Positions 1-35,902 of a stretch of 35,902 nucleotides of DNA are shown piece after piece. Source of the stretch: Spirochaetota bacterium (GTDB lineage: Bacteria > Spirochaetota > UBA4802 > JAFGJZ01). A program made the position numbers and the translations under genes. The notes beneath the pieces are model-generated. The model worked only from the letters and a program-made list of their open reading frames with translations. It searched no databases and had not been told where the DNA came from. Each line of letters starts with the position of its first letter. The stretch's first letter is position 1. The DNA lies in the NCBI GenBank assembly GCA_029554345.1, contig JAKPJF010000128.1, positions 1 through 35,902 of the forward strand, written 5' to 3'.

Positions 1-34
1 CAGCTTTGGTTTGTACATTGGTGTTGGTGGTCAT
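1..34 (-). CDS. 5' end of a gene running off the left edge
   Basis: On the minus strand an ATG at 34-32 is preceded by a strong ribosome binding site (TTAAGGAGA, reading minus, at about 50-42). The frame stays open to the window edge and gives only MTTNTNVQTKA. Eleven residues are too few to name a family. The neighbourhood (TA genes, structured repeats, a likely IS at the other edge) makes a transposase or other mobile-element gene possible, but this is inference. The 5' end with its leader is intact; the rest lies outside the window. Confidence 0.5.
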   Translation of the reverse strand, partial: MTTNTNVQTKA

Positions 35-137
35 GGTTTTCTCTCCTTAAAATTATTTGTGGTAAAATCATTTTAAATCTCAGAGAAACTTTGACCACCT
101 TTATTTTGAGTGGACTGTCAGGTGAATACTAGCACAA

Positions 138-189
138 TACACCAAATTCGCCTTCGGCGAACTTCGCATGGCCGCTTTTGTTGGGTGTA
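138..189. repeat. Structured inverted repeat, attC-like
   Basis: Outer arms TACACCAA (138-145) and TTGGGTGTA (181-189) pair with a single unpaired C. Inside lies a perfect 6-bp hairpin, TTCGCC-TTC-GGCGAA (147-161). The right arm contains GTTGGGT (180-186), which fits the GTTRRRY core of an integron attC R' site, and the extra base recalls the extrahelical bases of attC sites. The opposite core is a poor match to RYYYAAC and no integrase is visible, so an integron site is only a possibility. It sits directly before the HEPN-like gene. Confidence 0.4.
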
Positions 190-213
190 ATAACGCAACT
201 CAAAGGATTGATA

Positions 214-843
214 ATGATAAATATTGATTTAAATAAATCTATAAAGATAAATTCTGCTTCTATTTTTTGTAGAATTGAACCGGCAATTGAAGTTAAACTT
301 AAGAAATTCAATCAAGTCTATGAACATGCTCTTTCGGCATTACGTTTTCTAAGGCAAAATAATTCGAATGAATCAAATCAAATTGAAAGAAATAAAGCAT
401 ATGAATCATTATATCGTGCCAGTTTATCTGATTTTTGTGGTATGGAAGAATCTCTGAAATTATATATTAAAGATAATGGCATTAAAAAGCCTATTGTTAA
501 AATAACAGATTCTGGTGATGCTGTACTTTGCATGTTAAAAGAATTGCGAAATTACTTAATTCATATTAAAGAAAAAAAGATAGATTCAATACCTCAAACA
601 TATATTTTTGATAATTTTACAATGGCACCAGAACTTAATGGAAAAGAAACCATCGTAAATATTCAAATAATCGATTTAAGATTAGAGGATTTCTTGAAAC
701 TTACAAACAGTAAATTTTATTATAGAGATGATATTATTAAAATGATAAGTTACTTTAATGATTTACAAAATTCATGGGGTATATCTGAAATTATCAAATG
801 CGCTGTAAACAAATACTCTCAAATCATTATAGATTCATATTAA
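214..843 (+). CDS. HEPN-like hypothetical protein, possible RNase or toxin
   Basis: The 209-residue protein starts at the ATG at 214, preceded by AAAGGA; an in-frame TTG at 178 has no such site and lies inside the inverted repeat. The protein is mostly alpha-helical by composition. Around residue 124 it has LRNYLIH, an R-N-x3-H arrangement that fits the Rx4-6H motif of HEPN domains, whose members are often RNases or toxins in TA and defence systems. I do not recognise the full-length family. The gene is much more AT-rich than the housekeeping genes further right and stands alone between structured intergenic sequences, like a mobile cassette. No antitoxin gene is adjacent, so if it is a toxin it is an orphan. 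The HEPN assignment rests on one motif and is uncertain. Confidence 0.45.
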   Translation: MINIDLNKSIKINSASIFCRIEPAIEVKLKKFNQVYEHALSALRFLRQNNSNESNQIERNKAYESLYRASLSDFCGMEESLKLYIKDNGIKKPIVKITDSGDAVLCMLKELRNYLIHIKEKKIDSIPQTYIFDNFTMAPELNGKETIVNIQIIDLRLEDFLKLTNSKFYYRDDIIKMISYFNDLQNSWGISEIIKCAVNKYSQIIIDSY

Positions 844-1237
844 AGTTATTTATGTTACTTCCCCTAACGAATCTGACGAATAACTCTTTCTTCAAGCGGT
901 TATTTCGAAATCAGTCGGAAACAGAAATGTCTCTATTGAGCCGGTTCTCAGGAAAGTAAAAAAAGGCAGCGTTATTTTACCACTATTTTCCCTATATAAT
1001 GTATATAGCAGAATAATAACCACTGAGTGTTGACCTTTTTCTTTGATCTTAACGTAAAGTAATTCAGTTTTTTTAAAACAGAGGATCAATGATTCCGGAA
1101 TTAGCTGTTGCGATTCCAGGATCGGTTTCATTTAATTTAAAAAGTGTTGTAAACGTAAAATGATTTTCTGTTGATTTGCCGTATAATTGACCGTTTAAAA
1201 TGTTTTCCTATGAGTTAAGTGCGAGCTGCAAAAAAAA
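844..1237. other. Intergenic region with repeat copy 1
   Basis: About 390 bases without a credible gene. They contain the first copy of the intergenic repeat (951-1034) and the short segment 1186-1201, both of which recur after the next TA module. A 79-codon minus-strand frame crosses the repeat, but the equivalent frame in copy 2 has stops, so it is not a gene. GTTAAGT at 1214-1220 fits an attC R' core, but no matching partner is visible. Confidence 0.6.
951..1034. repeat. Intergenic repeat, copy 1
   Basis: This segment aligns over about 80 bases with 1894-1973. Shared blocks include GCGTTATTTT, a TATATA-rich stretch, GCAGAATAATAAC and TGAGTGTTGAC. In copy 1 the hairpin that is perfect in copy 2 (GCGGC/GCCGC) has decayed. 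The related segment ATTGACCGTTTAAAAT follows at 1186-1201, some 150 bases downstream, but only about 11 bases downstream in copy 2, so the copies differ by an internal indel. Confidence 0.75.
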
Positions 1238-1266
1238 TTGACAAATGTCTTCTTATGTATTACTTT
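1238..1266 (+). promoter_or_regulatory. Likely sigma-70 promoter of the RHH/RelE module
   Basis: A consensus -35 TTGACA (1238-1243) is followed 17 bases later by TACTTT (1261-1266), 25 bases before the antitoxin start. Inferred from sequence only. Confidence 0.5.
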
Positions 1267-1291
1267 GTATTCTGTAGAGGTTGAAGTAATT

Positions 1292-1537
1292 ATGGCAAAA
1301 GTTATTACCATGCGGATTGACGAGTCTATTTTGGAGAAGTTTTCTGAATTCGCTAAAATCGAGAATAGATCTCTTTCGAATTTCATCGAGACTGCCACTC
1401 TTAAGTACATTAATGATATAGAATATACTGATGATTTTGAAATAAAAGATATTCTAAATGATAAGGAGCTCGTTTCTAAACTCAAAAAGGGAAGTAAGGA
1501 CGCAAAAAATTTGAGAGGGCGCTTTGTCGAAGTATAG
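1292..1537 (+). CDS. RHH-type antitoxin of a RelE/ParE module
   Basis: This 81-residue protein begins with the amphipathic strand MAKVITMRIDESILEKF and continues with a helix-turn-helix (FAKIENRSLSNFIETA), the ribbon-helix-helix DNA-binding fold of CopG/RelB/DinJ antitoxins. The charged C-terminal half (about 45-81) would wrap the toxin. The ATG at 1292 was chosen because the RHH strand begins there; AGAGG lies upstream. The stop overlaps the toxin start by 14 bases, so the two are translationally coupled in the usual antitoxin-first order. By family behaviour the antitoxin neutralises the toxin and represses the shared promoter. Confidence 0.8.
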   Translation: MAKVITMRIDESILEKFSEFAKIENRSLSNFIETATLKYINDIEYTDDFEIKDILNDKELVSKLKKGSKDAKNLRGRFVEV

Positions 1538-1802
1538 AATATTTGAAACCGATCAATTCCTTTCCGATATTGAAAGCCTTCCTAAAAAAAATAAGTTAAC
1601 AATAACAAATAAAATAAGGGCTTATACCTATAAACAACTCATTGACAATCCATATTACGGCATTAATATTAAGAAACTCAAAGATTATAAACCTGAAACA
1701 TGGCGCTATCGTATCGGCAACTACAGATTGTTTTATGAAATTGATGATGCGGCAAAGATAATCTTCATCATTTCGCTTGATAGCAGAAAAGATGCATATT
1801 AA
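1524..1802 (+). CDS. RelE/ParE-family toxin
   Basis: The 92-residue protein has the RelE/ParE layout: N-terminal strand YRIFETDQFL, a helical hairpin (about 15-45), then the beta-sheet core with KLKDYKPETWRYRIGNYRLFYEID and the terminal RKDAY. The WRYRIGNYRL block is the family hallmark, and RK.AY carries basic residues used in mRNA cleavage by RelE-type toxins. Start is TTG at 1524, supported by GAGAGG six bases upstream and by overlap with the antitoxin gene. The expected role is ribosome-dependent mRNA cleavage; a ParE-like gyrase target cannot be excluded from sequence alone. Confidence 0.85.
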   Translation: MSKYRIFETDQFLSDIESLPKKNKLTITNKIRAYTYKQLIDNPYYGINIKKLKDYKPETWRYRIGNYRLFYEIDDAAKIIFIISLDSRKDAY

Positions 1803-2098
1803 TTTTGCGGCCGGCAGATAACGAATCTGTTGTTTTTTTAAAATTGATAATTTGATAAAACCGAGATAAAGAATTTCTATGTGATTATTTTCCGGAAAAT
1901 AAAAATGCGGCGTTATTTTGCCGCTATTTTTCCATATATTATGTACATAGCAGAATAATAACTGAGTGTTGACTTTCCATGCTATTGACCGTTTAAAATA
2001 TTTGAATAATAGTTATACGACATTCTTGAAACGAAACCTGGTTATAAAATAACTTGCCATTTCGACCATTGCTGATTAAATTAGGCATACTTTGTAAT
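1803..2098. other. Intergenic region with repeat copy 2
   Basis: Roughly 300 bases between two TA modules. They hold repeat copy 2 (1894-1973) and the 16-base segment ATTGACCGTTTAAAAT at 1984-1999. Just after the toxin gene, ATAACGAATCTG (about 1818-1829) resembles CTAACGAATCTG after the HEPN-like gene (about 864-875), so the junctions on both sides share sequence. No ORF is convincing here. Confidence 0.55.
1894..1973. repeat. Intergenic repeat, copy 2
   Basis: Diverged direct copy of 951-1034. It includes GCGGC (1907-1911), an 8-base loop and GCCGC (1920-1924), followed by TATTTTT; this could act as an intrinsic terminator for the RHH/RelE transcript. The 3' part with a TATATTATG stretch and TGAGTGTTGAC may hold promoter elements. 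Function is inferred. Confidence 0.75.
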
Positions 2099-2383
2099 AT
2101 GGGCGGATTCGTGAAAACCTTTAACTGGGATAATGAAAAGAACGAATGGTTGAAGAATTGTCGAAATATTACTTTTGAAGAAGTAACCTTGTATATTTCT
2201 TCGCAGCATTTATTGGATATAGTTGAAAATGAGAATTATAAAGATCAAAAGATTTTTGTAATAGAAATTGAAAACTACGTATATTTAGTTCCATTTGTTG
2301 AAAATGAGAAAGAAATATTTCTCAAAACAGTTTATCCAAGTAGAAAGGCAACTAAAGTATATTTGGGGAATAAGGATGGTTAA
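2099..2383 (+). CDS. brnT: BrnT-like type II toxin
   Basis: About 94 residues. The signature KTFNWDNEKNEWLKNCRNITFEEV matches BrnT toxins (F-x-WD-x2-K-x-x-x-N...I-x-FEE), a RelE-fold ribonuclease family. Later parts give beta-strands (KIFVIEIENYVYLVPFV) and a basic end, PSRKATKVY, in place of the usual R..S.RRA..E.. tail, so this is a divergent member. The start could be ATG 2099 or GTG 2111; GGGCGGA lies just before the GTG. The toxin gene comes first and the antitoxin begins two bases after its stop, the order typical of brnTA. Expected action is RNA cleavage that blocks translation. Confidence 0.7.
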   Translation: MGGFVKTFNWDNEKNEWLKNCRNITFEEVTLYISSQHLLDIVENENYKDQKIFVIEIENYVYLVPFVENEKEIFLKTVYPSRKATKVYLGNKDG

Positions 2384-2385
2384 TT

Positions 2386-2658
2386 ATGGCAAAATTAGAT
2401 AAATTTGAAACTGATATAGAATCTTCTTTTGATAAAGGAGAATGGAAAAGTGTGAAGAATCTTTCGACTGAAAAAAAGAAATATCAACAAATGGCTAAAT
2501 TGACTTTAAAAAAAGAAAAAAGAATTAACATTAGAATATCTGAAAAAGATTTAGAAGATATTCAACGAAAAGCTGTTTTGGAAGGTTTGCCTTATCAGGC
2601 ATTGATCTCAAGTATAATCCATAAATATAATAACGGATTATTAAGAGAGTCAAGATAG
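2386..2658 (+). CDS. brnA: BrnA/CopG-type antitoxin
   Basis: The 90-residue protein has a charged N-terminal half (KFETDIESSFDKGEWKSV, the toxin-binding segment common in this family) and a C-terminal ribbon-helix-helix, RINIRISEKDLEDIQRKA followed by LEGLPYQALISSIIHKY. That arrangement matches CopG-type antitoxins paired with BrnT. It begins two bases after the preceding toxin stop and would be co-transcribed. By analogy with BrnA it should bind its own promoter as well as the toxin. The protein ends at 2658; the following ~175 bases are non-coding. Confidence 0.8.
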   Translation: MAKLDKFETDIESSFDKGEWKSVKNLSTEKKKYQQMAKLTLKKEKRINIRISEKDLEDIQRKAVLEGLPYQALISSIIHKYNNGLLRESR

Positions 2659-2789
2659 TTGCAAAAACGACATATAACATTACCCATAGGTTTCGCTCCG
2701 CCACCATTTCGTTCTATTCGCTCGTTCTAACTACGTAATTCCCGGCGGTACTGCATTGCTGTATCGTATTCCAATACTCAAATTAAATA

Positions 2790-2819
2790 TTGACAACATA
2801 CAATCTTTGTATGTATATT
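2790..2819 (+). promoter_or_regulatory. Promoter with palindromic operator for the RHH/PIN/bla operon
   Basis: A consensus -35 TTGACA (2790-2795) and a -10 TATATT (2814-2819) are 18 bases apart. The spacer is filled by a perfect inverted repeat, ACATACAA-TCT-TTGTATGT (2796-2814). A repressor bound there would block RNA polymerase. The natural candidate is the RHH protein encoded 17 bases downstream, since RHH antitoxins repress their own operons. Confidence 0.7.
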
Positions 2820-2835
2820 ATTTCGAGAGGTTTAT

Positions 2836-3081
2836 ATGTCTATAAATACTGTCAATATATCTTTCAAAAGTGATTTGTTGAAGAAAATAGATAAGATTGC
2901 AAAAGAAGAATCACGTTCCCGCTCCGAACTTATAAGAGAAGCAGCGAGAATGTATATTGAAAAGAAATATAAATGGAATGAACTTTTTTCTCTCGGCAAT
3001 TCGATTCAGTCTTCCGTGAATATGTCGGAAGAAGATATTGTCCGTGAAGTGAAGTCCGCAAGAAAAATGAGATATAAATGA
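2836..3081 (+). CDS. RHH (CopG-type) antitoxin of a PIN module
   Basis: An 81-residue protein. Residues 4-45 (TVNISFKSDLLKKIDKIAKE, then SRSRSELIREAARMYIEKK) form a ribbon-helix-helix DNA-binding domain, and the acidic C-terminal part (SVNMSEEDIVREVKSAR) would contact the toxin. GAGAGG precedes the ATG by six bases. Its stop overlaps the PIN toxin start by four bases (ATGA). The palindrome in the promoter just upstream is its likely operator. This is the first gene of a three-gene operon that ends with a beta-lactamase. Confidence 0.85.
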   Translation: MSINTVNISFKSDLLKKIDKIAKEESRSRSELIREAARMYIEKKYKWNELFSLGNSIQSSVNMSEEDIVREVKSARKMRYK

Positions 3082-3506
3082 TTTCTGCTGTTCTTGATTC
3101 TAATATTTTCATTTCGGCCTTTCTTTTCAATGGAAATCAAAGGAGAATTATCAATCATGCAATTGAAGGTGATTTCAGAATAAATATTTCTCATGAGATT
3201 TTATCGGAAATTGATTCTGTTTTGAAACGTCCAAAATTCAAACTTACTTTGAATCAGATTAGTTTATTCTTAAATGAAATAAGTTCATTGTCAGAAATAT
3301 GTTACCCTTCAGCTAAAATTATAGATTCATGCAGGGATTCCGGTGATCATATTATTTTAGAATGTGCGGTTGAATCAAAATCAGATTATATTGTAACCGG
3401 AGATAATGATCTTTTAATTTTAAAAAAATATAAAGCTATAACCATAATTAACTCAGATGCGTTTTTATCTATTCTTGAAGAGCAATCAACACAGGAGCTT
3501 ATATGA
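3078..3506 (+). CDS. PIN-domain toxin (VapC-like RNase)
   Basis: The 142-residue protein has the acidic active-site set of PIN ribonucleases: D7 in VLDSNIFISA, E44 in EILSEID, D90 (with D87) in CRDSGDHIILECA, and D109/D111 in IVTGDNDLL. This matches the family related to the putative-toxin PIN_3 group more closely than classic VapC. PIN toxins use Mg2+ to cleave tRNA, rRNA or mRNA. Four-base overlaps at both ends tie it to its RHH antitoxin upstream and to a beta-lactamase downstream, an unusual third gene for a TA operon. Confidence 0.87.
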   Translation: MISAVLDSNIFISAFLFNGNQRRIINHAIEGDFRINISHEILSEIDSVLKRPKFKLTLNQISLFLNEISSLSEICYPSAKIIDSCRDSGDHIILECAVESKSDYIVTGDNDLLILKKYKAITIINSDAFLSILEEQSTQELI

Positions 3507-4396
3507 AAAAAATCTTCTCCTTTATATTTCTTCTCATCGCTTCATTTTCTGTTGCATTCGGGAACGCGGATGATTCTCTTGAAAATCGGATTAATTCAAT
3601 TATATCCGGCAAAAAGGCTTTTGTAGGCGTTGCTGTTTCCGGTATCGAAAATAATTTTTCATTCAGCATAAACGGAAAGAAGAATTTTCCTATGATGAGC
3701 GTTTATAAATTTCATATAGCGCTTGCTGTTTTGAATAAATTTGACGGCGGCAGTTTGAAGCTTGATGAAAAAATTCCGCTTAATAAAAAAGATCTTCATC
3801 CCGGAACATGGAGTCCTTTGCGCGACAAGTATCCGAATGGAGGCGTGAGCATTCCGCTTTCGGAAATAATAGAATATACAATCACTCAAAGCGACAATAA
3901 CGGCTGTGATATTCTGATTTCTTTTGCGGGCGGAACTGAAGCGGTTAAGAAATTCATCGAATCAAAAGGCATAAAAGATTTTGACATCAAGGCCACCGAG
4001 AACGAATGTCATGAGTCGTGGAATGTTCAGTATTCGAACTGGTCAACGCCGCTTTCTGCGGTAAATCTTCTTAAGAAATTTTATGAAAGAAAAATAATTT
4101 CGGCTTCATCGACAGATTATCTGATGAATGTAATGATACGCACTTCAACCGGCGATAAAAGAATAAAGGGTCTCATTCCGTCAAGTGCCGATGTTGCGCA
4201 TAAGACCGGAACCTCCGGAACTCGAAACGGAATTACACCCGGGACTAATGATGTGGGAATAGTAACACTTCCGAACGGTAAGCATTTTGCGATTGCAATT
4301 TTTGTGTCTGATTCACGTGAGAATAGTATTGTAAATGAAAGAATCATTGCTGAAATTACAAAGGCAGTGTGGGATCATTTTATTAAGATGAATTAA
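3503..4396 (+). CDS. bla: Class A (subclass A2) beta-lactamase
   Basis: This 297-residue secreted serine beta-lactamase has a signal peptide (MKKIFSFIFLLIASFSVAFG, cleaved near residue 20) and all class A motifs, at positions that coincide with Ambler numbers: S66-V-Y-K69 (nucleophile motif SxxK), S130-D-N132, E166 in the omega loop, and K234-T-G236. Residue 170 is His instead of the common Asn, as in PER-type enzymes. With VQYSNWSTP and TSGTRNGITPGTNDVG, this points to the CfxA/CepA/VEB/PER branch, many of which hydrolyse cephalosporins. It would act in the periplasm. The start codon lies within the PIN toxin stop (ATGA), with AGGAG upstream. A terminator closes the operon. Substrate range cannot be read from sequence. 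Confidence 0.93.
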   Translation: MKKIFSFIFLLIASFSVAFGNADDSLENRINSIISGKKAFVGVAVSGIENNFSFSINGKKNFPMMSVYKFHIALAVLNKFDGGSLKLDEKIPLNKKDLHPGTWSPLRDKYPNGGVSIPLSEIIEYTITQSDNNGCDILISFAGGTEAVKKFIESKGIKDFDIKATENECHESWNVQYSNWSTPLSAVNLLKKFYERKIISASSTDYLMNVMIRTSTGDKRIKGLIPSSADVAHKTGTSGTRNGITPGTNDVGIVTLPNGKHFAIAIFVSDSRENSIVNERIIAEITKAVWDHFIKMN

Positions 4397-4446
4397 AAAT
4401 AGTCTGTGCGGTGATAGCTTTTATCTGTTCTTCATAATGATATTAT

Positions 4447-4490
4447 GCGGATGACTTTATTCTTATTAAATATAATCATCCGCTTTTTTT
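4447..4490 (+). terminator. Rho-independent terminator of the TA-bla operon
   Basis: A perfect 8-bp stem GCGGATGA (4447-4454) / TCATCCGC (4476-4483) is followed directly by seven T. The loop is long (21 bases) and AT-rich. It lies between bla and the convergent lipoprotein gene. Confidence 0.8.
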
Positions 4491-4498
4491 ATGATTAA

Positions 4499-4822
4499 TT
4501 AAATGAAGTCATCATCGATCATAATGATATCTTTCTCTGTTCCGTAATAGCTGTAATCAGCTTTTTTTGTACCCATTTCCGCTTTGATATTGATTTGTGT
4601 ATCGCCTTCAAGTAAGAGTTCTGCTTCATAAGTATCTCCCGGAAATACTAAGAATGATTCGTAATTCGAGGTGCTTCCGCCATCGGAATCATCAGATTTG
4701 CTGCTTATGACAACAGAAACCACTTCGGTGCAATTATTTGTTATAGTTACGGTTGATAAAGAGACATCATCACATTTGATAAACATAAAGGACAGAATCA
4801 GTAACAGGCAGTATTTTTTCAT
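4499..4822 (-). CDS. Small secreted lipoprotein, paralogue A
   Basis: A 107-residue protein with a basic-hydrophobic signal sequence ending at C17 (FMFIKC), then a short beta-rich domain. I do not recognise the family. TITNNCTE near residue 26, a cluster of Asp/Ser, and a C-terminal SYYGTEKDIIMIDDDF block are shared with the gene at 5015-5335, and the upstream regions are also similar, so the two arose by tandem duplication. Lys at the -1 position of the lipobox is unusual, but both copies have it. The TITNNCTE..V.V strand pattern looks like a small beta-sandwich. The product is probably periplasmic or outer-membrane anchored; function unknown. Confidence 0.75.
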   Translation of the reverse strand: MKKYCLLLILSFMFIKCDDVSLSTVTITNNCTEVVSVVISSKSDDSDGGSTSNYESFLVFPGDTYEAELLLEGDTQINIKAEMGTKKADYSYYGTEKDIIMIDDDFI

Positions 4823-5014
4823 AAATCCCCCTAAATATTAAATATACTTTACGTATCATCTATTCTGATTATGTTACAGTCAATATTAAAATAAATCATG
4901 CTAATTGAGAATTGATATATTCGGCTGGAGTTTTGCTTCAAAAATTCAGCGGATGAATTCTTTCGTTGTGAAAATAAACCTACGCTATGTTTTCACGGCA
5001 AATGTTGTCTATTT

Positions 5015-5335
5015 TCAGAAATCAGCATCAGTCATAATTATTTCATTATCTGTGCCGTAATAGCTGAACATGTTGCTTCCTGTACTGCTAAAAGCCCAGA
5101 CTGTTACATAAGTATCTCCGGCAGAATAGATTTCGACACTGTCGGTTTCACCGGGATCCAGGTCTAATGAATCCATATGGCTATTTGTTTCGCCTTCCAT
5201 GTCTGTTGAACTGTAGCTTATGCTGACAGTAATTTCTTCAGTGCAATTGTTTGTTATTGTTAAAGTTGCCGGGAAAAATTCTCCGCATTTAGTCAGCATA
5301 ACAGACATAATAAATAGTAGAAAATATTTTTTCAT
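5015..5335 (-). CDS. Small secreted lipoprotein, paralogue B
   Basis: A 106-residue paralogue of the previous gene: signal sequence MKKYFLLFIMSVMLTKC with C17 as the likely lipidated residue, TITNNCTEEITVSIS, and the C-terminal SYYGTDNEIIMTDADF. The central part has diverged, while the acidic, Ser/Thr-rich character is kept. Both genes lie in the same direction, about 190 bases apart, and each has its own similar leader (both contain ATGTTACAGT), so they may be transcribed separately. The beta-rich domain loosely resembles the protein at 30878. Function unknown. Confidence 0.75.
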   Translation of the reverse strand: MKKYFLLFIMSVMLTKCGEFFPATLTITNNCTEEITVSISYSSTDMEGETNSHMDSLDLDPGETDSVEIYSAGDTYVTVWAFSSTGSNMFSYYGTDNEIIMTDADF

Positions 5336-5495
5336 ATAAACCTCAACTTGTTCAAAATTCTACGGTATATAAGTGTATATTGAATTAATCATGTTACAGT
5401 AAATGCAAAAATAATTGAATTCGGAGTGAATCTGCTTGACTGGTTCAAAAATGCTTTTATTCATTATTTCTTGTCTTTAATAAAAGAGGAATATT

Positions 5496-5891
5496 ATGTC
5501 TTACAAAAATCCGGTTCCGACTGTTGATATAATAATCCGCATGAAGGGCGGAATAATTCTGATTGAGAGAAAAAATCCTCCCTTCGGATGGGCTCTTCCC
5601 GGCGGCTTCGTAGATTACGGCGAAAGTCTTGAAGATGCCGCAGTGCGCGAAGCGAAAGAAGAAACTTCGCTCGATGTAAATATCATCCGTCAGTTTCACT
5701 CATATTCTGATCCGTCGCGCGATGAAAGACTACATACTATTACAACTGTTTTTGTTGCGGAGTCGGACGGAAAGCCCGAGGCTGCAGATGACGCAAAGAA
5801 TATCGGAATATTTGATCCGTGCGCTCTGCCTGAGAACATGGCTTTTGATCACGCGGATATCATCAGAGATTATATGGAAGAAAGATTCTGA
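5496..5891 (+). CDS. Nudix hydrolase, ADP-ribose pyrophosphatase-like
   Basis: This 131-residue protein is a single Nudix domain. The Nudix box GX5EX7REUXEEXGU is present from G37 (GGFVDYGE, E43) to R51-E52-x-x-E55-E56, with Ser where the second Gly is usual. [20 protein letters not shown] is typical of ADP-ribose pyrophosphatase/8-oxo-dGTPase-like members, which use Mg2+ bound by the REUXEE glutamates to cut nucleoside diphosphate bonds. The substrate is not determined by sequence. The ATG follows GAGGA. The stop lies directly against the stop of the convergent ankyrin gene. Confidence 0.9.
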
Positions 5892-6410
5892 TTACTTGAC
5901 GATTCCGCTTTTTCTGAGATAAAGGACGATGTCTTTCCGTCCGGTGCGCTCAGCCGTCATGAGGGGAGTTTCGCCTTTGTCGTCTTCCGCTCCCATGTTT
6001 GCGCCGTTTTTATGAAGCAGTATAATCATTTTGCAGTATCCGCCGTAGGCCGCGAGATGAGCGGGAGTCGTGTTTCCGAGTCCTTTCGCGTTCAAATTAG
6101 CACCATGCTGAATCAGAATTTTCGCGGCATTGACATCGCCGGTATCGCATGCCGTAAAAATCGGCGTGTAAAGTCGGCCGTCCTGTGCATTCACATAAAA
6201 GCCTTCATTGAGAAGATATTTGATTATTCTTATCTGACCATGTTTGACCGCGACATGGAGAGCTGTTTCACCTTTGTCGTTTACGGCACGGACAAGAAAT
6301 CTGTTTGATTCGAAAATCTTTCTTGTGACATCGTAATCTCCAGCTGCAACAGAAGTGAATATGTCGGCGTTTTGCACGAAAAGTGCTGAAATAAGAATCA
6401 GTGCTTTCAA
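5892..6410 (-). CDS. Secreted ankyrin-repeat protein
   Basis: A 172-residue protein. An N-terminal hydrophobic segment (MKALILISALFVQNA) looks like a signal peptide. It is followed by about four ankyrin repeats, with hallmarks DKGETALHVAVKHGQ (about 45-60), YTPIFTACDTGDVNAAKILIQHGANLN, TTPAHLAAYGGY and KGETPLMTAERTGRKDIV. The last repeat ends at the C-terminus, so the protein is an ankyrin stack with no added catalytic domain. It probably binds a protein partner in the periplasm. The start is a TTG with GGGG upstream. It diverges from the alpha-2-macroglobulin gene across 167 bases and converges with the Nudix gene. Confidence 0.82.
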   Translation of the reverse strand: MKALILISALFVQNADIFTSVAAGDYDVTRKIFESNRFLVRAVNDKGETALHVAVKHGQIRIIKYLLNEGFYVNAQDGRLYTPIFTACDTGDVNAAKILIQHGANLNAKGLGNTTPAHLAAYGGYCKMIILLHKNGANMGAEDDKGETPLMTAERTGRKDIVLYLRKSGIVK

Positions 6411-6577
6411 TTGTTTTACCCCGTAAATGTAGATCCAGCAGAATATGAGTATTCAGGTTTATCCACAATAATTTTAAAAAACAAAAAGATTTGTGCGATA
6501 TGCAAAAATTGATGGATTTTTAATGTTCAAAATGATAACCGTGTATAACTGCTTCTGTAACAGATCCCGGAGGAAAT

Positions 6578-9500
6578 ATGAAATTTAAGCCGATGGCCAT
6601 TATAGGTATATTCTCATTGTTGATGTGCGGTTTTCTTTCCGCCGTAAATGATGACGGAATGAGTGTTTTTGGAGATTCCGAAAATATCTCTTCTTCTGAT
6701 GTTTTTAAGGGCGAAGTCTTTGATTCCGTCACGAAGAAGCCGGTGAAAAAAGCAAAAATTGAATTTAAAAATATAAATCTTGGAGTAGGTTATTATACCG
6801 CCGAGACTGATTCTTCCGGAAAATTTGAAATCAAGGGATATATAAAAAACATAATTTACCGCGTGGCAGTGAGCGCGGATGGTTATGTTAACTTTTCTTC
6901 AACCGCATCAATGGACTCTGATAAAATGAAAATATTTCTTGCTCCGGAATGCCGCATTTTAGGCGCTGTGAGCGATTCGGCCGGTAAAAAAATCGAAGGC
7001 GTAGATGTTAGAATTTCTTCATCATACGGTTATGATGAAGCGGATGAATATGATGATTATAATGTTTCTTCTTCCGGTACACGAACCAAGCCGGTTGAAA
7101 CGACATCTTCGGGAGCTTATTCTTTCGTCAAGCTTCCAGCCGGTTCATATAATGTGACTTTTTCAAAAGCCGGATATATTTCTGAAACCGTGCAGGTTAG
7201 AAATATCAAACACGGCGAATATTTTGATCTAAACATGGTTTTGTTCCGTCCGTCAACAATCACCGGAAAGATAAATATATCCGAGCTGAATGTTCCTGCT
7301 GTTAATGTTGAAATATATGCAGAGGGGAAAGCCGTTCATTCGGCGGTTACATTTGATGACGGAACATATCTTCTTTCGGACATGAAACCGGGTGTTTATA
7401 CTGTCAGGACTAATCATTCGGGATTTTTCGAAAAGAAAATTGATAAGCTTAATTTGAAAGAAGGCGAAGAAATCAAGAATATCGATTTTACGGTAGTGCC
7501 TAAGAAAGCCGAGGTTGATGTTTCTTCATACCGATATGTTTTTTCACCCGGAACGACGGTCGCGTTCGAGATGCGTACGTTCAGAATAGAAACTGCAAAT
7601 GTTTCCATATACAAGGTTCCGGTAAGTTTTTTTACCAAGGGCATTCATGATCCTCATTCCGTTGACGTGAAGGCAAACGGTTTTGAAATCCATTCGTCAT
7701 GGAAGGAGTCTATAAGAGAATTTTCTCCGTTTGAATGGCGCTATCAGACGCTGGAAATAACGAAGCCTCTTCCGACAGGCGGATACTGCATCGAAGTTAA
7801 AGGCGAGAACGGAGTAAAATCGAGAAAATTCTTTACAGTTACTTCAGTCGGCGTAGTCGCCAAGCGTTCTCCTTCATCGCTATTTGTTTACTCGAGCAGT
7901 CTTGTTTCAAATGCTCCTGTCAAGGGAACGGAAGTCTATGTTTATAAACGCAAAAAATCAAATGATGATTATTATGATATCAACCGTATAGAAAAGCTTC
8001 CTGCTGATTTTGTGACAAAAGCTGTTACCGATGAAAAAGGAATCTGTCAGATAAAGATGAAGTCAAATGAAAGCATGATTATTCTGGCTGTAGCGCCTGA
8101 CAGAAGTTTCGCTTTTTGTGAAAGCACTTCCGCATCGCAGTCGCAGAGCGAGATGAATAAATTCTATATTTACACGGACCGTCCAGTTTACCGTGCAGAT
8201 GACACTGTTTTTTACAAGGTTATCGCAAAAAAGCGTTCTGAAGTTATGACTCCAATCGCGGGTAAAACTTTTGCTTATAGAATCATTAACACAAACAATG
8301 ACAAAATAATAGAAGAGGGCAATCTTTCTCTTGATGAATGGGGAACTTTCAATTCAAAAATAAAAATTCCGGAATCGGCAGGTCTCGGAAGATTCGAATT
8401 GCGCGTAGGAGACTCGCTTGATAATCTTTTTGCACGCGGCTTTTTCTATGTCGAGCAGTATCGCAAGCCCGAGTACAAGGTTGAAGTTCTTCCTTCAAAG
8501 GAATTTTTTCTAAACGGCGAAAGCGCGGAATTTAAGGTCGATGCAAAATACTTTTTCGGCGCGCCTCTCAAAAATGCCGTGGTCAGATACAGATTCTATG
8601 AAACACGCGATGATTTTTCGATTAACGGCGACAGATATTCGCAGAGTACGGTTTATGACAAGCTCAGACTCGAAGGCGAAAAGAATCTTGATGATAACGG
8701 AATTGCCGTATTGCGCATTGATACGGGGAAGCTTCCTTTCGACAGAAAAATAACACTCGAAGCAACTGTTACGGATGCGTCTAATATAAGCATTACTTCC
8801 TCCGGTAATGTCCGCATAGGCAGAGGCGAATTTTATATCAGAATAAGTCCCGAAAAATCATTTTATGATTCATCGGAAAATAAAAAGATATTGGTCGAAA
8901 CTTTTTCACAGTCCGGAAAACCCGTGAGCGCTGATGTTGAAATAAATCTTTTCAGATATATATGGAAACCTTATCATCGTGTTTATGTGCATGAAGGTAA
9001 GGCGTTCTTTACGAAAAAGATTTCAACTGATTCGAAAGGAAAAGCGGAACTTGTTATACCTGCCGCGAAGGATTCATCAGGCGAATTCGATATTATGGGA
9101 AGCGCGAAAGACCGTTTCGGAAATGAAATAAAAGCGTCAAAAGTAATTCTCATATATTCCGCTTCTTCGGATACGAAATCGAAATTCGGAAACCTTGAAC
9201 TTGAAATAGACAAGAAGAAAATCGATAAGCCTGAAGAAATAACTATTCTTCTGAAAAGCCGTTTTACGGATGCCAATGTGTGTCTAACGGTCGAAGGCCG
9301 CGACGTCTATGCTTCGCGTCTTGTAAAAATGAATTCAAACGTGATTGCGGTAAAACTTCCTGTAAAAGACAGTTATGCGCCGAATTTTTTCGTGACGGCT
9401 ACCATGCAGAGGGGCCGCGCGCTCTATACTGCCCGTGAACAGGTTACGCTTCCGGAAAAAGATACATCTATGAAAATTTCGATTTCAAGCGATAAGGAAA

Positions 9501-11920
9501 AATATTCTCCCGGTGAAAAAGCGAAAATAAAAATCAAGGCAGTCGATGTAAACGGAAAACCGGTTAAAGCGGATCTTTCTCTTGCCGCGGTAGATGAATC
9601 GATTTTCTCGATACGTTATGATCACACGCCCGAGATAAACGGATTTTTTTATTCGAAGATTTCAAACTGGGTTTCGACGACTTATTCTTATCCGATCAAT
9701 CTATATGCCGGTGCAGGCAAGGATGGAAAGACTAAGGTAAGAAGCCGCTTTGAGGATACAGCTTTCTGGAAGGCCGATATTAAAACCAATGCGTCCGGCG
9801 AGGCGTCGATCGAAATTAATCTTCCAGATAATCTGACCACCTGGCGTTTGACAGCGCGCGGTCATGATAAGAGCGGAATGGCCGGAGAAAGTAGACAGAA
9901 ATTCCTAGTGTCGCAGGATCTTGTTTCTAGAATCGGAAAACCGCGTTTTTTAATTGAAGGTGATGAAATAGATCTCCTTGGAATTGTGACAAGCAATACT
10001 CCGCGCGGTCTTTCCAGTGTAGGTTTGAAATTTTCAGCTGACGGAAGTGAGCTTAAGACTAATGATTTGTCAAAAGTTTCTCTTCCTGGATTCGGAACCC
10101 ATTCGCTTTCATATAAGTATAATGTGCCGCAGAAAGAATCTATTGATTTGCAATTTGATTCTTATGCCGACAAGGAAGCTTCGGATGCTGTTAAATATTC
10201 CGTTCCGGTTGAAAAACGCGGAAGCCGTTACCGCCTTTTCGGAATTGCGGAAACAGGCAAAAAAACCGAACTGAAATTTTTAAAAGATTCATCGGACTTT
10301 GAATTTGTGCCTGAGCGCGCCGTTGTGACTTTTAATCCGAGTCCGGTATTTCAGATGCTTAACGCATGCAATTATCTTGTCGAATATCCTTACGGTTGTA
10401 TTGAGCAGACAATCAACAGATTCATTCCGCTTCTTGCAGTTCATACTTTGATAAATGAAAAAGGCGCCGGACATCTGATTGATGATAAATACAAAAAAAA
10501 TCTCAACGCCTTTGTGCTTGAAGGGATTTCGCGTGTCCAGTCGATGCAGAATGATGACGGAAGTTGGGGATGGTTTGCCGGCGACAGAGGAAACGAGTTT
10601 CTGACATGTTACGCGCTTTCATCTCTGAAGAAAGCTGAGCAAAAAGGTTTTAACATATCGAAGCAGACCGTTGACAGCGGTCTTGCGGCAGTATCAAGAA
10701 TGATGAATGCAAAAAATAATAAAGGATATGTCAGCGGCTATGCCGAACTCGCGAATCTGCTTTATGTTTATTCTTTGTGCGGCAGATGGAATCATGAGCT
10801 TTATGCGGAATTGTCGAAACGCAAACCGGTTTCATACGAATCAGCTTTTATTATAAATGCTCTATCTGTTACAAATGCCGAACGCGATAAAGCGTTTAAA
10901 TCAAAGAATCTCAATATTATTGTTGAGATTAAGAAAGCGAAGAAGGCGCTTCTTGATTCTGCAGGCAAAGACGAATACGGCATCGTGTGGAAGAGCAGTT
11001 ATAATCCGTGGTCATGGCAGGGAAATGATTCCGAGATGACTGCGCATGCGCTTTCAGCTCTTTGCCGTCTCAAAGGAAATGATGACTTGAAAGCTCAGAT
11101 CGTGCTTTCTCTTTCCAAAAGAGCGAACGGCGGAATATGGGTGAGTACAAAAGGAACCGGAACGGTTATTCTTTCGCTTTGTGATTATTTTGACGGTGTG
11201 AAAGATATCGGCGCGGAGGCTTCTGAAATCAAAGTTTCAGTTAACGGCAAAAATCTGGTAAACATCAAGTATGATCCGGCTGATAAGAGTGCCGTTTCGG
11301 ATAAGCTTACGAGATATGTGAAACTTTCGGGAGAAAAAGGGCCTGTTGTGTTTGAGAGTTCATCGGCCGGAGGAAAGGGTTCAACTGTCAGCGTGACCGT
11401 GGAGGGCACACTCAAATTCAATCCTAAAGGTTTTACTTCCATATTTAAGTCAAATGAGCGGTCTCTTTCCGCGCTGAATAACGGAATAGATGTCAGCAGA
11501 ACATTTTACAGGCTCAAACGCATATTTGATCTGAACGGTGCAGAATATCTCATTCCTGAAATGATAAAACCTGAGAATGGAATTAAGAGCGGAGATGAAA
11601 TTATGGTCAAGGTACGTTTTTCTTCAAAGGAAAACCTTGATTATGTTGCTCTCGAGGATTTTTTGCCAAGCGGTTTTGAAGTGAGCAGAGTTGACGCTTA
11701 CGGCGGAATAAACCAGTACAGCAGAGCGGAAAGATGGGATAACCGTATGGTATTCTTCTTTTCGGAACTGAAAGCGAAACAGGTATATGAACTTGCCTAT
11801 ACTGTGCGTGCCGAGCTTTCGGGAAAATTTATGGTCAGACCGTCCATTGCAGGATGTATGTATGAGCCGTCTGTTCAGGGATGGAGTTCGCCAGCCGAGA
11901 TTGAAGTGAAAAAGAAATAG
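6578..11920 (+). CDS. Alpha-2-macroglobulin-like protein with thioester
   Basis: The 1780-residue protein begins with a signal sequence (residues 1-22). Three carboxypeptidase-regulatory-like beta-sandwiches follow (about 44-300, e.g. GEVFDSVTKKPVKKA, GKINISELNVPAV). Next is the macroglobulin core: an MG2-type strand IYTDRPVYRADDTVFYK (about 531-547), the A2M block FWKADIKTNASGEASIEINL with TTWRLTARG (about 1063-1095), the thioester C1274-I-E-Q1277 in YPYGCIEQT, a helical thioester domain with DDGSWGWF, and a C-terminal receptor-binding-like domain with LPSGFEV. Such proteins trap proteases: cleavage of a bait region exposes the thioester, which bonds to the attacker. No penicillin-binding protein PbpC partner is adjacent, unlike the Escherichia coli-type locus. 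The start follows GGAGGAAAT. It is alone in its transcript and ends at a terminator. Confidence 0.93.
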   Translation: MKFKPMAIIGIFSLLMCGFLSAVNDDGMSVFGDSENISSSDVFKGEVFDSVTKKPVKKAKIEFKNINLGVGYYTAETDSSGKFEIKGYIKNIIYRVAVSADGYVNFSSTASMDSDKMKIFLAPECRILGAVSDSAGKKIEGVDVRISSSYGYDEADEYDDYNVSSSGTRTKPVETTSSGAYSFVKLPAGSYNVTFSKAGYISETVQVRNIKHGEYFDLNMVLFRPSTITGKINISELNVPAVNVEIYAEGKAVHSAVTFDDGTYLLSDMKPGVYTVRTNHSGFFEKKIDKLNLKEGEEIKNIDFTVVPKKAEVDVSSYRYVFSPGTTVAFEMRTFRIETANVSIYKVPVSFFTKGIHDPHSVDVKANGFEIHSSWKESIREFSPFEWRYQTLEITKPLPTGGYCIEVKGENGVKSRKFFTVTSVGVVAKRSPSSLFVYSSSLVSNAPVKGTEVYVYKRKKSNDDYYDINRIEKLPADFVTKAVTDEKGICQIKMKSNESMIILAVAPDRSFAFCESTSASQSQSEMNKFYIYTDRPVYRADDTVFYKVIAKKRSEVMTPIAGKTFAYRIINTNNDKIIEEGNLSLDEWGTFNSKIKIPESAGLGRFELRVGDSLDNLFARGFFYVEQYRKPEYKVEVLPSKEFFLNGESAEFKVDAKYFFGAPLKNAVVRYRFYETRDDFSINGDRYSQSTVYDKLRLEGEKNLDDNGIAVLRIDTGKLPFDRKITLEATVTDASNISITSSGNVRIGRGEFYIRISPEKSFYDSSENKKILVETFSQSGKPVSADVEINLFRYIWKPYHRVYVHEGKAFFTKKISTDSKGKAELVIPAAKDSSGEFDIMGSAKDRFGNEIKASKVILIYSASSDTKSKFGNLELEIDKKKIDKPEEITILLKSRFTDANVCLTVEGRDVYASRLVKMNSNVIAVKLPVKDSYAPNFFVTATMQRGRALYTAREQVTLPEKDTSMKISISSDKEKYSPGEKAKIKIKAVDVNGKPVKADLSLAAVDESIFSIRYDHTPEINGFFYSKISNWVSTTYSYPINLYAGAGKDGKTKVRSRFEDTAFWKADIKTNASGEASIEINLPDNLTTWRLTARGHDKSGMAGESRQKFLVSQDLVSRIGKPRFLIEGDEIDLLGIVTSNTPRGLSSVGLKFSADGSELKTNDLSKVSLPGFGTHSLSYKYNVPQKESIDLQFDSYADKEASDAVKYSVPVEKRGSRYRLFGIAETGKKTELKFLKDSSDFEFVPERAVVTFNPSPVFQMLNACNYLVEYPYGCIEQTINRFIPLLAVHTLINEKGAGHLIDDKYKKNLNAFVLEGISRVQSMQNDDGSWGWFAGDRGNEFLTCYALSSLKKAEQKGFNISKQTVDSGLAAVSRMMNAKNNKGYVSGYAELANLLYVYSLCGRWNHELYAELSKRKPVSYESAFIINALSVTNAERDKAFKSKNLNIIVEIKKAKKALLDSAGKDEYGIVWKSSYNPWSWQGNDSEMTAHALSALCRLKGNDDLKAQIVLSLSKRANGGIWVSTKGTGTVILSLCDYFDGVKDIGAEASEIKVSVNGKNLVNIKYDPADKSAVSDKLTRYVKLSGEKGPVVFESSSAGGKGSTVSVTVEGTLKFNPKGFTSIFKSNERSLSALNNGIDVSRTFYRLKRIFDLNGAEYLIPEMIKPENGIKSGDEIMVKVRFSSKENLDYVALEDFLPSGFEVSRVDAYGGINQYSRAERWDNRMVFFFSELKAKQVYELAYTVRAELSGKFMVRPSIAGCMYEPSVQGWSSPAEIEVKKK

Positions 11921-11926
11921 TGGCAT

Positions 11927-11954
11927 GCCGGAGGTTCATCGCCTCCGGCTTTCT
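11927..11954 (+). terminator. Rho-independent terminator after the macroglobulin gene
   Basis: Perfect 8-bp GC-rich stem GCCGGAGG (11927-11934) / CCTCCGGC (11942-11949), 7-base loop, then TTTCT. It starts six bases after the stop codon. Confidence 0.85.
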
Positions 11955-12009
11955 AAAAAATCATTGACCGATTAAGAGCCAAAAGAAGAATCTTTTCTGC
12001 GGAGGAATT

Positions 12010-13458
12010 ATGCTTTATAACAAATCCATGAAGGAGCTTTCGGAGCTTCTAGATAAAAAAGAGATAAAATCACTTGATATAGCAGACGAGCTCATCAACC
12101 GGACTGAAAAGATCGAGCCTAAAATTCATTCATATATAACATTTGATCAGGAAAAATTTAAAGAGCAGGCAAAGAAATCCGATGAGCGCAGAGCTTCCGG
12201 CAAATCTCTTTCAAAATTCGACGGAATTCCAATCGCGTTAAAAGACAATATTGCCGTAAAAGACGTCAAGCTTTCATGCGGATCGAAAATTCTCGGTGAT
12301 TTCATGTCGCCGTATAATGCGACTGTTACTGAAAAGCTTACCGACAGCGGTTTTGTAATAAGCGGAAAAACAAATCTCGATGAATTCGCGATGGGTTCAA
12401 CAACCGAATCTTCGTTTTACGGTGTAACCAAAAATCCTCATAATACAGACAAGGTGCCGGGCGGAAGTTCCGGCGGTTCGGCAGCTGCAGTCAGCGCATC
12501 TTTAGTTCCGGCGTCGCTTGGATCAGATACAGGCGGATCGATCAGACTGCCTGCGTCGTTTTGCGGTGTTGTCGGAATTAAGCCGACTTACGGAAGGGTT
12601 TCGCGCTTCGGTCTCGTTGCGTACGCGTCATCGCTTGATCAGATCGGAACATTCGCGCGTTCTGTTGATGACGCGGCAGATCTTCTTTCGGTGATTTCAG
12701 GTTATGACAAAAAAGATTCAACATCCGCTGAAGGATCAATCGATTTTTCATCCGATAAACTTTCTGGAGATGTGAAGGGTCTTCGCATCGGGCTTCCTGA
12801 TGAATATTTTAACGGCGTGGGCGCTGAAATTTCTGATGCGGTTATGAATGCCGTTAAAGAACTTGAAAAGAAGGGCGCGGTAATAGAAAAGATTTCTCTG
12901 AAGATGACTGAATATGCCGTGCCGGTATATTATTTAATAGCTACGTCGGAAGCTTCATCGAATCTTTCAAGATTTGACGGAATACGCTACGGCAGAAGAC
13001 CCGACGGGGTTGAGTCGCTTTCCGATCTTTATGAAAAAGCGCGCAGTGAAGGTTTCGGCGGCGAGGTCAAACGCAGAATAGTTCTCGGAACGTATTCTCT
13101 TTCGAGCGGATATTATGATGCATATTATCTCAAGGCCCTCAAGGGAAGAACCTTGATTATAAATGATTTCAAAGAAGCTTATAAAAAATGCGATGTAATA
13201 ATGTCGCCTGTTGCCGCGAATACAGCTTTCGGAATCGGCGAAAAAATGAACGATCCGCTTGCCATGTATCTTTCTGATATTTTGACCATTTCGGCAAACC
13301 TTGCAGGTGTGCCGGGAATTTCCGTTCCTGTAGGACTCGATTCGCAGAAGATGCCGATTGGTCTTCAGATTATGGGCAATTATTTCAAGGAAAGAGACAT
13401 TCTCAACGCGGCAAAAGCTGTTGAAGGAGTTTTCGGAAAGTATGAGCCGCAGATATAA
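12010..13458 (+). CDS. gatA: Aspartyl/glutamyl-tRNA amidotransferase subunit A
   Basis: The 482-residue amidase-signature enzyme has the complete Lys-cisSer-Ser triad: K78 (ALKDNI), S153 in GGSSGGSAAA and S177 in GSDTGGSIRLPASFCG. GVVGIKPTYGRVSRFGLVAYASSLDQIG is diagnostic of GatA rather than other amidases. In the GatCAB complex it releases ammonia from glutamine for conversion of Glu-tRNA(Gln) and/or Asp-tRNA(Asn). Length is normal for the family. gatC and gatB are not in the window, so the operon is split. The start has TGCGGAGGA eight bases upstream. Its 3' end overlaps the start of a lipoprotein gene by 17 bases. Confidence 0.95.
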   Translation: MLYNKSMKELSELLDKKEIKSLDIADELINRTEKIEPKIHSYITFDQEKFKEQAKKSDERRASGKSLSKFDGIPIALKDNIAVKDVKLSCGSKILGDFMSPYNATVTEKLTDSGFVISGKTNLDEFAMGSTTESSFYGVTKNPHNTDKVPGGSSGGSAAAVSASLVPASLGSDTGGSIRLPASFCGVVGIKPTYGRVSRFGLVAYASSLDQIGTFARSVDDAADLLSVISGYDKKDSTSAEGSIDFSSDKLSGDVKGLRIGLPDEYFNGVGAEISDAVMNAVKELEKKGAVIEKISLKMTEYAVPVYYLIATSEASSNLSRFDGIRYGRRPDGVESLSDLYEKARSEGFGGEVKRRIVLGTYSLSSGYYDAYYLKALKGRTLIINDFKEAYKKCDVIMSPVAANTAFGIGEKMNDPLAMYLSDILTISANLAGVPGISVPVGLDSQKMPIGLQIMGNYFKERDILNAAKAVEGVFGKYEPQI

Positions 13459-13864
13459 AGAGTGCCTATCCGCAATAACTGCCGCATTTTTATTATCCTG
13501 TTCATCATATCAAAGCGTGTCATTTCCGGCACGCTTTGATTTTATTCATTCAGAAGGAAAGACTCAGATTAAAATGACTACAGAGCGGTTTATTTGCGTT
13601 CCTTCGGATTCGTCGGATAAGAATACCGTTATGATTGAATCAATGAAAGAATTCGAGAAAGGTAATTTTGTTGAAGCAGAGCGGATTCTTTTGGAGCTGA
13701 TTTATTTTTTTCCTGATGACGGAGAGCTTTATAATAATCTCGGTGTGGTATATGAATCGCGCGGAGATGTTAACTCCGCGCTATCCTGTTATATGACTGC
13801 CTGCCGTATCAACGGCAAAAGCGCTTTCAGGCATAACCTGAAATATGCTTCTACTCGGCCTTAG
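13442..13864 (+). CDS. TPR lipoprotein
   Basis: A 140-residue protein. The ATG at 13442 gives a clear lipoprotein signal, MSRRYKECLSAITAAFLLSC; the longer open frame upstream is only the out-of-phase 3' part of gatA. After lipidation at the Cys of LLSC comes a short beta segment, then two TPR-type helices (EFEKGNFVEAERILLELIYFFP and GELYNNLGVVYESRGDVNSAL). It overlaps gatA by 17 bases and so is probably translated by coupling. A perfect 11-bp inverted repeat inside the coding sequence may reduce transcription. The 3' end overlaps the convergent typA end by 14 bases. Function unknown; small TPR lipoproteins often serve as scaffolds at the outer membrane. Confidence 0.8.
   Translation: MSRRYKECLSAITAAFLLSCSSYQSVSFPARFDFIHSEGKTQIKMTTERFICVPSDSSDKNTVMIESMKEFEKGNFVEAERILLELIYFFPDDGELYNNLGVVYESRGDVNSALSCYMTACRINGKSAFRHNLKYASTRP
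13509..13540 (+). other. Terminator-like hairpin inside a coding region
   Basis: ATCAAAGCGTG (13509-13519) and CACGCTTTGAT (13530-13540) are perfectly complementary, with a 10-base loop, and TTTATTC follows. The hairpin starts 51 bases after the gatA stop and lies inside the lipoprotein gene. It could act as a partial terminator or attenuator for gatA. Confidence 0.65.
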
Positions 13865-15656
13865 ATTTTTTTCTTTCGTGAATCTTCAGAACTTTCTTTC
13901 TCATTCTTATGCTTGTAGGCGTAATTTCAAGAAGTTCGTCATCCTGAATATATTCGAGTGCCTGCTCAAAATTGAACTGACGAGGCGGAATGAGTTTAAC
14001 CGCATCATCGGAACCTGCCGCACGCATATTGGTGAGTTTTTTGGTTTTGCTCGGATTTACGTCGAGATCATTTTCGCGTGAGTGTTCTCCGATAATCATT
14101 CCTTCGTAAACTGAAACACCCGGATTGAGGAAAAGAGTTCCGCGATCCTGAAGATTGTCAAGAGCGTAAGCTACAGTGATTCCCGGTTCCATCGCAACAA
14201 GCACACCGCGTGTTCTCGAAGGAATAAGACCTTTGTGTGGTTCGTATCCGTGGAAGAGATGATTGAGTATTCCTGTACCGCGTGTTTCCGTCATAAATTC
14301 GTTTCTGAATCCGATTAATCCGCGTGCAGGAATGTTGAATTCGAGACGGGTATAACCGTCGGATCCCTGAACCATGTTGACGAGTTCACCTTTTCGTGTT
14401 CCCATTTTTTCGATTACGACTCCGGAAAACTCTTCAGCTACGTCGATGACCGCGTGTTCAATCGGCTCGTGTCTGACACCGTCAATTTCTTTGTAAAGAA
14501 CGGCAGGTTTTGAAATCTGAAACTCGTAGCCTTCGCGGCGCATATTCTCAACAAGTATCGAAAACTGAAGTTCGCCGCGGCCTTTTACCGTAAATGAATC
14601 TTTTGTGTCAGCTTTTTCTATAACAAGAGAAGGGTTCTTTTCTATTTCGCGTTCGAGACGTTCCCAGATGTGGCGGCTTGTGACATATTTCCCTTCTTTT
14701 CCAAAGAAAGGAGAATCGTTTACAATAAAGTTAACCGCGATTGTCGGTTCGTCGATTTCAATTCCGTCTTTTGCAATAGGATTATCAGGGTTTGAGAATG
14801 AATCGCCGAGATCGACTTGTTCTGCGCCTGCAATTGATACGATATCTCCGGCATGAGCTTCGGCGATTTCGCTTTTTTTCATTCCGCTGTATTCGAAGAT
14901 TTTTGTTACTTTGAAGTTTGATATTTCGCCCTTGCGTTTTATGAGAGCTAGATTGTCGCCGGCTTTTACAACGCCGTCGGCGATTCTTCCGGTTGCGATT
15001 TTTCCGATATAATTATCGTATTCGAGCGCGGACACAAGAAACTGAAATTCTTCGGAATCAGATCCGCTAGGTTCAGGAACGTGTTTGATGATTGCTTCGT
15101 AGATCGGAGTCATGTCAGTTGATTCATCATAAAGCGTTGTATGAGCTATTCCGTTTTTTGCGGATGCGAAAACATAAGGGAAATCAAGCTGTTCATTAGT
15201 TGCATTAAGTTCTACGAAAAGGTCAAAGATCATGTCGATAACTTCTTCGGGGCGGCTGTTCGGACGGTCAATTTTGTTAACAATTACGATCGGTTTATGA
15301 CCTGCCTCAAGCGATTTCTTGAGAACATATTTTGTCTGAGGCATAGGGCCTTCAAATGCGTCAACAACGAGAAGTACCGAGTTAACCATTTTTAGAATAC
15401 GCTGAACCTCACCGCCGAAATCGGCGTGTCCCGGAGTATCTACAAGGTTGATTTTGAAATCCTTGTAGTGAATTGATGCGTTTTTAGAGAATATTGTTAT
15501 TCCGCGTTCTTTTTCAAGATCATTGGAGTCCATTACCCTTTCGTCGACTTTTTCATTCGAACGGAAAACGCCCGACTGCTTCAAAAGCGCGTCGACGAGG
15601 GTAGTTTTTCCATGGTCAACGTGGGCAACTATTGCTATATTTTTGATTTGTTTCAT
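13851..15656 (-). CDS. typA: Ribosome-associated GTPase TypA/BipA
   Basis: A 601-residue translational GTPase. The start is the ATG at 15656, preceded by AGGTGG; a 13-codon upstream extension has no such site. G motifs: AHVDHGKTTL (P-loop, about 11-20), RGITIFSKN (switch I), DTPGHADFGGEV (switch II), NKIDRP, and FASAKNG. EF-G-like beta-barrel and alpha/beta domains follow, with VKGRGELQFSILVENMRREGYE and a C-terminal TypA-specific domain containing PSRTRGVLVAM and GEHSRENDLDVNPSKTKKLTNMR, diagnostic of BipA. It acts at the 70S ribosome and in 50S assembly, especially at low temperature or stress. Single gene, convergent with the gatA unit. Confidence 0.96.
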   Translation of the reverse strand: MKQIKNIAIVAHVDHGKTTLVDALLKQSGVFRSNEKVDERVMDSNDLEKERGITIFSKNASIHYKDFKINLVDTPGHADFGGEVQRILKMVNSVLLVVDAFEGPMPQTKYVLKKSLEAGHKPIVIVNKIDRPNSRPEEVIDMIFDLFVELNATNEQLDFPYVFASAKNGIAHTTLYDESTDMTPIYEAIIKHVPEPSGSDSEEFQFLVSALEYDNYIGKIATGRIADGVVKAGDNLALIKRKGEISNFKVTKIFEYSGMKKSEIAEAHAGDIVSIAGAEQVDLGDSFSNPDNPIAKDGIEIDEPTIAVNFIVNDSPFFGKEGKYVTSRHIWERLEREIEKNPSLVIEKADTKDSFTVKGRGELQFSILVENMRREGYEFQISKPAVLYKEIDGVRHEPIEHAVIDVAEEFSGVVIEKMGTRKGELVNMVQGSDGYTRLEFNIPARGLIGFRNEFMTETRGTGILNHLFHGYEPHKGLIPSRTRGVLVAMEPGITVAYALDNLQDRGTLFLNPGVSVYEGMIIGEHSRENDLDVNPSKTKKLTNMRAAGSDDAVKLIPPRQFNFEQALEYIQDDELLEITPTSIRMRKKVLKIHERKKSKAE

Positions 15657-15729
15657 TAAAAGATACCACCTGTGCGGGCAGTATTTTTTAAGCATTGTTA
15701 TCCGTAAAGAATATTTTTAATGGTTTATT

Positions 15730-16905
15730 TTACCGAAAGGCACCGCGCGAAGGCGGATTTCCGTAGGAATTTCCGTTGAAATCGACTGTGACTCCGGTAG
15801 AAATTCCGCTGTTTTTGCATGCTGATCCGCTCTGAAGATTCCAGTTTGAAGAAGCGTTAATGAATTGCGGATTGCTGCCGATTGAATTTGCGTCTGTTGA
15901 TGATGCCGAATTGAAAGCAGTGACTATGGCATAAGCCGTGCCGTTCCAGCCGATGATATTTCCGCCATTCTCATAGAAACAATTGTAATCGGATTGTATT
16001 GCTGGATTACTGCCGCAGTAAAGATAAGTATGCGAAGAGTTTGAAGAATAGAAAACATTGTTTTTCAGTATTCTTGTTCCGGTGCCGCATGTGCCGATAT
16101 AAAAAGACAATGCATTGTTGCTGAAGGTGTTGTTAATTATTTCAAAATTGCTTCCTGTCGCGACATTGTATGCTATTCCCTGTGCTCCCGAAGCATTCTG
16201 GTTTATAATAAGCGATGATTTCAATATCACCTTCAGTGAAGTTATTCCTGATAATCCGGCGCATTGTATTCCGTATTTATTTCCGCTTATTTTACAGCGT
16301 GAAATGTTCACAGTACCGGCTTCACCGCCGATATAAATCCCCGACGATTCGTTATTTTGTATGGTTGACCTGCTTATAGAAACTCCCGAAATACTTCCGG
16401 CATCTGTATCGGCTTTGATGCGGATACCGTGACCTTCGCTTCCCAGAGATGTCTCGGCGTTTGTGTTCCAGATTCTGAATTCTAAAGGTACGCCGTCTTC
16501 AAGAACAATCCCTGATCCGGTTTTTCCGGGAGTATAAGTCATGGTTTTTTTGTAGATGTTTCCGCTATGGTTTGTCCATCCGCTTTCTATTTTTGAACCT
16601 GAAAATACCGGAATAGAACCTGAACCGTATGCGTCAAAATTTATCGGATTGGAATCCGTTCCCGAAGATGTAAGTTCTAATGCGCCGTCATAGCTTTGAC
16701 CGCGCTTAAACATTACAGTGTCTCCCGGTTGAAGTTCCTGCGAGTTAACTCTTGCGATGCTTTTCCATGCATTTGATTCGGAATCTCCGCTGTTTGAATC
16801 ATTGCCTGAAGCGGAATCGACGTAGAAAAATCGTTCCGATGCGTCAGAACTTCCGCCGCCGCATGACAAAAACAATAAAAAAGATAAAATAAATATTTTT
16901 ATCAT
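15730..16905 (-). CDS. Right-handed parallel beta-helix lipoprotein
   Basis: The 391-residue protein has a lipoprotein signal (MIKIFILSFLLFLSC, Cys at residue 15) followed by a GGGSSD tether. Residues 27-65 (FYVDSASGNDSNSGDS...AWKSIARVN..ELQPGDTVMFKRG) are the N-terminal block typical of surface beta-helix proteins, often polysaccharide-binding or lyase-like. From about 165 on come PbH1-type coils (GVSISRSTIQNNESSGIYIGG, VNISRCKISGNKYGIQ, FEIINNTFSNNALSFYIG, TRILKNNVFYSSN). No catalytic residue set is recognisable. The join around LEFRIWNTNAETSLGSEGHGIRI looks abrupt, as if a segment present in relatives had been lost; this is a guess. GGAGA precedes the ATG. Confidence 0.82.
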   Translation of the reverse strand: MIKIFILSFLLFLSCGGGSSDASERFFYVDSASGNDSNSGDSESNAWKSIARVNSQELQPGDTVMFKRGQSYDGALELTSSGTDSNPINFDAYGSGSIPVFSGSKIESGWTNHSGNIYKKTMTYTPGKTGSGIVLEDGVPLEFRIWNTNAETSLGSEGHGIRIKADTDAGSISGVSISRSTIQNNESSGIYIGGEAGTVNISRCKISGNKYGIQCAGLSGITSLKVILKSSLIINQNASGAQGIAYNVATGSNFEIINNTFSNNALSFYIGTCGTGTRILKNNVFYSSNSSHTYLYCGSNPAIQSDYNCFYENGGNIIGWNGTAYAIVTAFNSASSTDANSIGSNPQFINASSNWNLQSGSACKNSGISTGVTVDFNGNSYGNPPSRGAFR

Positions 16906-16976
16906 GCGGTCTCCTTCGAATCAAATAAATGCTGTATAATCTGATATATTCTGAAAATAGCAATTACATTTTTGTC

Positions 16977-17789
16977 TCAAACTCCGCAGACTTTTGCAAT
17001 AAGCTTCATAAACAGTCTTTCAGGAAGCATGCGTCTCAGAAAGAGTGTATACCTCGTGGTGAAATCAGTTGTATAACGGAGACGTTTAGATCCGTCAGTC
17101 GCCGCTTTAAAAATTGTTTTAGCGTCTTTTGCGGGCTGATATCCCTTTTCGTAAGCTGCCGTCAGAAATTTATACCACGCTTTAAATGACGTACGGTATT
17201 CTTCAGGTATATTCATGCCGTCAGGATTTTTCATGTTTTTGTAAAGACTCGTTTTAACCATGCCGGGTTCGATAAGTTTGATCTTGACACCGGTATTTTT
17301 CAGCTCATAAAACATACACTCGCTCATTCCTTCAAGCGCCCATTTGGATGCGTGATAAAAACTCTGATGAGGGAATGTGGTTCTGCCTGCAACTGATGAA
17401 ACGTTAATTATTACACCTTTGCGCTGTTTGCGCAAAAACGGAAGGGCTGCTTTCATGACATTTGCTGTTCCGAAAAGATTTGTGTCTATAATGTCAGCCG
17501 CTTCCTGTTCTGAAGAAATTTCAAACGGCATGTTTAAATATATTCCGGCATTATTGACTAAAACTTCAAAACTGCCGAAATCATTCAGCGCGTTCTGAAT
17601 GAATTTCTCACATGAAGCTTTGTCTTTTACGTCGAGATGATAGCATTTGACGTTTGCAAGTTTTGTTAAAACTTCTTCCTTTTCGGGATTTCTCATTCCA
17701 GCCGCGACATTCCATCCTTTCTTCTGAAAAAGCAGAACTGTTTCTTTGCCGATACCGCTTGATGTTCCCGTAATTAGTACTGTTTTCAT
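16977..17789 (-). CDS. Short-chain dehydrogenase/reductase (classical SDR)
   Basis: A 270-residue NAD(P)-dependent oxidoreductase. The ATG at 17789 was chosen because AGGAGG lies just before it and TGTSSGIG begins at residue 7; a longer frame would run through the operator. Motifs: nucleotide-binding T7-G-T-S-S-G-I-G14, N79-N-A-G82, active-site Ser (INVSS, 131/132), and Y145-x-x-x-K149 in YHASKWALEGMSE. Residues after 155 (ELKNTGVKIKLIEPGMVKTSLY) form the family substrate loop. Substrate unknown. The tetR gene lies upstream on the same strand with a palindromic operator in the 45-base gap, so the repressor probably controls this enzyme. Confidence 0.9.
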   Translation of the reverse strand: MKTVLITGTSSGIGKETVLLFQKKGWNVAAGMRNPEKEEVLTKLANVKCYHLDVKDKASCEKFIQNALNDFGSFEVLVNNAGIYLNMPFEISSEQEAADIIDTNLFGTANVMKAALPFLRKQRKGVIINVSSVAGRTTFPHQSFYHASKWALEGMSECMFYELKNTGVKIKLIEPGMVKTSLYKNMKNPDGMNIPEEYRTSFKAWYKFLTAAYEKGYQPAKDAKTIFKAATDGSKRLRYTTDFTTRYTLFLRRMLPERLFMKLIAKVCGV

Positions 17790-17801
17790 TTTTCCTCCTA
17801 A

Positions 17802-17816
17802 ATGACCATTGGTCAT
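17802..17816. promoter_or_regulatory. Palindromic operator before the SDR gene
   Basis: ATGACCATTGGTCAT, a perfect 7-1-7 inverted repeat, lies 12 bases before the SDR start codon. A near-identical copy lies before the tetR gene, so it is the likely binding site of that TetR protein. Confidence 0.82.
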
Positions 17817-17834
17817 AAATGAAACAAATTTTTT

Positions 17835-18500
17835 TTAACTGTTTGATGCAATAAAACCTTTTATGTAGCACTCGCTGATATGGCGCATTAAATCGTAAAA
17901 GTTTCTGTCAAAAATCTCCATACCGGATTTCTTTGTGATTTTTTTTACCGTTTCCGAAGGGTTGGAGACTTTGAATGCTCCTATAGCGCATGTATATAGT
18001 GAGTTAATAATTATTATTCCGTTGCCTTTTTTTATTGTGTCTGATGTGTTTTCGATAAGCTCGGAAATTTCTTCCATTTCAGCCTTAACGTATTTTTTAA
18101 ACTGAAGGGCTTTATCGAAATCAATGTTCTGTTCGAGTGTGTCGTCGAGAATGGAAATGAGCTTGATGAAATTGTTTTTTTCTAGTGAAGAAATCAGAAT
18201 ATCGCATAGATTTTCCGTTGTAAGTTTTTTCCTGTCAGCGCATGAAGTTGAAATTAATTCCGTGAGATATATCTTCCAGTTTTCGATTTCTTTCTCCGCG
18301 ATCGAAAGAAATATTTCTTCTTTAGTCTTGAAATATATAAAAACAGTTCCCTTGGCTACACCGGCTTTTTTAGCGATTTTTTCTATCGTGATGCGCTCGT
18401 ATTTTTCGGTCTCAAAGAGCTTTCCGGCAGCGGATATTATCAACGCCGTTTTCTCGTTTTTTTGTTCGTCAGTTACTGCTCTTTTGAATTTTTTTGCCAT
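17835..18500 (-). CDS. TetR-family transcriptional regulator
   Basis: A protein of about 221 residues starting at MAKKFKRAV. An ATG three codons upstream (18509) is also possible; neither has a strong ribosome site, and the still longer GTG frame (18521) starts within the operator. The N-terminal helix-turn-helix ITIEKIAKKAGVAKGTVFIYFKTKEEIF (about 36-63) is the TetR signature. The C-terminal helical ligand and dimer domain (about 70-221) shows no family-specific sequence. Palindromes just upstream of its own gene and before the downstream SDR gene suggest that it represses both. The inducer is unknown; many such pairs respond to electrophiles or aldehydes, but that is analogy only. Confidence 0.9.
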   Translation of the reverse strand: MAKKFKRAVTDEQKNEKTALIISAAGKLFETEKYERITIEKIAKKAGVAKGTVFIYFKTKEEIFLSIAEKEIENWKIYLTELISTSCADRKKLTTENLCDILISSLEKNNFIKLISILDDTLEQNIDFDKALQFKKYVKAEMEEISELIENTSDTIKKGNGIIIINSLYTCAIGAFKVSNPSETVKKITKKSGMEIFDRNFYDLMRHISECYIKGFIASNS

Positions 18501-18513
18501 GAGACGCATTAAA

Positions 18514-18528
18514 ATGACCACCGGTCAT
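18514..18528. promoter_or_regulatory. Palindromic operator before tetR
   Basis: ATGACCACCGGTCAT (with an extra A/T pair, 18513-18529) differs from the operator before the SDR gene only in its centre. Its position right at the tetR start predicts autorepression. Confidence 0.8.
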
Positions 18529-18560
18529 TAGTCAAGCATCATTTAGATATTTTCTTGAAG

Positions 18561-18971
18561 TTAACTTAGCTCGTGTATGATATTTTTGATTTCATGCAGT
18601 GAATCGTTTCTTTCAAAAATGATTTTATAACCGTCGAGGAGAACTCTTTCTGTTTCCGTATCAAGGGGAAGTGTAATCCATTCGGTTGAGCATATATTTA
18701 ATTCGATTTCGGTTTGTCCGGAAAAGAATCTCAGTGTGTTTACGATTCCCCAATTTTCTTTTTCTATCACATCTGTTTCTGCAAATTGTTTTATCCAATT
18801 ATAATCGGAGAAATATTTCATCTCATCGGTTGTAATTACCATTATGTCGATATCAGACTTTTCGTGTTGTTTATTCCGCGCGTATGAACCGACAAGAAGA
18901 ACGGCAAGAATGTCGGTGTTCTTTTCTGCTAAAAGATTAAGTTTGTAATTTATAGCTTCAATTTCTGTCAT
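18561..18971 (-). CDS. Small nucleotidyltransferase-fold protein
   Basis: A 136-residue protein of the DNA polymerase beta-like superfamily. GSYARNKQHEKSDIDIMV (residues 28-45) gives the GS motif and metal-binding D40/D42 in SDID. A third acidic residue is likely in QTEIELNI (E88/E90). The length fits minimal nucleotidyltransferases such as MNT antitoxins or an aminoglycoside nucleotidyltransferase-like domain. No HEPN partner (as in MNT/HEPN modules) is next to it. It begins 11 bases after the GDYXXLXY gene stop and reads in the same direction, so it is probably the last gene of the DUF2157 transcript. Substrate unknown. Confidence 0.8.
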   Translation of the reverse strand: MTEIEAINYKLNLLAEKNTDILAVLLVGSYARNKQHEKSDIDIMVITTDEMKYFSDYNWIKQFAETDVIEKENWGIVNTLRFFSGQTEIELNICSTEWITLPLDTETERVLLDGYKIIFERNDSLHEIKNIIHELS

Positions 18972-18982
18972 GCCTGTGCCTA

Positions 18983-19528
18983 TTAATAAAACACAACTTC
19001 GCTGTCATTAACAAACAGCTGCGAAATTGCGCTGTTTCCTTTTGCGTCAACTGAAACTTCAACTGTTGTTGATTTCATATTGGATTCTATGTAATGGCCT
19101 TGATTCTGCGGTACAAAATAATCCTCCACGCCGTAGCGAATGGTGATGGAGTTGTCATACGCGTATTCAACTTTTCCGCGGATAACTGCCGGATAACGGC
19201 CTGATAGTGTTTTGATGTCGGAGCTGACTTCAGCCGCGTTGTAATACGGAGCGGATGCGTCCTTTTCAAGAGCGACGTAAATAGTCTGATCCATGCTGAA
19301 AGATGTGCCGGTCTTTACCTTCAGCTTTTCAGTATCTATGTTTGTGATTTCGTATCTGAGAATTACATAGTCGCCGCTGAAAAGACTCCTCGGATCTACG
19401 GGTATGCACTTGAGTAATATTTTTGTCCCTCCGGAGAGAAGTCTTTCCTGTTTGAAAATCATCGACCCGAGCACTGCAAGCTGTGCCGCTACCAGTATGA
19501 AGAATAATATTTTTTTATATTTTGTCAT
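18983..19528 (-). CDS. GDYXXLXY-domain protein
   Basis: A 181-residue protein with one N-terminal membrane segment (ILFFILVAAQLAVLGSMIF) and the signature GDYVILRYEI (residues 52-61) that names the family. An extracytoplasmic beta-rich domain follows, containing YPAVIRGKVEY and GVEDYFVPQNQGHYIE. These proteins are nearly always encoded beside or fused to a DUF2157 membrane protein, as here; the function of the pair is not established. The ATG overlaps the stop of the upstream DUF2157 gene by four bases, so they are translationally coupled. Confidence 0.88.
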   Translation of the reverse strand: MTKYKKILFFILVAAQLAVLGSMIFKQERLLSGGTKILLKCIPVDPRSLFSGDYVILRYEITNIDTEKLKVKTGTSFSMDQTIYVALEKDASAPYYNAAEVSSDIKTLSGRYPAVIRGKVEYAYDNSITIRYGVEDYFVPQNQGHYIESNMKSTTVEVSVDAKGNSAISQLFVNDSEVVFY

Positions 19529-21438
19529 ATCGTTTCACCTTTAATCATTTCAGCCGCTTTAATTTTGCGCGATAGCGAACGCCGTCTGTTTTCAAGAATA
19601 ATTCCGGCGGTTATGCCGATGAGACCCGTGCAAAGAAGAAATATCGAGCCGGACAGCATATCCCAGAACAGATCAAAATACCTCGTCAGTATGTGAAGCA
19701 CGAATGCGCAAACCATTATGTTAAGAAGCGCCTTTGACTGAATGACGGAACTGTAAAACATATATATAGAAGAAAAAATGACAAGCAGTGAATTGAATAG
19801 CATGGAATAAACAATCCACGAAGTGTCCGGACCTGCTATAAAAAGCGCAGTTAGAGTAAAGACTGAAACCAGCCCGGCGAGATAGACGATGATGCGGTTG
19901 TTCTTGAGAGTTTTGACGAGCCAAACGAAAAGGCCTGCCGCGATTACGGAAAAAAGAATTATCAATATTACAACAATTCTGTTCGCGCTGAAAATTGAAC
20001 GCTGTCCGATTATTTCAAACGAAGCGGCGTATACTGATATCCACATCATTGCCGCGCACAAAGCGTGAATGACAGCCGGAGAATATTTGACACCGCGTTT
20101 TTTCGCGAGGTTTTCGACGAGAACATTGAGAAGAAGGCAGACGACTGCAAAGATGATGAATCCTGCAAGATATGCTACTTTATATTTTTCTGAGATGAAA
20201 GCGTAAATTACGAAACCGAATCCTTTGACTATAATTGCCGAAAACGCAAAAATGTACGGGAGTATCGTATTGAAAATATCTTTCTTTTCTGCTGTGTGAG
20301 AATAATATAGAAAAAAGAAAAAGAGGGCAGCGATCACGCAGTGAAAGCTTATCATTCGAACCTGCAAATCTCCCATCGGCAGAAAAAATACAAGAGCCGG
20401 GAAAGCGCATGCAGCGGTTAAAAATTTAACGGGTTTTCCGCTTTTTCTTATCAGGTAAATCAATAAGGCGGATATTGCGATGAATGCGGTATAGATTGAT
20501 GAATATTTTATACTTACCCCGAATGACGCGAATATTCCGGCTTCGATTTTGCCGAAAGGCCATGACATGGCAAGAAAAGGTAATATAAATATCAGCCATC
20601 CTAAGACGGACATGAGGTAACTCACGGGCCTGAAAAGCTCTTTATCTCTGAAGTACGATCCGGCACAAAGAAGCATCGCTCCGAAAGGAAGATTTAATAG
20701 TCCTGCTTGAAAAATCATTACTTCAAAACTGGTTTTGTAAGAATAGCCTGGAATGACGGACTGATAATAATAAAATATAAGAAAGCAGAGCGACGCGATG
20801 ATGCCGGGTACATCTTTCAAGCGGATATATAAGAAAGCTGTCAATGCGATGAATAGTAAAAATAAGTAGGCAGGATTATCATATACTGCGAATTCCCAGC
20901 AGTTCCATATAAAAAAGAGAAGTGAGGCGATGTAGAGTCCGAAGCGTTCGCGCATGAGAGCCGCTATGAGAAAAACTCCCGCAGCCCATGCAAGAATTCC
21001 GTTTGTCGGATGAGCGCTGATGTGATAAATCTGCGCGACAAGCATAATCGCCGCGCCGTATGAAACCATACCGAGTACGAGAAGCGATCTTCCGATGAGG
21101 CGGCTTCGGTTTTCGCTGAAAAGATACCATGCTGATGCAGAGTAGCTTGCGATGACAAGAAAAAACACCTGGATGAGCTTAATGCTCGGCGGCATTTTCT
21201 TCCAGTTAGATGCATAAAATATAATTATTCCTGCGGTGAGGCAGAGAACGGCGAGACCCATGATTACAGAATTGAGATTGAGTGATTTTTTCGAAGATTT
21301 ATTTTTCTCGCGGGATTCTGCTTCGACGGCATAGAGTGATTCAATTTGATTCTGCTGCTCGTGTGAAATTATTCCCTGCTCGGTCCATTTGCGGACTTCG
21401 CTTATCAGTTCTCTGATGAAGAAAGAATTTTTTGCCAT
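19525..21438 (-). CDS. DUF2157/DUF4401 polytopic membrane protein
   Basis: The protein has about 637 residues. The start MAKNSFFIREL (ATG 21438, GGGGCGG just upstream) is preferred over an ATG six codons earlier. Residues 1-40 form the soluble DUF2157 head with KWTEQGIISHEQQNQI, then come about 14 hydrophobic segments (for example VIMGLAVLCLTAGIIIFY, then AAIMLVAQIYHIS, and near the end LLCTGLIGITAGIIL). The final GIILENRRRSLSRKIKA is basic and cytoplasmic. The ALxxGxxxFYASNWKKMPP segment matches the DUF2157 hallmark. Function unknown; co-occurrence with GDYXXLXY suggests an envelope role. It diverges from the gene at 21690 over about 250 AT-rich bases. Confidence 0.87.
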   Translation of the reverse strand: MAKNSFFIRELISEVRKWTEQGIISHEQQNQIESLYAVEAESREKNKSSKKSLNLNSVIMGLAVLCLTAGIIIFYASNWKKMPPSIKLIQVFFLVIASYSASAWYLFSENRSRLIGRSLLVLGMVSYGAAIMLVAQIYHISAHPTNGILAWAAGVFLIAALMRERFGLYIASLLFFIWNCWEFAVYDNPAYLFLLFIALTAFLYIRLKDVPGIIASLCFLIFYYYQSVIPGYSYKTSFEVMIFQAGLLNLPFGAMLLCAGSYFRDKELFRPVSYLMSVLGWLIFILPFLAMSWPFGKIEAGIFASFGVSIKYSSIYTAFIAISALLIYLIRKSGKPVKFLTAACAFPALVFFLPMGDLQVRMISFHCVIAALFFFFLYYSHTAEKKDIFNTILPYIFAFSAIIVKGFGFVIYAFISEKYKVAYLAGFIIFAVVCLLLNVLVENLAKKRGVKYSPAVIHALCAAMMWISVYAASFEIIGQRSIFSANRIVVILIILFSVIAAGLFVWLVKTLKNNRIIVYLAGLVSVFTLTALFIAGPDTSWIVYSMLFNSLLVIFSSIYMFYSSVIQSKALLNIMVCAFVLHILTRYFDLFWDMLSGSIFLLCTGLIGITAGIILENRRRSLSRKIKAAEMIKGETI

Positions 21439-21689
21439 GCCGCCCCGTTTCTGCATTGAATTGACTGTAATGCAGTGTGTATGTATTGGAATATAATATT
21501 TATATTTATTTTGCGTTTGTCCAGCAGTTTTTCAATAAGAAATTAGTCTGTTGAGAAAGTTTGAAATATTGATTGCATTTTGATTAAAAAATTCTTTTTA
21601 ATTATTACATGATCATATTGATAAATTGTTGGAAATATATGTATCCGGAAATTATTGGTTTGTTCAAAATATAATTGAAGGGAAACGGT

Positions 21690-22580
21690 ATGCAGGATAA
21701 GGAATATGCGGCATTTGGCCCATGGATTTATGAAATTGACGAAGAGCATCAAATGCCGCCGATTTTTAAAGAACATTTTACCCAGGATAATAATCATACC
21801 ATATTATTTAAAATACCCGTAAATATGGAAAGACGGAGTCTCAAGCCCGGAATGCGGATGTATGATTACGTTATCGGTGCATATTCCGATTACGTTTTCA
21901 TCATGAAAAGAAACGGGAATGATGTAGTATCGGAAAAAGTTTATTATTCTGAAATTGCCGCAATTGAAAATTCAATAGATATATTAAGAGGGACTTTCGT
22001 TATTTATTTGAATTCGGAATTATATTGTATCAACTATAATGCAGTTTCAAAGGACATCGTAGATAAGCTGGTTGAAATTGTCAGAATAAATTTGGTAGAA
22101 ACGGAAATTGATTTGTCTGATTGTAGTAAAAGCCTATCAGAATATAATCCAAGTATTGGTTTCAGTAATATATACGCATCGTTGTCAAAAAATGTTGAGA
22201 ATATCCGATTTGTTGCATATCAGCCTAAAAAAAGAATAACGCATAAAATAAAAAAAATATTCGATAGAGTTGCCGGTTTTATATTGCTTCCCGAACTGAC
22301 TGAATGGATGATGCTGGCCACTCCAAAAGATATTATTATTGTATCATGCGGAAAGAGTATAAATTTCAGGAATTTCCCGGTTCATAAAAGATCATATTTG
22401 CATGTGCCGTATAAGAGCATAACCGCAATAAGTGTTGAATATGATGAAAGCTATAAGGATGTTCTTCAGTATGAAGTTGTTGCCGGTAATAATAGTTTCA
22501 TTATAAAGACTAGTACGCAAAATTCTTGTATCAATGAATTGAATAATTTTATTGCAGTAATCAGGACACTTAATGCTTGA
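21690..22580 (+). CDS. Hypothetical protein, 296 residues
   Basis: I do not recognise this family. The ATG at 21690 with GAAGGGAAA upstream is preferred over an in-frame TTG at 21675. The sequence alternates short beta-strands (MYDYVIGAYSDYVFIMKR, GTFVIYLNSELYCINY, KSITAISVEYDE, YEVVAGNNSFIIKT) with a C-terminal helix (CINELNNFIAVIRTL). A central hydrophobic stretch (VAGFILLPELTEWMMLATPKDIIIVSC) may be a membrane hairpin or a buried helix. Two copies of a PH-like fold (about 40-140 and 200-296) would fit the strand-helix pattern, but this is a guess. The gene is AT-richer than its neighbours and lies upstream of the moxR operon, separated by about 200 bases. Confidence 0.65.
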   Translation: MQDKEYAAFGPWIYEIDEEHQMPPIFKEHFTQDNNHTILFKIPVNMERRSLKPGMRMYDYVIGAYSDYVFIMKRNGNDVVSEKVYYSEIAAIENSIDILRGTFVIYLNSELYCINYNAVSKDIVDKLVEIVRINLVETEIDLSDCSKSLSEYNPSIGFSNIYASLSKNVENIRFVAYQPKKRITHKIKKIFDRVAGFILLPELTEWMMLATPKDIIIVSCGKSINFRNFPVHKRSYLHVPYKSITAISVEYDESYKDVLQYEVVAGNNSFIIKTSTQNSCINELNNFIAVIRTLNA

Positions 22581-22729
22581 TTTCTTGCGGTGATTTTTTT
22601 TATGCTATTTGTTTGTCTATCCTGCCTGCCCTGAGTGAATATTCCTTTTTGAATTTAGTGTTACGCTTTGTATAAGTGCTGCAAATAAAATCTTGACTGC
22701 TGTTGAAATATGTCCTGATATTATTGTTG

Positions 22730-22735
22730 TATAAT
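22730..22735 (+). promoter_or_regulatory. Possible -10 element before the moxR operon
   Basis: A consensus TATAAT lies 47 bases before the GTG start. The best -35 (TTGAAA, 22703-22708) is 21 bases away, too far for a standard promoter, so the call is weak. Confidence 0.35.
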
Positions 22736-22781
22736 GAAAAAGTGTTGCGGCTGATCTTAACATGTTCGGGAGGAGATTCCT

Positions 22782-23711
22782 GTGGATGAAAAAATAACAA
22801 GGCTTATTAACAGCATTTCTCGGGTTTTTGTCGAAGATGAACCGGTTTGTGAAAACTGCATTCTTGCGCTTATTTCAGGGCTTCATGTTCTTATTGAAGA
22901 TTTTCCCGGAGTCGGAAAGACGACACTCGCAAGAGCCATTGCCGAAGCAAGCGGTCTTGATTTCGGACGAATTCAGTTTACGCCGGATATCCTTCCGGGA
23001 GATGTTCTCGGCATGAGTATGTGGGTTTCCGGAAAAAATGATTTTGTATTCAGGGAAGGACAATTGCATCATCAGATAATAATCGCCGATGAACTTAACC
23101 GGGCATCTCCCCGGACTCAGTCGGCGTTTCTTGAAGCGATGCAGGAAGAACGTATAACGGTAGACGGAGTTACGCATCTTCTTCCGTCTCCTTTTTTTGT
23201 TATAGCAACGCAGAATCCTGAAAATTTTTCAGGAACTTTCCCTCTTCCCGAAGCGCAGCTCGACAGATTCGGAATATCCCTTTCAATAAATTATCCGAAC
23301 ATTGAAAATGAAGTGCGTATTCTGAACACTTTTTGTGAATCAAATCTGATAAAAGCGGAAAAGATTACTTCCACGGATGAAATTATATCCATAAGGGAAT
23401 CAGTCAGGAAGATTCCGGTTTCTCAGAAGATATTTTATTACATAGCTGAAATAGTTTCAAAAAGCAGATCGCGCAATGACGTCAAGCTTGGACTTAGTCC
23501 GCGGTCGTCGCTTCATCTCCTGTATGCGTCGCAAGGCAGGGCATTTATGGAAGGAAGGGACTTCGTGATTCCTGAAGATGTTTTATATTCAGCTCCGATA
23601 GTATTGCCGCACAGATTAGTTCTTTCTCCTGACGCGCGTTTTTCCGGAATTACTCCGAAAAAAATTATTTCCGAAATTGTGTCTTCGGTAAAAATTCCGA
23701 CCGGATTATAA
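22782..23711 (+). CDS. MoxR-family AAA ATPase
   Basis: A 309-residue AAA+ protein. Walker A is G43-VGKTT (FPGVGKTTLARAIA), Walker B IIIADE (99-104) with ELNRASPRTQSAFLEAMQEERITVDG, sensor-1 ATQNP, and an LPEAQLDRF arginine-finger region; this matches MoxR exactly. A C-terminal lid domain follows from about 200. MoxR ATPases act as chaperones or assembly factors, usually with a DUF58 protein and often a VWA or transglutaminase protein, as in this operon. The start is a GTG with GGGAGGAG upstream. The stop is two bases before the DUF58 start. Confidence 0.95.
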   Translation: MDEKITRLINSISRVFVEDEPVCENCILALISGLHVLIEDFPGVGKTTLARAIAEASGLDFGRIQFTPDILPGDVLGMSMWVSGKNDFVFREGQLHHQIIIADELNRASPRTQSAFLEAMQEERITVDGVTHLLPSPFFVIATQNPENFSGTFPLPEAQLDRFGISLSINYPNIENEVRILNTFCESNLIKAEKITSTDEIISIRESVRKIPVSQKIFYYIAEIVSKSRSRNDVKLGLSPRSSLHLLYASQGRAFMEGRDFVIPEDVLYSAPIVLPHRLVLSPDARFSGITPKKIISEIVSSVKIPTGL

Positions 23712-23713
23712 TT

Positions 23714-24874
23714 GTGATAAGAATTAATTTCAGAGCGGCAATATTGTATCTGATTTCTCTTTCTCTGCTGTATCTGGCGGCTATGAGTTTTGCCGGCGCG
23801 GTTGCAGTTATATATTATGCCTTATTGTTTTTTCTTCTGATTTCTCTGGGGCTTTTTATTTTCAATTCACTCTCATTGCGCTTTATAGAAATATTTTCAA
23901 ATGAACATCCATTGAGAGGGGAAACTATTACCTATAAACTTGCCCTGTCCAATGAATATTTTTTGCCTATCGTAGAATTTTGTATCAAATTCAGAGAAAC
24001 GGCCGGAGCCGGAGAAAATTTCGAGAAGAAGATAAATTGCTTCATAGGCGGCAAAAAATATTTCGAGAAAGAATATTCTGTCATTAGCGAACATCGCGGA
24101 GTGTACGAACTGGGTATTGAACGCGCGGAGATCATGGATATGGCTGGAATACTTGCGTATTCGCCGAAGATTTTTTTTAGAACCTTTTATGTAAGGCCTA
24201 GAATTTTCCGCCCGGATAATACTGATTTTGCCGAAAGCCTTAAAGATTCAAGCGGCGGAAACTTTCACGGAGGTGCGGAAATAGATGATCAGTTTTCATC
24301 TATAGAAGAATATAGGGAAGGGATGGAAACTAAAAGAATATTCTGGAAGAAATATTTTTCTACGGGCAATATGTATGTCAAATTATTCCATGGGTCTTCG
24401 CGTAAAAGTATTGATGTATATGCGGATATGAGAAGATCGGATGCTCATGGATTCAGAACCAACGAGGATCTTATTCTTGAATCATTGCTTTCTGTTTCTG
24501 CTCATTTGCTGAAGAGCGGAACAAAATTTTCCGTTTATGCTGAAGGAGAAAAAGTTCTCGGAGAAAACTGCGGAATGAAACAGTTTGATAAATTTTATGA
24601 GTCGACTGTGTTTATTTCTTTTAACGGACAAATGTCGCCTTATGCGGGTATTCTTTCCGAAAGCAGAACGGGAATAGCAAAAGATGCGATAGTTATATCA
24701 TCCAGCAGTGATTATTTATGCGCGGATGTTCCTTATCCTGAAAAAATATTGATTCTATATGTTTCTGCAAATCCTCAACCTGAAGATGAAAGGTACTTGT
24801 CCGTGCTTGAATCAAGAGGAATCCGTGTAAAACTTATAAGCTCTTTTGAAGACATTTCAAAGGTCTTTCAATGA
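23714..24874 (+). CDS. DUF58 domain protein
   Basis: The 386-residue protein has an N-terminal pair of membrane segments (about 8-45) followed by a beta-rich stretch. The DUF58 motif EYREGMETKRIFWKKYFSTG (about 197-216), matching the family's R-x-Y-x-x-G-D...R-x-I-x-W-K-x-S signature, leads into VKLFHGSSRKSIDVYADM, a VWA-like strand. DUF58 proteins are encoded with MoxR ATPases and are probably their membrane-bound partners. A GTG start lies two bases after the moxR stop, and its last four bases (ATGA) overlap the next gene, so all three are translated as one coupled operon. Confidence 0.87.
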   Translation: MIRINFRAAILYLISLSLLYLAAMSFAGAVAVIYYALLFFLLISLGLFIFNSLSLRFIEIFSNEHPLRGETITYKLALSNEYFLPIVEFCIKFRETAGAGENFEKKINCFIGGKKYFEKEYSVISEHRGVYELGIERAEIMDMAGILAYSPKIFFRTFYVRPRIFRPDNTDFAESLKDSSGGNFHGGAEIDDQFSSIEEYREGMETKRIFWKKYFSTGNMYVKLFHGSSRKSIDVYADMRRSDAHGFRTNEDLILESLLSVSAHLLKSGTKFSVYAEGEKVLGENCGMKQFDKFYESTVFISFNGQMSPYAGILSESRTGIAKDAIVISSSSDYLCADVPYPEKILILYVSANPQPEDERYLSVLESRGIRVKLISSFEDISKVFQ

Positions 24875-26967
24875 AAAATGTTATCAAAAACCCGGAAGGA
24901 ACACGGCGTCTTATTGTATTATTTGTTTTTTCGCTTCTTGCCTCTGTTATTTTTCCTTTTATTATAAGCCGTTATGTCAACGGCAAAATGGTCTATCCTG
25001 TATTATATTCCGCGTCGGTTGTTTTGAATCTGGTGCTATTTTTAAGTTTTTTCTGCGGGGCCATCAAGAGAAAAATTATTCTCGGTTTTTTATATGCCGT
25101 TTATCTGTTTTCCGGGGTAACGCTTATTCTTTTTATTCTCATGATTCCATTTGATGCGTATAAAGCATGGATAAACGTTGATATTAAGCCGGAAGGAACA
25201 ATTTCAACAATTTTTGCAGCTGCATCTCTCATCCTGTCGGTAATTGTTTCGGGTTTTGTCTATAGACTGGGAATCATAAAAACATTTGTTCTTCATCTTT
25301 TTGCTAATTCTGCAGTGCTCTTTGTATTGATAAATTCATACGGGATTGCTTTTGCATCTTTATCTATTTTGTTTTTCGGAATTATTTTTATTCCTGAGAG
25401 AACAAATTATTTCGGGCAAAAATTTAAATTCTTTTTTATGATGTTTATCTCTGTAATTATTGCTTCATTCGTTTTGTCTTCAAGCATTAAAAAAGAGCAG
25501 GGTTGGCTGACTTCATATCTGATTTCTGAAAATTTTAAGGGATTTGTTCTGGAAACTTTTCCAAATTCCAAAGAAGCCGGAGCGATAAGCGGTTATGGGC
25601 TATTTTACCGCGAAAATGTTTTTGCGAATAAGCCGAGATTTTCGGAATCAGAAATATTCAGGCTTTCGATAGAAAACGGAGAACCTTTCAAAGAATACTA
25701 CATAAAGATACGGACGTATTCGTACTACGGCGGAACTTTATGGTCAGCGCAAAGCAGAAAAAAATCCGAAAAAGTTTCTTTTGAAAAGTATAACATTTCT
25801 TTCGGTTCGTCTGAAAGTTATTCAAACATCAAGCTCTTTGTATCCGGCGATTATCTTCCATATATTCCGTATATGCTTTCATCGGAAAAAATTGTAGTTA
25901 AATCGCAATCTGCAAATTCCATCTCTCCTGCAAGTGAATACGGCGAATATATTTCTTCGGGGCCGCTTCTGAAAAATGATACTGTTTCTATCACATTAAA
26001 TCCGGATTATAATAAAACTATAAATTACGGAGGTATGAATCATTTTGTCGAATTGCTTGGCAGTAAATTGCCGTCAGATGAATTGATTCCGTATTTGCAA
26101 ATTCCTGAAAACCCCCGTTTGAAAAAACTTGCTGACAGTTTGAAGTCGAAGGACAAAGGCGCCGTCGGGACAGTTGAAAACATTTTGAATTATTTATCTG
26201 ATGAAATGACATTGTCGGCAAATCTGAATCTCCCTGAAATAGATGAGGATATCGTTGAACATTTTATAGATGAAAAGAAAGGCTATTCCGTGCATTTCGC
26301 TACTGCGATGGCTGTACTGCTGCGTTACTGCGGTATTCCGTCGAGATATGTTGAAGGATTCAGAATAAGTTCAGAAAGTAATAAGAAGTTTTATTTAGTG
26401 ACTGCATTCAATTCGCATTCATGGACGGAAATATATGCAGACGGAATAGGGTGGATAAGAATAGATCCTTTGACATATTTTTTTCATCCTAAAGCTGGAA
26501 AGGCAGCTAAAATAGAAAGAGATCCTGAAACTGAGAAATATATTTCGGCGATGGAAGGAAGATTAAAAAAGAGAAAGCAAATTGAATACTTGAAGAAAAA
26601 AAATGTCCTCATCATTTCCATGATTGCTGCCGCGGCTGCTTTGTTGTATGTAATATTTAGATTCATAAAATGGTTCATGTTCCGTAAAAAAATATTTTGC
26701 CTGCCGCGGGATAAGAGACTTGCGAAGGAACTCCGCAAATTGACGGCTCTGTTCTCAGATGAAAATATTTTTCACCCTTCTTTAACGGGATGGAATAAAT
26801 GGTTCAATCAAGCAGAAAAAAAATATCCCGATTTGAAAAAATTGGATGAAATTAGAAATATTGTTCTAAGAAGTGTCTATTTTTCAGGGAATGATGCTGA
26901 ATCAGTAAAGTCTCTTCGTAATGCTGTCCGCGCTCTGAAAGCCGAAAAGAAAGACAAGTTAGATTGA
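24871..26967 (+). CDS. Membrane transglutaminase-like protein, catalytic Cys replaced
   Basis: This 698-residue protein has about six N-terminal membrane helices, an extracytoplasmic region (about 200-560) with a transglutaminase-core domain, a C-terminal membrane helix (about 572-592) and a cytoplasmic tail. It resembles the TgpA/DUF3488 architecture paired with MoxR and DUF58 elsewhere. The TG core reads GYSVHFATAMAVLLRYCGIPSRYVEG. Relatives have G-x-C-x-x-F/Y here, but residue 473 is Ser (TCC). H516 (NSHSWTEIY) and D532 (GWIRIDPL) are conserved. The protein may therefore be an inactive pseudo-transglutaminase or a serine variant. The start overlaps the DUF58 stop by ATGA. Confidence 0.88.
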   Translation: MKNVIKNPEGTRRLIVLFVFSLLASVIFPFIISRYVNGKMVYPVLYSASVVLNLVLFLSFFCGAIKRKIILGFLYAVYLFSGVTLILFILMIPFDAYKAWINVDIKPEGTISTIFAAASLILSVIVSGFVYRLGIIKTFVLHLFANSAVLFVLINSYGIAFASLSILFFGIIFIPERTNYFGQKFKFFFMMFISVIIASFVLSSSIKKEQGWLTSYLISENFKGFVLETFPNSKEAGAISGYGLFYRENVFANKPRFSESEIFRLSIENGEPFKEYYIKIRTYSYYGGTLWSAQSRKKSEKVSFEKYNISFGSSESYSNIKLFVSGDYLPYIPYMLSSEKIVVKSQSANSISPASEYGEYISSGPLLKNDTVSITLNPDYNKTINYGGMNHFVELLGSKLPSDELIPYLQIPENPRLKKLADSLKSKDKGAVGTVENILNYLSDEMTLSANLNLPEIDEDIVEHFIDEKKGYSVHFATAMAVLLRYCGIPSRYVEGFRISSESNKKFYLVTAFNSHSWTEIYADGIGWIRIDPLTYFFHPKAGKAAKIERDPETEKYISAMEGRLKKRKQIEYLKKKNVLIISMIAAAAALLYVIFRFIKWFMFRKKIFCLPRDKRLAKELRKLTALFSDENIFHPSLTGWNKWFNQAEKKYPDLKKLDEIRNIVLRSVYFSGNDAESVKSLRNAVRALKAEKKDKLD

Positions 26968-27097
26968 TAATGATTATATCAACGTAATGATGACAACCTA
27001 ATAAGCTTTTATCCGGTAAACAGATGCGTTTTCAGCGCATAAAATTCATGTTGAGTTTTTTTGATGGAAGATATATGTTTTTCAAAATGGAGATTGT

Positions 27098-29953
27098 ATG
27101 AAAACTGTCAGATTAGCATCAATAGCCGTTCTTTTTGTGTCGCATAGTATCTTCGCCGATCAGGCGGGGGATATTCTAAAAACGGCTGATGCGTTTAAGG
27201 AAAAGAAAGACTATGTTTCCGCAGAGAAGATGTATCTTCAGGCAGAGGAAGCAGATCCGGAAAGCGGTTTCATCACCGCGCGCAAAGCGCAGTTTTTTCT
27301 TTTGACACTTAAAGATTATGCAAGAGCTTCGGCGGCGTATGAATCTGCCTATAGCAAAGGCTTCAGGGAATCATGGCTTTTTATTCAGGCAGGCAACTCC
27401 TGGCGCTATCTTAAAAATTATGAAAATTCAGAGAAGTGGTTTCGTCTCGGAATTTCTGAATACAATCAAAAAATCGAATCTGCGAAAAAGGCGGGCAAAC
27501 CGCTTCAGAAATTAAATGACGGACTTGTTTCTATCTATGCGCAGTTTTGTTCGGCGATGATAGACTTGAAAAAATTCAGCAATGCGGATGCCGTTGCATC
27601 GGAATGCATTAAGCGGTTCACGGATACAGCGAACAGCTCGTTTCTCAATTATGCGGCGCGAAGTAATTATTGGCGTTCAGTAGAATCTTTCGGCGCCGGT
27701 GATTTTGAAAGCGCTGCAGATTACGCCGAAAAAGCCCGGAATCTGGCTGTTCGTGCCGGAAAGGATTCAGCTGTTCTTGCCGATGAGTTTGCAACTCTTA
27801 TCAAGGTGATAAAAGCCGGCGAAAAAAGCAAATCGGTAAAACCGCTCTGTGTTCACCGTATGAAAATATTAATTATTCCCGAGACTGATGCGAAAGATGA
27901 AGGTAATGCCGTACACATAAAAAGCTCTGTGACTGATGAAGATGTTTTTATGACTAATCTGTCTGCAAAATTTGTTAAGCGTTTTATTGAGGCGTCAACA
28001 GGCGGAAAGCTCGGCATGGATATAGTTGTCGATAAACCATCGATTAAACTTACACGCATAAAAGATAATTCTGATATAGAGACGGAAAACAGAAAAAACC
28101 GAACACCCGATCTCGATTATTTTGTTTCTCAGAATGAGGATTATTTTAAAAAAGCTGTTAATGATTTTGATACTTTTGTGCTGATCTGGAGCGCGAAAGA
28201 ATTCAATGTTGCTAACGGAGGACAGCGGCAGTTCAAATTTGCTTCCGCTGATGTTTCTGTCATGCGCGGATACAATCAAATCACGGCTGAAAGGATATCA
28301 TATAATGGGCCTGATCTTCTGCTTCATGAATTTTTTCATACAATTGAAAAGCTCGGCCGCGTTCCGGTACAGCACGGATATTACAAAGAGAACAGGCATA
28401 ACTATCCCGAATGGAAGGGAGTTAACGGAAACGATTACTACTTCTGGCAGCTTTCGGAAAATATACCGAAAATTCTCAGAGATAAATTCAGTGAAGATTA
28501 TTCATCATTCAGTTTCATCAAAAAATATCCGGCTGATTTTACGCGTCCTGTGCGTGCAGTAAGAGTACGTCCTGAACTTCCGGTATTCAGAAAGATTGAC
28601 CGTCTTGCAGCGGACGAGCGTTCCGCTGTTTACAGGACAGGCGTTATAGATTCTGCCGCTGAAAATGCTCCGAAAGATTCTGCTGCGGCGATGTTTGCAA
28701 AGCCTGAGGATGCTGCAGTAAAGGAATTCGTGAAGGCTCTTCTTGCCGGTGTTGAAGATCCTTTTAGAAAGGCGAAAATTATTCATGACTGGATTACTCT
28801 CAATATCGCCTATGATTCTGATCTATTGATCCGTCTGCGTACTGACGCGGATCCCGACGGAGGAAAAGACGCGTTGAGCGCTCTCAAATACCGCCGCACT
28901 AACTGCGCGGGATTAGCCGATCTTTACAAGATGCTCGGTCGATATGCAGGACTTGATGTACGCTATGTGACCGGAAGCATCAAAACCGGCGGAACGCCGG
29001 ACGGCGGTCTCATGAGTCATGCGTGGAATATCGTGAAGATTGAAGGAAAAGAATATATCGTCGACTGCAGTCCGGACAGCAGAAAGTATTATACAGGAAA
29101 GAAGACGGGTGCTTTGGCTGATTATGCTTCGCGCAGTGATCATCTTTTTATTCATCCCGAGGCAAAGCGGATCGCTTATCTCGCTTCAAATCCAAAAGAT
29201 CAGATCGCACTTCCGCCGCTTGATTTCAATCAGTTCAGCAGACTTCCGCGATTTGCTGTAGCATCATACAAGTACGGCATCAAATTCAAAAAGCACACAA
29301 ATGCCGTGTATTCAGTTATCCGCAAAACGAAACCGGGAGGCGGCATCGAAGTGTCGGATCTTTATACTCTTGAAAGTCAGCCGCTTGAAATTGAATGTGA
29401 AGCGCCGGACGATTCTTTCGCTGATATAACTCTTCTTGATGAAGCAGGTAAAAAAATAGACTACTATACCTCGTCACAGCGAAACGGCGGAAGTTTTATA
29501 TTCATGGTTTCCGCTCCGCGTGCGGGAATATTTACAGTAGTTATTAATGCCCGCTCGTTATCACAGCCTGAGCGCGTAAATGAGATATACCGCTTCGCAG
29601 TTAATTCAGCCGTTGCAATGAAGCCGTGTGCACCTGCTGTTCAGCGAGGGCATTACGCTGATATTCTTGCGATAAAATCCGTTTCTGTAAATCGAACTGC
29701 CGATAAGAAGCGTATCGAAATTGAAATTGATCATCCTTCGCAGACCGTGATTGTTTCAATAGTCCGTGATGCACAGGATAGAAATCAGACAGGAAGTGCT
29801 AAAAAAAAGACGACTGACACAGGAACGATGTTCACCTATGATATCTCTCCCGACAGCAAAGATATAATTGTAATATCAGGCCGCCGCAGTGATGATACCT
29901 CGGGAAGGGGAAATCAGCGTTTGCTTACCATTCGTTCGGAGGATGTTAAATAG
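27098..29953 (+). CDS. Secreted TPR, HExxH and transglutaminase protein
   Basis: A 951-residue exported protein with a signal peptide MKTVRLASIAVLFVSHSIFA. TPR-like repeats fill about 25-240 (KKDYVSAEKMYLQAEEADP, KFSNADAVASECIKRF). A middle domain (about 250-470) carries HEFFH at 410-414 (LLHEFFHTIEKLG), the HExxH zinc motif of zincin peptidases. A later transglutaminase-like domain (about 570-670) has an intact C603 (TNCAGLADLYKML), H641 (SHAWNIV) and D656 (IVDCSPD). The C-terminal 250 residues are beta-sandwich. The domain order is unusual. It lies 130 bases after the Ser-variant transglutaminase gene, on the same strand, possibly in the same regulon. The substrate is unknown; cell-wall or protein crosslinks are possible. 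Confidence 0.82.
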   Translation: MKTVRLASIAVLFVSHSIFADQAGDILKTADAFKEKKDYVSAEKMYLQAEEADPESGFITARKAQFFLLTLKDYARASAAYESAYSKGFRESWLFIQAGNSWRYLKNYENSEKWFRLGISEYNQKIESAKKAGKPLQKLNDGLVSIYAQFCSAMIDLKKFSNADAVASECIKRFTDTANSSFLNYAARSNYWRSVESFGAGDFESAADYAEKARNLAVRAGKDSAVLADEFATLIKVIKAGEKSKSVKPLCVHRMKILIIPETDAKDEGNAVHIKSSVTDEDVFMTNLSAKFVKRFIEASTGGKLGMDIVVDKPSIKLTRIKDNSDIETENRKNRTPDLDYFVSQNEDYFKKAVNDFDTFVLIWSAKEFNVANGGQRQFKFASADVSVMRGYNQITAERISYNGPDLLLHEFFHTIEKLGRVPVQHGYYKENRHNYPEWKGVNGNDYYFWQLSENIPKILRDKFSEDYSSFSFIKKYPADFTRPVRAVRVRPELPVFRKIDRLAADERSAVYRTGVIDSAAENAPKDSAAAMFAKPEDAAVKEFVKALLAGVEDPFRKAKIIHDWITLNIAYDSDLLIRLRTDADPDGGKDALSALKYRRTNCAGLADLYKMLGRYAGLDVRYVTGSIKTGGTPDGGLMSHAWNIVKIEGKEYIVDCSPDSRKYYTGKKTGALADYASRSDHLFIHPEAKRIAYLASNPKDQIALPPLDFNQFSRLPRFAVASYKYGIKFKKHTNAVYSVIRKTKPGGGIEVSDLYTLESQPLEIECEAPDDSFADITLLDEAGKKIDYYTSSQRNGGSFIFMVSAPRAGIFTVVINARSLSQPERVNEIYRFAVNSAVAMKPCAPAVQRGHYADILAIKSVSVNRTADKKRIEIEIDHPSQTVIVSIVRDAQDRNQTGSAKKKTTDTGTMFTYDISPDSKDIIVISGRRSDDTSGRGNQRLLTIRSEDVK

Positions 29954-29962
29954 AATGAAGAG

Positions 29963-29988
29963 AGCTTGTTAAAAAATAACAGCTTTTG
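29963..29988 (+). terminator. Possible weak terminator
   Basis: AGCTTGTTA pairs with TAACAGCT with one bulged T and a 5-base A loop, followed by TTTTG. It starts ten bases after the stop of the TPR/HExxH gene. Stem and T-run are short. Confidence 0.35.
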
Positions 29989-30101
29989 TGATTTAACAAT
30001 GAATGCGGGGAATGTGCGAAAATAAATTGTTTGACCGGTACTAATAATATTTCAAAGAAGAGATATAGCTTAACAATAGCTGTGCTATAAACGGAGAATG
30101 T

Positions 30102-30716
30102 ATGAAAATTCCAAAACGCATTGATACAATAAAAAGGCATATTATAAAATTCGAAAAGTATCTTCAGTACGAAAAAAGAACGTTCGGTTGTTATGACGAC
30201 GGCGGCGGAATCCGTTATATCATTGGTTCGTATTATATGCTTGCCGGAGACGTTGAAGGTGCGCTTAAACATTTTAAATGGTTTCAAAGAGTTTTTCCTG
30301 ATGACTGCGGTTCTCCGGAACAGTATCTTTCATGGACTCTCGCGCTTTATAAATCAGGTGATTTAAAGAAGGCATACTCCAAATTTCTTCAGACTCTTTT
30401 GATGAATCCTTTTGTTATCGCAAGAGTTATAGGTGTTGATTACATAATGCCGTTTGAGCCTGGTTCAAATATTCCGACAAAGGAATGGGCTGACTGGATT
30501 GCCGATGAAATCTATAATCTGTGGGATGAAGAAGCCGCAGCCTGGGCAAAAGAATCTTTCTGTGATGAAAAGTCGCAGAAGATACTCAACAGATATTATG
30601 AAATTGAAAAACAGCTTATGACGGAACCCGTCGGCGAGACAAGAAGCAGACTTGTTAAAGAAAAGTTTGCGATGATGGATAATCCGCTGGCGGTAAGTAA
30701 AGCAGATCCGACTTAA
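30102..30716 (+). CDS. TPR-like hypothetical protein
   Basis: A 204-residue protein without a signal peptide, so probably cytoplasmic. Residues 37-110 form a pair of TPR-like helix hairpins (GIRYIIGSYYMLAGDVEGALKHFKWFQRVFP and QYLSWTLALYKSGDLKKAYSKFLQTLLMNP). The family is unknown to me, though such short TPR proteins with Trp-rich ends (WADWIADEIYNLWDEEAAAW) occur as small adaptors. Its style resembles the TPR protein at 31812 (YAGDVEGAL/YPEAAEYFQKG), suggesting related functions. ATG after AACGGAGAAT. Confidence 0.7.
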   Translation: MKIPKRIDTIKRHIIKFEKYLQYEKRTFGCYDDGGGIRYIIGSYYMLAGDVEGALKHFKWFQRVFPDDCGSPEQYLSWTLALYKSGDLKKAYSKFLQTLLMNPFVIARVIGVDYIMPFEPGSNIPTKEWADWIADEIYNLWDEEAAAWAKESFCDEKSQKILNRYYEIEKQLMTEPVGETRSRLVKEKFAMMDNPLAVSKADPT

Positions 30717-30805
30717 CATGTATTTCATTCCGGTGACTCATAAATAATATTAGAATCGGAAAATATGTTCGATGGATGCTTAATTTGCAATATATAAATA
30801 TATAT

Positions 30806-30835
30806 TTGACTTATTGCTGCTGCCGGGGTGATAAT
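30806..30835 (+). promoter_or_regulatory. Likely promoter of the gene at 30878
   Basis: TTGACT (30806-30811) and GATAAT (30830-30835) with an 18-base spacer. Confidence 0.45.
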
Positions 30836-30877
30836 GATCTCGTTTAAATCTTAAAAAAATTTATATCGGGGGATTAA

Positions 30878-31294
30878 ATGAAAACAAAAATTTTTATCGC
30901 GGTTTTATCGGTTCTTGTTGCGACATTCGCAATTGCTGGAAACCCTTTCAAAAAGGCTGTACAAAACACAACCGTTGATGACATTAAGAAAGTTGCTGAT
31001 CTGATTGACATGTCTTTCGGTGACGGACCTGACGGGCCTTTCAAGGTTTCTCCTTCAAAATCAGAGAAACCTGTTTTAATCATTCAAAACGATACTGACA
31101 GAACAATAACCGTAACAACAAAGGGACCTACATCAAAAACTTTTGTAGTAAAAAGCAATAAAACTGAAAGCGCTAAAATGGAATCCGGAGATTATCATTT
31201 TACGGCATCAGCTCCTGAAACCAAAGGCTGCGAAGGAGATGCCGGTCTTGATAAATTCAAAGAATACAAATGGGTTTTCTACATTAAAAAATAA
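30878..31294 (+). CDS. Exported beta-rich hypothetical protein
   Basis: A 138-residue protein with a clear signal peptide (MKTKIFIAVLSVLVATFAIA, residues 1-20). A short helical part follows, then a beta-sandwich-like half from 68 on (VLIIQNDTDRTITVTTKGPT, KTFVVKSNKTESAKMESGDYHFTASAP). The strand pattern and the motif .I.N.T.R.I.V resemble the lipoproteins at 4499-5335 (TITNNCTEEITV), though the similarity is weak. It is encoded alone: promoter upstream, strong terminator downstream. The start follows GGGGG. Function unknown; a small periplasmic binding or matrix protein is likely. Confidence 0.78.
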   Translation: MKTKIFIAVLSVLVATFAIAGNPFKKAVQNTTVDDIKKVADLIDMSFGDGPDGPFKVSPSKSEKPVLIIQNDTDRTITVTTKGPTSKTFVVKSNKTESAKMESGDYHFTASAPETKGCEGDAGLDKFKEYKWVFYIKK

Positions 31295-31300
31295 CAAAAT

Positions 31301-31328
31301 AAAAAACCGGTCTAGTGCCGGTTTTTTT
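31301..31328 (+). terminator. Rho-independent terminator
   Basis: AAAAAACCGG (31301-31310), 7-base loop, CCGGTTTTTTT (31318-31328). The symmetric A/T flanks make it effective in both directions. Confidence 0.88.
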
Positions 31329-31452
31329 GTACTCTGTGCAGGTTTTTATAACTTGTATTATACTCTTTCTTTTCAGTAAAAATAATTTTCTCAGCTTCTA
31401 TGATCTTGAAGAAATGGTCGTATAATTTATAAATTTCATTCAGTCTGCTGTT

Positions 31453-31630
31453 ATGAAATATCGGCAAAAATATTTCGGGTTTATGTGTTTGAAACTCGAC
31501 ATAATTATGATTAAACTTGATATTAAAGAATAAATCGTTTAATCCGGTTGTGCCATATCTTTGAAGAATAAACTGTGATGACCCGTTTGTTGAAATATAC
31601 GGTGTAGACGAGAAGGAGTTGCTGAAATAA
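31453..31630 (+). pseudogene. Remnant of a tautomerase gene and its leader
   Basis: This segment aligns over about 165 bases with 34289-34455, the leader and 5' end of the full tautomerase gene. In frame it reads PFVEIYGVDEKELLK then a stop (TAA 31628-31630). PF-V-E-I-Y-G corresponds to the canonical N-terminus, so the remnant keeps the catalytic Pro codon (31583-31585) that the full copy has lost. The open minus-strand frame across this segment (31312-31671) is a shadow. Only the upstream part and about 15 codons remain, so this is a truncated duplicate. Confidence 0.75.
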
Positions 31631-31715
31631 ATATTGAGTGGAAATAAAGACGGATTTTGCTGATAATTCACAACAAGTGAATCAAAACATTTTATAGATT
31701 CGAGGCGGAATCAGA

Positions 31716-31808
31716 ATGCATAAAATTGCTGGGATATCGACGCATATAGTCCAAATAGCGGTTGTTATTATTCTGTGCGGATTTTCTGTATCTGTATCAG
31801 GGGGATAG
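31716..31808 (+). CDS. Small hydrophobic peptide or orphan signal peptide
   Basis: A 30-codon frame, MHKIAGISTHIVQIAVVIIL then CGFSVSVSGG, with GAGGCGG upstream, ends four bases before the ATG of the TPR gene. One hydrophobic segment is followed by a cysteine, as in a lipoprotein signal. It is out of frame with the TPR gene, so it could be the detached signal peptide of a once longer secreted TPR protein, or a small membrane peptide. Too short to decide. Confidence 0.35.
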   Translation: MHKIAGISTHIVQIAVVIILCGFSVSVSGG

Positions 31809-31811
31809 AAG

Positions 31812-32387
31812 ATGGAAAAGAATTCAAGTTCTGAAAATGCTGAATTGATAGTTGATGTCGGTAAGCCTGTAGGCTGGGAAACGGTTTTTCCCGAAGAAAT
31901 CCATAAAGGATCACGGGAAGAAAAATTGAAACGGTTTAACGCCCTGCGTAAGAGTCCGGAAGTAAACGTGATGTTTGCCGCTGAATATTTGAATTTTGTT
32001 TTAGGCGATATGTCCGATGCGATAGAGGAATACAAGAAGGTAATATCTGAGCATGGTTCAGAAAGTTTGGCGAATTTTTCCGGATTTCCGCGTTTTGCTT
32101 TTCAAGCTCCTTTCTCAATTGAGATTTTTTCCAACATACGGATTGCGTATTGCTACTGCGCGTTGAAAAAATATCCTGAAGCAGCAGAGTATTTTCAGAA
32201 AGGTTATCCGTGGAGACCGTTTTATTATGAGAGCGCAGAATGCTATCTTGCGGCCGGTGATAAGCCGAATGCGGTATTGATGTATAAAAAGGCGTATGAG
32301 TATCATTTGTCCAGTCATTGGGGAAGTGACCCGGAATTCGCGGAAAAGGCGAAAAGAAGGCTTGATCTTATTAAGACGAAAAAATGA
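31812..32387 (+). CDS. TPR-containing hypothetical protein
   Basis: A 191-residue protein with TPR-like pairs: FAAEYLNFVLGDMSDAIEEYKKVISEHG (about 56-83), IRIAYCYCALKKYPEAAEYFQKG (about 109-131) and AECYLAAGDKPNAVLMYKKAYEYH (about 138-161). It carries no signal sequence from its own ATG, which follows GGGGGATAG. The C-terminus ends on basic residues. It is immediately followed, in the same frame, by the tail of an unrelated HD-GYP protein, which shows that a deletion or fusion has taken place here. Similar in kind to the protein at 30102. Function unknown. Confidence 0.7.
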   Translation: MEKNSSSENAELIVDVGKPVGWETVFPEEIHKGSREEKLKRFNALRKSPEVNVMFAAEYLNFVLGDMSDAIEEYKKVISEHGSESLANFSGFPRFAFQAPFSIEIFSNIRIAYCYCALKKYPEAAEYFQKGYPWRPFYYESAECYLAAGDKPNAVLMYKKAYEYHLSSHWGSDPEFAEKAKRRLDLIKTKK

Positions 32388-32501
32388 ATACTTGAAAATT
32401 CCGGTAGGCAATTCGATCCTGAAATTGTAAGAATATTTTCAATGATTTTTGATAAGATCAATAAAGAGGAAATAAAAAGTGAAATTAAAGATATGAAATG
32501 A
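32388..32501 (+). pseudogene. C-terminal remnant of an HD-GYP domain protein
   Basis: Directly after the TGA of the TPR gene and in its frame, ILENSGRQFDPEIVRIFSMI runs on to a stop at 32499-32501. S-G-x-x-F-D-P-E-I-V is the highly conserved end of HD-GYP (cyclic-di-GMP phosphodiesterase) domains. The HD motif itself and the remaining protein are missing. It is a leftover of a lost gene; the receiver protein downstream is from the same functional world. Confidence 0.65.
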
Positions 32502-32804
32502 CGCAATAGAAAACACCGTTGCTCCTGGGAGCGGTCTGCGGAGCATCCGTTGCTTCTGGAATCTGTTGACCATTCTTTTCCTATAACTGCTTCAAGAAAA
32601 ACACCGTTTAGTTTTTACGAATATTCTTTTGATCAATAAGGGTTTCGGGATAATATGCTGATAGACATAAACCGCATTATTGAAACTTTGACGGGTCGGA
32701 AATCACCGGATAAAATTTCCTGAGATAAAATTATTTGAATTAATATATAATTTGAATTACGATATACCAAGTGCTGTAGTTTTGCTGTAACGGGTGGTGC
32801 AGGT
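32502..32804. other. Intergenic region with hairpin
   Basis: About 300 bases with no credible gene. ACACCGTT occurs twice (in 32512-32522 and near 32604). GCTCC-TG-GGAGC (near 32520-32533) forms a small hairpin, extended by ACCG/CGGT arms with a short bulge. The TATATAA stretch near 32746 may serve the following gene, but no clear -35 is seen. Confidence 0.45.
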
Positions 32805-34061
32805 ATGGATAACAGAGATATTCTTGTTGTTGAAGACGATAAGATCATGTCCAAATACATTTCAGATATACTGAAAGATGAAAATTATAATGTTTCGAAT
32901 GCTTATGACGGTCTATCAGCTTTGGAAAAATATGAATCGGGAAACTACAGCGCCATTATAACAGATCTCGAAATGCCGCAGATGGACGGAATAGAACTTA
33001 TCCAAAGACTTCAGGCGAAAGAATTCCCTCCGGTAATTATTGTGAGCACAGTGAAAAATGATCCCGATACAATAATAAGCATCATGAAAATGGGAGTTTA
33101 CACCTATCTTCTGAAACCAATAAATTCGGCTGAATTGATTTTTTCGGTCAATAAGGGTTGTGAATACTCTAAGATTTTGCGGGCAAACATGGTCTATGAA
33201 AAGGAAAAAAATATCCGTTTGGAGAATCAGCTCGAATGGTACCGGTGGCGTGAAAGATTTGTCTCAGGTTCCAGGGCAGGAGCGGGAAGCAGTATCTTTC
33301 AGGGACTTCTGACGAGTTTTAATCAGGGGGCTGGATTCGGGTCAATGGTTTCCATGATTGATCTTCTTGCAGCAAACGCGAAAAAAGAAAAAGGGTATTA
33401 CAGGATAGATTCATCTTTTTTTGACGCAATAATCGATAATAATAAAATAGCCTCAAAGGCCTTGGATGTTCTAGCTTTTATAAGAGATATTATCGACAAC
33501 GGTCTTGTTCTCAAAAAGGGGAAGGCTTCAGACATTCATGATATTTTTATTTCTTCGTCAAATGAGCTCAGAAAATATTCGGACATTAAAAACCAGCATG
33601 TCATTGTCAGTGATATCAAGCCTTCTTTCGAGGAAGCCGAAATGCTTTTCAATTATGAGTCGGTGAAGAAGGTGGCTGATGAACTTTTACTGAATGCTTT
33701 CAAGTACTCGGAAAAAGATACTGATATTATAGTTCTCGCAGATATGGAAGACGGAAATTTCCGAATTTCCGTGATCAGTATGCCTGAGAAAACGGCTTAT
33801 TCCGAAAAAGGGATTTCCATAGAATATGAGAACATAATTTTTGAACCTTTCTGCCGTTTGACTAAAACCGTACAGGAATCATACCATACACTGGAATTCG
33901 GGCTTGGTTTGACTATGGTGGAAAAAATCATAAATGCTCATAAAGGTAAAATCAAACTTTACAACATAAAAGATCATGCTTTCGTGAACGGTGATCCTTC
34001 CAGGGCGGTTGAAGTAAAAGTCTGCGCCGTTATGAGTATTCCTGTTATATCGGAATCTTGA
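32805..34061 (+). CDS. Receiver domain fused to a degenerate histidine-kinase-type ATPase
   Basis: A 418-residue protein. Residues 1-120 form a CheY-like receiver with acidic E10/D11/D12, phosphoacceptor D54 (ITDLEMPQMDG), S81/T82 and K104 (YLLKP), all intact. A linker coil (about 125-150) leads to a helical region where the H-box should be (LLTSFNQGAGFGSMVSMIDLL, about 168-188), but no phospho-His is present. The C-terminal HATPase has an N-box (ADELLLNAFKYS, N297) and a late G-box (EFGLGLTMVEKIINAHKG), while the D-x-G-x-G box is not recognisable. It may be a phosphorylation-controlled binding protein rather than a kinase. The gene is single, in a degraded region. Confidence 0.82.
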   Translation: MDNRDILVVEDDKIMSKYISDILKDENYNVSNAYDGLSALEKYESGNYSAIITDLEMPQMDGIELIQRLQAKEFPPVIIVSTVKNDPDTIISIMKMGVYTYLLKPINSAELIFSVNKGCEYSKILRANMVYEKEKNIRLENQLEWYRWRERFVSGSRAGAGSSIFQGLLTSFNQGAGFGSMVSMIDLLAANAKKEKGYYRIDSSFFDAIIDNNKIASKALDVLAFIRDIIDNGLVLKKGKASDIHDIFISSSNELRKYSDIKNQHVIVSDIKPSFEEAEMLFNYESVKKVADELLLNAFKYSEKDTDIIVLADMEDGNFRISVISMPEKTAYSEKGISIEYENIIFEPFCRLTKTVQESYHTLEFGLGLTMVEKIINAHKGKIKLYNIKDHAFVNGDPSRAVEVKVCAVMSIPVISES

Positions 34062-34416
34062 TAAACTACGTAGAAGAGTTCAAGCGAATTGCACAGGAGA
34101 GCTCCGGTGTCAATAGATAATACTGATTTACAGTTTATCTTTTATTCTCTAAATTGATTTGCCGACAATAAACACATGTGCGGTCTTTAGAGGCTTTCGT
34201 TAAAAGGTTTAGTTGACGATGTGAATTAGATTAAGTATCTGATACCTGAATAATGAAACTTGATTTCGTTTGTATTTCAATTGACTTAATGAAATGCAAA
34301 AACTATATCGGGCTCATATATTTAAAACTCGAACAAATTCAATTAAACAAGATTTTGAAGAATAAAATGTTTAATTCTGCTTGTCATATCTTAGATGAAT
34401 AAATTGTGAGGATCTG
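34062..34416. other. Tautomerase leader, duplicated at 31453
   Basis: About 355 AT-rich bases without a gene. Positions 34289-34416 are homologous to 31453-31585, so the leader was copied with the gene start. Conserved parts include GAATAAA and TTGAAA-like stretches, perhaps promoter elements. Confidence 0.6.
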
Positions 34417-34806
34417 TTGGTTAAAATATACGGCATAGATGAGAAGTTGAATCCTGTCAAATCAAGAATTTCTGATCTTATAAACGAAGCTTTTGTTGAG
34501 TCGATTTCCTTTCCGTCCGATAAGCGCATACACAGATTTTTTCCGATGAAACGGGAGGATTTTTTTTACCCGGCTGGAAGGACTGACGCGTATACGATGA
34601 TTGAAATTTCGATGATGGAAGGGCGCAGCGTTGAAGCCAAGAAAAATCTTATTAAAAATATTTTTTCAAAACTGCAGACCGGCTTAAATATCAGTCCGGC
34701 GGATGTGGAAATTACAATTACTGAACAGCCGCCGCATTGCTGGGGATTCAGGGGAATAACCGGTGACGAAGCTGTATTAAGTTATAAGGTTGACGTTAAG
34801 CCGTAA
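34417..34806 (+). CDS. Tautomerase-family protein lacking Pro1
   Basis: The 129-residue protein belongs to the 4-oxalocrotonate tautomerase superfamily in its longer form: VKIYGIDEKLNPVKSRISDLI, KRIHRFFPMKREDFFYPAGR, YTMIEISMMEGRSVEAKKNLI and ISPADVEITITEQPPHCWGFRG are characteristic. The family's catalytic base is the N-terminal proline freed by Met removal. Here no in-frame ATG or GTG exists before VKIYG; the likely start is TTG at 34417 (GAGG upstream), giving M-V, and the codon at the proline position is CTG. The second copy at 31453 still shows CCG there. The enzyme may therefore be impaired, or the start may be mis-resolved. Confidence 0.78.
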   Translation: MVKIYGIDEKLNPVKSRISDLINEAFVESISFPSDKRIHRFFPMKREDFFYPAGRTDAYTMIEISMMEGRSVEAKKNLIKNIFSKLQTGLNISPADVEITITEQPPHCWGFRGITGDEAVLSYKVDVKP

Positions 34807-34943
34807 GAACGTGATTTCTCTTGTTGTATCTGTTATTATATCGTTGAGAAATTGAATTGTTGCTTAGTTGTCCATTATTTTCGTGTCGTTATTTTTGCTT
34901 TTAGGGAAAATGATTATGATATATTCCGTTTGAGGGTTAATGT

Positions 34944-35165
34944 TTGAGTCAAAACATTAAAATAATACAAAGTTGTATTAAAGATACAAGTGAAGCGATG
35001 AAAGAAAAAAATATATCTTATCGTTGTTAAAGATGTAATGCTATTCTACCGTCTATTCCCGGCAGAAACATTGGGTGTGATTGCGGTAATGTGTTTATTG
35101 ATAACGATTATTGCAGATTATCTATTGATGACTATGGATTTTTTGAAGTAATAGAGAATGTCTGA
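34944..35165 (+). pseudogene. Small zinc-ribbon gene interrupted by a stop codon
   Basis: From a TTG at 34944 (GAGGG upstream) the frame reads LSQNIKIIQSCIKDTSEAM..KNISYRC, then TAA (35028-35030), then RCNAILPSIPGRNIGCDCGN and VFIDNDYCRLSIDDYGFFEV to a stop at 35165. With a Lys codon (AAA) in place of TAA, the ribbon would be CKRC...CDC, a C-x2-C/C-x-C zinc ribbon of a small conserved family (I recall relatives with C.C..N.FID.DY.RL). The reading frame is otherwise intact on both sides, so the mutation is recent or an error. A 72-residue intact ancestor is inferred. Confidence 0.6.
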
Positions 35166-35175
35166 AGGTGGATTT

Positions 35176-35709
35176 GTGCGCAAATTAATGTTTATATTCG
35201 TGGCATTATTGCTGTCATGCAGTACAAATGTAACTGAGTTTAGAAAATTAAAAGACTCGAAGGAGATATTTTATTCTATAACTGACTATTTTACATTAAC
35301 GATGGATTCACCAAAAAGTTTTTCTGCTGAAGAAAATTATTATTTTAAAGGCAATATTTATTTTAAGCTGCATATGGATAATGGAAATAATAAATGTTAC
35401 TATGATTTAATTGAATTGAAAGTATATGACGAAAACCATGTACCTTTAAAAATAGAAAGAATTGATATTGTTAAAGATGGATCGCTGGTTGCTAGAAATG
35501 TCAATTTGTCAGATGCCGTGAATAAATATGAATTCAATGAAGTATATTTTGTATGTGAGAGTAGGATTGATAATAGTTTTAAAATATATATTGATTATAA
35601 AATTAAAATCTCAGTAATATTAGTTCAAGAAGAAGTCTTCGATTATTGGGATGAGAATGTCGAATTGACCAAATATATAATAAAATGTGAAAGAAATATA
35701 TTCATATAA
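35176..35709 (+). CDS. Lipoprotein of unknown function
   Basis: A protein of about 177 residues. The GTG at 35176, five bases after GAAGGTG, gives a normal signal, MRKLMFIFVALLLSC (Cys at residue 15); an ATG six codons earlier (35158), inside the previous frame, is the alternative. The mature part has many Asp, Lys and aromatic residues and a beta-strand pattern (NYYFKGNIYFKLHMD, CYYDLIELKVYD, KYEFNEVYFVC, FKIYIDYKIKISVIL). No known domain is recognised. It is strongly AT-rich and lies between the broken zinc-ribbon gene and a likely insertion sequence, which fits horizontally acquired DNA. Confidence 0.72.
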   Translation: MRKLMFIFVALLLSCSTNVTEFRKLKDSKEIFYSITDYFTLTMDSPKSFSAEENYYFKGNIYFKLHMDNGNNKCYYDLIELKVYDENHVPLKIERIDIVKDGSLVARNVNLSDAVNKYEFNEVYFVCESRIDNSFKIYIDYKIKISVILVQEEVFDYWDENVELTKYIIKCERNIFI

Positions 35710-35781
35710 ATTTATAAATCATTTAAGGGTTTATCTGCATGTACCACTGCTGTCCCATAGAATCATAAGAAAACAAGAAAA

Positions 35782-35864
35782 ATGCTATTAATTCTCAAAT
35801 GCGTTGATTATGTTGGAATTGCAAAACACCAATAAAATCAATACAATCGGAGAATTAATAGCAT
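35782..35864 (+). promoter_or_regulatory. Inverted repeat masking a start site (IS leader)
   Basis: ATGCTATTAATTCTC (35782-35796) and GAGAATTAATAGCAT (35850-35864) are perfect 15-bp inverted copies, separated by 53 bases. The right arm covers the ribosome binding site (GGAG) and the first two bases of the ATG at 35863. RNA initiated upstream would fold and hide the start; RNA initiated within the loop would not. Confidence 0.65.
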
Positions 35865-35902
35865 GTTTAAGACAAAATGTTTACTGAAAGAAATGCAATC
35901 AT
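35863..35902 (+). CDS. 5' end of a gene, probably a transposase, cut by the edge
   Basis: The ATG at 35863, with CGGAG upstream, opens MFKTKCLLKEMQS to the end of the window. Thirteen residues do not identify the family. The leader hairpin that hides the start site and the sequence TGCTGTCCCATAGAATC at about 35748-35764, which resembles IS terminal sequences, suggest an IS transposase (IS4-like possible). Low certainty. Confidence 0.4.
   Translation, partial: MFKTKCLLKEMQS

Follow-up and report, generated by a model that had tools for sequence, protein, structure and literature searches.

A predicted exported spirochaete protein with TPR, zincin-like HExxH and transglutaminase-type modules behind a MoxR/DUF58-like/TgpA-like operon

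Four consecutive genes in a 35,902-nucleotide stretch of DNA from a Spirochaetota bacterium (GenBank assembly GCA_029554345.1, contig JAKPJF010000128.1; hereafter the window) raise the question of whether two transglutaminase-like proteins that are encoded side by side also work together. The first is the membrane protein of a MoxR/DUF58-like/TgpA-like operon, and the second is a 951-amino-acid (aa) protein with a signal-peptide-like N terminus. According to the original prediction, the inactive membrane protein could recruit or regulate the exported one, in which TPR repeats, an HEFFH zinc motif, and a transglutaminase domain with a C603-H641-D656 triad are united in one chain. All four open reading frames (ORFs) are located where they had been predicted, with the 951-aa gene right behind the operon (Table 1), and all predicted parts of the exported protein, including the complete triad, were recovered.

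Table 1. Coordinates of the operon, the 951-aa fusion protein with its modules, and the downstream neighbor in the window
Feature	Position	Strand	Basis
MoxR-type AAA ATPase gene	22782..23711	+	Pfam AAA_3 1.2e-54, AAA_lid_2 6.9e-20
DUF58-like membrane protein gene	23714..24874	+	Gene order and sub-threshold Pfam DUF58 match; weak assignment
TgpA-like membrane protein gene, transglutaminase core	24871..26967	+	Transglut_core 2.5e-21
Ser473 codon TCC in the TgpA-like gene, at the catalytic Cys position	26287..26289	+	
951-aa TPR/HExxH/transglutaminase/Ig-like fusion protein gene, predicted exported	27098..29953	+	
Signal-peptide-like N terminus, residues ~1-20	27098..27157	+	Read from sequence; similar in relative L050
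TPR-type helical domain, residues 22-244	27161..27829	+	AlphaFold helices; Foldseek TPR matches
HExxH module, residues 247-479	27836..28534	+	29-member alignment; model; PDB fold search
HEFFH, residues 410-414	28325..28339	+	HExxH in 29/29 members
His426, candidate third zinc ligand	28373..28375	+	His in 26/29 members; putative role
Transglutaminase core, residues 539-690, C603/H641/D656	28712..29167	+	Pfam, model, PDB relative
Two beta-rich domains, probably Ig-like: ~700-845 (KY-like) and 850-951	29195..29950	+	
Small TPR protein gene, downstream neighbor conserved in the congener	30102..30716	+	

In the operon, the MoxR ATPase and the Ser-substituted transglutaminase core are clear, but the middle gene product matches DUF58 below the Pfam cut-off (E 0.055, 13.1 bits vs 23.4). 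The third ORF shares 4 bp with the second, and its product can be assigned to the TgpA family on the basis of its transglutaminase core, its length, and the nearby MoxR gene. In Pseudomonas aeruginosa, PA2875 and PA2874 encode the corresponding MoxR and DUF58 proteins. The three genes PA2875-PA2874-PA2873 are co-transcribed, and TgpA has been reported to be essential (PMC3507681). Both operons are three-gene units with a membrane protein that carries a periplasmic transglutaminase core, whereas the window protein has Ser in place of the catalytic Cys and an unrelated exported protein is encoded next; the activity and essentiality of P. aeruginosa TgpA are not transferable to the Ser form. An alignment of 30 TgpA-like cores showed Cys at this position in 29. 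The window protein alone carries Ser (Ser473), a substitution that had been foreseen, and His and Asp are present in all 30 (H516 and D532 in the window protein). The membrane protein is probably inactive, and the uniqueness of its Ser makes a changed role plausible. As TGC and TCC differ by one change, the codon may alternatively be a base error in the assembly; the stretch holding it is absent from the assembly of the congener.

A two-part system would be in line with the arrangement of the genes, i.e., their adjacency on the same strand and a gap of only 130 bp without a forward terminator-like site, and with the singular Ser of the membrane protein; the gap also holds a weak promoter-like match. 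However, a MoxR, TgpA, or separate transglutaminase gene was found in 0 of 24 neighborhoods of HExxH-family genes outside the genus, several of which lie on short contigs; the absence of a separate transglutaminase gene beside an HExxH gene in these 24 neighborhoods also means that the Rosetta-stone check was negative. Among 393 genomes of the phylum, TgpA-like proteins (E below about 1e-27) are encoded in 52 and the HExxH family in 28, and both occur in 5 genomes vs 3.7 expected (Fisher p 0.40), so that the proposed check of genomic co-occurrence gave a chance-level result. In G002 and G003, both from the same family, MoxR and TgpA genes occur in the same order with a middle gene of similar size, and their TgpA has the active-site Cys, but no HExxH-family gene was found in these two genomes. 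In the genome of the closest relative (G316), TgpA is located on a different contig, and in the congener genome (66% complete) none was found. Because the relatives of the HExxH module do not travel with the operon and usually occur without it, recruitment or regulation by the membrane protein is unsupported, and we consider this explanation quite unlikely. The adjacency is most likely positional and the operon most likely a separate, common module; a functional tie that is confined to this genus may exist. In both same-family genomes, the TgpA-like gene is followed by an ORF for a 381-aa lipoprotein-like protein (L037, 4369-5511, minus strand; L038, 11348-12490, plus strand), which is possibly the true operon partner there.

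The window contains several further genes of interest. On the plus strand, positions 6578-11920 encode a 1780-aa bacterial alpha-2-macroglobulin (MG2, bait region, A2M, TED, MG10) whose CIEQ thioester motif at residue 1274 is intact and whose N terminus carries carboxypeptidase-regulatory-like domains, positions 3503-4396 encode a Beta-lactamase2-type serine enzyme (E 1.5e-42), and positions 32805-34061 encode a response-regulator receiver fused with a HATPase domain. The genes of a GDYXXLXY and a DUF2157 membrane protein lie side by side on the minus strand (18983-21456). The small TPR protein downstream of the 951-aa gene shows 96% protein identity in locus L015 and a dN/dS of 0.07.

With respect to the 951-aa protein, the signal-peptide-like N terminus, in which no lipobox was seen on reading the sequence, points to export into the spirochaete envelope or periplasm. 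The full-length AlphaFold model (mean pLDDT 73, pTM 0.53) comprises parts of very different confidence. The N-terminal domain consists of ~11 antiparallel helices with a pLDDT mostly above 90, and Foldseek matched it to consensus-TPR and OGT TPR structures; its Pfam score is below threshold. It is followed by a mixed module at residues 250-476. The linker 477-537 was modeled with low confidence and the transglutaminase and Ig parts with moderate confidence, the strands of the Ig-like regions being at the lower end. The Ig-like_KY match (E 1e-4) remains below the Pfam cut-off with 22.9 bits vs 27, which the relative L003 exceeds (38.8 bits).

An HEFFH motif outside a zincin fold would have counted against the original prediction; no such result was obtained. 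Modeled alone from 29 sequences, the module is confident (pLDDT 92, pTM 0.87), and HEFFH lies on a helix (405-419) in this and in the full-length model. Zincins are its best solved Foldseek matches, but they are weak (probability 0.98, E 4.7e-3, TM ~0.34). No match falls below 1e-3, and folds that have no relation to zincins, e.g., an Argonaute MID domain, rank close behind. The module is therefore called zincin-like. The HExxH motif and the upstream Arg390 are invariant in all 29 aligned members, and Glu417 is Glu in 28 and Glu or Asp in all of them. A His 12 residues after the second His of HEFFH, i.e., His426, is probably the third zinc ligand; the position is His in 26 of the 29 members. 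The Glu of the G..E..YY segment is unlikely to serve as this ligand because 10 of the 29 members have Gln, Gly, or Ala there. In adamalysins and other metzincin-type PDB matches, which are the best fold matches, HExxH likewise sits on a helix that follows a mixed sheet, but membership in the metzincins was dismissed, as the module has HExxHxxE instead of the HExxHxxGxxH/D motif; its helix extends across HExxHxxE, and the candidate ligand is a His farther along the chain. SprT-like metalloproteases have a similar order HExxH...HG. The module differs from them in lacking a Pfam match to this group, and SprT-like viral proteins appear low in its fold list (E 0.13 and 0.21). None of the 29 members scanned matched any Pfam family above the cut-off within the module (best E 0.018, single members only).

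The assignment of the C-terminal half to the transglutaminase-like superfamily is based on a Transglut_core match at residues 544-654 (E 4.9e-14) and on the triad, which is embedded in the motifs NCAG (C603), SHAW (H641), and VDCSPD (D656). In the AlphaFold model, a helix begins at C603 and is complemented by strands at 637-648 and 651-655. The best PDB relative of the core is Streptococcus pyogenes TglA (9crn), which ranks first by sequence (E 0.0078) as well as by fold (E 6.1e-6); the identity is 18% over 165 columns, and the HExxH and TPR modules are unmatched in TglA. The succession of a core with an intact triad and a KY-like Ig region is shared with Transglutaminase-KY-Ig proteins (Pfam Transglut_core and Ig-like_KY), which differ by the absence of the TPR and HExxH modules.

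The 28 genomes with the HExxH module were identified among the 393 of the phylum with a profile built on five members. Of 29 family ORFs, 28, a few of which are truncated at the end of a contig or locus, comprise TPR and HExxH and lack a transglutaminase domain. Outside the genus, L050/L073 (463 aa) is the nearest relative; it shares 50% identity across the module and ends just after it. Conversely, transglutaminase-KY proteins without HExxH are present in the same phylum (L003, L005, L011, L014). As both modules thus exist apart, the 951-aa protein has the appearance of a fusion, specific to the genus, between a TPR and HExxH protein and a transglutaminase-KY-Ig module. The only other genome with both domains is that of the congener (G001), where the contig breaks off within the gene; this copy keeps the fusion with every catalytic residue and is 88% identical over residues 405-951. 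In a scan of genome contigs, the matches were restricted to the congener and two transglutaminase-only relatives. A viral origin of the module was discarded, as six peptide patterns revealed no relative in viral contigs, and so was a plasmid origin, the sole plasmid match being to the transglutaminase domain. The TPR/zincin-like/transglutaminase combination is real and apparently undescribed, as had been supposed; literature searches, in which subscription papers were thinly covered, returned no description of it.

Some other members of the HExxH family carry different domains. In genome G013, two genes ~14 kb apart encode family members with ricin-type beta-trefoil lectin domains (L021, 70-2880, and L023, 1096-3597, both on the plus strand). 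Fusions to a calcineurin-like phosphoesterase (Metallophos; L062, 514-2970, plus strand) and to a BPL_N-like domain (L064, 1-2505, minus strand) were also found. One could accordingly think of a so far unnamed spirochaete peptidase family with a TPR scaffold and exchangeable partners, i.e., the lectin, phosphoesterase, BPL_N-like, and transglutaminase domains, in which the window protein would be a cut-and-join enzyme with a peptidase and a transglutaminase site that successively process the same envelope proteins; in this far-reaching form we hold the idea to be improbable.

Comparison of the two species that share the fusion revealed a dN/dS of 0.08 for residues 405-480 and 0.07 for the transglutaminase core, vs 0.20 in the linker and 0.13 in either Ig-like region. 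The two catalytic regions are thus under purifying selection, which together with the invariance of HExxH indicates that the motifs are not chance occurrences, and the constraint on both parts fits two working sites. The HExxH module could nevertheless be a degenerate zincin fold that serves as a binding domain and leaves catalysis to the transglutaminase core alone. The weak fold match, the absence of the third His in 3 of the 29 members, and Gly444, which replaces the Glu or Gln of 25 of them, are compatible with such a domain; the universal HExxH and Arg390 and the low dN/dS of residues 405-480 argue against it, and we judge a purely binding role to be unlikely. The transglutaminase superfamily includes proteases and inactive members besides transglutaminases, and KY-type proteins are not established as cross-linkers. 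That the core does not cross-link as a transglutaminase but acts as a cysteine protease or amidase is accordingly a serious alternative, which we rate at slightly below even; the conserved and strongly constrained triad is evidence against a mere binding domain and does not separate these two activities, and transglutaminase-type activity of the C603/H641/D656 domain is predicted from the core match and the triad.

On balance, we lean slightly toward a stand-alone exported protein with two putative active sites that is independent of the operon. It would have originated by fusion of a TPR and HExxH protein, a family found across the phylum, with a transglutaminase-KY-Ig protein. The TPR superhelix would bind protein or peptide partners, and the HExxH module, as a divergent zincin with His410, His414, the catalytic Glu411, and probably His426, might cleave the bound partners. 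The Cys-His-Asp domain, which would be attached by the flexible linker and followed by the Ig-like domains, could hydrolyze or cross-link amide bonds in the same substrates.

The natural Cys-to-Ser exchange in the neighboring operon provides a test case for a non-catalytic role of TgpA-type proteins. The 951-aa protein and its relatives define a putative zinc-peptidase family without a Pfam model, which is present in 28 of 393 genomes and is combined with varied partner domains. In the genus investigated here, putative cutting and linking sites have been naturally fused in a single predicted exported chain.

Follow-up and report, generated by a model that had tools for sequence, protein, structure and literature searches.

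A TgpA-like protein of a Spirochaetota MoxR-DUF58 operon, putatively a retained pseudo-transglutaminase, carries serine in place of the catalytic cysteine

In a 35,902-nucleotide stretch of DNA from a Spirochaetota bacterium (contig JAKPJF010000128.1, hereafter the window), the last gene of a MoxR-DUF58-TgpA operon encodes a TgpA-like protein whose transglutaminase core has a serine at the position of the catalytic cysteine (Table 1). The original prediction, that Ser473 occupies the nucleophile position while His516 and Asp532 are kept, was borne out by the sequence and by the alignment to the GFC motif of PDB 6g49. New here is that Ser473 is accompanied by the loss of two more near-invariant positions, which have become Leu448 and Leu534. 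We consider it probable that the protein is a retained pseudo-transglutaminase of the MoxR-DUF58-TgpA envelope module, which would work by binding and not by acyl transfer.

Table 1. Features of the operon, of the transglutaminase core and of the downstream gene (window positions).
Feature	Position	Strand	Basis
MoxR-type AAA+ ATPase gene	22782..23711	+	PF07726 184.2 bits; P-loop conserved; 92% identical in same-genus genome G001
DUF58-like membrane protein gene	23714..24874	+	PF01882 13.1 bits, below its cut-off (23.4); alignable with the middle gene in related operons
TgpA-like membrane protein gene with Cys-less transglutaminase core	24871..26967	+	PF01841 76.4 bits; operon position as in L015, L016, L186-L192
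Transglut_core domain	26125..26469	+	PF01841 match, six-frame search
Leu448 (TTG); Tyr or other aromatic in relatives	26212..26214	+	Core alignments
Ser473 (TCC) at the catalytic Cys position	26287..26289	+	Sequence, alignments
His516 (CAT), kept	26416..26418	+	Sequence, core alignment
Asp532 (GAT), kept	26464..26466	+	Sequence, core alignment
Leu534 (TTG); Thr or Ser in relatives	26470..26472	+	Core alignments
Gene of a 951-aa possible partner protein with another transglutaminase core, which carries Cys; putative operon link	27098..29953	+	PF01841 52.9 bits; Cys, His and Asp motifs; kept in G001

The reading frame of the TgpA-like gene is open over its full length of 698 codons. Transglut_core (PF01841) covers residues 419-533 and positions 2-108 of the 108 in the model, far above the cut-off of 23 bits, which makes the protein a member of the transglutaminase-like superfamily; Cys-bearing proteins of a sister genus obtain similar scores (75.6 and 77.2 bits). 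A phmmer search of the PDB identified Pseudomonas aeruginosa TgpA (6g49, E 7.5e-14). The Cys-His-Asp triad of a catalytic transglutaminase is absent, since Ser473 replaces the Cys. The protein has cysteines at 62, 487, and 610 only, of which Cys487 sits 14 residues past Ser473, within LLRYCGIPSR. With no Cys near 473, a replacement nucleophile, which had been named as a possible refutation, was ruled out. The protein is called TgpA-like because TgpA_N (PF11992) gave no match to it up to E 0.001; among three relatives tested, TgpA_N was matched by that of locus L016 only, with 22.7 bits against a cut-off of 30. PADLOC and NCBIfam returned nothing for the protein. The window genome has six PF01841 matches, with one match only to the window protein. 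Single-sequence structure prediction yielded a pLDDT of 37, too poor for measurement.

The genes for MoxR, the DUF58-like protein and the TgpA-like protein follow each other on one strand, in the order seen at loci L015, L016, and L186-L192, with the DUF58 model match below its cut-off, and the last two overlap by 4 bases. Both partners had been described as intact. This holds for MoxR, a clear AAA_3 protein, while the DUF58-like protein matches its family weakly; it aligns with its counterpart at L186 with 31% identity over 345 aa. In genome G000, a second MoxR-type ATPase gene is present on contig C32 (L064, 5369-6334) and is followed by a 451-aa ORF that is DUF58-like by eye; the ORF list holds no transglutaminase gene next to this second MoxR.

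The neighbourhood is preserved in the same-genus genome G001 at approximately 85-88% nucleotide identity. The contigs of G001 end at window position 24470 and restart at 28310, so that the TgpA-like gene falls in an assembly gap. Between the window and G001, dN/dS was approximately 0.07 for MoxR and likewise approximately 0.07 for the sequenced part of the DUF58-like gene (252 codons, dS 1.2 and thus near saturation). MoxR and the sequenced part of the DUF58-like gene are strongly constrained within the genus.

Several other genes of the window were noted. The ORF that precedes MoxR (21675-22580, + strand) has a dS of 0.087 against G001, compared with 0.3-1.2 in its neighbours, and a dN/dS of 0.58, perhaps as a result of recent recombination or of an unusual constraint on the DNA. 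On the opposite strand beside the operon (18983-21456), a GDYXXLXY protein and a DUF2157 membrane protein form an adjacent pair. Further upstream (6578-11920, + strand) lies the gene of a 1780-aa alpha-2-macroglobulin-like protein with carboxypeptidase-regulatory-like domains, in which a simple pattern search found no thioester motif. The gene at 32805-34061 (+ strand) encodes a protein in which a histidine-kinase-type ATPase domain comes after a receiver domain.

To assess how rare the serine is, 296 phylum genomes were searched with a profile built from four proteins, and some match was obtained in 143 of them. The 30 loci returned yielded 31 core rows including the window, which was counted twice (as L068). 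All 29 other TgpA-like cores have Cys, and Ser is found in the window only. A strict motif in its Ser form (TCN codons) occurred in one of 383 phylum genomes, the window's own, and in its Cys form in 8 of the 383. As the strict motif finds so few TgpA-like genes, the claim of rarity rests mainly on the alignments. Neither form was found in viral contigs, which makes that search uninformative; a search of genome contigs with the window protein gave no relative, and tblastn against plasmids gave 23 distant records. The suggestion that Ser might mark a clade did not hold among the TgpA-like cores read, in which the residue appears as a singleton.

In the resulting alignment of 30 cores, 27 columns showed at least 85% agreement among the 29 relatives, and the window differs from the consensus at six of them. 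Three departures (466, 517, and 519) are in columns where other rows vary too. The remaining three are at column 448 (Tyr in 29/29 relatives, Leu in the window), column 473 (Cys in 29/29, Ser in the window), and column 534 (Thr in 28/29 and Ser in one, Leu in the window). The comparison was later enlarged with 40 weaker matches, 20 loci with context, and 20 loci around the MoxR proteins nearest to that of the window. After removal of 12 duplicates and of L155, in which the Cys was misaligned, 88 of 101 cores remained, of which 70 have Cys and 18, among them the window, do not. Transglutaminase proteins of G000-G003 were excluded, except for that of the window and two TgpA-like proteins of the sister genus. 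An aromatic residue at 448 was found in 70/70 rows with Cys as opposed to 2/18 rows without, and in one of these two (L125) it depends on the aligner, as hmmalign gives Leu. Thr or Ser at 534 was present in all 52 Cys rows that could be scored (18/70 could not), compared with 2/18 Cys-less rows. In the Cys-less rows the His is retained, as is the Asp/Glu position. The counts are descriptive and involve no significance test. The best tree has three changes of the Cys state, of which the starred branches force only one, and independent-pair tests were without power; the association of 448 and 534 with 473 rests on few evolutionary events. Judged by their conservation and co-loss, positions 448 and 534 may lie at the active-site pocket.

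Cys-less cores occur in two further contexts. The first is a MoxR-DUF58-TgpA operon of family f24 (L154, genome G117), in which the Cys was lost by a two-residue deletion; the core reads GYHPAVLFKMLAR and is two residues short at the Cys. The second is a group of proteins of approximately 560 aa with TIG domains (L136-L145 and L148-L153, mostly f24), in which the Transglut_core Cys is replaced by Ala, by Ser in L137 and L143, and by Thr in L150. The TIG-domain group looks like a widespread pseudo-transglutaminase clade: position 473 varies between Ala, Ser, and Thr within the f24 clade, with the His and Asp retained. Despite their Cys-less cores, L136, L137, and L143 score 73.5-82.4 bits to PF01841. 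In L145 and L152 the core reads GDAYCFA, with a Cys two residues past the lost nucleophile. No match to MoxR or DUF58 was found within the stretches fetched around the f24 TIG loci.

The MoxR tree places the window and G001 together in a set of 8 rows (support 96/90), which is nested in a set of 14 (98/95). The readable TgpA partners of this set outside the genus have Cys in 10/10 cases, L193 being cut by a contig end. As the nearest relatives by MoxR carry Cys, the simplest account of Ser473 is that an ancestral Cys was lost. The window MoxR is 45-53% identical to its relatives in the set, as compared with 42-43% to those of G002 and G003 from its own family, a pattern that points to an ancient duplication or transfer of the operon. 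A search for further MoxR rows recovered one of eight loci, the G001 copy, which duplicated an existing row. L154 was placed outside the set of 14, so that as far as the MoxR tree shows its loss would be an event separate from that of the window. The TG-core tree, which is weak, puts L125 (the L154 protein) on a long branch beside the Cys-less clade with a support of 80, which may reflect long-branch attraction. Since the two trees disagree on L154, no firm number of independent losses can be given.

We propose the following mechanism. A multi-pass TgpA-like membrane protein, the product of the last gene of the operon, would expose its transglutaminase-fold domain outside the inner membrane, by analogy with TgpA. 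The domain retains the fold, His516, Asp532, and the Trp/Glu/Arg framework, and with the nucleophile, the aromatic residue at 448, and the Thr at 534 gone, it could grip a peptide or envelope substrate, or hold the DUF58 protein. MoxR, a chaperone-like AAA+ ATPase, would remodel the complex. A non-catalytic binding role is favoured because the companion residues are lost and because Ala, Ser, and Thr interchange in f24 with His and Asp kept. On the other hand, the window keeps Arg492, which is present in 70/70 Cys rows and in 4/18 Cys-less rows and is thus lost in 14 of these 18 (window counted). By this measure the f24 clade appears more derived than the window. Moreover, departure from the conserved columns also occurs with the Cys kept, at 7 columns in L091, against 6 in the window, and at 5 in each of L066 and L093.

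Alternatively, the window protein could assist the downstream 951-aa protein as a non-catalytic partner, presenting substrate to it; the 951-aa protein is probably secreted, as judged by eye from its N-terminus. The two genes are neighbours on the same strand with 130 bases between them, Cys, His, and Asp are all present in the downstream core, and the downstream gene is kept in G001 with a dN/dS of 0.12 (546 codons). However, in the 37 genomes searched, close matches to this protein were confined to the genus, the remaining ones being local and at most 35% identical, and proximity alone is weak evidence. We regard such a division of labour as unlikely.

Both an inactive scaffold and a serine hydrolase had been offered originally as readings of Ser473, and the scaffold emerged as the better supported of the two, as 448 and 534 are lost in the same manner as in the Cys-less cores. 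A serine-based hydrolase or acyl-transferase with altered chemistry, in which Ser473, His516, and Asp532 form a working triad, draws on the kept His and Asp and on precedent, since papain-like proteins with Ser for Cys are reported, some of them proposed to be active, and some C-to-S mutants are reported to be active in a negatively charged pocket (PMC10318531); inactive transglutaminase-fold proteins are reported in the same source. However, the Ala-bearing cores keep His and Asp too, so that the presence of these residues is no sign of catalysis, and Leu448 and Leu534 are altered as well. In addition, a serine hydrolase would call for a clade in which Ser is conserved along with the His and Asp, and such a clade was seen neither in the sample read nor with the TCN motif. 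A serine enzyme appears improbable. Little probability is likewise left to a sequencing or assembly error, raised earlier as a caveat, or to a single fresh substitution in an enzyme that is otherwise active. In favour of this reading, a one-base change turns TGC into TCC, the genome is a draft of 214 contigs without reads, and the copy in G001 falls in the assembly gap. However, the TTG codons at 448 and 534 would each need two or more base changes to reach any codon for Tyr or Thr, so that an error at Ser473 alone is an insufficient explanation, and besides the open frame, the contig order flanking the gene matches G001 on either side.

If the window protein is a pseudo-transglutaminase, catalysis might be dispensable for some MoxR-DUF58-TgpA modules. 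We put forward tentatively, as a possibility that we hold at less than even chances, that at least two lineages have exchanged the TgpA enzyme for a non-catalytic version whose transglutaminase domain serves as a MoxR-handled module for binding peptide or envelope, and that the aromatic residue at 448 and the Thr/Ser at 534 form a coupled signature of live and dead domains. A Cys-less TgpA-like protein in an otherwise standard operon could help to distinguish the module's enzymatic role from its non-enzymatic one. Furthermore, the coupled positions would offer an easy way to recognise, from sequence, inactive transglutaminase domains, to which the family model gives the scores of ordinary members. 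In the open literature, no account of TgpA together with MoxR was found. The records returned for a bacterial transglutaminase pseudoenzyme, or for a Treponema transglutaminase-like protein without the catalytic cysteine, held none on the subject by title or abstract, and those returned for MoxR-DUF58-transglutaminase appeared to concern other subjects only, bifidobacterial PFNA operons among them.

Among the closest known systems is P. aeruginosa TgpA (PA2873; PDB 6g49 and 6g4h), a membrane protein with a transglutaminase-fold domain that aligns over window residues 410-540. It is reported to be encoded by the third gene of the co-transcribed cluster PA2875-2874-2873, its periplasmic part is reported to be active in vitro, and the gene is described as needed for growth and viability in P. 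aeruginosa (PMC3507681). TgpA has the Cys-His-Asp triad and in vitro activity, whereas in the window protein the Cys, the aromatic residue, and the Thr are changed. The Cys-bearing operons of the phylum (L015, L016, and L186-L192) share the gene order and the transglutaminase framework of the window; all those read have Cys, and in the full-protein alignment the window protein shares 19-27% identity with L017 and with the two proteins of the sister genus. The L154 operon resembles that of the window as a MoxR-DUF58-TgpA operon with the catalytic Cys lost, and differs in having a two-residue deletion where the window has Ser, and in carrying Glu at the Asp position. The f24 TIG proteins (L136, L137, L143, and others) share with the window the replaced Cys, the kept His and Asp, and the changes at 448 and 534, but unlike the window protein they are approximately 560 aa in size and have one N-terminal hydrophobic segment and TIG domains. 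EPB42 and FBXO21, eukaryotic members of the transglutaminase fold reported to be catalytically inactive (PMC10318531), have no membrane or MoxR context and serve as an analogy only.
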